Source of the DNA: an uncultured Lachnospiraceae bacterium | GTDB taxonomy: Bacteria > Bacillota > Clostridia > Lachnospirales > Lachnospiraceae | Direction: 5' to 3' | NCBI GenBank assembly: GCA_947624815.1 | Contig: CANQME010000007.1 | Location: forward strand, 1-47,714 | Length of the DNA: 47,714 nucleotides | Part shown: positions 1 through 47,714 of the stretch, piece by piece | Layout of the letters: each line of letters opens with the position of its first letter | How positions within the stretch are numbered: the stretch's first letter is position 1 | Notes under the pieces: generated by a model | Database searches by the model: none | What the model was told of the DNA's origin: nothing | The model's input: only the letters and a program-made list of their open reading frames with translations | Position numbers and translations under genes: made by a program

Positions 1-98
1 TCCACATCCATCAGATGATTCAGAAAACAGTCTACCTTCAGTACATCGCCCTCCGCCAGGATACCGTCCCTGCGGATCCTCTCCTCCAGTGCTTTCAT
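1..98 (-). CDS. xpt: Xanthine phosphoribosyltransferase, N-terminal fragment (runs off the window edge)
   Basis: Reverse complement reads MKALEERIRRDGILAEGDVLKVDCFLNHLMDV, matching the N-terminus of Xpt; RBS aaggaga upstream. Confidence 0.8.
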   Translation of the reverse strand, partial: MKALEERIRRDGILAEGDVLKVDCFLNHLMDV

Positions 99-418
99 AC
101 TGCCGATTCTCCTTTTATGTAAGAATTGAAACATGTTAAGAGCATTCTAACAGAATAACTCCTGTTTGAAAAGCACTATTTTCGGTAAAGCCATGGTTTA
201 TTATAAATACAGTTCATACCTCCCATAATCGCGGATCGAAGAAATTTACCATTTTCGCCTCTGCATACTTGAAATATCCGGATGAATATCATAAAATAAG
301 GAAAGTTGCGGGGGCAGGCGCGGAAAATACCGCTTTGACAGCCGAAAGCAATACGCCGCCGTCGTCCGGCATATCGGAGCCCACCGGCGAAATAATCTAT
401 GCTAAGGAGTGCGAAACC

Positions 419-1444
419 ATGGAAAAGAAAGACTTAAACTGGAGTGAGATCGGATTTGCCTATCATGTAACAAATATGCGTTATGTTTCCAATTATAAAA
501 ACGGTGCCTGGGACGAAGGCGGGCTGACCGCTGACGCCAACATCGTACTCAATGAGTGCGCCGGAATCCTGCAGTACTGCCAGGAGGTCTTCGAGGGACT
601 GAAGGCATACACAACAGTCAACGGCGATATCGTCACCTTCCGCCCCGACTTAAACGCGGAGCGCATGATGGATTCCGCCAGGCGGATGGAGATGCCGCCC
701 TTCCCGAAGGAGCGTTTCCTCGACGCCATTGAGCAGGTCGTGAAGGCCAACGCGGACTGGGTACCGCCCTACGGCAGCGGCGCTTCCCTTTACATTCGTC
801 CCTATATGTTCGCCTCCTCCCCTGTTATCGGCGTGAAACCGGCTGAGGAATATCAGTTCCGTACCTTCTGCACCCCGGTCGGGCCGTACTTCAAAGGCGG
901 CGCCAAGCCCCTGACCCTGTGCGTCAGCGATTTCGACCGCGCAGCTCCTCACGGCACCGGACATATCAAGGCCGGTCTGAACTACGCCATGAGCCTGCAT
1001 GCCCATGTGGAAGCCCACAAGAGAGGCTTCGATGAGAATATGTTCCTGGATCCGGGCACAAGGACCTACGTGGAGGAAACCGGCGGAGCCAACTTCCTCT
1101 TCGTCACGAAGGACAATGAAATCGTGACCCCCAAATCCGACTCGATCCTGCCCTCCATCACGAGACGTTCCATGCTCCATGTGGCCGAGCACTATCTGGG
1201 CATGAAGGTGACCCAGCGTCAGGTTCGCTTAGACGAGATCGGCGACTTCGCGGAGTGCGGCCTCTGCGGTACCGCAGCCGTCATTTCCCCGGTGGGCAAG
1301 GTTGTGGATCACGGACGCGAGATCTGCTTCCCCAGCGGTATGGAACATATGGGACCGGTGATCCAGAAGCTCTACGATACGCTGACCGGCATCCAGCTGG
1401 GTACCGTAGACGCGCCGGAGGGATGGATTCATAAGATCTGCTGA
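419..1444 (+). CDS. ilvE: Branched-chain amino acid aminotransferase
   Basis: MEKKDLNWSEIGFAY..., QEVFEGLKAY, RPYMF, ETGGANFLFV and GTAAVISPVG motifs. ATG at 419 with upstream aaggag is preferred over the 269 ORF start. Confidence 0.93.
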   Translation: MEKKDLNWSEIGFAYHVTNMRYVSNYKNGAWDEGGLTADANIVLNECAGILQYCQEVFEGLKAYTTVNGDIVTFRPDLNAERMMDSARRMEMPPFPKERFLDAIEQVVKANADWVPPYGSGASLYIRPYMFASSPVIGVKPAEEYQFRTFCTPVGPYFKGGAKPLTLCVSDFDRAAPHGTGHIKAGLNYAMSLHAHVEAHKRGFDENMFLDPGTRTYVEETGGANFLFVTKDNEIVTPKSDSILPSITRRSMLHVAEHYLGMKVTQRQVRLDEIGDFAECGLCGTAAVISPVGKVVDHGREICFPSGMEHMGPVIQKLYDTLTGIQLGTVDAPEGWIHKIC

Positions 1445-1467
1445 TGAACGGTGGTCGGGAAGGATAA

Positions 1468-1541
1468 GCGTGACAGTTACACGAGACAGTTACGCGAGAC
1501 AGTTACGCGAGACAGTTACGCGAGACAGTTACGCGAGACAG
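1468..1541. repeat. 13-bp tandem repeat, unit gcgagacagttac, about 5.7 copies
   Basis: Direct reading: units at 1468, 1481, 1494, 1507, 1520 and a partial unit from 1533. The partial copy is the start of the left arm of the 1533-1790 structured element. Confidence 0.95.
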
Positions 1542-1790
1542 GCAGGGGCCGGGACATATCCTGTGCGCTCATGACTCCGAAGGGAAGTCTTTCTAGATTC
1601 AAAAACGCCAGTTTGAGGGCAACGGCAAATTCGCGTGAACTCCTGATGAGTTCACGCTCAGGTTGCCGCTCCGCCCATGACTTGTGGTCATGGGCTCCGA
1701 CCCTCAAACCCGTCGTTTTTTCATTAAGAAAGACTAACCCTTCTCCGTGAAATCGCGCCCAGAATGTGTCCCGGCCCCTGCCTGTCTCGC
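1533..1790 (+). ncRNA. Structured element copy 1 (candidate ncRNA or folded DNA repeat)
   Basis: 24-bp perfect outer stem 1533-1556/1767-1790, imperfectly extended to 1568/1755. Nested helices GAAGGG/CCCTTC (1579-1584/1738-1743), AGTCTTTCT/AGAAAGACT (1586-1594/1727-1735) and GTTTGAGGG/CCCTCAAAC (1611-1619/1701-1709). Two apical hairpins, including CCATGAC-TTGTG-GTCATGG (1675-1693). Strand is arbitrary. Confidence 0.8.
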
Positions 1791-1960
1791 TGGTTTTCGC
1801 GGGCGCGACAAACTGCTTATCGACTCCTTTGCGGTGCGTAAAATACTCTTGCAGAACTATTGTATCCGAATCCCTCTATCCCTTTGAGGTGGCTTATTTC
1901 TCAACCGTCTGGAAAACAACAGCGGTAATTCGCTTTTGTCTCTAGCGCCTGCGAAGCACA

Positions 1961-2200
1961 GCGGTCGGAAGTCCCACCGTATGCGCGATTTCGAGGAGGA
2001 GGGTTAGAGTGTCTTAGGCAAAAAAGTGCCGGTTTGGGGGTCTGCGGCCATGACCACAAGTCATGGACGCAGTGTCAGTCTGAGCGGGAATTTCTTCAGA
2101 AATTCCCGCGAATCTGACAGTGCCCCCAAACCGGCACTTTTTTGTCTTAGAGACTCTTCCCTCCGGAACCATGAGCGCATACGGTGGGACTTCCGACCGC
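1961..2200 (-). ncRNA. Structured element copy 2, inverted relative to copy 1
   Basis: 26-bp perfect outer stem 1961-1986/2175-2200. Perfect 21-bp inner stem 2020-2040/2123-2143. Two apical hairpins, one containing the same ccatgaccacaagtcatgg (2048-2066). Its reverse complement aligns with copy 1 across all loops. Confidence 0.8.
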
Positions 2201-2272
2201 GTACCCCTCGCGTATCATACCCATCGCGCCTCTGCACGCATCCATTTCCCCAGCGAATCAGCCCCCACTCGC

Positions 2273-3040
2273 CTACACGATCTCCTCCAGCGCCCGAATT
2301 TCCACACCTTCCTCCGTCAGCGCCCCGCGGATCTTCTCCACGAACGCCAGCGCCTTCGCGCCGTCCCCATGGACACAGACGGAATCCGCCCGGATCGGAA
2401 TATCCTTCCCGGTGATCGCCGTCACCTTCTGCTCCTTCACCATACGGATCACCCGCGCGATGGCCTCATCCTCATCCGTGATCATAGCCCCTTCCTTGCG
2501 GCGGTTCACCAGCGTCCCGTCCTCTTCATATGCCCGGTCCGCGAAAACCTCCTGCGCCGTGCGGAGCCCCAGATCCATGGCCGCGTGGGCCAGCTCGCCG
2601 CCCGATAAGGCCAGCACGATCAGGTTCGCGTCATACGTCTTCACCGCCTCGCAGATCGCCTTCGACAGCGTATAATCCTTAGCCGCCATATTATAGAACG
2701 CTCCATGCGGCTTCACATGCTGCATCTTCATGCCGTGAGCCCACAGGAATGCGTCCAGAGCGCCCAGCTGATACAGCGTATACGCCTTCGCCTCCTCCGG
2801 CGATACCACCATGTTCCTGCGTCCGAATCCCATCAGATCCGGAAAACCGGGATGCGCTCCCACACGGATGCCTGCGGCAGCCGCCATCGCAATGGTCTTA
2901 TCCATCACCACCGGGTCCGAGGCGTGAAAGCCGCAGGCCACATTGGCGGACGTCACCAGCGGGATGATCTTATCGTCATTTCCCAGTGTATAACGTCCGA
3001 AGCTCTCCCCCAGGTCGCTGTTTAAGTCAACACGATACAT
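2273..3040 (-). CDS. pxpA: 5-oxoprolinase subunit PxpA (LamB/YcsF family)
   Basis: [23 protein letters not shown]...[15 protein letters not shown]...[16 protein letters not shown]...VKPHGAFYN. Confidence 0.93.
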
Positions 3041-3131
3041 ATCTCTCCACTCCTTTTCCTTCTGTCCGGCAGCCGCCGTCATCTTCCAGATACAGCCCAA
3101 ACGCCGGACACACATACCGGAATCAGCCCTC

Positions 3132-4484
3132 TTACTGCCCCTTCAGCTTCATGAAGCTCTCGATAAACCCGGTATCCGCCTTCCCCTCGATAAACGTCGG
3201 ATGGCGGATGATCTGGTACTGGAAGTCCAGATTCGTCTCCACGCCGATGACCACCATCTCATCCAGCGCCGCGCGCATCTTCAGAAGCGCCGCCTCCCGC
3301 GTAGGCGCATGGACGATGATCTTGGCGATCATGGAATCATAAAGCGACGGGATCTGATAACCACTGTAAAGTCCGGTATCCACCCGGACGCCGTTGCCGG
3401 CCGGCAGATGCACGAACTGCACCAGGCCGGGGCTGGGCATGAAATTCTTCTCCGGGATCTCCGCGTTGATGCGGCACTCGATGGCGTGCCCCGTTGGACG
3501 AATGTCGTCCTGCGTAAAGCTGAGCGGCTCTCCCATCGCTGCCCGGATCTGCTCGATGATCAGGTCCGTGCCGGTCACCATCTCCGTAACGCCGTGCTCC
3601 ACCTGGATCCGCGTATTCATTTCCATAAAATAGAACTCGCCCGCGGGACTTACGATGTATTCGATCGTGCCCGCGTTGGTATATCCCACCGTCTTTGCGG
3701 CCAGAACCGCGTATTCGTTCATCTTCCTTCGCGTCGCATCATCGATGGCCGGCGACGGCGACTCCTCGATCAGCTTCTGATGGTTGCGCTGCACGGAACA
3801 GTCGCGCTCCCCCAGCGCTACTACATTTCCGTGGGAATCCGCCATGATCTGAATCTCCACATGACGCGGATTCACGATACAGCGCTCCAGATACATGGCG
3901 TCGTCGCCGAAAGCGTTGGCCGATTCCCGCTGCGCCATGTTAAACTGAACCTCGAAATCCTCCGGTGAATTCGCCACGCGCATTCCCTTGCCGCCTCCGC
4001 CGGAAGACGCCTTGATCATGATCGGATAGCCGATACGCTCCGCTTCCTTCTTCGCCTCTTCCACATCATAGACCGCCTCCCGGGAGCCGGGCACCACCGG
4101 CACGCCTGCGTCCATCATGGTCTTGCGGGCCTCGGATTTGTTACCCATCCGGTCGATCACATCCGGATCCGGACCGATGAAAATGATGCCGTTCTCCTGG
4201 CATTTACGGGCGAAGGTGCTGTTTTCCGACAGAAAGCCGAAGCCGGGATGGATCGCGTCCGCCTGCACGTTCTCCGCGGCGGCGATGATATGATCCATGT
4301 TCAGATAGCTGTCCCTGGCCGGGCCCTCGCCGATACAGACCCGCTGGTCTGCCAGCTGCACGTGGAGGCTGCTTGCGTCCTCCTTCGAATAGATCGCCAC
4401 GCTCTGGATGCCCATGCACCGGCACGCGCGGATGATGCGGACGGCGATCTCGCCGCGGTTGGCGATCAGAACCTTATTAATCAT
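3132..4484 (-). CDS. accC: Biotin carboxylase (AccC-type)
   Basis: [22 protein letters not shown]...[12 protein letters not shown]...[21 protein letters not shown]. Confidence 0.95.
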
Positions 4485-4501
4485 ATGCCCACCTCCGTGC
4501 G

Positions 4502-4954
4502 TCAGATCTTCTTGACGCGGAACAGAGGCTGTCCGTACTCTACCTTCTGCTCGTTGCTGACCAGAACCGCTTCGATCTCGCAGTCAAACTCGCACTGGAT
4601 CTCATTCATCAGCTTCATGGCCTCCAGAATACAGACCGTCTGTCCTTCCTTGATCCGGTCGCCCACGCGCACGTAAGCCGGGATATCCGGACCCGCCGCC
4701 GAATAGAATGTGCCCACGATCGGCGCCGTGATGAAGAGGACCTCGTCCTCCTCCGCAGGCGCTGCTGCCGGAGCAGGAGCTGCGGCACCCACCACCGGGC
4801 CGCCTGAAGGCATGGCCGGCATTCCGGCCGCCACAACCGGCGGATGATCCAGCTTGCTCATCGTGATCTTCACATCGCCCTCTTTATAGGTAAACTCCGT
4901 CAGCGCGGATTCCTCTATCATCTTCACTAACCCAGCAATCTTCTCAAGATCCAT
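4502..4954 (-). CDS. accB: Biotin carboxyl carrier protein (AccB-type)
   Basis: C-terminal biotinylation motif ILEAMKLMNEIQ; Ala/Pro-rich linker; MDLEKIAGLVKMIEES start. Confidence 0.93.
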   Translation of the reverse strand: MDLEKIAGLVKMIEESALTEFTYKEGDVKITMSKLDHPPVVAAGMPAMPSGGPVVGAAAPAPAAAPAEEDEVLFITAPIVGTFYSAAGPDIPAYVRVGDRIKEGQTVCILEAMKLMNEIQCEFDCEIEAVLVSNEQKVEYGQPLFRVKKI

Positions 4955-5043
4955 CGTCTTGTTCCCCTTTCTAATTCCTGTCGTCTGTCCCTGCCGCCCT
5001 GTCCGGTCTGCGCTCATTCCGCCGACCGTTTCGGTTCAGGCGC

Positions 5044-6063
5044 TCATTTCTGCATCTGCGACTCGAAGAGCCGTCTCAGTCTCTTGGCCGTCTGGCGGCA
5101 TTCCAGAACCTCCCTGCACGGCCTGTGGATCTTCTTGCGCATCTCGTTTAACTCCTCCAGCTCCGCCAGATACAGCCTCTGGGCCTCCTGCACGGAGATC
5201 GCCTTGAACCGGATCGAGTGATCGGTCTTCCGCTGCACCAGCTTCGGGATATCCACCGACGCCACCGTGGCGATCTTCGGATAGCCGCCGGTGGTCTGCC
5301 GGTCGGCCAGCAGGATGATCGGCTTGCCGTGAGCCGGCACCTGGATGGAGCCGAACGCGATGCCGTCGGAGATCATGTCCTTATCCTCCTTCCGGGAAAT
5401 GAACGGTCCCTCCAGCCGGCAGCCCATACGGTCGAAGTCGCTGGTTACCTTATATTCGCTGCTTAAGAACGTATCAATGCCCTGTTTGCTGAACAGGTAG
5501 TCCTGGGGTCCCATGACCACCCGAAGAGTCGCGTCCTCCTGATCGAATTCGTCCAGATCCAGCGTTCTGGACAGGAAAAACGGCAGATACCGCCTTTTAA
5601 TGCGAAAATTGATATAGTCTCCGTCCTGGAGCTTTCTTCCCTTGAAGCCGCCGATGGAGCTCTTCATGTTCGTACAGCGGCTGCCCATGACCACCGGAAC
5701 CTTTAAGTAGCTGGAAAACGCCACATACCCCCTGCTTCCGGTGCGGGCGCTGGAGAATTTCAGCACATCGCCCTTATTGATGTAAATGGCCGTATACATG
5801 GGCGTCGGTTCCCCGTTGATCGTAGGCTGGAAATCGCCGCCCGTAATGGCGATCAGCGTGTCCGCCGTGAATTCCAGCGTCGGGCCGATCAGCGTAAACT
5901 CCAGCACGGCCTCATTTTCCGGATTGTCCAGAAGGAGGTTCGCGATCTTAAAGGAACGCACATCCATAACGCCTGCCACCGGGAAGCCCTGGCTCTGGTA
6001 GCCGGTTCGCCCCAGATCCTGTACGGTGGTCATCATACCTGCCTTGATGATACGGATGCCCAT
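5044..6063 (-). CDS. pxpC: 5-oxoprolinase subunit C / biotin-dependent carboxyltransferase-like (KipA, AHS2)
   Basis: MGIRIIKAGMMTTVQDLGRTGYQSQGFPVAGVMD...; downstream of the KipI homologue. Confidence 0.9.
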   Translation of the reverse strand: MGIRIIKAGMMTTVQDLGRTGYQSQGFPVAGVMDVRSFKIANLLLDNPENEAVLEFTLIGPTLEFTADTLIAITGGDFQPTINGEPTPMYTAIYINKGDVLKFSSARTGSRGYVAFSSYLKVPVVMGSRCTNMKSSIGGFKGRKLQDGDYINFRIKRRYLPFFLSRTLDLDEFDQEDATLRVVMGPQDYLFSKQGIDTFLSSEYKVTSDFDRMGCRLEGPFISRKEDKDMISDGIAFGSIQVPAHGKPIILLADRQTTGGYPKIATVASVDIPKLVQRKTDHSIRFKAISVQEAQRLYLAELEELNEMRKKIHRPCREVLECRQTAKRLRRLFESQMQK

Positions 6064-6064
6064 G

Positions 6065-6793
6065 CTACGCCTCCTCTCTGCGGACCGGACACTCATACTC
6101 GCCCCGGTCCACCAGCTCTTTGATCCGCTTATATTCCGCCTCGTCGATGGGAACGAAACGGATGTATTCGCCGGCCTGCACCATGATCGGCGTCTCCCTT
6201 GCCGGATCGTAGGTCTTCACCGGCGTCATGCCCATCAGTTGCCATCCGCCCGGAGAATCCAGGGGATAGATACCGGTCTGGGATCCGCCGATGCCGACGC
6301 TTCCCGCCGGGATCTTCAGCCGCGGATTGGCCAGACGCGGCGTATGGATGCGCTCGTCAAGACCTCCCAGGTAACAGAAGCCGGGCAGAAATCCCAGCAT
6401 ATAGATCAGATAGTCGCTGGAGGAATGGATCTTGACGACCTCCTCCTGCGTAAGGCCCGCGTGCTCCGCGATATAAGGCAGATCCGGTCCATATTCTCCG
6501 CCGTAGAGAACCGGGATCTCGAAGATCTTCTTCATCTGGGCTCCGGCGCGGACTTCCACCTTCAGGATCCCCTCGATCCGCTTCTTCATCTGCTCATAGC
6601 GGATGACGCGGGGATCGTAATTGATCAGCAGGGAGCAGAATGCCGGGATCACGTCCACCACGCCCTCGATGTTCTGCTCGTGCATGAGCTTCACGGTGGC
6701 CGCGATCTTCTGGTTGATCTGCGGGCTGATCTCCGAACCGAATTCGACCAGCAGGGAGCTGTCTCCCGCGGTCAGGATCTTAATGTTCTGCAT
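6065..6793 (-). CDS. pxpB: 5-oxoprolinase subunit B (KipI, AHS1)
   Basis: GDSSLLVEFG..., GFLPGFCYLGGLD, PRLKIPAGSVGIGGSQTGIYPLDSPGGWQLMG. Confidence 0.92.
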   Translation of the reverse strand: MQNIKILTAGDSSLLVEFGSEISPQINQKIAATVKLMHEQNIEGVVDVIPAFCSLLINYDPRVIRYEQMKKRIEGILKVEVRAGAQMKKIFEIPVLYGGEYGPDLPYIAEHAGLTQEEVVKIHSSSDYLIYMLGFLPGFCYLGGLDERIHTPRLANPRLKIPAGSVGIGGSQTGIYPLDSPGGWQLMGMTPVKTYDPARETPIMVQAGEYIRFVPIDEAEYKRIKELVDRGEYECPVRREEA

Positions 6794-7008
6794 AAAATGT
6801 CGCTTTGCTCCTCTCCCGCCGCGCCCGTCCCAGCAGACGGTGCGGCGTTCCTGCCAGTTATTTCTTCCTCGTACCTTTCCGTCTTCCCGATCCTTAAACC
6901 GCCCGGACAATGCATCCGGCCGCGCCGCAGCATCTGCGTCCAAGATAGGAAGAAAGGCGCAACCGGATCTTGCGTAGATTGCACCTTCTTCGGAAATGAT
7001 TCGTTTTA

Positions 7009-8238
7009 TTATCCGAGCAGACTCCCCATGTTGGACATGAAGGTCGTGATTCCCAGGTAAGCGGAGATGACCACTACGATCACGCCGAGTACCAGAAGAA
7101 CTGTCGGATGCTTGTAATCGTCGCCCATGATCTTCTTGTTCTTCGCTGCGATCAGGCAGATGCCCAGGGTGATCGGCAGGATCAGGCCGTTCACCGCGCC
7201 CGCCAGGATCAGCATCGTCGCCGGCGTGGTTCCGATTGCCAGCATGATGATCGCGGATACCACGATAAATCCGATCACGACCCAGTTCTCATGCTCGGCG
7301 ATCGCCGGATGGAAGGTCTTAAGGAAGGAAACCGACGTATAGGCTGCGCCGATGATGGAGGTAACGGCCGCGCACAGGATCACCAGACCCGCGAAGCGGT
7401 AGCCGATCTCGCCGGCGCCGCGCCTGAACGCATCCGCCGCCGGGTTCGAAGCATCCAGCGCGTCTCCGCCGGCCAGCTTCACGACGACGCCCAGAACCGC
7501 CAGGAAGAGGAAGATCCGGACGATGGTTGCGATTCCGATTCCCATAACGGAGCTCTTATTGATCTCCTTCAGATTCTTCTCGCCGGTGATACCCGCGTCG
7601 ATCAGACGGTGGGCGCCGGAGAAGGTGATGTAGCCGCCTACAGTGCCGCCCAGAAGGGTGATGATCGCCGGAACCAGAGCGCCGTATCCGGTGGAAGGAA
7701 CGACCGTGTTCACAAGCGCTTCGCCAACCGGAGGCTTCACGATGATAATGATAATGAAGATGACCACGATCATGATACCGCCCAGGACCTTCGCCAGGTT
7801 ATCCATCGCCGCCTTGGCGTCCTTGATCAGGAATACCGCGATCGCGATGATGCTTGCCAGCGCGCAGCCCGCCTTGGTCGGAAGACCCAGAAGCGTATTG
7901 AAGCCCAGGCCGCCGCCGCCGACGTTGCCGATGTTGAATACCAGTCCGCCGAACGCGACCAGTATGGAAACCACATAGCCAAGTCCGGGAAGGATCTTAT
8001 TGGCCACATCCTGTCCGCGCAGGCCCGATACGCACAGCACTCTCCAGATGTTGATCTGCGCGATGGCCGCCAGAACGATGGAAGCCAGGATCACGAACCC
8101 GAAGCTGGCCTTATGGGTACCGGTGAAGCTTGCCGTCTGTGTCAGAAAGCCCGGTCCGATCGCCGATGTTGCCATGATAAATGCCGCCCCCAGCAGCGCC
8201 CCTCCGCCGCTTTTCTTCTTTGTCTTGTTGTCTGCCAT
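7009..8238 (-). CDS. NRAMP-family transporter, YcsG-like, divergent metal-site motifs
   Basis: About 11 hydrophobic segments; IGPGFLTQTASFTGT and GGTVGGYITFSGAHRLIDAG; first gene of the pxp operon, as an NRAMP homologue accompanies ycsF/kipIA in Bacillus. Confidence 0.8.
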   Translation of the reverse strand: MADNKTKKKSGGGALLGAAFIMATSAIGPGFLTQTASFTGTHKASFGFVILASIVLAAIAQINIWRVLCVSGLRGQDVANKILPGLGYVVSILVAFGGLVFNIGNVGGGGLGFNTLLGLPTKAGCALASIIAIAVFLIKDAKAAMDNLAKVLGGIMIVVIFIIIIIVKPPVGEALVNTVVPSTGYGALVPAIITLLGGTVGGYITFSGAHRLIDAGITGEKNLKEINKSSVMGIGIATIVRIFLFLAVLGVVVKLAGGDALDASNPAADAFRRGAGEIGYRFAGLVILCAAVTSIIGAAYTSVSFLKTFHPAIAEHENWVVIGFIVVSAIIMLAIGTTPATMLILAGAVNGLILPITLGICLIAAKNKKIMGDDYKHPTVLLVLGVIVVVISAYLGITTFMSNMGSLLG

Positions 8239-8314
8239 GATATATCCTCCTTTTGAGTGGGTCATCCTGCCGACACATGCGCAAACCTGATTCTGCATCA
8301 CCGGAAAATGACTT

Positions 8315-8362
8315 CATCACTGTGATGCAATGCATTATAACTGACAAAATCCGGTTTGTCAA
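8315..8362 (-). promoter_or_regulatory. Consensus sigma-A promoter of the pxp operon with overlapping palindromes
   Basis: Minus strand TTGACA (8357-8362), 17-nt spacer, TATAAT (8334-8339). Palindromes TGACAAA-N6-TTTGTCA (8342-8361), ATGCAATGCAT (8325-8335) and CATCACTGTGATG (8315-8327). Confidence 0.8.
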
Positions 8363-8424
8363 GCAAGAAAACAATGGTAACTATGTGGAATCCACAGGTA
8401 TTTTGTTGTATCGAGTGAAAATGA

Positions 8425-8461
8425 CGACAAAAAGCGGCCTCAATTCATTTTGGGCCGCTTT
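8425..8461 (-). terminator. Intrinsic terminator after recU
   Basis: AAAGCGGCC/GGCCGCTTT stem (8431-8439/8453-8461) followed by a T-run on the minus strand. Confidence 0.7.
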
Positions 8462-8572
8462 GCCGGGTTTGTAATTTTTTCTATATTTAATCATTCATCT
8501 GAGAGATTTCTCACAGAATTGACAAAAAAGCTATTTTTCATTACAGTTTTTTGTTTGTACCGAAATTTATAT

Positions 8573-9124
8573 TTATGCATTCTCCTCGGTATGAACGCGC
8601 CGGTCCAGGTCCTTCTGGAGCATTTCCAGGTAATGGACCAGCACGTCCCGTTGATGCCCGATCCGCCAGGAACGGTCGATCTCCTCATAGGTGAAGCTCT
8701 TCCGGCCGCCCTGCTGCATCCGCTGCCAGAAGCCGAAGAGCTCGTCGAACGGGATATAGTAGATTTCGTCGACGGCCGTCCAGTGAAGAATGATAAACGC
8801 CACGCCTCCCTGCTCCTCAAACTCCTGCATGAACCGGACCTGATGCTCATGGACGTTCTGCAGCGGGAACGTGCTGACCGCGCACTCCTTGGCGTCGAAG
8901 CACACCGGCAGTCCCTGCACCGCCCCGATATAATCCACCGTGCTCTTCTGGTCGAAATACGCCAGCGTGATATGGCGGGTCTCCTTGTCAATTGTGATCG
9001 GCGTGATCGGCGTCGGCACCTTCTGGATCAGCGCCAGCTTTCTCTCCCGGTACACGTCATTCGTATGGTTGATCATATCCTCCAGGGTCGACCCCCGAAG
9101 CCCTCTGGAATTCCAGGTACTCAT
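8573..9124 (-). CDS. recU: Holliday junction resolvase RecU
   Basis: MSTWNSRGLRGSTLEDMINHTNDVYRERKLALIQKVPTPI..., YFDQKSTVDYIGAVQGLPVCFDAKE. Confidence 0.92.
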   Translation of the reverse strand: MSTWNSRGLRGSTLEDMINHTNDVYRERKLALIQKVPTPITPITIDKETRHITLAYFDQKSTVDYIGAVQGLPVCFDAKECAVSTFPLQNVHEHQVRFMQEFEEQGGVAFIILHWTAVDEIYYIPFDELFGFWQRMQQGGRKSFTYEEIDRSWRIGHQRDVLVHYLEMLQKDLDRRVHTEENA

Positions 9125-9142
9125 GCGTTTCCTCCTGCGGCT

Positions 9143-9246
9143 CCTGCCGCCTTCATCCGTCCTGCTTCTCTCCCGCCGGCTTCATTCGTCCCGCTCTTCT
9201 CCTGCCGCTTCATCCGCCCTGCTTCTCTCCCGCCGGCTTCCACGAC
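9143..9246. repeat. Two-copy ~58-bp imperfect tandem repeat overlapping the end of the RluA-family gene
   Basis: cctgccgccttcatccgtcctgcttctctcccgccggcttcattcgtcc (9143) versus cctgccgcttcatccgccctgcttctctcccgccggcttccacgac (9201). Confidence 0.9.
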
Positions 9247-10244
9247 AGCCTTCCGAATTCTTCCGGCGCCGGCGCCGTGAAGGTCTTTCCGCTCAGATAC
9301 TCCATCGGCCCGGGAAGCTGTGGGAAGACGATCTGATACGAATGCAGCAGCTGACGGCGGATCCCGTACTCCTTCCGCAGCCGTTCGTTCAGCTTCGGGT
9401 CGCCGTATTTGACGTCTCCGGCCACCGGATGGCCGATAGACGCCAGATGCGCGCGGATCTGGTGAGTCCGGCCGGTGATCAGCGCCACCCGCAGAAGCGT
9501 ATACGCGCCCGCCGCGTCTCTGCCGAAGCGGAGCGGTTCATATTCCGTCGTAATCGGCGCGCTGCCGGGAGCCGGAGCCGCGCTCACCGTCACCCGGTTC
9601 GATCTCTCATCCTTGACCAGAAAACCGGTGATCCGCCTCGCTTCCGCAACCCTCCCCTTCACCACACAGAGGTAATATTTATGAATGCTCCGGTCCCGGA
9701 AGACCTGGGACATGATCTGAAGTCCGGCCAGGGACTTCCCCGCCACGACCAGACCGCTGGTGTTGCGATCGAGCCTGTTGCATACGGAAGACCGAAAGGT
9801 CCGAAGCTCTTCCTCTGTCAGAAAGCCGCTGTTCAGCAGATAGGCGGTCACGGATTCCACAAGCGAAACATCATCATCCTTCGCCTTTTGGGACAGCACG
9901 CCCGCCGGCTTGTTGATCAGAAGGATATGACCGTCCTCATAGAGGATGTCCAGAGGTATTTCCCCTGCGGCCGAGGCGCCCTGACTGACCGGGCCGCTTC
10001 CGTTTTTATTCTTCGTGCGGACGGGAGCCGAGAACTTTTCGACCGTCTCGTCCGACAGAAACAGCTTCACCTCGTCCCCCACCGTCAGCCGCTCCGAACC
10101 GTCGCAGCGTTTCCCGTTGAGCGTGATGTTCTTCTTGCGCATCATTTTATACAGAAAGCTCTTCGGCGCAAGGCTCATATATTTCGCCAGGAGCTTGTCC
10201 AGACGCTGTCCGGCTTCCTTTTCCGAGATCACCAGGCTCTGCAT
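9210..10244 (-). CDS. RluA/RluC/RluD-family 23S rRNA pseudouridine synthase
   Basis: S4-like N-terminus (EAGQRLDKLLAKYM), CNRLDRNTSGLVVAGKS catalytic motif, GRTHQIRAHLASIGHPVAGD. Confidence 0.92.
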   Translation of the reverse strand: MQSLVISEKEAGQRLDKLLAKYMSLAPKSFLYKMMRKKNITLNGKRCDGSERLTVGDEVKLFLSDETVEKFSAPVRTKNKNGSGPVSQGASAAGEIPLDILYEDGHILLINKPAGVLSQKAKDDDVSLVESVTAYLLNSGFLTEEELRTFRSSVCNRLDRNTSGLVVAGKSLAGLQIMSQVFRDRSIHKYYLCVVKGRVAEARRITGFLVKDERSNRVTVSAAPAPGSAPITTEYEPLRFGRDAAGAYTLLRVALITGRTHQIRAHLASIGHPVAGDVKYGDPKLNERLRKEYGIRRQLLHSYQIVFPQLPGPMEYLSGKTFTAPAPEEFGRLSWKPAGEKQGG

Positions 10245-10396
10245 ACGCTTCGCACCTCCCCTGCATCCGAATCCGATCCGCCGTCTGTCAGGCTCCGTCC
10301 GCAGACCGCCGCGGCCCCGTCCGGCCTCCTCTTACAGACTGCGGCGCATAGACCCGCGCACCACTGCCTCCGGTTCTCATCCCGCGGCGCCGTCTT

Positions 10397-10963
10397 CTAC
10401 ATCGACATGCTCTTGATAACACGCGCCGCATAATCCACGCTTCCGTCGTCCTCGTATTCCGCGGCCGGCTTCAGTCCTTTTAACCGGTTGAAAAACTGTC
10501 TCTCATCCGTTATGATCTTTATATTCGGATCCAGCTTCTGGCTCTTAAAGGAATCGTTCAGCGTCTTTTCCGCCTTCCTGACATCCGTCTTCTCCGCCGT
10601 ACAGTAGGCGAACACCCCCATGGGATGGACCATCACCGTGTCGAACGGCAGGATCTGCTCCTTCGTCGTCACCACCAGATCATACAGAAGAACGCCCTTC
10701 GGCGCATATTCCTCCGCTTTCCGGTGGAAGTCCTCTCCGGGCGTCCGGTAGCGCAGCGACGCCAGAAGCGGCGAAGCCACATTGGCCGTCGGCAGTACCG
10801 ACAGGATCGCCATCAGCGTCAGCACATTCTTCGCCGCCTGGCTGTCCGTGAAATTTCTGGCCAGCAGCTGAATGATAATGGCCGCCGCACCGAACAGGAC
10901 CTCGCCGAACTGTACGGCCTTCCGGTAGTTCCGATAGCCGTATTCCCCTTTCTGCTTCTTCAT
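10397..10963 (-). CDS. Conserved hypothetical membrane protein (two predicted TM segments near the N-terminus)
   Basis: ORF with hydrophobic segments AVQFGEVLFGAAAIIIQLLA and VLTLMAILSVLPTANVASPLLA; unbroken and codirectional. Confidence 0.65.
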   Translation of the reverse strand: MKKQKGEYGYRNYRKAVQFGEVLFGAAAIIIQLLARNFTDSQAAKNVLTLMAILSVLPTANVASPLLASLRYRTPGEDFHRKAEEYAPKGVLLYDLVVTTKEQILPFDTVMVHPMGVFAYCTAEKTDVRKAEKTLNDSFKSQKLDPNIKIITDERQFFNRLKGLKPAAEYEDDGSVDYAARVIKSMSM

Positions 10964-10991
10964 TGGTTGTGTTCCTCCATTCCTGTTCCGC

Positions 10992-11801
10992 TCAGCCTCC
11001 GAACCTTCTCATAAGCGCAAGGATCAGACCGTGGGGAAGAAGCTTCGCCGCAGCGGCAAACAGCTTCATCGTGATCCCGTATACCGACACGGGCCGCCCC
11101 GCCATGCTGTCCTTAAGCGCTTTTGTTACCACCCGCTTCGGATCCGCCATCACCAGTCTTTTGTAGAACGGAAGCGGACGGTTTCCCAACGCGGTATCGA
11201 AGAATTCTGTCTTTACCGGCCCGGGGCATACCGCCGTCACGCAGATTCCCCGGTCCTTAAGCTCCGCTCCCAGCGCCCGGCTGTAGCTGAGCACGAATGC
11301 CTTCGAGGCCGCGTAGATCGCGAAATCCGGCTGCGGCAGAAACGCCGCCGCGGACGCAAACTGCAGGATCCGGCTGTTGGCTCCCATATAGGGAAGAACC
11401 ATTGCCGTGACGGCGCACAGCGCTTCGCAGTTGAGCCGTACCATCCCGCACTCGGTTTCCTCCGGCTGCGAGCCGACCCGTCCGGTCACGCCGAAGCCGG
11501 CTGCGTTCACCAGAAGCTTCACCTCCGGCTTCGTCTCCCGCAGAGCCGACCGGATCGTCTCCCGCCCCGCCGGATCCGTTACATCCGCGGGGAAGACGCG
11601 CACCCGCGCCGGGATACAGGCGCCGGGCCACCGGCGTTTCTGCCCGTCTTCCGATGCGGCCGGTCCTTCCAGCTCGCGAAGCCTTCTCTCTCTTCGGGCG
11701 ACGATCCAGACCTCGTCAATTCCCGGGAACCGGTCGCCGATCTGGAAGACCGCCTCGCGGCCCATCCCGGACGACGCTCCCGTCACGATCGCGATCCTCA
11801 T
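10992..11801 (-). CDS. SDR-family NAD(P)-dependent oxidoreductase
   Basis: MRIAIVTGASSGMGREAV (TGxxxGxG), NAAGFG, YAASKAFVLSYSRAL. Confidence 0.92.
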   Translation of the reverse strand: MRIAIVTGASSGMGREAVFQIGDRFPGIDEVWIVARRERRLRELEGPAASEDGQKRRWPGACIPARVRVFPADVTDPAGRETIRSALRETKPEVKLLVNAAGFGVTGRVGSQPEETECGMVRLNCEALCAVTAMVLPYMGANSRILQFASAAAFLPQPDFAIYAASKAFVLSYSRALGAELKDRGICVTAVCPGPVKTEFFDTALGNRPLPFYKRLVMADPKRVVTKALKDSMAGRPVSVYGITMKLFAAAAKLLPHGLILALMRRFGG

Positions 11802-12475
11802 AGGCGCACCTCTCCGTTTTCGTCAAACAGCTGCCGGAAATCCTCGATGAAGAAATCCGTGATCTCAAGCATCTCGTCCCGCAGGTTCCGGGCGTCCGCA
11901 TCCGCGTCCGCCACGCCGCATACCGTCATTCCGGCCCTTTTGCCGGCCGTCGCACCCGCCGGCACGTCCTCGAAGACCAGACACTCCTCCGGTCTGACGC
12001 CCAGCGTCTCCGCCACCTTCAGATAGATGTCCGGGCTCGGCTTGCCTTCCTTCACTTCGCACGCCGTCGTCACTACCTGGAAATACGGCCTCAGATTCTG
12101 CGACGCCAACACCGCGTCCACCATATCGGTTCCGTTGCTGGTAGCGATACCGCAGCGGATGCCGCGGTCCTTAGCATACTGCAAAAGCCTCATAACGCCC
12201 GGCTTGACCGGAACCTGGCTGCGGTATTTGTCAATGGACATCTCCGTCCAGATCCCCTTGATCTCGTCCGTACTCAGCGGCAGGGCGAACCGTTTTAAAA
12301 AATAATCCGCCGTCTCTGTAAAACTCATCCCCTCGATGGCTCTCTGCAGGTCGTCCGGACATTCACAGCCGTACCGCCCCAGAAACTCGATGTCGATGGT
12401 CTTCCACATCCACATGGAATCCACCAGTGTTCCGTCGAGATCAAAAATAAACGCCTTTATCTTATCAAATGTCAT
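11798..12475 (-). CDS. HAD-superfamily hydrolase (beta-phosphoglucomutase-like)
   Basis: IFDLDGTLVDSM; GIATSNGTD; GKPSPDIYLKVAETLGVRPEECLVFEDVPAG. Confidence 0.92.
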   Translation of the reverse strand: MTFDKIKAFIFDLDGTLVDSMWMWKTIDIEFLGRYGCECPDDLQRAIEGMSFTETADYFLKRFALPLSTDEIKGIWTEMSIDKYRSQVPVKPGVMRLLQYAKDRGIRCGIATSNGTDMVDAVLASQNLRPYFQVVTTACEVKEGKPSPDIYLKVAETLGVRPEECLVFEDVPAGATAGKRAGMTVCGVADADADARNLRDEMLEITDFFIEDFRQLFDENGEVRL

Positions 12476-12558
12476 TATTTTCTCCTATATTCTGTCATTT
12501 TACCCTCTCTGCCAGAACCTGCCGGCAGGCAGGGCCTTCCGTTTCATACGATCCGCTG

Positions 12559-13293
12559 TCAGAAATTCTCCCTCAGCGTTCTCAGTTCCTCGTCCGTCAG
12601 CGGCCGGTACTGTCCCGGCGCCAGACCCCCGTCCAGCGCAAGGCTCCCCATGGAAAGCCGCTTCAGATAGGTCACACGGCAGCCCAGCGCCTCGAACATC
12701 CGCTTCACCTGATGGAACTTTCCCTCATGGATCGTCAGGACATACGCGTTCGCACCCGCATATTCCGCCGCCGTAAGCTCCGCCGGGAGCGTCATCGTGC
12801 CGTCCTCCAAAAGGATCCCCTCCCGAAGCCGTAACGCCGCGTTTTCCGGAAGCTTCCCTTCCAGAACCGCCAGGTACCGCTTGTCCACATGCTTTTTCGG
12901 CGACAGCAGCCGGTGGGCCAGATCCCCGTCGTTGGTGATCAGCAGAAGGCCCTCCGTATCGATATCCAGACGGCCCACAGGGAACAGATCGCCCCGCTTC
13001 CGCTCTGTAATCAGCTCCACCACTGTCGTATGCAGCCGGTCCTCCGTAGCTGACACCACGCCCTGCGGTTTATTCAGCATATAGTATTCGAATGCCGCGT
13101 ACCGGACCGGCCTGCCGTCGACGGCCACCTGATCCGCTTCCGGGTCGATCTTCCGGTCCGTCTTCTTCTCGATGACGCCGTTGACCGTGATCCGGCCGTT
13201 TTTCGCCATATCCCGGATCCGGGCCCGCGTCCCCTCGCCCATCTCCGCAAGGAAACGGTCCAGACGCATCGTATCTCCGCTTTTTCCTGCCAT
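12559..13293 (-). CDS. RsuA/RluB-family pseudouridine synthase
   Basis: S4 domain; LNKPQGVVSA; GRLDIDTEGLLLITNDGDLAHRL; KFHQVKRMFEALG. Confidence 0.92.
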   Translation of the reverse strand: MAGKSGDTMRLDRFLAEMGEGTRARIRDMAKNGRITVNGVIEKKTDRKIDPEADQVAVDGRPVRYAAFEYYMLNKPQGVVSATEDRLHTTVVELITERKRGDLFPVGRLDIDTEGLLLITNDGDLAHRLLSPKKHVDKRYLAVLEGKLPENAALRLREGILLEDGTMTLPAELTAAEYAGANAYVLTIHEGKFHQVKRMFEALGCRVTYLKRLSMGSLALDGGLAPGQYRPLTDEELRTLRENF

Positions 13294-13399
13294 CCGGCCT
13301 GCTCCTTTCCGTTACCGTCCACCGCAACCGGGCTTTCCTTCTTCCCTGGCGCTGTCTCCCCACAACCGTGCTTTTCTTCTCTCCCGGCATTAGGCCGGA

Positions 13400-14899
13400 C
13401 TACATCCACCGCCAGCCCGGGGAATACTGATTCTTCAGCGTCCGGCCGGACGCTTTCACAAATCCCAGTCCGAAGCCGTCCACGCAGAGCAGCTGCCATC
13501 CCTGCCGCTCCGCTTCATTCTCATTCAGAAATACCGTCTCTCCCTTTAAATACCGTACCAGCCTCTCATCCCCGTGCGCAAAGGAGATGCAGTCGGCAAA
13601 CGTATCCTGATTCAGCGCCATGGCCATGGCCTGGGACGGTTCAAACCTGCCCTTTCGGACGGTCCCAACGCAGAGCCCGGTCCGCAGATAGCGCAGTCCC
13701 GGCGCAGGAACGAAATCCTCCGGCAGATAATACAGCGTATCCCCGTTAAGCAGGAAGCGCTTCGCGTCCCAGTCCATCCTGCACTTATCAAGAAACGGAA
13801 CCGCTTCGGCAGCCGGGCCGCCTGCGCGGCTGCCCGCCCCCGTAAATTCCTTCGCTGTCTGTCCGGACTTTCTGTCGTCCGCCCGCCCGGCCTTCTTCGG
13901 CACGCCTCCTGACTTTCTATCGTCAGCCACGCCGGATACCGTCATTTCGGCCCGCTCTCCGGCCGCAGCGTCCGCCGTCTCCTCCGAGCGGCCGCATCCC
14001 CCCGCGTCCGCCGGCTTCTTCCGCATCAGCGCCAGGAAATGCCCTTCCCCCTCCACCTTATGGGGGAACAGCCGCAGGCAGCCTGTCAGTCCCTTTCCGC
14101 CCACGGCGCCTGGAAAGACTTCCAGCGGCGCAATTTCCATCTCTGGTACACATTTCAGAAGCCACCGCACATTCCCCTCATCCTCAAGCTCGGAAAATGT
14201 ACAGGTGGAATACATCAGATACCCGCCCGGCCGCAGAAGCGCGGCCGCCTGCCTGAGGATTTCCCGCTGAAGAGGCGCATAATACGCCGGCCCCCGCTTC
14301 TCCCAGTCCTTCACCATATCCGGATCCCGGCGGAACATCCCCTCTCCGGAGCAGGGGGCATCCACCAGGACGCTGTCGAAAAAGCCCGGATACCGCTCCG
14401 CCAGCCTCTCAGGCGTCTCGCTGCTCACGCAGAGATTGGCGACGCCGAACCGTTCCAGGTTCTTAAGCAGGGCCTTCGCCCGGGAGCTGCTGATATCGTT
14501 GGCCCACAGAAGGCCCTCGCCCCGCAGTCTGACGCCCAGCTCTGTGCTCTTGCCTCCCGGGGCCGCGCACAGATCCAGCACCCGGTCCCCCGGCTTCACC
14601 GGAAGGAACCGGGCCGGCGCCATGGCGCTGGGTTCCTGCAGATAATAGAGTCCCGCGTAATAGTACGGATCCTTTGCAAGACGCTCCCGGCCGTCGCAGT
14701 AAAAACCGTTGTCCGTCCACGGAACGGGCCGAAGCGGAACGTTCAGATGCCCGGCCGCATCCGCCGGACTCCATTTCGCAGTATTGACGCGCAGTCCAAC
14801 GCCTGGAGGAACGTCAAAGCTTTCCAGGTAGGCGCCATATTCGTCTCCCAGAAGCGCCTGCATCTGTATTTGAAATGATTCCGGCAGATTCTGTCTCAT
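13400..14899 (-). CDS. rsmF: RsmB/NOP-family class I SAM-dependent RNA m5C methyltransferase (RsmF-like), copy 1
   Basis: EPSAMAPARFL, VLDLCAAPGGKSTELG, VLVDAPCSGEGMFRRDPD, YSTCTFSELEDEG. Confidence 0.9.
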   Translation of the reverse strand: MRQNLPESFQIQMQALLGDEYGAYLESFDVPPGVGLRVNTAKWSPADAAGHLNVPLRPVPWTDNGFYCDGRERLAKDPYYYAGLYYLQEPSAMAPARFLPVKPGDRVLDLCAAPGGKSTELGVRLRGEGLLWANDISSSRAKALLKNLERFGVANLCVSSETPERLAERYPGFFDSVLVDAPCSGEGMFRRDPDMVKDWEKRGPAYYAPLQREILRQAAALLRPGGYLMYSTCTFSELEDEGNVRWLLKCVPEMEIAPLEVFPGAVGGKGLTGCLRLFPHKVEGEGHFLALMRKKPADAGGCGRSEETADAAAGERAEMTVSGVADDRKSGGVPKKAGRADDRKSGQTAKEFTGAGSRAGGPAAEAVPFLDKCRMDWDAKRFLLNGDTLYYLPEDFVPAPGLRYLRTGLCVGTVRKGRFEPSQAMAMALNQDTFADCISFAHGDERLVRYLKGETVFLNENEAERQGWQLLCVDGFGLGFVKASGRTLKNQYSPGWRWM

Positions 14900-14913
14900 G
14901 AAGTCTCCTGATC

Positions 14914-15726
14914 TCAGTAATAATAGGTTAACCGGTATTTTTCCAGATAACGGAGAAGCCAGTACGGATTCACGCTCAGTTCCTCATAGTGATCCGTCCG
15001 CAGATACATGCCGATATGAAGATGTATCTCGAAATTCCCGACCGTGCCGGGCACCGCGGAATAGCCCGAATCTCCCATAAATCCCAGAAGCTGCCCCGCC
15101 TGCACCACGTCGCCCTCCTGCCAGTCCCGGGCGTAGTCATAGAGATGGGCATAGTAGAGGTACAGCCCGGAAGGCGAGCGGATCCCGATCCGCCATCCGC
15201 CCAGCTCCAGCCAGCCCGCCTTCTCCACCACGCCGTCCGTCATGCTGACCACCGGATAGGAACCGCGGGGCAAACCCGTCCCCATGATGTCGCACCCCTC
15301 GTGACCTCTCTCTCCGCCGTAGGAACGCCGGTCAAGCCAGTCATTTTCGTAGTTCACCCGGGGCGTCTCAGACCGGCTGCTGTCCGGTACGGGGAAATAT
15401 TTCAGGTCCGCGATCACCGTCTCATAGGCGTTTCTCAGCTTCCGGTATTCGGCCGGGCGGCGCTTCAGCGCCATATTGACGGCCGGGGGCCGCAGATCCT
15501 CCTCCGATGCGTCCGTCAGATCGAATTCCATCCGGAGCATGGCCGCCGCGACTCCGTCCGCGTCCAGCTGATCGGCGTCTGCCGCCGCTTCCCCCAGAGC
15601 CATGGCCCGAAAGCGGTCGCTCTCCCACGTGTAGGCGTCCAGCTGGTAGAAGTCAGGATTGGAGGTCAGATAGCCGCGCATGCACACGTTGACAAGCGCC
15701 AGCAGAATCAGCAGAAAAATCCGCAT
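14914..15726 (-). CDS. M23-family metallopeptidase
   Basis: N-terminal hydrophobic segment MRIFLLILLALVNV; GHEGCDIMG, YYAHLYDYA, NFEIHLHIGMY. Confidence 0.85.
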   Translation of the reverse strand: MRIFLLILLALVNVCMRGYLTSNPDFYQLDAYTWESDRFRAMALGEAAADADQLDADGVAAAMLRMEFDLTDASEEDLRPPAVNMALKRRPAEYRKLRNAYETVIADLKYFPVPDSSRSETPRVNYENDWLDRRSYGGERGHEGCDIMGTGLPRGSYPVVSMTDGVVEKAGWLELGGWRIGIRSPSGLYLYYAHLYDYARDWQEGDVVQAGQLLGFMGDSGYSAVPGTVGNFEIHLHIGMYLRTDHYEELSVNPYWLLRYLEKYRLTYYY

Positions 15727-15752
15727 ATCGGTTCCCCTCTGTCTCATACATT
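15723..15752 (+). promoter_or_regulatory. SigmaE-like promoter upstream of ylbJ homologue
   Basis: GCATATC-N15-CATACATT, close to the SigE consensus KMATATT-N14/15-CATACAHT, 28 nt before ATG 15780. Confidence 0.6.
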
Positions 15753-15779
15753 GCTACAAAACATTGTATTCGGGACAAA

Positions 15780-16796
15780 ATGGAACATTCCGAAGCCTTT
15801 CGCCGCGATCCCGCCGCGGCCCGTCCTCCCGTCGCCGGGGGCCTGTCCGTCCTTATCCTGATTCTGCTGCTCACCCATCCTGCAGCGGCTCTGGCAGGCG
15901 CCAGAAACGGCCTTATGCTGTGGGCCGATACCGTGCTGCCCACGCTCCTGCCGTTCATGATCTGTTCCAATGTAATCGTATCCGCCGGAGGGCTGCCGGT
16001 CCTGATGGCTCCCCTGCGTCCGTTTACGAAAATGCTTTCTCTCTCCGAGGCCGGAGGCTACGTTCTGGTGTCCGGCCTGCTCTGCGGCTTCCCCATGGGA
16101 GCCAAAACCTGCGCGGAATTTCTTGCGCAGGGAAAGATCTCCCCCGAAGAAGCCAGATATCTTCTGGCGATCAGCAACCATCCGAGCCCCATGTTCCTGC
16201 TGGGCTACCTGGCCGCCAATCTGGGCGGGATCCCGGTCGCCCCGGTCCTGGCAAGCCTCTACCTGCCTGTCTTCCTGCTGTCCGCGCTGGCACGGAGGCT
16301 CTATCTGCCCTCCCGAAGCACGCGTATGCAGGATGAAGAAGGAACGGTCCCCCATCCGGCCGGGCCGGATACCGTTCTTGACTTCGACGCCGTCATGATG
16401 CGCTCCGCTGAGGTCATGGTCCGGATCGGCGGCTATCTCATGCTGTTCTCCGTCCTGGCCGCCTTCATCCGGCAGGTTCCGTTTCTCCCGGACGCCCCCA
16501 AAGCGCTGCTTCTCGGCGCGGCGGAGATCACCACCGGGATCCGCGCCGTTTCAGAGACGATGTCCGGCTTTTCAAAAGGCTTCTGGCTGACCGCCGTCAC
16601 GGCCTTCGGCGGACTGTCCGGCGTTCTGCAGACAAAGAGCGTTCTGTCGCCTGACGGTACGCCCTCCGGACCGCCGCCCGCGAAAAATGCCGGATTGTCC
16701 ATCCGGCATTATATCCTGTGGAAGCTGCTTCACACGGTTACCGCATGTCTTCTGTATCGTTTCCTCCATAGCCTTCCTGTCCGTCTCCCTCGCTGA
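15780..16796 (+). CDS. ylbJ: Sporulation integral membrane protein YlbJ-like (nucleoside-recognition/Gate family)
   Basis: Multi-TM; LLCGFPMGAKTCAEFLAQGKISPEEARYLLAISNHPSPMFLLGYLA; neighbours coaD and rsmD as in the Bacillus ylbH-I-J cluster. Confidence 0.8.
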   Translation: MEHSEAFRRDPAAARPPVAGGLSVLILILLLTHPAAALAGARNGLMLWADTVLPTLLPFMICSNVIVSAGGLPVLMAPLRPFTKMLSLSEAGGYVLVSGLLCGFPMGAKTCAEFLAQGKISPEEARYLLAISNHPSPMFLLGYLAANLGGIPVAPVLASLYLPVFLLSALARRLYLPSRSTRMQDEEGTVPHPAGPDTVLDFDAVMMRSAEVMVRIGGYLMLFSVLAAFIRQVPFLPDAPKALLLGAAEITTGIRAVSETMSGFSKGFWLTAVTAFGGLSGVLQTKSVLSPDGTPSGPPPAKNAGLSIRHYILWKLLHTVTACLLYRFLHSLPVRLPR

Positions 16797-17361
16797 GAGC
16801 GGAACTGTCCTGAGACTGTGCGGGCATATGCAGCTCGTTGCGGTTATTGGTCACCACGTCGAACGCGCTCTTCATGGAATTCATATATGCATCGAACTTG
16901 TTCTGAGCCGTCTCCACTGTGTGGGCGATGATCCCCTGGAGATTCCGAAGCGCGTCGTCCGTGTACTGGATCGCGCCCTGACGGATATTGTTGGCGTCGT
17001 TGACCGCGGCGTCCAGGATCGCCTGGGCCTGTACATTGGCGTCGTCGATGATCTGGTTGGCCGCCTGATACGCCGCCTGGGTGATCTCATGATCGTTCAC
17101 CATCTCATTGGTCTGGCTTTTGGCCTCCTGAAGCATGGCGTCCGCCTGGGTGCGGGCGTCGTTCATGATGGCTTCCTGATTGCTGATGACGCGCTGGTAC
17201 TGCTTGATCTCATCCGGTACGCGAAGGCGGAGCTCCACCAGAAGCTCCTCCAGCTCTTCCCTGTTCACAAGGATCTTATTATTCGAAAGCGGGGCCGGTT
17301 TGCACCCGTCAATATATTCCTCAATCTCCTCGATCAGCTGCTCGATTCTGCTCATGCTCAT
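16738..17361 (-). CDS. Conserved hypothetical coiled-coil protein
   Basis: Long Gln/Asn/Ala-rich amphipathic helix; sits between coaD and ylbJ; 3' end overlaps ylbJ by 59 bp in antisense. Confidence 0.8.
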
Positions 17362-17870
17362 GTACTCTCCCTTCTATTCGTCTGTTCCCCCGCGAATTTG
17401 GTCCGTATCTTCTCTGCAATGGACGGATGGACAAACGCGCTGATATCGCCGCCGTACATGGCGATCTCCTTCACGATACTGGAGCTTAAATATGAATATT
17501 TCAAATTCGTCGTCAAAAATATCGTATCCACCTGAGGCGCAATGACACGATTGGTCTGGGAAAGCTGCAATTCATATTCAAAATCCGTCACGGCGCGCAG
17601 TCCGCGAATGATAACGTCCGCATGGTTCGCCTTTACAAAGTCCACCAGGAGTCCGTCAAAGGACCTGATCTCCACATTGGGAAGATGTTTTGTGACATCT
17701 ATTAACATATTAACACGTTCTTTCACAGAAAACAACGGCGATTTTGAAGAATTATTCAAAACTGCCACGATCAGATGATCCATGATCGCCGATCCGCGCT
17801 CGATAATATCGAAATGTCCGTATGTAACCGGGTCAAAGCTGCCCGGATAAACGCCTACTGCCATATTCAC
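17358..17870 (-). CDS. coaD: Pantetheine-phosphate adenylyltransferase
   Basis: [58 protein letters not shown]. Confidence 0.96.
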
Positions 17871-18436
17871 CGCTCCTGTTCTGTCTGTTTTTGAAAGAAA
17901 ATGTGTTTGTTCGTCTTATAGAGCTTCTCCCTGACGGTCTCATACCCCAGAGACGCCGCGTAGGAGAAATCCGTGTCCAGAGACGCCTCGACGATGATCA
18001 GCGTATCCGGATCCGCCAGCCGGGAATCCCTGAGATACGCAAGCACCAGCCGCTCCCACCCATGGTCATAGGGCGGGTCCATGAAAATGACGCCGAACGC
18101 CGCGTTCCTTCCCTCGATGCGGCGCAGGCCGCTCAGGATATCGCACGTCAGGATGCGTCCCCGATCCTGAAGCCGGGTGGTCGTAAGGTTCTCCCGGATG
18201 CAGGCCGCCGCCCTGGGATCCTTCTCGATAAAGACGGCGTCCGCGGCTCCGCGGCTCAGCGCTTCGATCCCGATGGCGCCGCTGCCCGCGAAGCAGTCCA
18301 GAAAGCCCGTCCCGACCACATCCTGCCAGATCATATTGAACAGCGTCTCCTTGATCCGGTCAGTCGTCGGCCTCGTATCCATGCCTGCCGGCGTCTTAAG
18401 CTGCAGCCTCCTGGCCGTTCCCGCTATCACCCGCAT
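17867..18436 (-). CDS. rsmD: 16S rRNA (guanine(966)-N(2))-methyltransferase
   Basis: [61 protein letters not shown]. Confidence 0.95.
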
Positions 18437-18657
18437 AGGGCCGCTCCTTTCCCAACATACGTTTCCTCTCCGTCCCCTGCCGCACCACCCGTCTCGTTCC
18501 AAACGCAGAACCGTATCGCGCCGCCCTGCGGCAGAGTCGTCCTAAGTATAATATGAAAACACTCTCCCGGCAAGTATTTTATCGGAACCAATCCATGTAT
18601 ACATAAAAAACTTTCTCAACCGATCCGCGGAAGGTTTTGCCGATCAGATGAAAAGCC

Positions 18658-18698
18658 GGATAAGATAACAGGTATTTCAACCTGACATCTTATCCAGC
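18658..18698 (-). terminator. Terminator-like hairpin at the end of the rhamnoside locus
   Basis: GGATAAGAT...ATCTTATCC stem plus inner CAGGT/ACCTG; followed by ggcttttc on the minus strand. Confidence 0.6.
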
Positions 18699-18717
18699 TC
18701 ATCCATTCTACAATCTG

Positions 18718-19668
18718 CTATTTCCCCATATAAATACCGGTCACAAAGCATTTATATTTATGGCGGAATGCGGTCATACGATCCGGATCCTCCAACCACT
18801 CGGAATGGTATTTCCGTACGGATTCCAGATCCTCCATCATTGCCATCAAGTCTGTTTCCCCGCCATAGTCATAAAGCTTCGTATCCTCCAGCACCCGGAT
18901 GGTATGCGGATGAAAATTGGGAATATGCACCAGACAGTCCGGCCCGGCCACGAACCTTTCACCCATAACTTCCACTTCAAGGCTGCCCTCCTTGATATAG
19001 TACAGCTCCCAGTTACAATGCGGGAAGGCATATTCCACTACCAGACCCTTTTTCAGACTGGCATGCCAGATCTCCTTGACGCCGTTGGTCTCCCATTTTC
19101 CAACCTTCAGCCGAATCTCATAGCCGTCGCCCTGCCAGGTAGCATAGGAAAAATCCGGCGTCCTCACTTCATGCATTTCCCGTTTGTCCACATCGATGCA
19201 GACCGGCGTTTCCCTGGTCAGATTCAGCGGATCTCCACGATAGATGCGCATAAATTCCGGATCCTCTTTATACTGCGGGAAATTCTGATTCACCGTATTT
19301 TTCTCCCAGATCCCGCCGGACATATCGATCTCCTGGAACAGTTCCCGCCAGATCGTGCCCTCCTCCAGAAAGTGAAATCCGTGAGGTGTCCAGGGCATGA
19401 TATGGATGATATCCCCGGCGTGCGCCACAAAACGTTTGCCCCGCATAAAACACTCCACGCTGCCTGCCGCGATCTCAAAGGTCTCAAAACCTTTTCTGTG
19501 CTGATGATACGGCACAGTAGCATCCTTGTGATAAATCGTATCGCTCATTTCATCCTTTTCCTTCGGGCCTCTGGGCAGGATGAAATCATTGACAACCTGC
19601 GTCCCTTCATCCCAGTGACGCAGCCAGTCCTTCGGATCATTCATGTGAATCAGATACTTTTCATACAT
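18718..19668 (-). CDS. Bicupin-domain protein
   Basis: First cupin PYHQHRKGFETFEIAAGSVECFM...PHGFHF; second cupin HCNWELYYIKEGSLEVEVMGERF...PHTIRV. Confidence 0.82.
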   Translation of the reverse strand: MYEKYLIHMNDPKDWLRHWDEGTQVVNDFILPRGPKEKDEMSDTIYHKDATVPYHQHRKGFETFEIAAGSVECFMRGKRFVAHAGDIIHIMPWTPHGFHFLEEGTIWRELFQEIDMSGGIWEKNTVNQNFPQYKEDPEFMRIYRGDPLNLTRETPVCIDVDKREMHEVRTPDFSYATWQGDGYEIRLKVGKWETNGVKEIWHASLKKGLVVEYAFPHCNWELYYIKEGSLEVEVMGERFVAGPDCLVHIPNFHPHTIRVLEDTKLYDYGGETDLMAMMEDLESVRKYHSEWLEDPDRMTAFRHKYKCFVTGIYMGK

Positions 19669-20491
19669 AGTCTTTCCTCCTCAGATCTTCCGTATAAACG
19701 ATATTCCCGTATTTTCCGTCCAACCGGTCAAAATGCGGACCGATGGCCGCGGCGCGGAGCGCTTCTCTCCCCATAAAATCACAGGGCACGGCATCATCTG
19801 TCCTCTCCAGAATCCGGCCGCAGAGCTCGATATTGTCCTCTAACGCACGCTCCGGTCCTTCCGGTGCAGGACCATGCGAATAATACACCTTGTCAAAACG
19901 GTTCCGGAAGGTCTGCAGCCGCTGCAGACTCCTTCTGTATTCGCCCACGGTCGTTCCCCCAAACAGGAGTGTGTTGGCGTTGCAGGCGTCTCCGAACAGG
20001 ATTGATCGTTCTTCCACAAACAACACGCTGCAGGAACCCTTCGTATGGCCCGGAACATGAATGATCTCCAGGGATATCCCTCCCAGATCAAACACCTGAC
20101 CGTCCTCAAGGGGCAGATAACTCCTATCCGGCGCCGGAGCCGGCAGAAAATCTGCTTTCGTCAGTTCTGTCCCCGGCGGCATGCAGGAAGCCGCATAACC
20201 CATGCGCATTTCCATCCCATGCTCCGACAAAAGAGGAAGATCCGCCGGATGCAGACAGACCCTCTCAAAGGGTGAAACGCCGCCGGCATGATCCCCATGC
20301 CCGTGGGTCAGGATCACCGTCACGGGAAGCGTCGTCAGCGCCTCCACCGTTTCCTTAAGCCCTGCAAAGCCTACTCCCGTATCCACCAGCGCAGCCTGTC
20401 TTTCCCCTTGCACCAGGAAAAAATAAACGCCGGAAGGATCGGTGATCTGCGTAATATGCTCTGAAAGTTTTTCCGTCTTATATGTAAACAT
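19661..20491 (-). CDS. MBL-fold metallo-hydrolase
   Basis: ILTHGHGDHAGG; HVPGHTKGSCSVLFVEERSILFGDAC. Confidence 0.92.
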   Translation of the reverse strand: MFTYKTEKLSEHITQITDPSGVYFFLVQGERQAALVDTGVGFAGLKETVEALTTLPVTVILTHGHGDHAGGVSPFERVCLHPADLPLLSEHGMEMRMGYAASCMPPGTELTKADFLPAPAPDRSYLPLEDGQVFDLGGISLEIIHVPGHTKGSCSVLFVEERSILFGDACNANTLLFGGTTVGEYRRSLQRLQTFRNRFDKVYYSHGPAPEGPERALEDNIELCGRILERTDDAVPCDFMGREALRAAAIGPHFDRLDGKYGNIVYTEDLRRKDYV

Positions 20492-20492
20492 G

Positions 20493-23321
20493 TCATTCGC
20501 CTCCTACTTCTTTGTCAGTACTTTTCGCTGCGACCGCATCCGCCGGCGCCCCGGTGCTGTCTTCCTGTACCAGACTCGAAAGTGCCTCTGCAAGCCGCTT
20601 TACATCCTGCGGTCCGAATCCCAGAAAGCCTTTACCTGACAGGGTCTTAAGACTGTCGTTCAGGAAATCCTCGTCCCCCTGCTTCAGGAAAAACAGTAAT
20701 CTGGGACAGATCCTGGCAATGATCTCCACGGCCCGCTCATCCTTCATCATCTCTCCAAACAGAGTCTTTTCCGTGTATGGACACCGCACATCCCGGTCTG
20801 GCGTCCAGGTAAACTCACGAACGCCCGCCGTCAGAAGAAACGTTCTGCCCTCAGGATCGCAGGACAGCGTCACCTGAGCCTTGCAGCCGAAAGGAACCTC
20901 CACCAACAGATGCACCTCGCCGTTCGGCCGAATCTCCCATTCCACCCGGTAGGTTCCGTAAACGGACTCGTAGCGCAGCCGCACGAATTTCAGACGGATA
21001 TTCAGAAGGGGCGCGATCTTTGCCTCCCTGAACCCCGGTTTCAGAGCCGTAAGGCCCGCCACGCAGCGATACAGGAATTCCACGACGGCGCCGTAAGCGT
21101 AATGGTTCAGGGAATTCATGCCGGTGCCGCTGATCCGCCCATCCTCCAGAACCGAGTTCCACCGTTCCCATATCGTGGTTGCTCCCAGGTTCACACAGTG
21201 CAGCCAGCCCGGATACTCCTCCTGTAAGAGAAAATGAAAGGCTTCCTCTTCCATCCCGTTTTCCGCCAGCACCCGGCATAAAAGCGGTGCGCCCACGAAG
21301 CCGCCGGTCAGCCGGTAACAGTCCTTATACAGCCGCCGGGTGAGGGCGTCCAGCAGTTTCTGTTTATCGCGCCAGATCCCCGTATGCAGCGCCACGATAT
21401 AGCCTGTCTGTGTGTCGATGCAGAGCCTGCCGCTCTCCGTAAAATATTCCTTTAAGATTGCTTCCCGGATCTTAGCATGCAGCTGACGGTAATGGGCCTC
21501 TTCTTCTTTTTTTCCCAGGGCCTTCGCGGCATCTGCCGTTCGCCTGGCCGAGGCGGCCCAGTAGCAGGAGCCGATGAAATATTCGTCCGTGCCGCCCTGC
21601 ATGCTCTGAGAAGTCCTGCCGTCCAGCGCCAGCCAGTCGCCCAGCTGATCACCGAAATCATATAGCCAGCGCCGTCCCCGGGCCTGATCCTCCCTGTCGA
21701 TCTTATCCACCCATTCCTTCATCATGGGATAATCGGCCGCAAGCGCGCAGATATCCCCGAAATGCTCATAGAGCACCATGGGCAGAATCGTGGCGATATC
21801 GCCCCATACACTGGAAAAGATCGGCCCGCCGGGACTCAGCACCGGAATTACTCCCGGCACGACGCCGTCATATTTTTTCTGCTCCATGCGCAGATCACGC
21901 AGGAATTTGCGGTAAAAGGCCGCGGTATCCATATTATAGCTGGCCGTCCCGGAAAACACCTGCGCATCTCCCGTCCATCCCAGCCGTTCGTCCCGCTGCG
22001 GACAGTCCGTCGGAAAATCAATGGAATTGGACTTCTGCCCCCACAAGGCGTTCTGAAACAGGCGGTTGACCTTCTCATGCCCTGTCTCAAGAAAGCCGGT
22101 TCGCTCCATATCAGAATGCAGAACCACGCCCGTAAAATCCTTCGGATCCACCTCGCCGCCCCAGCCGCTGACGCGGACATAACGGAATCCGAAATAGGTA
22201 AACTCCGGCTTCACCAGCTCCGTCCGGCCGTCCGCCGTATAAACGAACTGCGACCTGGCGGAACGATAATTGTCCCGGTAGAAATTGCCCTCCTGCAGAA
22301 TTTCCCCGAAATCCAGCACCACTCTTGTACCCGCTTTCCCGGAGAAGCGAAACTGCACATAGCCGGCAAAATTCTGGCCAAAATCCAGCACCTGCTCCCC
22401 TGCCGGAGTATGGATCACTTCCCTGACGGGAAGATATTCCTCTTCCTTTACCGGAAGGCTGTAGCGGGCCGCCGGCTTTCCTTCCAGCTTTATCCGCACA
22501 GGCGTTCTGAACGGATTTTCCCGTCCGGACCACAAAAGACGGTTCAGGATTTCCCCATCGTAAATGCCGCTGTCTTCCACATCGCTGCCACGATAGAGCC
22601 AGCTCTCGTCCGTACCCAACACGAACGTCGAACCGTCCTCCATGAAAAAGCGTATTTCCGCCAACAGGGCAAAACGATCTCCAAAGTTGTCGGGCCTGCT
22701 CCCAAGACCGAATTTGCCCTTGTACCAACCGTTTCCCAGCCGTACCTCCAGCTCATTTTCCGGCATGAGCAGTCCCGTGATATCGAAGGTCTGATACTGG
22801 ATCCGGGAACGATACTCGCTGTAATACGGCGTCAGAACTTCCATGCCCACCTTCCTGCCGTTGACCTGCGCCGAATACAGACCCAGGCCGGATATATAGA
22901 GTCTGGCGCACCGCACTGCTCCCGGCGTGCGGAAGGTTTTCACAAACACCGGATGAAATGTATCCTCTTCCTGCGGGGAGATCCAGGTCCCCGCCCATGG
23001 TTCTTCTCCCCTGGCCGTTTCAAAAAAGGCCGTTCCATCGCTCCATGCCTCTTCCCCGATATCGCTCCTTACGAAAACCCGCACGTAATACCGTGTAAAG
23101 GGCAGGAAAGAGAAGGGAAACGGCACGCAGGCGCTGTCCAGATCCGCACCGGATTTTTCCGCGCATATATGAGAAAAATCCGGCGTGTCGCCAATCTGTA
23201 CGCAGACCTTTTCCGCCTTTTTCCCGGCGCTGCCTTTCACGACAAAGGATACCCTGACATCCTCCATCCAGAATCCGACGGGATTTTCAATTCCATTGAT
23301 CCGGATCCGTTCAATCGTCAT
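20493..23321 (-). CDS. Family 78 glycoside hydrolase (alpha-L-rhamnosidase-type)
   Basis: GLGLYSAQVNGRKVG; GNGWYKGKFG; DFPTDCPQRDERLGWTGDAQVFSGTASYNMDTAAFY; TTIWERWNS; extra C-terminal helical extension. Confidence 0.92.
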   Translation of the reverse strand: MTIERIRINGIENPVGFWMEDVRVSFVVKGSAGKKAEKVCVQIGDTPDFSHICAEKSGADLDSACVPFPFSFLPFTRYYVRVFVRSDIGEEAWSDGTAFFETARGEEPWAGTWISPQEEDTFHPVFVKTFRTPGAVRCARLYISGLGLYSAQVNGRKVGMEVLTPYYSEYRSRIQYQTFDITGLLMPENELEVRLGNGWYKGKFGLGSRPDNFGDRFALLAEIRFFMEDGSTFVLGTDESWLYRGSDVEDSGIYDGEILNRLLWSGRENPFRTPVRIKLEGKPAARYSLPVKEEEYLPVREVIHTPAGEQVLDFGQNFAGYVQFRFSGKAGTRVVLDFGEILQEGNFYRDNYRSARSQFVYTADGRTELVKPEFTYFGFRYVRVSGWGGEVDPKDFTGVVLHSDMERTGFLETGHEKVNRLFQNALWGQKSNSIDFPTDCPQRDERLGWTGDAQVFSGTASYNMDTAAFYRKFLRDLRMEQKKYDGVVPGVIPVLSPGGPIFSSVWGDIATILPMVLYEHFGDICALAADYPMMKEWVDKIDREDQARGRRWLYDFGDQLGDWLALDGRTSQSMQGGTDEYFIGSCYWAASARRTADAAKALGKKEEEAHYRQLHAKIREAILKEYFTESGRLCIDTQTGYIVALHTGIWRDKQKLLDALTRRLYKDCYRLTGGFVGAPLLCRVLAENGMEEEAFHFLLQEEYPGWLHCVNLGATTIWERWNSVLEDGRISGTGMNSLNHYAYGAVVEFLYRCVAGLTALKPGFREAKIAPLLNIRLKFVRLRYESVYGTYRVEWEIRPNGEVHLLVEVPFGCKAQVTLSCDPEGRTFLLTAGVREFTWTPDRDVRCPYTEKTLFGEMMKDERAVEIIARICPRLLFFLKQGDEDFLNDSLKTLSGKGFLGFGPQDVKRLAEALSSLVQEDSTGAPADAVAAKSTDKEVGGE

Positions 23322-24804
23322 ATACATGCACCCCTTCCCATACCTTCATCAGCACGCTGCGGTCCAGTCGCCTTGTTTCGGTCCGCCTGTCATAAATGCG
23401 CACCAATGAATCGTATCCCTCATAGCAGGGCCAGGCGTCACCTGCAGGCACGCCGCATTTCACAAAATCCACCCATGCGCCGTGCACGCTGCCGACCAGC
23501 TCCTCCACCATTTTCTCCGGTTCTCCCTCAAACTGGATCTTCGGAAAGCCTTCCTTGTAAAAGTTAAAATCGCAGGGCAGATCCATGGCGTGGCTGCAGA
23601 GCATCCCCGTTTTTTTCGCAAACTGCGAGATGAACTCAAACCGGTACATCCACACGGGTCCATGCTCCATCTGGGCCTGCGCCGTCCGGATAGCCGGCAC
23701 CTGGAAGGCAAGATCCGTCCCAAAATTGACGAACGCCTCGTCCACCCCGTTTATCATACCATGACTCGTACCCTCGTAGTATTCCTTTATCTGGGAAAAC
23801 GTTTCCTCCATCCCGTTATTCTTACAGAGCGTCCGGATCATCTCCCAGGAATTGGGGAAGAAAGTGCCCTCCGGGCGGACGAAGAAAGTACCCTCGTTGA
23901 GATTATTGCCGATCATCAGACGCACGCCTTTCGCACAGCCTTTCTTTATGGCTTCGATCGGGCGTTCCGGCAGCAGATCGTCCACCACCGGGGATGGAAG
24001 ATTGATGCCCGGATAACGGTACTGATGCATGGCTGAGACAAAATCATTGCCTTTTAAGACCGCAAAAGGATCGATATCCGCCAACTTGTACAGATCCTTT
24101 TCCGTCCAACCCATACCTTCCAGAAAAAGTCCGATATGCTTTCGGTTCATCTCATGTGAAAAAACGCCCTCAGGCAGACCACTGGAAGCGATCACCTGCT
24201 GAAAGGTTCCCCGCAGGGCCGGAATCGCCATCATCAGGATCACAGAGGTGCCCCCCGCCGATTCCCCGGCGATGGTCACCCGCTCCGGATCCCCGCCGAA
24301 CGACGCAATGTTTTCATGGATCCATTTCATGGCAGCGATATGGTCGGAGATTCCGCAGCTGCTTTCAAAATTCTCACATCCCGGATAGCCGGTAAAATCA
24401 TAAAAGCCCCACACATTCAGCCGGTACTGAAAGGTGACGTAGACAATCCCATTTTTCACAAAGGAATCTCCGGAAAGCAGCGGATCAGAAGCGCTTCCGG
24501 TATTATAACCGCCGCCGTGAACGTAGACCAGCACCGGCATCTTTTCCCCCTCCAGGGGGCATTTGATGTTCAGCGTCAGACAGTCCTCGCTGCCGCAGAG
24601 CTGATCTCCCATCTTCTGCACAGCGCAGGGCCCGTAAGCCTTTGCATCCAGCACGCCCTCCCAGTGCTTTACGGGAACGGCGCGCTTTAAGCGCAGTTTC
24701 CCTGCCGGCGGCTCGGCATACGGAATTCCCAGATATTCGATCCGCCCGTCCCGTTCATATCCTCTGATCAGTCCAGAAGTTGTCCTCACAATACAGGAAT
24801 CCAT
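23311..24804 (-). CDS. Type-B carboxylesterase/lipase
   Basis: LGIPYAEPP; EDCLTLNIKCP; PVLVYVHGGGYNTGS; ERVTIAGESAGGTSV nucleophile elbow. Confidence 0.93.
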   Translation of the reverse strand: MDSCIVRTTSGLIRGYERDGRIEYLGIPYAEPPAGKLRLKRAVPVKHWEGVLDAKAYGPCAVQKMGDQLCGSEDCLTLNIKCPLEGEKMPVLVYVHGGGYNTGSASDPLLSGDSFVKNGIVYVTFQYRLNVWGFYDFTGYPGCENFESSCGISDHIAAMKWIHENIASFGGDPERVTIAGESAGGTSVILMMAIPALRGTFQQVIASSGLPEGVFSHEMNRKHIGLFLEGMGWTEKDLYKLADIDPFAVLKGNDFVSAMHQYRYPGINLPSPVVDDLLPERPIEAIKKGCAKGVRLMIGNNLNEGTFFVRPEGTFFPNSWEMIRTLCKNNGMEETFSQIKEYYEGTSHGMINGVDEAFVNFGTDLAFQVPAIRTAQAQMEHGPVWMYRFEFISQFAKKTGMLCSHAMDLPCDFNFYKEGFPKIQFEGEPEKMVEELVGSVHGAWVDFVKCGVPAGDAWPCYEGYDSLVRIYDRRTETRRLDRSVLMKVWEGVHVYDD

Positions 24805-24843
24805 TTTTTCTCCTTTCGTTTCCCGGGAATTCCGGCATGTTGT

Positions 24844-27372
24844 TTACCATTGCGACCCATAGGGCACGCTGTCCTCATAGGCGTTGGTCTGGAAAATGAC
24901 GGTCAACAGACGTTCAACACAGCTGCGCAGATCATCAACAGACAATGTACCGTCCGCCAGCGCCTTTCGGATGTTTTCCTTATCGCCCTCACTGCCTGGC
25001 ATGATCAGATCATTTCCTGCGGCAATACATCCCCAGGCGCTGCTGCCGCCTCTGGGCGTGGTGGTGGTCCAGTCCGTCATGATAATGCCCGCAAAATTCC
25101 ACTCCTGCCTTGCCACGACCGTGCACAGGTCCCTGCTGTTGGCCGTGTGTATGCCGTTGATCAGATTATAGGAGGTCATGATCGCCATGGGCTGGGCGGT
25201 CTTGACGGCGATTTCAAAGCCCCGCAGGTAGATCTCCCGCAGGGTCCGTTCGGAAACAATGCTGTCGCAGCCCATCCGGTTATCCTCCTGATTGTTGCAG
25301 GCAAAATGCTTGATGGTGGTACCGACGCCGTTTCTGCTCTGTATGCCCCGGGTGATGGCCGCAGCCATACATCCGGAAACCAGCGGATCTTCGGAAAAAT
25401 ATTCAAAATTCCGCCCGCAGAGAGGATTGCGGTGAATGTTCATACCCGGCGCCAGCCACCAGCCGACCCCGAACTCTTCCATCTCATCGGCAACAGCCCT
25501 GCCCGCCTCTTCCAGAAGCGCCGTATCCCAGGTCTGGGCCAGCAGCGTTCCCACGGGTATCGCCGTCGCATACTGATAATAGGTTACAGCATTTTCCCGC
25601 TCTGTCCGTTCGGCAAAAATACCGCCCTCTACCGCACCAAAAATACCCCTGTTATCGATCTCCCCCGTTTCCTCATCCACCTCATAGGATTTCATCAGCC
25701 GCAAGCCAGCGGGGCCGTCCGCCATGGGCACGCCCGGCACGCCGTAACTCTCTTCCAGACAGCTGCCGGTCTCTCCGGCGGCCCCCGGCACCATAATGCC
25801 CGCACTGCCCAGCGCCTGTCCCTGTCCCCGGCTGATTTCCCCAACAACCATGGAGATCATCTGTTCCGCAGTGAGCCCTGCTGCCAGGCTCCGGGCATCT
25901 TTTTCTGCCTCGGACTCCTCTGACACTCTTTGTGTCTCTTTTCCCGGCGTCCAGAGGATCGGAACAAGGCCCTTCTGTTCCGCTTCCTCCTGCCAGGCCG
26001 TTTCCTGGGCCAGACGCAGTTCTTCGGGACAGGCCAGTTCTTCCGGCAGCTCCTTTGCCGGCAGAATATGGGAGACTGCATCCACGATCACATCCTCCCG
26101 CACCTCCAGCACACCGGCCAGCTCAAGAGAGGCGATGGAATTTCCTGCCCAGATCCCGTACCGGCCGGCCTGCGCCACCCAGGCGGATCTGGCCTCGTCA
26201 AAGGAAGCCAGGTTCTTTGCGGGGATCTCAATCCTCACCGATTCCCATGCTCCCGGCGAAAGCGTTCCGGTCTTGGCAAAGCCGCATAGTCTGCGGCGTT
26301 CCTTGGCCAGACCCGTCTGAGGACAGGAAACGTAAATCTGCACCACTTCCCTGCCGGGCCATGTCCCGCCCACGTTTTTCACCTTCGCCTCCACCGTCAC
26401 GCCGCCCGCTTTGTCGGGCACGATCCGATCCACCTGTGTGGAAAAATCCGTATAGGAAAGGCCGAAACCGAAAGGAAAGGCCGTTTCCTTTTCAAAGCTG
26501 TCAAAATAGCGGTATCCCACATATATGCCTTCCCGGTAAAACGCCTTTTTAAGATCACCGTTATTATGGCTGTACTCTTCGGAAAAAGGGATATCCTCAT
26601 AGCGCCGCGCCCAGGTATCGGTCAGCTTTCCACACGGTGTCACTCTTCCCGTCACCACGTCCGCCAGAGCGTGTCCTCCCTCCATGCCCGGCTGCACGAT
26701 AGACATAAGGCCCTTTAAATGCTGCAGGCCAAGGATAACATTAAGGTCTATGGCTCCGCCTGTATTCAGGATCACGACCAGATTTTCACACTGGCCATCC
26801 AGGAGCGAAAGCTCCGCCTCTTCAGCTTCCGTCAGATAATAGTCCCCCGGCTGAAGAAAACGGTCCGCATCCTCCCCGGCCGTCCGGCTGATCACATAAA
26901 AGACAACATCCGCCCCGGCCGTGTGGCTTTTTTGTATCGGACTTCCTGCGGGCATACGAAAGACATGCGTGGAATAAATCTCAAAAAACCGGGCGCCCTC
27001 CCGTCTTTTCACCTCGTCCAGGATCTCCTGCCTCCAGTCTTCTCTGGCCTTCGCATAGATCCTTCTGTATTCCTCCAGCCAGTCCCGGTTGGTCAGTTCA
27101 ATCCCGGCATCCGTAAAGCCCTGATAAACGCTGACCACTTCCCGCTCGTTGACATCGCCGGAACCGGTTCCACCCTTGACGGTGCTGACCGCACCGCCTC
27201 CGAAGACCGCCGCCTTTTTCTCCGGCCCAAGAGGCAGTACCCCCTCGTTTTTCAGGAGCACCATGCCTTCCGCCGCTGCCCGCCTGGCGAACCTGCGGTT
27301 CCTTTCCTCCCGCTCTGAGGGTGCGTTGTCCGTCGTTCCGCTGTATGTTCTGATCCGTTTTCTGCGTTCCAT
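24844..27372 (-). CDS. GH3 beta-glucosidase-type protein with reversed domain order
   Basis: N-terminal half carries GMVLLKNEGVLPL...GTGSGDVNER (GH3 C-domain); C-terminal half carries MADGPAGLR...WLAPGMNIHRNPLCGRNFEYFSEDP...KHFACNNQE...IIMTDW (GH3 N-domain). Confidence 0.92.
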   Translation of the reverse strand: MERRKRIRTYSGTTDNAPSEREERNRRFARRAAAEGMVLLKNEGVLPLGPEKKAAVFGGGAVSTVKGGTGSGDVNEREVVSVYQGFTDAGIELTNRDWLEEYRRIYAKAREDWRQEILDEVKRREGARFFEIYSTHVFRMPAGSPIQKSHTAGADVVFYVISRTAGEDADRFLQPGDYYLTEAEEAELSLLDGQCENLVVILNTGGAIDLNVILGLQHLKGLMSIVQPGMEGGHALADVVTGRVTPCGKLTDTWARRYEDIPFSEEYSHNNGDLKKAFYREGIYVGYRYFDSFEKETAFPFGFGLSYTDFSTQVDRIVPDKAGGVTVEAKVKNVGGTWPGREVVQIYVSCPQTGLAKERRRLCGFAKTGTLSPGAWESVRIEIPAKNLASFDEARSAWVAQAGRYGIWAGNSIASLELAGVLEVREDVIVDAVSHILPAKELPEELACPEELRLAQETAWQEEAEQKGLVPILWTPGKETQRVSEESEAEKDARSLAAGLTAEQMISMVVGEISRGQGQALGSAGIMVPGAAGETGSCLEESYGVPGVPMADGPAGLRLMKSYEVDEETGEIDNRGIFGAVEGGIFAERTERENAVTYYQYATAIPVGTLLAQTWDTALLEEAGRAVADEMEEFGVGWWLAPGMNIHRNPLCGRNFEYFSEDPLVSGCMAAAITRGIQSRNGVGTTIKHFACNNQEDNRMGCDSIVSERTLREIYLRGFEIAVKTAQPMAIMTSYNLINGIHTANSRDLCTVVARQEWNFAGIIMTDWTTTTPRGGSSAWGCIAAGNDLIMPGSEGDKENIRKALADGTLSVDDLRSCVERLLTVIFQTNAYEDSVPYGSQW

Positions 27373-27457
27373 ATTTTCCGATTCCTTTCTTTTCGGTTCT
27401 TTTTCTTTTCTTTTCTTCCTGACACTTACGGGCATCCGTACCCGGGACGCCCGCCGT

Positions 27458-29086
27458 TTATGATTCTCCGCCGCCCCTCTGCCTTGCTTCCCGCCAGGCG
27501 TTAGGCGTCATACCCGTCTTGCTGCGGAAGAACCTGCCGAAATATCCCTGGCTGGCAAATCCCAGCCGGTCCGCGATCTCCTTTGCCGTCAGCTCCGAGT
27601 CTGTCAGAAGCTGTTTCGCCGCGGAAAGCTTCAGATCATTGATATACTGAAGGATGGTAACTCCTTCCCTCTTTTTGAAGATACGCAGGAGATACTCCTG
27701 GCTGAAATGTACCTGTTCAGCCAGCGTGTACAGCGACGTATCCTCTGCCAGATGCTCCACAATGTATTTTTTTACACGGTTTACCGCATCTTCAGTCTGC
27801 TTCTCCGCATTCCGGTTTTTCAGTGCAAAAATATTTTCCGCCACATGATACAGATAACCAAAAGCATCCTTCCAGCCGGCATGCTGGGAAACATTATAAA
27901 GCTTCATGGTGCCGACACGAAACGCCATCTCCTGATCCAGTCCCAGACGTTTGATCCATCCGATCAGCCGGGAACTGATGGTACAGTAGATTTCCAGTAC
28001 GAACAGATCATGCATGCTGTGGATTCCCTGCACCTCCTCCTGCAGCCTGCGCAACAGATCAAGCGCTGCCTTCTCGTCCATGCCCTCCAGATAATATTCC
28101 AGCTTCCAGACCTGCTGTAAAAGCTCCTGCTTCCTGCTCTCCGGAAGACTCTCTGACCCCGGCGTATCCATTTTCGATTCGTATAAAGTTAATTCCTCGC
28201 CGTCCAGCTGCACGGCACGGTCACGGATTCCTTTAAATCCGGATACCAATTGTCCTGCCAGAAGAGGCTCCGCACCGATCAACACAGCCACAGAAACAGA
28301 GAGGTTCATTTTCAAAGCCTTCTGGAACAGTTCTCCTGCACCTGTCAGCATCCGGATCACACTTGTCTGCTGGATCAGCTTCTTCGGCTGCAGGAGAAGA
28401 ATGATATGATACAGGTCATATTCGAAGAAAACACCCTGCATGGAATCCAGAAAATATCGTTCTACCAGCTGACAGAAATCAAGATAACGTTCCTTCTGCT
28501 CCCTGTAGCTCCACTGATACCATTGTTCATGCCGCAGCAGCACATAAAATATCGGCTTGGAAAGCTCCAGCGGAATATCAAGAAGCTCCTCAGTCTCCGG
28601 AGTCAGCTGATTCACCTCTCGGTAACCGTTAAAAACATCCCGCAGAAAGACCTCCCTTTCATACTGTACGGAAGGTTCTTTCTGGCGCATACCGCTCAGC
28701 CGTTCCAGCAGAAGGTCATTTTCCAGCTCCGCGATGGTCTCCCTGACAGCGGTCAGAATATTCTCATCTTCCTCCCCCTTCAGGACGTATTTAGCATGCT
28801 TATGCACTCTATAGATAAAGGAAAAATCCGAATAGCCGGTCAAAAAGATCACCTTGCAGTGAGGCCAGCGTTCCCGAACGATATCGAACAGTTCCAGTCC
28901 CGACATCTGTGGCATATCGATATCCATAATGGCAATATCGATCTTTCGCTCTTCCATGATCTGCTGCGCTTGTGCGGCGCAGGCGCTGGTAACCAGATCC
29001 AGTTCCAGATCCTCCTCCATGGTCAGCAGCTCGTACACATCGTCCCGGATCATTTTCTCGTCATCCACGATCAACACACTGTACAT
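27458..29086 (-). CDS. Response regulator with AraC-type output domain (YesN-like)
   Basis: MYSVLIVDDEKMIRDD; IAIMDIDMPQMSGLEL; C-terminal two-HTH AraC domain FSQEYLLRIFKKREGVTILQYINDLKLSAAKQLL. Confidence 0.93.
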   Translation of the reverse strand: MYSVLIVDDEKMIRDDVYELLTMEEDLELDLVTSACAAQAQQIMEERKIDIAIMDIDMPQMSGLELFDIVRERWPHCKVIFLTGYSDFSFIYRVHKHAKYVLKGEEDENILTAVRETIAELENDLLLERLSGMRQKEPSVQYEREVFLRDVFNGYREVNQLTPETEELLDIPLELSKPIFYVLLRHEQWYQWSYREQKERYLDFCQLVERYFLDSMQGVFFEYDLYHIILLLQPKKLIQQTSVIRMLTGAGELFQKALKMNLSVSVAVLIGAEPLLAGQLVSGFKGIRDRAVQLDGEELTLYESKMDTPGSESLPESRKQELLQQVWKLEYYLEGMDEKAALDLLRRLQEEVQGIHSMHDLFVLEIYCTISSRLIGWIKRLGLDQEMAFRVGTMKLYNVSQHAGWKDAFGYLYHVAENIFALKNRNAEKQTEDAVNRVKKYIVEHLAEDTSLYTLAEQVHFSQEYLLRIFKKREGVTILQYINDLKLSAAKQLLTDSELTAKEIADRLGFASQGYFGRFFRSKTGMTPNAWREARQRGGGES

Positions 29087-29154
29087 GCGGTTTCCCTTTC
29101 TATTCTCTTTTTGGGGCAGATCGCTTCTTTTATATCGCCATTTCTTTGCATCAG

Positions 29155-29182
29155 CGCCCCGGCCGGAATGCAGGCCGGGGCG
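29155..29182. promoter_or_regulatory. Perfect 10-bp GC-rich intergenic stem-loop between lplC-like permease and response regulator
   Basis: cgccccggcc-ggaatgca-ggccggggcg; no T-run on either side. Confidence 0.75.
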
Positions 29183-29193
29183 TTATGTACGTT

Positions 29194-30078
29194 TTACTCT
29201 TTGACACTTCCCAGCGTCATGCCGGAAATGAAGTATTTCTGCAGAAGCGGATACACCATCAAAATCGGAATAATGGCGACAAAGATCTGTGCAGCAGTAA
29301 CCGTTTTCTGAGAAACGTTGGTCATTGCCCCCACGCTGTTCAAATCCAGACTGGCCACATCCACGGACTGGATCACATTGCGCAGATAAGTCTGCAGAGG
29401 ATACTTGGACGTATCACTCAGATAGATCATACCGTCAAACCAGGAATTCCAGTGGTTTACCATGGTAAACAGACCCACCGTTGCCAGAGATGGCTTGGAA
29501 ATGGGCACCACGATCCTGGCCATGATCTGGAAATGATTGGCGCCGTCGATCAGGGCCGATTCCGTCAGCGCATAGGGAAGCCCCCGGAAAAAGTTCAGCA
29601 TCAGGATCACGTTGAATGTCTGTACCGCTGTGGGCAGGATCAGCGCCCAGATGGTGTTATAGATTCCCACGGATTTCACAACGATAAACTGCGGGATCAG
29701 ACCGCCGGAGAAGATCATCGTGATCAGGAATACCCATACATAATATTTTCTTGCATGGAACCGTTCATCCGGCTGCGACATGGCGTAAGCGCTGATAATG
29801 GTCAGTCCCACGCTGATGATCGTTCCCAGCACTACCCTCAGGACAGAGATTCCGAATGCCTTAAACACTTCCGGCTTTTCCAGAATATATTTATAAGAAT
29901 CCAGTGTGAAATTCACGGGCAATACCGTAACCCAGCCTGCCTGCGCCGCCGAATTGGAGCTTAAAGACAACGCAAAGATATGAACCAGCGGGAACAGGGA
30001 TATGAACATCACCAGGGTCAGAACGATATAGTTGATGACCACGAATACTTTTCTTGCAGGAGATGATTTTACCTTCAT
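29194..30078 (-). CDS. Carbohydrate ABC transporter permease (LplC-like)
   Basis: Multi-TM with the EAA-loop-like segment ALIDGANHFQIMARIVVPISKPSLATVGLF. Confidence 0.9.
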   Translation of the reverse strand: MKVKSSPARKVFVVINYIVLTLVMFISLFPLVHIFALSLSSNSAAQAGWVTVLPVNFTLDSYKYILEKPEVFKAFGISVLRVVLGTIISVGLTIISAYAMSQPDERFHARKYYVWVFLITMIFSGGLIPQFIVVKSVGIYNTIWALILPTAVQTFNVILMLNFFRGLPYALTESALIDGANHFQIMARIVVPISKPSLATVGLFTMVNHWNSWFDGMIYLSDTSKYPLQTYLRNVIQSVDVASLDLNSVGAMTNVSQKTVTAAQIFVAIIPILMVYPLLQKYFISGMTLGSVKE

Positions 30079-30087
30079 AGCGCCCTC

Positions 30088-31017
30088 CTAGAAAATCTGG
30101 TAGTTGGCAAATTTCTTCGCCAGTGCAAAGGATGATGTGATCAGTACAAAGGAAATCACGGACTTGAACAGTCCCACCGCCGTTGAAACGCTATACTGCA
30201 GGTTCAGCATGCCCAGCCGGTACACGAACGTGTCGATAATGTCCGCCTTCTCGTATACGATAGGACTGTAAAGATTGAATACCTGGTCAAAGCCGGCATT
30301 CAGGATATTGCCCAGTCCCAGGACGGTTACCAGTATGATCTGAGGCAGAATACCGGGCAGGGTTATGTACAGCATCTGCTTGAAATAGCCGGCTCCGTCC
30401 ACCTTGGCCGCTTCGTACTGACTCTGGTCAATGCCGGTCAGAGCCGCCAGGAAAATTACCATATTGTAGCCGCAGCCCTTCCACACGTCGGAAACGATCA
30501 GCGTACCCCGGATCGTATCGGGATTGCCCAGGAAATAGACCGGTTCATGGCCCAGAGCCTTAAGCGCACTGTTCACAATACCGCTTGTGGGAGAAAGAAT
30601 ATCCACCAGGATTCCCCCAAGCACGACCCAGGACAGGAAATACGGCACATAGATGATGGTCTGCGTCGCCTTTTTAAATGCCCGGTTATTTACCTCGTTC
30701 AGCAGAAGAGCAAGAATCAGCGGAACGATAATCCCTGCGGCGATCTTTAGGATTGCGATGACCAATGTATTGACCAGAACCTGCCGGAAATCCTTCATCG
30801 CAAAAATATACCTGAAGTTCTCAAGTCCCACCCATTCCGAGGTAAAGAAACCTTTCATGCCGCCCGACGGCACAAAATCCTGGAAGGAAATGACGATACC
30901 TACCATCGGCAGATAGGCAAAGATGATCAGCAGGATCATCGCAGGCAGCAGCAGCACATGCAGCGGCCATTCGGTTTTCATAATAGTGCTTATACTTTTT
31001 TTCTTTTTCTTTTCCAC
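30088..31017 (-). CDS. Carbohydrate ABC transporter permease (LplB-like), GTG start
   Basis: AAKVDGAGYFKQMLYITLPGILPQIILV; strong RBS ggaggagg ahead of GTG (VEKKKKKSIS). The ORF-track start at 31080 includes a hairpin. Confidence 0.85.
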   Translation of the reverse strand: MEKKKKKSISTIMKTEWPLHVLLLPAMILLIIFAYLPMVGIVISFQDFVPSGGMKGFFTSEWVGLENFRYIFAMKDFRQVLVNTLVIAILKIAAGIIVPLILALLLNEVNNRAFKKATQTIIYVPYFLSWVVLGGILVDILSPTSGIVNSALKALGHEPVYFLGNPDTIRGTLIVSDVWKGCGYNMVIFLAALTGIDQSQYEAAKVDGAGYFKQMLYITLPGILPQIILVTVLGLGNILNAGFDQVFNLYSPIVYEKADIIDTFVYRLGMLNLQYSVSTAVGLFKSVISFVLITSSFALAKKFANYQIF

Positions 31018-31048
31018 GTTAACCTTTCCTCCTCCATAGATTGCGGAA

Positions 31049-31077
31049 GGGAGTGAAGCCTTTTTCGCTTCACTCCC
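31049..31077. promoter_or_regulatory. Perfect 10-bp stem-loop between solute-binding protein and permease genes
   Basis: GGGAGTGAAG-cctttttcg-CTTCACTCCC; no downstream T-run on the minus strand. Confidence 0.8.
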
Positions 31078-31092
31078 CAAAAGGCCGCCTGC

Positions 31093-32790
31093 TTATTTGC
31101 TGGTATACCATTCGTTCAGTTCTTCTGTGATCTTCTCCAGACCCAGCGCGTTCACTTCATTTACAAAGTCGTCGAAGCTGTCGGTAGTCTCGATTCCCAT
31201 GATAACTTTGGTATAATACTCCATCACCTTATCCGTTATGGTAGACATCTTCTGTCCCATAGTCGGCGTAGGACCTGTCGTAAACTCATTGACCATGAAC
31301 AGATCATCATTATAATAATGTTCAATGGTCTGGAATGCAGACATATCGTTGCCGAATGTCTTCATACTGCCGTATCCCGTTACCACATCGCCGCCTAAAT
31401 AGGTCTGAATATCGTTGTAATACGCCAGCTGCTCCGCGTTCAGCTTGGAGGAATCTCCGCTGTCCATCGCTTCCCAGATGCTCTGGGCCGCCGTCAGGTT
31501 CTTTAACGGGAACCAGGTCTTTAACATCACCCAGTGCTGCGGGAAGTTCAGGACGCCGTTGGCATCCTCTACCAGATAATCATTATACTCATCACCGGAA
31601 TAGCCGAATTTATCGACCCAGAAGCTCAGCAGCCGTACCACAGCCTCGGGATGCTCGCATTTTTTACTTACCACTACATATCCGTTGATTACAGGAGAAA
31701 TCTGAGGTCTTGCCTCTTCTCCGGTAGCGGACGGAAGCGGAATCGCGACCCAATCCGCATTAATGTCGTTCTGAACAGTAGAGTTCAACGGCCAGTTCGC
31801 ATTCCACATGAGGCCATACTGGATGCCTGCGCGCCCGGAAGCCGCCGCTTCGGATGCTTTTACTTCGTCGTTTGAGGAGAAATCCTGATCGATCAGTCCC
31901 TCCTGATACATCTTCGCAATGTAATTCAGGGCGTCCTTATTCTCTTCCATGATGGAACCGTATTTCAGGCCGCCGTTTCCGTCCTGCACCCAGATGGTGG
32001 GATACGCGCCGAACGCATCGAACAGACCGACCGCATCGCCCAGACCAGCAGACAGGAAATTATTGTGGAACACCATGCCGATGGTATCATCCTGACCGTT
32101 GCCGTCCGGATCCTGATCCCGGAAAGCGATCATCACGTTATAGAGGTCTTCCATGGTTTTCGGCATTTCCAGATTCAGCTTCTCGATCCAGTCCCTGCGG
32201 ATCCACATCATAGGAGCTGCATCAATGGAAGAATCTACTAACGGAATGGCGATGGTCTGTCCGTCATAGCTTGCAGACTCCAGAGCCGCGTCTCCCTCGC
32301 CTGTCGTCCAGGACATCAATTCTTCTGTCGCATACTTTTCAAAGATTTTGCCGATGTCCCGGTTGATCAGATCGCTCTTGGCCAGCAGGGAAAGCTGGGA
32401 ACTGTTGACTATCATAAAATCCGGGATCTCGCCGGAAGCGATCGCAACGCTTTTCTTCTGTTGGGAATCATCGGCAGTATTTGCCGCGAACCAGAGCCAG
32501 TCAATCGAGATGTTGGTCTCCTCCGTCATCCTCTGATAATACACGCTGTTCATGGCTTCTTCCTGATCCCAATCGTTCATGATAGCGGGAGAAATCTCAA
32601 AGTAAGAAGTAAGTGTCACCGGCTCATCGTATTTGAAGCGGGGATCTACCTCCTCGTCCTCTGCCGCAGCCGCCTGTCCGCTATCCGACGCTGCGCCGGA
32701 AGAGTCGCTGCCGGAGCCGGAACCGCCGCAGCCCGTCAGACTTCCCATCACCATCGCTGCTGCCAGCAAAAGTGCCAGTTTCTTTTTCAT
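31093..32790 (-). CDS. Extracellular solute-binding lipoprotein of the carbohydrate ABC transporter (LplA-like)
   Basis: MKKKLALLLAAAMVMGSLTGCGGSGSGSDSSG lipobox; followed by two LplB/LplC-like permeases. Confidence 0.92.
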   Translation of the reverse strand: MKKKLALLLAAAMVMGSLTGCGGSGSGSDSSGAASDSGQAAAAEDEEVDPRFKYDEPVTLTSYFEISPAIMNDWDQEEAMNSVYYQRMTEETNISIDWLWFAANTADDSQQKKSVAIASGEIPDFMIVNSSQLSLLAKSDLINRDIGKIFEKYATEELMSWTTGEGDAALESASYDGQTIAIPLVDSSIDAAPMMWIRRDWIEKLNLEMPKTMEDLYNVMIAFRDQDPDGNGQDDTIGMVFHNNFLSAGLGDAVGLFDAFGAYPTIWVQDGNGGLKYGSIMEENKDALNYIAKMYQEGLIDQDFSSNDEVKASEAAASGRAGIQYGLMWNANWPLNSTVQNDINADWVAIPLPSATGEEARPQISPVINGYVVVSKKCEHPEAVVRLLSFWVDKFGYSGDEYNDYLVEDANGVLNFPQHWVMLKTWFPLKNLTAAQSIWEAMDSGDSSKLNAEQLAYYNDIQTYLGGDVVTGYGSMKTFGNDMSAFQTIEHYYNDDLFMVNEFTTGPTPTMGQKMSTITDKVMEYYTKVIMGIETTDSFDDFVNEVNALGLEKITEELNEWYTSK

Positions 32791-32898
32791 ATCGCATCCT
32801 CCTTTTTAATCCTCCGCCCCGCGGAGTTGTTTTATTTGCTAAAATCACTATAAAGGAGTTTTCCGGTTCCAACAATTGGACTTTCTTGATATGATGAT

Positions 32899-35250
32899 TC
32901 AAAAATTGACATGTTCCATGATTACGTTATATCCGCTTGTCAGCTCTGCCGTCCTGCCGTTTTTCTCATGGAAGATCCCCTGCATGCCTTCCGGAAGCGT
33001 GACCTCATAACGCATTTCGCTCCCCACAGGCGTATAGCGGAATTGAATCCCGCCATATTCTGTACATACGCTTCCTTCCAGATCCGGCAGATAATCCATA
33101 TGGGGACAGATTTCCACCATATCCAGTCTGCCTGATTCCCGGCGGATTCCGGCTATGACGCTGATCAGCTCATACATGGGCAGCGCGCTCCAGGCGTGAC
33201 ACTCGCTTCTGGAATCGGATGGGGTCTCCGGGCAGGTCGTACAGTGCTTGTCCAGCAGACTGATCCACCATTCCATCTGCTGCCCGGTTAAAGCATAGCA
33301 GCCGGCTTTCTCGCAGGCCCGAAACAGTTCATAGGAAGTCGAAAAACAGCATCGGAGCACGTCTTTTTCCTCAAAAGCCCTACGCATCACATTTCCTGCC
33401 TCTTCATGTGACAGCATACCGTTCAGCACCGCCCAGCTCTGGGTATGCTGGGAAAACTCCGTATAGTCCGGGCCTTCCCGGTACATTCCCCGTTTTTCAT
33501 CCCAGCACAGCTCCTGTATCCGGTCCGTTATGGCCTTCTGCCGCGTCCGATACTCCTGCGCCATCCCCGGTCTTCCGGTCAACTCGTTAATCTGCGCGCT
33601 GCAAAGAAGCGCATAGCCGTACATCAGATTGATGATGGCCGACGGCCCTTTATCTGCTGCCGCGGGACGGCCGAAGCTTCGCTTCCAGGATGCCTGCCAG
33701 TCCACGAAATCCCAATAGCCCAGATCTTCCACAAGCCCTGTTTCTCCAATATGCCGGTCATAGTATTCCAGGATCTGATCTGCGTCCGCCCGATAGCGCC
33801 TGAGAATTTCACGATCCCCGGTTCGCCTGTAATACTCCAGGATCATGAAAATATAATGCAGGGAAAACGTGGAGATGATCTGCTTCGGATTACTGGGAGC
33901 ACGCCCCTGGATCAGTCCTTCCGGCAGCATGGAATCATGGAAATCCATAAGCGCCTTCCTCGCCATCTTTGTATCCGTGCTGCATACATAGGTAAACAAA
34001 GCCTGAAGTCTGGTATCCATGGGATACTGCATCTGCTCCCAGAACGGACAGTCCATATAGCTTTCCACCATGCAGTTCTGCAGGGTACGGACGCACATTT
34101 CGTACACCGGTTCCACCCAGGAGGCGGTAGAACGCACCCAGGATGCGGGATTTAAAGGATACCCGGTCTTTCTCATCCGCGGGCGATAAATGCGCACTGT
34201 CTCGCCTGCGGCCCGGATCTCGACCTGCAGAAAACGCATGGTACGGTACCAGAACGGCTCATAAATCATGTTTTCCCCGTTCAGAACGATCCGATCTGTC
34301 TGCCCGTTTCTTCCAATCTCTCCGTTAATATAATCATCGCGCCGAATATCTTCGTTCTCTTTCGTGAATTTTTCAAAATACGTAAAGGCAACCAGGGCAT
34401 CTTTCCCGCCCTCGATCCGATACCGCGGGAAAGCATTATACAGCGTTTCCCCATCAAATAACAGTTTTCGACACTCTCCCGGATCCACCGTGATAAAGTC
34501 CTCATCCCCCATCACCGGCGTCCCAAGTTCCTTGTGAAGGACTTCTTCCCGTTCATATGCCAACGGAATAGGACGTTCCTCCATCACAAAGTTTTTAAGA
34601 ATGCCGAACATCATCTCAAATCCGGCCTTCACCGGCTCCAGCGGCTCGCCCGGCCGCCAGGCGCTGTCGTCAAACGCCGCCCGCTTCCATCCGGGGGCCG
34701 TAATCCGATAGTCGATCTGCTCCGTAATGGCTCCCATATTGCCGTTTACCACAGGTTCCTTCCGCAGATAATAAGTATTGTCAAGCCATATCTTCCAGGG
34801 CGCCTTTCCGGTCGTCACATCCGCGAGAACCTGGCCGTCAGCATCCGTGATCTCACCCTCCATCGCCAGCCGGTGTCCCGCCGGAAGTGTATCCACGCTG
34901 TGGATTGGCATTCTGACATCATTTGGGCCTCCAGAGGTATACATACTGTCGCATAAAAGCACCTGCACTGCCAACACGTTTTTCCCCGGCCGCAGGTACT
35001 CTCCCAGTTCCACCGTTTCATAATACTGCCGGTAGCGGTCGCTTCTGCAGGGGCCGGAAAGTACCGGTTCGCCGTTGACCCAGAGCCGGTAGCGGGAGTT
35101 GGCGGAGATATCCGCTTTAAGCTTTGCCTCCCTGTCAAGCAGCACAGTCAGACGGTACCAGACGAACCGGCCGTTCATGTCTCCCTGATAAATCTTTTTC
35201 TCCTCAATCTCTTCCCTGGGTATCCCCAGCCACATAGCATCCTTCCACAT
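32899..35250 (-). CDS. GH78-like (alpha-L-rhamnosidase-related) protein, variant active-site region
   Basis: N-terminal jelly-roll YRLWVNGEPVLSGPCRSDRYRQYYETVELGEYLRPGKNVLAVQV; YMDCPFWEQMQYPMDTRLQALF; SECHAWSALPMYEL. Confidence 0.82.
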   Translation of the reverse strand: MWKDAMWLGIPREEIEEKKIYQGDMNGRFVWYRLTVLLDREAKLKADISANSRYRLWVNGEPVLSGPCRSDRYRQYYETVELGEYLRPGKNVLAVQVLLCDSMYTSGGPNDVRMPIHSVDTLPAGHRLAMEGEITDADGQVLADVTTGKAPWKIWLDNTYYLRKEPVVNGNMGAITEQIDYRITAPGWKRAAFDDSAWRPGEPLEPVKAGFEMMFGILKNFVMEERPIPLAYEREEVLHKELGTPVMGDEDFITVDPGECRKLLFDGETLYNAFPRYRIEGGKDALVAFTYFEKFTKENEDIRRDDYINGEIGRNGQTDRIVLNGENMIYEPFWYRTMRFLQVEIRAAGETVRIYRPRMRKTGYPLNPASWVRSTASWVEPVYEMCVRTLQNCMVESYMDCPFWEQMQYPMDTRLQALFTYVCSTDTKMARKALMDFHDSMLPEGLIQGRAPSNPKQIISTFSLHYIFMILEYYRRTGDREILRRYRADADQILEYYDRHIGETGLVEDLGYWDFVDWQASWKRSFGRPAAADKGPSAIINLMYGYALLCSAQINELTGRPGMAQEYRTRQKAITDRIQELCWDEKRGMYREGPDYTEFSQHTQSWAVLNGMLSHEEAGNVMRRAFEEKDVLRCCFSTSYELFRACEKAGCYALTGQQMEWWISLLDKHCTTCPETPSDSRSECHAWSALPMYELISVIAGIRRESGRLDMVEICPHMDYLPDLEGSVCTEYGGIQFRYTPVGSEMRYEVTLPEGMQGIFHEKNGRTAELTSGYNVIMEHVNF

Positions 35251-35269
35251 AGCTTTCTCTCCTTCTGAT

Positions 35270-37009
35270 TTAAAGACATACTGACAGATTCATTTTCATA
35301 ACAACTCTCAGACCACCCCACTGGCCGCATTCTACAGAAAGCCCGCTGTCATCTCCGAAAGCCAGATGAAGCCTCCTGTCAATATTAGGCAGGGCGTGAC
35401 CGGCCGCGCTCCCCTGATAATCCCGAATGGCCTCGCGCATTCGTACCAGGTTTGCCTCATTGCCGCCTTCGCCGTTATCTTCTATGCAGATGAACAGAAA
35501 TCCTTCCTTTTTTTCAAATATAACCGTTATGCGGCCATCCTGCAGAAGATTTTTAACACCATAGTTATACGCATTTTCAACGATTGGCTGAAGGATCAGC
35601 TTTGGAACGCGAAATTCGGCCGTTTCTTCCGGAATCTCTCCCAGATATACTGTAATTTTATCCCCAAACCGCATCTGCTGGATGTCGATATAATTGCGCA
35701 TATGCTCCACTTCCTTTTCCAGCGGAATATTCTGCTCTACCTCTTTATTCAGAAATCGATAATATTTCGCCAGAGACGTGGAAAACCGGTTAATCTGCTC
35801 ATAGGACTCATTCTTCGCCATAATACGGATCAGATAAAAGCTGTTGTAAAGAAAATGGGGATTGATCTGCGACTGAAGCTGCATCAGCTCCGCATTCTGC
35901 AATAGCCGGCCCTGCTCCTTTACATTCTCTATGAGCTGACTGATGCGCTCTGCCATCCGGTTAAATGCGGAATAAATATACCGGAATTCATCCTGTCGCT
36001 GATGAGAGATCCGTACCGTCAGATCGCCGTTCTGAACCTTTTCAAAAGCCTGAACGATCTGCTGCAGCGGCTTATTCACTGTCAGATCTGTCTGACGAAG
36101 TACCAGAAGGAACATGGCTCCGAACAGGATCAGAATGCAGCCCATAAGAAGCACCGCTCTTACCATAGGTCTTCCCATCCATCCTCCATTCCGGTATGTT
36201 ACGAGAATAACGCCATATTCCGGCAGTTGTTCCGATAGAAACAGATACCGTTGCCCCTTAAATCTCCCTCTTCCCTGATAGCTTCTCGTTTCCCCGGCTT
36301 CTTCCCATCCATGCTGCCAGATTTCCGCAAGACCGCCTTCTGTGTCTTCCTGAAACAACAGCTGCAGTCCTGTTCCTGTCTGAAGCATACAGAAAGCGCC
36401 AGACCTTTGCTCCTCCTTAAAGGGCTCCAGCAATTCTTCCAGATATTCCCGCGAAAGCGTAACGCGCACTCCAAAATCCGGTTGATAATCTTCCTCCGTC
36501 GAACGCGTCAGGGGATACCATAGTTCCATATGCATCTGTCCTCCAGCCCAGAGCAGACTGCGTGCAGTATCTCCTTCTGTGCGAATTCCGGGTATACACT
36601 CTGTCCGAACCAGATCGTCCTGCGCGCTGAGCGCCAGTTTCTGACGGGGGAACAGAAGAGAAATATCTTCAATAATACGGTTCATCGACCGAAAACTTTT
36701 AATATTCCGCAAAAGTTCAAGAATCTGCACCGAGCGTTCGTACTCGTTAGGAAAGTCATTCTGACGGATCGCCGTCATCCTGCTGTCGCTGACCAGACTC
36801 CGTTCTAGCTCCGCTACGATTCCCAGCTGCTCGCTTAGATTATCAGCGCTTCGTTTCACAGCCGCACGCGCATTCTCATTCTCTTCCTGCCGCTGATTCA
36901 CAGCGTATGTGGCAAAGATGAGGATGATGCACCCATATATGACAACAATAAGTGCAATAAACAGCAGATACGGCTTTCGAAACACACTGACAATGTCCTG
37001 TCGCTCCAT
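35270..37009 (-). CDS. Sensor histidine kinase (YesM-like, HAMP + His_kinase)
   Basis: AELMQLQSQINPHFLYNSFYLIRIMAKNE; PKLILQPIVENAYNYGVKN; N- and C-flanking TM segments around an extracytoplasmic sensor. Confidence 0.93.
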   Translation of the reverse strand: MERQDIVSVFRKPYLLFIALIVVIYGCIILIFATYAVNQRQEENENARAAVKRSADNLSEQLGIVAELERSLVSDSRMTAIRQNDFPNEYERSVQILELLRNIKSFRSMNRIIEDISLLFPRQKLALSAQDDLVRTECIPGIRTEGDTARSLLWAGGQMHMELWYPLTRSTEEDYQPDFGVRVTLSREYLEELLEPFKEEQRSGAFCMLQTGTGLQLLFQEDTEGGLAEIWQHGWEEAGETRSYQGRGRFKGQRYLFLSEQLPEYGVILVTYRNGGWMGRPMVRAVLLMGCILILFGAMFLLVLRQTDLTVNKPLQQIVQAFEKVQNGDLTVRISHQRQDEFRYIYSAFNRMAERISQLIENVKEQGRLLQNAELMQLQSQINPHFLYNSFYLIRIMAKNESYEQINRFSTSLAKYYRFLNKEVEQNIPLEKEVEHMRNYIDIQQMRFGDKITVYLGEIPEETAEFRVPKLILQPIVENAYNYGVKNLLQDGRITVIFEKKEGFLFICIEDNGEGGNEANLVRMREAIRDYQGSAAGHALPNIDRRLHLAFGDDSGLSVECGQWGGLRVVMKMNLSVCL

Positions 37010-37151
37010 CTTCCACTCCTTCTTCTAATGCAATATCTCTCGTGATTCGCCGTTCGACAGTTTTTAATATCATAGCAAATATATATATCCAACTATAGGC
37101 TTATTTTTACTTTTTTGTTATTTTCTTTACCGTATTACTCATCATGCTGTC

Positions 37152-37184
37152 AAAAAAAGCATCTGCTCCGTCCAGAACAGATGC
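37152..37184 (-). terminator. Intrinsic terminator downstream of the AraC-family gene
   Basis: GCATCTG...CAGATGC hairpin (37159-37165/37178-37184) followed by TTTTTTT on the minus strand. Confidence 0.85.
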
Positions 37185-37213
37185 CTCTGCTATTATTTCG
37201 TTCCGTCTCCCCG

Positions 37214-38440
37214 TCAAAAGGTGCATTTCTCTCCGGTATCAGCTGCTATAAATTCTTTCGGCCTGTACCGGCTGCGATACCTTCCGGGGGACATTCCCTT
37301 ATATCTTTTGAACATTTTTCCGAAATAGCTCTGTGAAGAAAATCCTGCATAATCACCAATTGCCGATATCGTCAGATCCGAATACAGGAGCAGGTTAGAA
37401 GCGCGTTCCACGCGTTCCATCACGATATATTCCTGCATTTCGATCCCCATTTCCACAGAAAATACACGGGACAGATAACTGGGATTCAATCCGAGAGAAT
37501 CCGCTATATCCTTCAGCCGTATTTTTTCACGGTAATGCTTTCCGATGTAATCCCGGCACAGTTCCACATAGCTTGAATCGGGCTTCCGTTCCCGCAGCCG
37601 GCGTACCTGCTCCGTGAGTTCCCGAATGGCCAGATTCCGGCAGTCCAACAATTCTCCCGCATTCCGGCAGGTATCGCATTTCTGTGTGAAAAAATCGCTG
37701 ATCCGGTAGGCTTCCGCCGGGGAAATGCCTCCCTCGATCGCCGCCCGTGTACACAGCGCAATAGATACCGTTGCCAGTTTCTGCCATTGAAGTATTTCTT
37801 TTTTAGACATCAGTCCGGCGCTGCTGTCAATCACCATGCTCAGCTGCACAGCGTCTTCCGTGCGTCCTTCCTTTACTGCATTCAGAATCCGACGTTCCTC
37901 TTCATACGAGTGATGCGGCATAAAGTCGTTGGAGACCCGGAACCGGTTCTGCTCCTCCTCCAGAAGTCTCTCCATCCGCACGTCCAGACCATTGCTCTTG
38001 ATCAGGACCTCATCTTCGTATTCCTGCTCGGTCAGGATGCCTGCCGTCAGCTCGGTCAGCTCCAGGATCTTTGAGAGATGCAGCACCGGCAGCGGATTCT
38101 CCGTTCCCTTCTTCATACCGTAATCACGGTAAAAGGAATGCAGCTCCACCCTGGATTTATACTTCAGCGCCATAGGCCCCAGAAAAAACCATGCATCCTG
38201 TTCCTGCCCCAATTGCTGACGGACACAGGAAAACACGACATCGTGAGAATCCAGAAAAAGAAGCGGCACCTCCTGCTTTCGGGCAGCCTGAATCAGAAAC
38301 TCCCTGAATTCCGCATTCTCCCTCACCGGATTATAATTCACATATTCCCTGTAATCCCAAAACCGTCCGCATGCAATGCACAGCAGATCCACTCCCGCAA
38401 AACAGCTCAGCCGATCCAGAAAAAAATCAAAATTCTTCAT
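37214..38440 (-). CDS. AraC-family transcriptional regulator
   Basis: C-terminal IRLKDIADSLGLNPSYLSRVFSVEMGIEMQEYIVMERVERASNLLLYSDLTISAIGDYAGFSSQSYFGKMFKRYKGMSPGRYR; RBS ggagaaatag before ATG 38440. Confidence 0.92.
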   Translation of the reverse strand: MKNFDFFLDRLSCFAGVDLLCIACGRFWDYREYVNYNPVRENAEFREFLIQAARKQEVPLLFLDSHDVVFSCVRQQLGQEQDAWFFLGPMALKYKSRVELHSFYRDYGMKKGTENPLPVLHLSKILELTELTAGILTEQEYEDEVLIKSNGLDVRMERLLEEEQNRFRVSNDFMPHHSYEEERRILNAVKEGRTEDAVQLSMVIDSSAGLMSKKEILQWQKLATVSIALCTRAAIEGGISPAEAYRISDFFTQKCDTCRNAGELLDCRNLAIRELTEQVRRLRERKPDSSYVELCRDYIGKHYREKIRLKDIADSLGLNPSYLSRVFSVEMGIEMQEYIVMERVERASNLLLYSDLTISAIGDYAGFSSQSYFGKMFKRYKGMSPGRYRSRYRPKEFIAADTGEKCTF

Positions 38441-38635
38441 TCTATTTCTCCACATCTCGAAGTCTATAAAAATGATTATAACATACCTTTTCTTCTATTT
38501 CATCGATTAATTACAGGGATGCGGATGGTTATATTCGTAAAACACAGCTTGAAATCCTACATTGGACTATCTATAATAGAATCCGCAGCCAGGATATTTC
38601 GCTGCAATATATGTTTCCGGGAGGGAAAGAAAGAT

Positions 38636-39361
38636 ATGAAGATACTGGAAAAACTGAATGCCAAGCAGCAGAATATGTACGGTCAGAAGCCTGTAACGAT
38701 AGCGTTTCTGGGAGACAGCGTTACGCAGGGATGCTATGAACTTTATTATAAAGAGAACCATGTCCTGGAAACGATCTTTGATTACGGCAGCGCTTACAGC
38801 ACGAGATTAAAAGAAATTCTGAATCTGCTCTATCCCAATGTACAGGTAAACATCATCAACAGCGGAATCAGCGGCGGAAACGCCGCGGACGGTCTGAGAC
38901 GGCTTGAAAGAGATATTCTGTCTTATTCTCCGGATCTGGTCGTCCTGTCCTTTGGTCTGAACGATTGCATGAGCGGACTGGGAGCGCTTGATGAGTATGT
39001 TAAAAATATCGGTCAGATCGTTTCCCGTCTGAATGCTGCCGGTTCAGAGGTTATCTTTTTAACGCAGAATTATATGAATACAAAGGTGAGCTGCCATCTC
39101 AAAGACGAGTCCTTAATCGCTCTCGCCAAAACATCCGCCAGGATACAGAACAGCGGTGTTCTGAAAGAATTCCTTTCTCGCGGCGCACAGGCCGCCCAGA
39201 AGAATGGAGCCGTGATCTGCGATCTGTATTCAGTCTGGGAGAAGCTGGATAAAGGCGGGGTTGACGTCACAGAACTTCTTGCCAATCGGATCAATCATCC
39301 CATACGGCTGTTCCATTCTTATATGGCGCTTAAGCTGGTTGAAACCTTTTTTGAAGTCTAA
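38636..39361 (+). CDS. SGNH/GDSL-family hydrolase (esterase)
   Basis: VTIAFLGDSVTQGCYEL; NSGISGGNAADGLRRLERDI; VVLSFGLND; start ATG 38636 after gggaggg RBS. Confidence 0.9.
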   Translation: MKILEKLNAKQQNMYGQKPVTIAFLGDSVTQGCYELYYKENHVLETIFDYGSAYSTRLKEILNLLYPNVQVNIINSGISGGNAADGLRRLERDILSYSPDLVVLSFGLNDCMSGLGALDEYVKNIGQIVSRLNAAGSEVIFLTQNYMNTKVSCHLKDESLIALAKTSARIQNSGVLKEFLSRGAQAAQKNGAVICDLYSVWEKLDKGGVDVTELLANRINHPIRLFHSYMALKLVETFFEV

Positions 39362-39389
39362 GCTGGCGGCCGCGCACTGCAATCGAGCA

Positions 39390-39429
39390 GGGCGGATTTT
39401 CTCCGCCCTCTTACACCACACGGTGTAAG
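39390..39429 (+). terminator. Two adjacent hairpins after the SGNH hydrolase gene
   Basis: GGGCGGA-ttttc-TCCGCCC (39390-39408), then CTTACACC-acac-GGTGTAAG (39410-39429). Confidence 0.55.
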
Positions 39430-39460
39430 CCTCGGGAGTCGCTTTGGGATTCGTCGGCAA

Positions 39461-40120
39461 CTACGGTCCTTGTGAACTTTCACCACAGACTGACAGCCTG
39501 TCAGCCATGCAGACGAAGGCCCCCGGTGCGACCGTACCGGGGGCTCTATGTAGACTTGTGAAATTCAAATATGACTTTCCATCGTCCCAATCCTTCGGCA
39601 GCACAAGAATCCCATCTTCATCACGACGGCCGATAAAGTCGCTCTCCTTGAACTGCTTTGTTGCCGGCTCTATATCGCCAAGGTTCGAAAAGTAATCTTT
39701 GATAGAAGTCAATGGAATTTCTACATTGGCACATCCACGATGGTACACCTGATCCCATGGGGTTCCGACTGCATGGGTCATTTTGCGCAGGTAGCTTGCT
39801 GTGTATCCCCCATATTTTCTGGCTACGCCATACAGAATTTCTTCGGCTTCGGGAGTAATCTGGTCGACAATGTCGGGATTATATTCTTTTATGGACCTGT
39901 CTCCAAGCCTTTTGTACGAATAATATACAGACGGAACAACAGGGCCATGATCCCACGCTTCTATCCTGTCGTCGAAAAGCGGCTTTCCATACTTGGCAAG
40001 GTAGTGTCCTTGGGCCATGTAAAGCAGCTTGTTTATCTTCATGTTCGTCAGATCATCGAAAGCATCGCTCATGATATAGACCATATAGTTGGCGACTGTC
40101 CTTGCGTCCATATGAAGCAA
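39461..40120 (-). CDS. Panacea/DUF4065 (SocA-like) domain protein
   Basis: TVANYMVYIMSDAFDDLTNMKINKLLYMAQGHYLAKYGKPLFDDRIEAWDHGPVVPSVYYSYK is characteristic of the Panacea antitoxin domain. Confidence 0.88.
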   Translation of the reverse strand: MLHMDARTVANYMVYIMSDAFDDLTNMKINKLLYMAQGHYLAKYGKPLFDDRIEAWDHGPVVPSVYYSYKRLGDRSIKEYNPDIVDQITPEAEEILYGVARKYGGYTASYLRKMTHAVGTPWDQVYHRGCANVEIPLTSIKDYFSNLGDIEPATKQFKESDFIGRRDEDGILVLPKDWDDGKSYLNFTSLHRAPGTVAPGAFVCMADRLSVCGESSQGP

Positions 40121-40257
40121 CTCCTTTCCATGAGATTGTCATTTGCATTACTATTAAAATTATACTTTATATTACGGATAGGTGCAATACAAATGTCATT
40201 TCAAGTCAGGTATGAAATTAAGAATATATTGTACAGGAAAATACAGATTTTGCTAGT

Positions 40258-40284
40258 GTATTATTTTTTCGTGAACACATAATA
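40258..40284 (+). promoter_or_regulatory. Possible forespore (SigG-like) promoter of the SASP gene
   Basis: GTATT-N15-CATAATA upstream of ATG 40334; -35 match is weak. Confidence 0.4.
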
Positions 40285-40333
40285 GGATTGTAACACAAAA
40301 ACACATCGTTAGATGAGAAGGAGGCGTTTAATC

Positions 40334-40540
40334 ATGTCAAGCAATTCTTCTAACACGACTAATGTACCGGAAGCCAAGGAGGCTATGGACAGGTTCAAAA
40401 TGGAAGTGGCCAGCGAGATCGGCGTGCCGTTAACCAACGGTTACAACGGAAACCTGACTTCCGCACAGAACGGTTCTGTGGGCGGCTATATGGTCAAAAA
40501 GATGATCGAGGCGCAGGAGAAGCAGATGGCCGGCAAGTAA
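40334..40540 (+). CDS. Alpha/beta-type small acid-soluble spore protein
   Basis: AKEAMDRFKMEVASEIGVPLTNGYNGNLTSAQNGSVGGYMVKKMIEAQEKQM; aaggagg RBS. Confidence 0.95.
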   Translation: MSSNSSNTTNVPEAKEAMDRFKMEVASEIGVPLTNGYNGNLTSAQNGSVGGYMVKKMIEAQEKQMAGK

Positions 40541-40577
40541 TCCGGCGGTCAAATGAAAATATGCCGTAACAGGCGCG

Positions 40578-40630
40578 AAGAAACCGTTACTCTATCGATC
40601 AGACGATCGTGGGAGCAACGGTTTCTTTGT
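40578..40630 (+). terminator. Intrinsic terminator after the SASP gene
   Basis: AAGAAACCGTT (40578-40588) / AACGGTTTCTT (40617-40627) stem followed by tgttg. Confidence 0.6.
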
Positions 40631-40652
40631 TGCCGGCGGCACGCTTTCCGTG

Positions 40653-42707
40653 TTACAGAGCCAGCTTGTCGTAGCTGGCCGCCAGGTATTCCTCAAGCCG
40701 CTTCTTAAGCCCTGTATGCTCCTCCGACTGCAGCTGCGGATCGGCGGCAAGCATCGCGTCCGCCTCCTCGGAGACAGTCTTCAGAATGTCGGCGTCAGTA
40801 AAGATATCCGCCAGCTTAAATTCCATGTCGCCGCTCTGTCGAAGGCCGAAGAGATCGCCGGGGCCGCGCAGCTTCAGATCCTCGGAGGCGATGTAGAAGC
40901 CGTCGTTGGAACGGTTCAGGATGTCGAGCCGCTTCTGCGTCCCCTCCTGGTCGCCGCCGTTGACCATGATGCAGTAGGACTGGTACCGGCCGCGGCCGAC
41001 ACGCCCGCGCAGCTGATGGAGCTGGGCCAGGCCGAAACGCTCGGCGTTCTCGATCATCATGACCGTGGCGTTGGGCACATTGACGCCCACCTCGACGACG
41101 GTGGTGGAGACCAGAACCTGGATCTCTCCCGCCAGGAACCGCTCCATGATCTGATTCTTCTCCCTGCCCTTCATCTTGCCGTGAAGGTAATCGACGGCGA
41201 CGCCGGGCAGGGCCTCCCGCAGCTTCTTCGTGTAATCCAGCACATTTTCCGCGTCGATCATCTCGCTCTCTTCCACCATCGGACAGATTACGTAAGCCTG
41301 ACGGCCGGCTGCGACCTGCTTTGCGATAAAGGCGTACGCCTTCGGCCGGTATTCGGTCCCGACAACGCAGTTCTTGATCGGAAGCCGGTTGGCCGGCATC
41401 TCGTCGATCACGGAAATATCCAGATCACCGTAGAGGATGATCGCCAGCGTCCTTGGGATCGGCGTGGCGCTCATGACCAGGACGTGGGGCTCGCGCCCCT
41501 TTCCGCCCAGCATCTCCCGCTGTCCGACGCCGAAGCGGTGCTGCTCGTCGGTGATGACCAGCGCCAGATTGTCATAGACCACCTTGTCCTGGATCAGCGC
41601 GTGGGTTCCGATGATAATGTCCGCCTCGTGGTTCTTCACCTGTTCCTGCGCAATTCGCTTCTCTTTGGCGGTCATGGAGCCGGTAAGCAGGACCGCCGTC
41701 TTGTCGATGCCGTACTCGCCAAACAGCTGGGTAATGCTTTCGTAATGCTGCTTCGCCAGCACCTCGGTCGGCGCCATCAGAGCGCCCTGGAAGCCGTTGT
41801 AAGCCACGTGCAAAAGCGCCAGCACGGCGATGATTGTCTTGCCGGAGCCCACGTCGCCCTGGATCAGCCTGTTCATCACCTGTCCGCCGGACAGATCGCG
41901 TTCGATCTCTTCCATCACCCTCTGTTGGGCTCCGGTCAGCCGGTACGGCAGCCGCTCCATAAGCGCTCTGACCTCCGGCGCCAGCCTGATGACCCAGCCG
42001 CTCTGCCGGTCCGCCCGCTTCTCCTTCAGTCCGCGCACCGCCAGGATGAAAAGCAGGAATTCGTCGAACACCAGCCGTCTTCTGGCGAAGATCAGATCCT
42101 GACGGTCCTTCGGAAAATGGATATGCTCGATGGCGAAATTATACTCGGCCAGCTCGTATTTCCGGCGAAGCTCCGCCGGCATATAGTCCCGTTCCAGCTG
42201 CCTGCAGTCCAGCGCCTGGGCCACGGCCCTGGAGATGGCCTTATTGCCCAGTCCCTTCGTCTGGCTGTAGACCGGCTGCATCGTCGTCATAACCTGCTCG
42301 TACGCGTCGCGGCTGTAGATCTCCGGCTGTTCCATGGTCAGCCGGTTGTTCTTCTTCACGACCCTACCGTAGAAGATATGGAAGGTTCCCGCCTGGAGCG
42401 TCGTGCGAAGATACGGCATATTGTACCAGGTCAGCTGCAGGCTCCCGGTGCCGTCCTTTAGGGACACCGTCACGATCTGCATATGGGCGAAACGGCGCAC
42501 GGACGCGTCCTTCGCCAGGATTCCGGCCACCGCGAATACCTGTTCCGGCACCAGATTGCCGACCGGCACCGGCGGCTCGTAGGCATGGTAGGCCCGCGGA
42601 TAGTAATGCAGCAGGTCGTCCACGGTGCAAACGCCCAGCTTCTCGAACAGCTTTCCCGATTTGTCTCCGATTCCCTTCAAGGTCCGGACGGAATCCTGGT
42701 TCTTCAT
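40653..42707 (-). CDS. recG: ATP-dependent DNA helicase RecG
   Basis: LIQGDVGSGKTIIAVLALL; MAPTEVLAKQHYE; ITDEQHRFGVGQRE; VLVMSATPIPRTLA; QLRGRVGRG. Confidence 0.97.
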   Translation of the reverse strand: MKNQDSVRTLKGIGDKSGKLFEKLGVCTVDDLLHYYPRAYHAYEPPVPVGNLVPEQVFAVAGILAKDASVRRFAHMQIVTVSLKDGTGSLQLTWYNMPYLRTTLQAGTFHIFYGRVVKKNNRLTMEQPEIYSRDAYEQVMTTMQPVYSQTKGLGNKAISRAVAQALDCRQLERDYMPAELRRKYELAEYNFAIEHIHFPKDRQDLIFARRRLVFDEFLLFILAVRGLKEKRADRQSGWVIRLAPEVRALMERLPYRLTGAQQRVMEEIERDLSGGQVMNRLIQGDVGSGKTIIAVLALLHVAYNGFQGALMAPTEVLAKQHYESITQLFGEYGIDKTAVLLTGSMTAKEKRIAQEQVKNHEADIIIGTHALIQDKVVYDNLALVITDEQHRFGVGQREMLGGKGREPHVLVMSATPIPRTLAIILYGDLDISVIDEMPANRLPIKNCVVGTEYRPKAYAFIAKQVAAGRQAYVICPMVEESEMIDAENVLDYTKKLREALPGVAVDYLHGKMKGREKNQIMERFLAGEIQVLVSTTVVEVGVNVPNATVMMIENAERFGLAQLHQLRGRVGRGRYQSYCIMVNGGDQEGTQKRLDILNRSNDGFYIASEDLKLRGPGDLFGLRQSGDMEFKLADIFTDADILKTVSEEADAMLAADPQLQSEEHTGLKKRLEEYLAASYDKLAL

Positions 42708-42740
42708 CGCAGCTTTCCCATCCTTTTCGTGCTCATTTCA

Positions 42741-43397
42741 TTACCCGCGAAGCGCAAGGAGCTCGTCCGCCAGCTTCTCTGCCGGTTCGAAGGAGGCGAC
42801 CGCCCTGTCCGCCTGGCTCACATCCTGCTTCACTGCGCTTCCGGTATATCCCATCACGTAGGCCCCGGACCTCTTGCCGGACTGGATCCCGTTCACCGAA
42901 TCCTCGATCACGACGCACTCCTCCGGCCTGGCGTTCAGATACTGCATGGCCAGCAGATAGCCCTGCGGATCTGGCTTCGCCTTCTCATACATATCGCCGC
43001 AAAGGATCACGTCGAACAGATCCGTCATCCCCATCCGGTTCAGCGCCGTCACGATCAGCTTCGTATAGGTGGATGAGACGATGGCCGTCCTGACGCCCCG
43101 CCTCCGAAGCTCGACGATCAGCTCCTTTACGCCAGGCGACGGGATCAGCTCGCCGTTTTCGTAGGTATTGCCGATCTCGGCCCGCTTCTGCGCCAGCTGT
43201 TCGTGGGTCACCGGCTGCTGCGCCCTGGACAGAAGCACCTTCTCATACTGGGGCACCACGGTCCCGATCAGCCTGCTGATATCCTCGTCCGTCAGCTCGA
43301 TCCCGAAGCAATGGAACGCCTTCCGGTAGTAATCGAAATTGCTGATCTCCGTATCGGCGATCACGCCGTCGAAGTCAAATAATACACATGTAATCAT
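42741..43397 (-). CDS. HAD-superfamily hydrolase (beta-phosphoglucomutase-like), second copy
   Basis: MITCVLFDFDGVIADTE; IVSSTYTK; KPDPQGYLLAMQYLNARPEECVVIEDSVNG. Confidence 0.92.
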   Translation of the reverse strand: MITCVLFDFDGVIADTEISNFDYYRKAFHCFGIELTDEDISRLIGTVVPQYEKVLLSRAQQPVTHEQLAQKRAEIGNTYENGELIPSPGVKELIVELRRRGVRTAIVSSTYTKLIVTALNRMGMTDLFDVILCGDMYEKAKPDPQGYLLAMQYLNARPEECVVIEDSVNGIQSGKRSGAYVMGYTGSAVKQDVSQADRAVASFEPAEKLADELLALRG

Positions 43398-43456
43398 GGG
43401 TCATTCGCCCGCCTTTTCCGTTCGTTTTCTGTTGCCAGCCGGCTTCGCAGCTCCAA

Positions 43457-43570
43457 AACCTGTTGAAATCTCCGGTTCTGATCCCGCCGTCCTACCGCGC
43501 CGAACCCTGTCGGAGTCTTCGGTTCTGATTCCGCCGGCATCACCGTTTTAAATCCTGCCGGAGTCCTTTC
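43457..43570. repeat. Degenerate ~46-bp tandem repeat overlapping the end of the second RsmF-like gene
   Basis: aacctgttgaaatctccggttctgatcccgccgtc (43457), aaccctgtcggagtcttcggttctgattccgccggc (43503), aatcctgccggagtcc (43551). Confidence 0.7.
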
Positions 43571-45186
43571 GGATAATGATTTTTAATAATGGAACCCACG
43601 CGCTTTCCCCAGCCGACGGAAAACCCGTCCGTTGTTATCAGCGTCCATCCGTTCTGCGGATCGTCCGCCTGAGACGCATCTTTCCTCGGCACATCTGGCG
43701 CAGACTTCCCGGTCGATTTGTCGCATGACGAAAGATTATCTGTCTGATATTCTTCCTCCTGCACCGCCGAAACCGTCTCTCCCCGCAGATAAGCCAGGAT
43801 CTCTCTGCCGCTGCCGGACAGGTCGCAGCGCCGGATCACGCTCCGCGCGGACGAATACAGCGCCAGCGCATGGGACGGCTCGAACCGGCCCTTTCTGACG
43901 GTACCCAGATGCAGGCCGGGCCGCAAGATCTTAAGCCCGTCCAGGCGTCCGATCTCTTCCGGAAGCAGATACAGCTGCTCCCCATAGAGAACCATCCGCC
44001 TGCGCAGTTCTTCTTCCGATCCCGCCAAAGGCGCTTCCCGATACGTATCGTTCACAAACTGCCGCCAGGCGTCCGGGATTTCTTTCCCGACGCCGCCGGA
44101 CCGCCTGGAAGACGCAGCCCTGTTTTTCCCTTCTGCACGATCCGTTTCCGGGCAGGCGCTCCGCCGGTCGGCCGCCCCGGACTGCACGGTCTGCTCTTTC
44201 CTGAGAACCGCAGCAAAATGGCCTTCTCCGTCTGCCTTATGGGGCCAGATCCGGACGGTATCGCCAATCGCGTCGCTTCCTCCTCTGATCCAATCGGGAC
44301 GCCCCGGCGAGAAACCCGCATGCGCCGCCGTCTTTTCCACCGTATACTCACCGTGCCGGTCGAGAAATGCCTGAACGGTTCCCTCGTCCTCCTCCGGGGC
44401 AAAGGTACAGGTGGAATAAACCAGCCTGCCGCCCGGCCGCAGCATCCGCGCCGCCTGCTCAAGGATCTCCGCCTGCCGCCGGGCGCAAAGCCCATTGCTG
44501 TCCGGAGTCCACTCGCGTCTTGCCGTCTCATCCTTGCGGAACATTCCCTCGCCGGAGCAGGGCGCGTCCACCAGGATCCGGTCAAAATACTCCGGGAAAC
44601 GCCCGGCAAGCCGCTCCGGCTCCTCGTTCGTCACCACCACATTCCCGACACCGAACCGCTCCACATTCTGGGAAAGGATCCTCGCACGCGCCGGATGGAT
44701 CTCGTTGCTGACCAGAAGGCCCTTATTCCCCATCCGCCCGGCGATCTGCGTCGTCTTGCCGCCCGGAGCCGCGCAAAGGTCCAGGATCCGCTCGCCCGGC
44801 TGCGGATCCAGAAGCTCCGCCACCGCCATGGCGCTGGGCTCCTGGATATAGTAAAGCCCCGCCTCATGGTAGGGATGGCGGCCCGGCCGTGTTCCGCCGT
44901 CGTAATAATATCCGTCCCGCGCCCATGCTACGTCCCGAAGCCCGAACAGCTCCGTCAGACGGCGGATATCCTCCTCTGACGCAGGCTTAAGCGGATTCAG
45001 CCGTAATCCGTAGGCTCTCGGCTTCTGAAAGCTTTCGGCAAACGCCTCGTATTCATCTCCCAGAAGGTCCTGCATCCGCGCGAGGAAAGCGGCGGGAAGC
45101 GCCGTCTGCTGCGCTTCCCGCGGTTCTCCGTTCAAACTCTCTGTATTCTCTTCTGTCCGATCCACTTGCAAACTCTTTTTCTTCAC
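43540..45186 (-). CDS. rsmF: RsmB/NOP-family RNA m5C methyltransferase (RsmF-like), copy 2
   Basis: EPSAMAVAELLDPQPGERILDLCAAPGGKTTQIAG; ILVDAPCSGEGMFRKDE; YSTCTFAPEEDEG. Confidence 0.9.
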   Translation of the reverse strand: MKKKSLQVDRTEENTESLNGEPREAQQTALPAAFLARMQDLLGDEYEAFAESFQKPRAYGLRLNPLKPASEEDIRRLTELFGLRDVAWARDGYYYDGGTRPGRHPYHEAGLYYIQEPSAMAVAELLDPQPGERILDLCAAPGGKTTQIAGRMGNKGLLVSNEIHPARARILSQNVERFGVGNVVVTNEEPERLAGRFPEYFDRILVDAPCSGEGMFRKDETARREWTPDSNGLCARRQAEILEQAARMLRPGGRLVYSTCTFAPEEDEGTVQAFLDRHGEYTVEKTAAHAGFSPGRPDWIRGGSDAIGDTVRIWPHKADGEGHFAAVLRKEQTVQSGAADRRSACPETDRAEGKNRAASSRRSGGVGKEIPDAWRQFVNDTYREAPLAGSEEELRRRMVLYGEQLYLLPEEIGRLDGLKILRPGLHLGTVRKGRFEPSHALALYSSARSVIRRCDLSGSGREILAYLRGETVSAVQEEEYQTDNLSSCDKSTGKSAPDVPRKDASQADDPQNGWTLITTDGFSVGWGKRVGSIIKNHYPKGLRQDLKR

Positions 45187-45221
45187 GATGTACAGGCTCT
45201 CCTGTTCTGTCCGCCGCGGTG

Positions 45222-46886
45222 TTATCTGCCGAACAGGGTTCCCAGAATACCGCGGCCGATGCTGGCTCCCAGATTGCCGCCCAGGCGCTTTCCAAAGCTT
45301 CCGCCGATGGACTTGCCCAGTTCATTGCCCACCTCGCGGCCGATGGTTCCCGCCGCGGTTCTGGCGACGCTGGACACCGCCCGCTTACGGGCTTTGTCCA
45401 CCGCTTCCTTCTCCTTCGCCTCTTCCTTCGCCTTCCGTTCCGCCTCTTTCGCTTCCTCGCGGGCCTGACGCTCCGCTTCCCTGGCCGCGGCCTTCGCCTG
45501 ACGCTCGGCCTCCTTCTCCGCTTCCTTCGCCGCCAGCGCTTCCTCCTTCTGCTTCGCCTCCTGCGCCGCCTTCTCCTCAGCGGCCTGCGCGTCCTGCTTC
45601 ATCTTCCTCTGGAAGAATTCGTAGGCCGAATCCCGGTCCACGGACACGCCGTATTTGGAATAAAGCGTACAGTTCTGGATCTCCGCCTGCCGGTCGCCGT
45701 CCGAAATGGGCCCCATCTGACTCTGGGGCGGCAGGATCTTCGCCTTCTGCACGACGGACGGCGAACCGTCCTCCTGCAGAAACGACACCAGCGCCTCGCC
45801 GGTTCCCAGCTGCGTCAGGACCTCCTTCGTATCAAAATCCGGATTGATCCGGAAGGAATCCGCTGCCGCCTTCACGGCCTTCTGATCCGCCGGCGTATAG
45901 GCGTGCAGCGCATGCTGGATCTTATTGCCCAGCTGCCCCAGAACGCCGTCCGGAATGTCCTTCGGGCTCTGGGTGATAAAATAGATGCCGACGCCCTTCG
46001 AGCGGATCAGCTTCACCACCTGCTCGATCTTCTGCAGCAGCGCCTTCGGCGCATCGTTGAACAGCAGATGGGCCTCGTCAAAGAAGAACACCATCTTTGG
46101 CCTCTCGCAGTCGCCGGCCTCCGGCATGATCTCGAACAGCTCCGACAACATCCAGAGCATGAACGTGGAATACATCATCGGATTGTTGATCAGACTCTCG
46201 CTGTGGAGAATATTGATCATGCCCTTCCCGGAGAAATCCGTCCTAAACCAGTCGTGGATATCCAGCGCCGTTTCCCCGAAGAACTGATCGCCGCCCTGCT
46301 CCTCCAGCGCCACCAATCCCCTGAGGATGCTGTTGATGCTCTGCTTCGGCAGATTGCCGTACCGGGCGCCGTATTCCTTGTTGTTCTCCCCCACATAATT
46401 CAGCATGGCGCGCAGATCCTTGATATCCAGCAGAAGCAGCCCCTCCTCGTCCGCGATCCGAAACACGATGGACATGATCTCCGTCTGCGCGTCCGTCAGG
46501 TCCATAAGTCTTGCCAGAAGCGTGGGCCCCATCTCGCTGACCGTGGTCCGAAGCGGCAGTCCCTTCTCTCCGAAGATATCCCAGAAGCAGACCGGATAGG
46601 CGCGGTAGGCAAATCCCGTCTCCGCCAGTCCGAACTTCGCGATCCGTTTCTGCATGTCCTCGCTGTCCGCACCCGGACGGCAGGTCCCGGCCAGATCGCC
46701 CTTCACATCCGCCAGAAATACCGGCACCCCCGCGTCGCTGAACGACTCTGCCAGTACCTTCAGCGTGATCGTCTTGCCGGTACCGGTCGCTCCGGCGATA
46801 AGGCCGTGTCGGTTGGCCATCTTCGGCAGAATACATTCCCTGCCTCCGTCGCTCTTCCCGATCCATATCGTTCCGTCGTAAAACAT
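45222..46886 (-). CDS. HerA-like helicase/ATPase (DUF853/YjgR family)
   Basis: MFYDGTIWIGKSDGGRECILPKMANRHGLIAGATGTGKTITLKVLAESFSDAGVPVFLADVKGDLAG; VFFFDEAHLLFNDAPKAL; charged helix and Gly-rich tail GILGTLFGR. Confidence 0.93.
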   Translation of the reverse strand: MFYDGTIWIGKSDGGRECILPKMANRHGLIAGATGTGKTITLKVLAESFSDAGVPVFLADVKGDLAGTCRPGADSEDMQKRIAKFGLAETGFAYRAYPVCFWDIFGEKGLPLRTTVSEMGPTLLARLMDLTDAQTEIMSIVFRIADEEGLLLLDIKDLRAMLNYVGENNKEYGARYGNLPKQSINSILRGLVALEEQGGDQFFGETALDIHDWFRTDFSGKGMINILHSESLINNPMMYSTFMLWMLSELFEIMPEAGDCERPKMVFFFDEAHLLFNDAPKALLQKIEQVVKLIRSKGVGIYFITQSPKDIPDGVLGQLGNKIQHALHAYTPADQKAVKAAADSFRINPDFDTKEVLTQLGTGEALVSFLQEDGSPSVVQKAKILPPQSQMGPISDGDRQAEIQNCTLYSKYGVSVDRDSAYEFFQRKMKQDAQAAEEKAAQEAKQKEEALAAKEAEKEAERQAKAAAREAERQAREEAKEAERKAKEEAKEKEAVDKARKRAVSSVARTAAGTIGREVGNELGKSIGGSFGKRLGGNLGASIGRGILGTLFGR

Positions 46887-46991
46887 ATCCGTACCTCCCC
46901 GTCGTTCATTTGCCGTTTCTGCCCGGTCCCCGCCCGGCGCAGATGTCATCTTCTATCACGATTATACCAGAAAGCCGGAAAGTATCAAGTC

Positions 46992-47021
46992 AAAAAAAGC
47001 GGGAGGAATCTCTCCTCCCGC
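46992..47021 (-). terminator. Intrinsic terminator after the DUF6465-like gene
   Basis: GCGGGAGGA...TCCTCCCGC stem (46999-47007/47013-47021) followed by TTTTTTT on the minus strand. Confidence 0.9.
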
Positions 47022-47048
47022 AATTCGTTTCTTCCCCCACGAACATCC

Positions 47049-47501
47049 TTACAGCTCGATCTTCATATCGTCGCCGCCGACGCCGTTGACCACATAGTAG
47101 GCAGCGCCCTCTTCCGGCTTCACATAGAGCTCGATAGTCTTGATCTCAACGCCCTCGTTCGCCTCGGCAAACGCCTGCTTCGCAGCCTCGAGGATATCCT
47201 TCGCAGCTACCTGATTGCCGGCGAACTGGATATATACGTTCGCGTCCGTCGCAGCCTTCGCCGCGGTCTTCTTTGCCGCCGGAGCCTTCGCAGCCTTCGG
47301 CGCAGTCGCCTTCTTCGCAGCCGGAGCCTTCTCGGCCTTCGGCGCAGCCGCCTTCTTCGCCGCGGTCTTCTTCGGGGCCGCTTCTGCCGCCGCCTTCTTC
47401 GGAGCCGCTTCCGTCTCCGCCTTCTTGGCCCTCGGCTTTCTCGTCTTCTTGGCCGGCTCCTCGGCAACCGGTGTCTCTAATACTTTCTCTACATCTGACA
47501 T
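47049..47501 (-). CDS. DUF6465-type protein with histone-H1-like Lys/Ala-rich N-terminal tail
   Basis: AKKTRKPRAKKAETEAAPKKAAAEAAPKKTAAKKAAAPKAEKAPAAKK... then a compact domain NVYIQFAGNQVAAKDILEAAKQAF...YYVVNGVGGDDMKIEL. Confidence 0.8.
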   Translation of the reverse strand: MSDVEKVLETPVAEEPAKKTRKPRAKKAETEAAPKKAAAEAAPKKTAAKKAAAPKAEKAPAAKKATAPKAAKAPAAKKTAAKAATDANVYIQFAGNQVAAKDILEAAKQAFAEANEGVEIKTIELYVKPEEGAAYYVVNGVGGDDMKIEL

Positions 47502-47714
47502 AATCATTTCCTCCTGAAAATTACTGCCTGATTCATTCACATTCATCCAGCTGAAATATCATTTTGCAAAATAAATTGTCTGTAGTATATCTCCATTTTT
47601 CTGATTTGTCAACGGAGCGGGGTAAAAAACGTTGCATTATATAAGCCAAATATGATAATGTCCTAGTATACCGCAAATGAAAATGTCCCAAGTTGGATAT
47701 CTATTGTGGTAAAA

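Follow-up and report, generated by a model that had tools for sequence, protein, structure and literature searches.

Near the left end of the window, the 47,714-nt stretch of Lachnospiraceae DNA analysed here, two long inverted segments with a strong predicted fold separate two convergent genes. The original prediction, made without database searches, held them to be two copies of an apparently undescribed structured element and left open whether that element acts as RNA or as folded single-stranded DNA. We asked what kind of element this is and what maintains its fold.

A foldable unit between convergent genes

The locus is framed by an aminotransferase class IV, ilvE-like ORF (269–1444, + strand; Pfam Aminotran_4, E = 2.7e-36), whose TGA stop codon occupies 1442–1444, and by a convergent gene of the LamB/YcsF family (2273–3115, − strand; Pfam LamB_YcsF, E = 3.4e-103), which ends at 2273. 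Directly abutting the ilvE stop is a decayed left terminal inverted repeat (TIR; TGAACGGTGGTCGGGAAGGATAAGCG, 1445–1470, + strand), recognized by comparison with the TIRs of nearly all other units, which carry the family consensus TGCRYAYRGTCGYGRRAGRTACGCG in inverted orientation at their ends. Then come 13-nt tandem repeats (GCGAGACAGTTAC, 1469–1533, + strand; repeat search, spacing 13) that copy the start of hairpin A. This array at the left base, a probable slippage product, belongs to the left edge of the unit, which corrects the original prediction; similar arrays of 11–13 nt occur in other copies of the source genome. The array leads into structured hairpin A (1533–1790, + strand), whose core (1568–1754, + strand) matches covariance model R1 at 202 bits, followed by a 170-nt linker (1791–1960) and hairpin B (1961–2200, − strand; core 1986–2175), which aligns with A in inverted orientation. 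The right TIR (CGCGAGGGGTACGCG on the − strand, 2198–2212) marks the right limit of the duplicated unit described below.

The coordinates first proposed for the two copies are correct, and the consensus loops, three-way junction, H1 hairpin and H2 hairpin (CCATGAC-TTGTG-GTCATGG) are found in both, with the H2 apical hairpin located by pattern search at 1676–1692 (+ strand; CATGACTTGTGGTCATG) in A and at 2049–2065 (− strand) in B. The outer stems are 92% complementary in A (1533–1568 with 1755–1790) and 100% complementary in B (1961–1986 with 2175–2200), and a repeat finder pairs inverted arms of the two copies (1651–1758 with 1983–2090) at 78% complementarity over 108 nt. Predicted folding energies are −159.6 kcal/mol for A (z = −16.4) and −165.1 kcal/mol for B (z = −17.2), with 0 of 200 dinucleotide shuffles as good in either case. 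A/T tracts border the GC stems of both hairpins. A pattern scan for terminator-like sites was weak, returning 2 against a shuffled mean of 0.9; the one plausible site, a stem followed by a T tract, lies inside B (2119–2138, + strand).

A dispersed family of inverted hairpin pairs

A chance local inverted duplication is ruled out, given no fewer than 20 genomic copies and a covariance model that holds across genera: the source genome has 20 occurrences of CATGACTTGTGGTCATG and none of the reversed control pattern. This genome contains at least 14 A-type and at least 9 B-type copies; a BLAST search with copy A returned 45 matches, corresponding to about 24 hairpins, and A(+)–B(−) pairs stand at six places. 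The two copies are therefore real but not an isolated pair, being rather a single unit, bounded by TIRs, within a dispersed family. Positions 1531–2212 are 99% identical to a unit at a second locus (G000:C8:14918-15599), and similarity stops sharply at both edges, on the right at 2212, so the whole A–linker–B unit was copied recently. The linker is the same in both and travels with the unit.

Units follow a common layout of TIR, hairpin A, linker, inverted hairpin B and TIR over about 680–770 bp, each hairpin being a quasi-palindrome of 240–450 nt with a conserved three-way-junction core. By manual count, 36 of the 37 hairpin pairs in the loci inspected stand face to face, the exception being in L298. 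Apparent lone-A units contain a second giant hairpin, type X, with basal loops similar to those of A and B. Type X occurs in L129, L155 and L156 and as the second hairpin of L081, L105, L108 and others; since it combines the same basal loops with a different apex, the fold is modular. In L099 (1513–1809) and L122 (1518–1814), which lie beside the same orthologous gene, an extra 44-nt hairpin separates H1 from H2, making the three-way junction four-way. A few H1 'alleles' (GTGAACTCCTGATGAGTTCAC, GAGAATTTCTGAAGAAATTCTC, GAGAAATCCTGAAAGGATTTCTC and others; A2 alignment, H1 stem columns 68–94) recur across subfamilies A, B and C, as though they were modules that had been swapped.

Within the genus, 9 of 26 genomes carry the family. 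Covariance modelling, which the original prediction had proposed, found many homologues in the source genome and other Lachnospiraceae. A first model, built from 29 same-genus cores, detected them in 12 other Lachnospiraceae genera, with copy numbers reaching at least 27 per genome among the matches listed, and a second in 24 of 280 sampled Lachnospiraceae genera and 32 of 396 genomes; E-values in these searches are rough, and per-genome counts in the large searches are lower bounds. Distant copies have the same core, with outer arms of up to about 180 bp. Across 392 genomes of the class Clostridia, the second model matched only the source genome and, marginally, one other (E = 8e-4). The marginal match, L302 in G496 from another family of the class, folds as a long stem topped by two hairpins and is a possible distant relative. 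A strict pattern search matched, among named genomes, only rabbit-gut Lachnospiraceae MAGs.

The element has kept its status as apparently undescribed. An Rfam 15 covariance search of the whole window gave 0 matches, and a search of 1400–2300, even at E = 5, returned only the microRNA family mir-1329 (E = 2), which we take as a chance match; these searches rule out a known RNA family. Phage and plasmid searches gave no match to the element, and literature searches found no description of this repeat family. Two outcomes had been named at the outset as telling against the proposal, a known-family match and a lack of further copies or covariation; we found no such match and, instead of the second, many more covarying copies.

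Fold conservation and the case for DNA

In the core alignment, 95.0% of cells are paired and 55 of 57 pairs have changed on both sides. The covariation score is 0.892, compared with 0.211 for shuffled and at most 0.147 for slid alignments (0 of 500 shuffles as good), in an alignment that was fitted to the structure; single-sequence folds made independently give the same architecture. The analysis thus supports the compensatory changes, variable helices and invariant loops first seen in two copies. Near-invariant features comprise the A–A mismatch in CTAAG/CTAAG, the ATTC/TCA internal loop and the apical loops of H1 and H2; A is found in 100% of sequences at alignment column 36 and in 96% at column 233.

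The further claim, that variable helices with kept pairing indicate selection on a fold, lacks support in that form. Compensations are almost purely Watson–Crick: of 4,797 core cells, 71 (1.5%) are G–T and 91 (1.9%) A–C, even though a structure-fitted model would favour G–T. With G–T no commoner than A–C, the core lacks the RNA-type helix pattern in which G–U far exceeds A–C. Moreover, arms of 30–180 bp pair at 92–100% in many copies, and between close aligned paralogues the cores match while arms of up to 180 bp are wholly replaced, unrelated yet still complementary. Template switching in DNA replication or between palindrome arms yields one-step compensatory changes without selection (PMC8794818), and we therefore do not take compensation alone as proof of selection. 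Selection is better argued from the loops and the A–A mismatch, which have not been copied away.

Helix changes almost confined to Watson–Crick pairs, together with complete arm turnover under kept complementarity, favour maintenance at the DNA level over a classic RNA; as a reading of the sequence pattern, this points to a folded strand or to template switching. In G277 and the source genus, whole folds show no strand bias. Sense-strand G–U exceeds that of the other strand in whole folds of G110 (181 versus 95), G229 (49 versus 11) and G060 (56 versus 26), counts that come from related, not independent, copies; the excess is a weak but real hint of RNA-level constraint in these lineages.

Could the fold simply be the by-product of an ordinary MITE or foldback repeat, its palindromes tidied only by template switching and without function beyond transposase-binding TIRs? 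The units are TIR-bounded, short, non-coding and multi-copy, their arms turn over freely, and one-step compensation by template switching is known (PMC8794818). Neutral arm copying should, however, also repair the A–A mismatch, the A/AA bulge and the asymmetric internal loop, all of which are near-invariant, and the core fold is common to 24 genera while arms and TIRs differ. Neither a parent transposon nor a target duplication was found: a TIR search for a longer, autonomous unit returned none, no hairpin pair among the matches listed from three complete genomes encloses a transposase-sized gap, and inspection of flanks revealed no convincing target-site duplication, relatives' sites being too diverged for comparison. 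We consider this explanation unlikely.

Docking of units at stop codons

In several genomes, units closely follow stop codons, and most such sites separate convergent or tandem genes. Docking is most exact in G110, where 21 of 22 scored unit ends start directly after an in-frame TAA, TAG or TGA, convergent pairs dock at stops with both ends, and the sole non-docking end faces a promoter. G060 follows the same pattern, and in the source genus the gap from stop to unit is mostly 0–20 nt. In G071, stop docking was not seen and copies are mostly at other sites. Gene calls for this analysis came from a simple codon model; the docked stops are natural, because Pfam shows flanking proteins (DegV and an amidohydrolase, for example) to be complete. 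The stop codon is not part of the TIR, since the promoter-side end in G110 has none and the stop varies among TAA, TAG and TGA. Nor can growth of palindromes into local flanks be the sole cause of docking, as the G110 TIR sequence is common to several loci. Where G110 has its unit at the gpsA locus, three sister species carry one of another kind, bounded by other TIRs, and coding similarity stops at the stop codons.

Two observations stand beside these. Units with unrelated TIRs and hairpins, apparently of another family, also span stop codon to stop codon in L354, L355 and L356 (G847, G848 and G774). At L250 (1726–3099, − strand), one ORF fuses isopropylmalate-synthase domains (HMGL-like, LeuA_dimer) with an AraC-type helix-turn-helix domain.

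Placement at gene ends is what recommends a cis-acting RNA element: a dispersed, structured 3′-UTR or bidirectional terminator/mRNA stabilizer that spread long ago and is kept by selection. Units abut natural stops; of 45 single copies outside the source genus, 34 have the orientation of the gene that lies 5′ of them; and convergent and tandem sites outnumber divergent ones (28 + 25 versus 5 and, in an overlapping set made up mainly of source-genus copies, 23 + 41 versus 5). The A/T tracts flanking the GC stems of A and B fit as well, as do the ordinary terminators that follow ilvE in relatives. On the other hand, the core has no G–U preference, although a need to fold on two strands could explain that; T tracts are unconserved in C-type and several distant copies; invariant internal loops and a three-way junction are needless for a plain terminator; and the G071 copies and the poor terminator scan fit badly. 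We hold this account to be doubtful, yet it deserves to be taken seriously. In relatives, the place of the unit at the ilvE–YcsF site is taken by an ordinary terminator or by another repeat, and a different repeat (GGGAAAGCCAGAGACACACGGCCTACCCCC ...) fills this intergenic site in three of them (L324, L329 and L344).

Exact sense-orientation docking could also suggest a retro-element, in which a structured RNA would enter mRNAs at their stop codons and then be converted back into DNA, given that a stop codon is recognized as such only on mRNA. Such an origin is highly improbable in view of the strand-symmetric pairing in G277 and the source genus, the docking of convergent units with both ends and the absence of a linked reverse transcriptase.

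A proposed mobile DNA element with foldable ends

Our preferred reading, at a probability of roughly one half, takes the window element for a copy of a non-autonomous mobile DNA element whose ends are giant foldable hairpins and which may also serve as a 3′-end terminator. It draws on the dispersal of the family, the recently copied whole unit, the terminator or other repeat that relatives have at this site, the TIRs and face-to-face hairpin pairs, the fold common across genera, the near-invariant loops and helix change that is almost only from one Watson–Crick pair to another. The hairpins would fold while the DNA is single-stranded, and a putative recombinase or transposase acting in trans would recognize the loops, bulges and A–A mismatch of both inverted ends and move the unit. 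Template switching or hairpin repair would re-copy one arm from the other, giving fast arm drift with complementarity kept, and selection would hold the loops meanwhile. Units after stops may also act as, or replace, the 3′-end terminator. Against the mobile-element reading, searches for Y1_Tnp, and for enclosed transposases among the matches listed from three complete genomes, identified no mobilizing enzyme, and exact in-frame stop docking is hard to explain by a DNA transposase. The sense-strand G–U excess in G110, G229 and G060 also tells against it, as do sites common to different species, by which many copies are old.

A Y1 transposase of the RAYT type, mobilizing the units as giant REP/BIME-like elements, would be the obvious candidate for the enzyme: inverted palindrome pairs, conserved mismatches and convergent or co-directional sites are as described for REPs (PMC3733652), and RAYT-like proteins are present in G110 and G060. 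Y1_Tnp matches are, however, absent from the source genome, from five other carriers in the genus, from G172 (99% complete) and from G256 (closed, 100% complete), and none of the Y1 genes examined adjoins an element. Y1/RAYT is therefore not required and is disfavoured as a present mobilizer. The units also lack a GTAG or CGTC tag, their hairpin edges reading RKWAC|GC ... GC|TG, and we give this explanation very little credence. The RAYT-like Y1 proteins at L378 (2852–3784) and L379 (2888–3661), apparently vertically inherited, adjoin a prolyl-tRNA synthetase-like gene in two genera, with no adjacent repeats.

Tentatively, and with more doubt than conviction, the family may represent a new form of mobile DNA that is recognized by its folded three-dimensional core and not by sequence, has its arms rewritten by arm-to-arm copying and is inserted precisely at stop codons by a novel enzyme. 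Compensatory changes are the usual gold standard for functional RNA structure, and the family offers a natural test case in which they arise almost without wobble intermediates, so that covariation scores alone would mislead. Each genome also supplies dozens of paralogues in which to follow arm turnover. The exact docking of a repeat at the stops of unrelated genes poses a sharp mechanistic question and, if the fold is the recognition signal, a new folded-DNA recombinase is to be found in common gut bacteria.

Comparison with known systems

Among the closest known systems are REP and BIME repeats. These are palindromes with conserved mismatches that lie in intergenic DNA where genes converge or run in the same direction, frequently as inverted pairs, and they are thought to move as folded single-stranded DNA with RAYT (TnpA_REP) transposases (PMC3733652). 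The present family is about ten times longer, has a three-way-junction core, bears no GTAG/CGTC tag and has no required or linked Y1 gene. With MITEs and foldback elements it shares short, non-coding, TIR-bounded, multi-copy units; it differs in its conserved internal fold and in arm turnover with the core kept over 24 genera, and no target duplication or parent transposase was seen.

Integron attC sites are variable palindromes after gene stop codons, a description that would also fit the present units. Recognition as folded single-stranded DNA hairpins is a feature of attC (PMC6393395). Unlike attC, these 240–450-nt elements lie beside chromosomal housekeeping genes (the flanking genes inspected are ordinary chromosomal ones), in inverted pairs with TIRs and apparently without cassette arrays. 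The bcr repeats of Bacillus cereus and other stem-loop families are likewise dispersed and predicted to fold as RNA (PMC2267715). The present family, in contrast to these and other folded interspersed repeats, has no Rfam match. To our knowledge, a core fold that spans many genera with helix turnover also sets it apart from them.

The window copies belong to a family of giant, foldable DNA repeats, not filed before, that follow gene stops in at least 24 Lachnospiraceae genera. The family broadly resembles REP/BIME or foldback repeats but fails on those of their defining features that were tested, and there is a real chance that it is categorically new.
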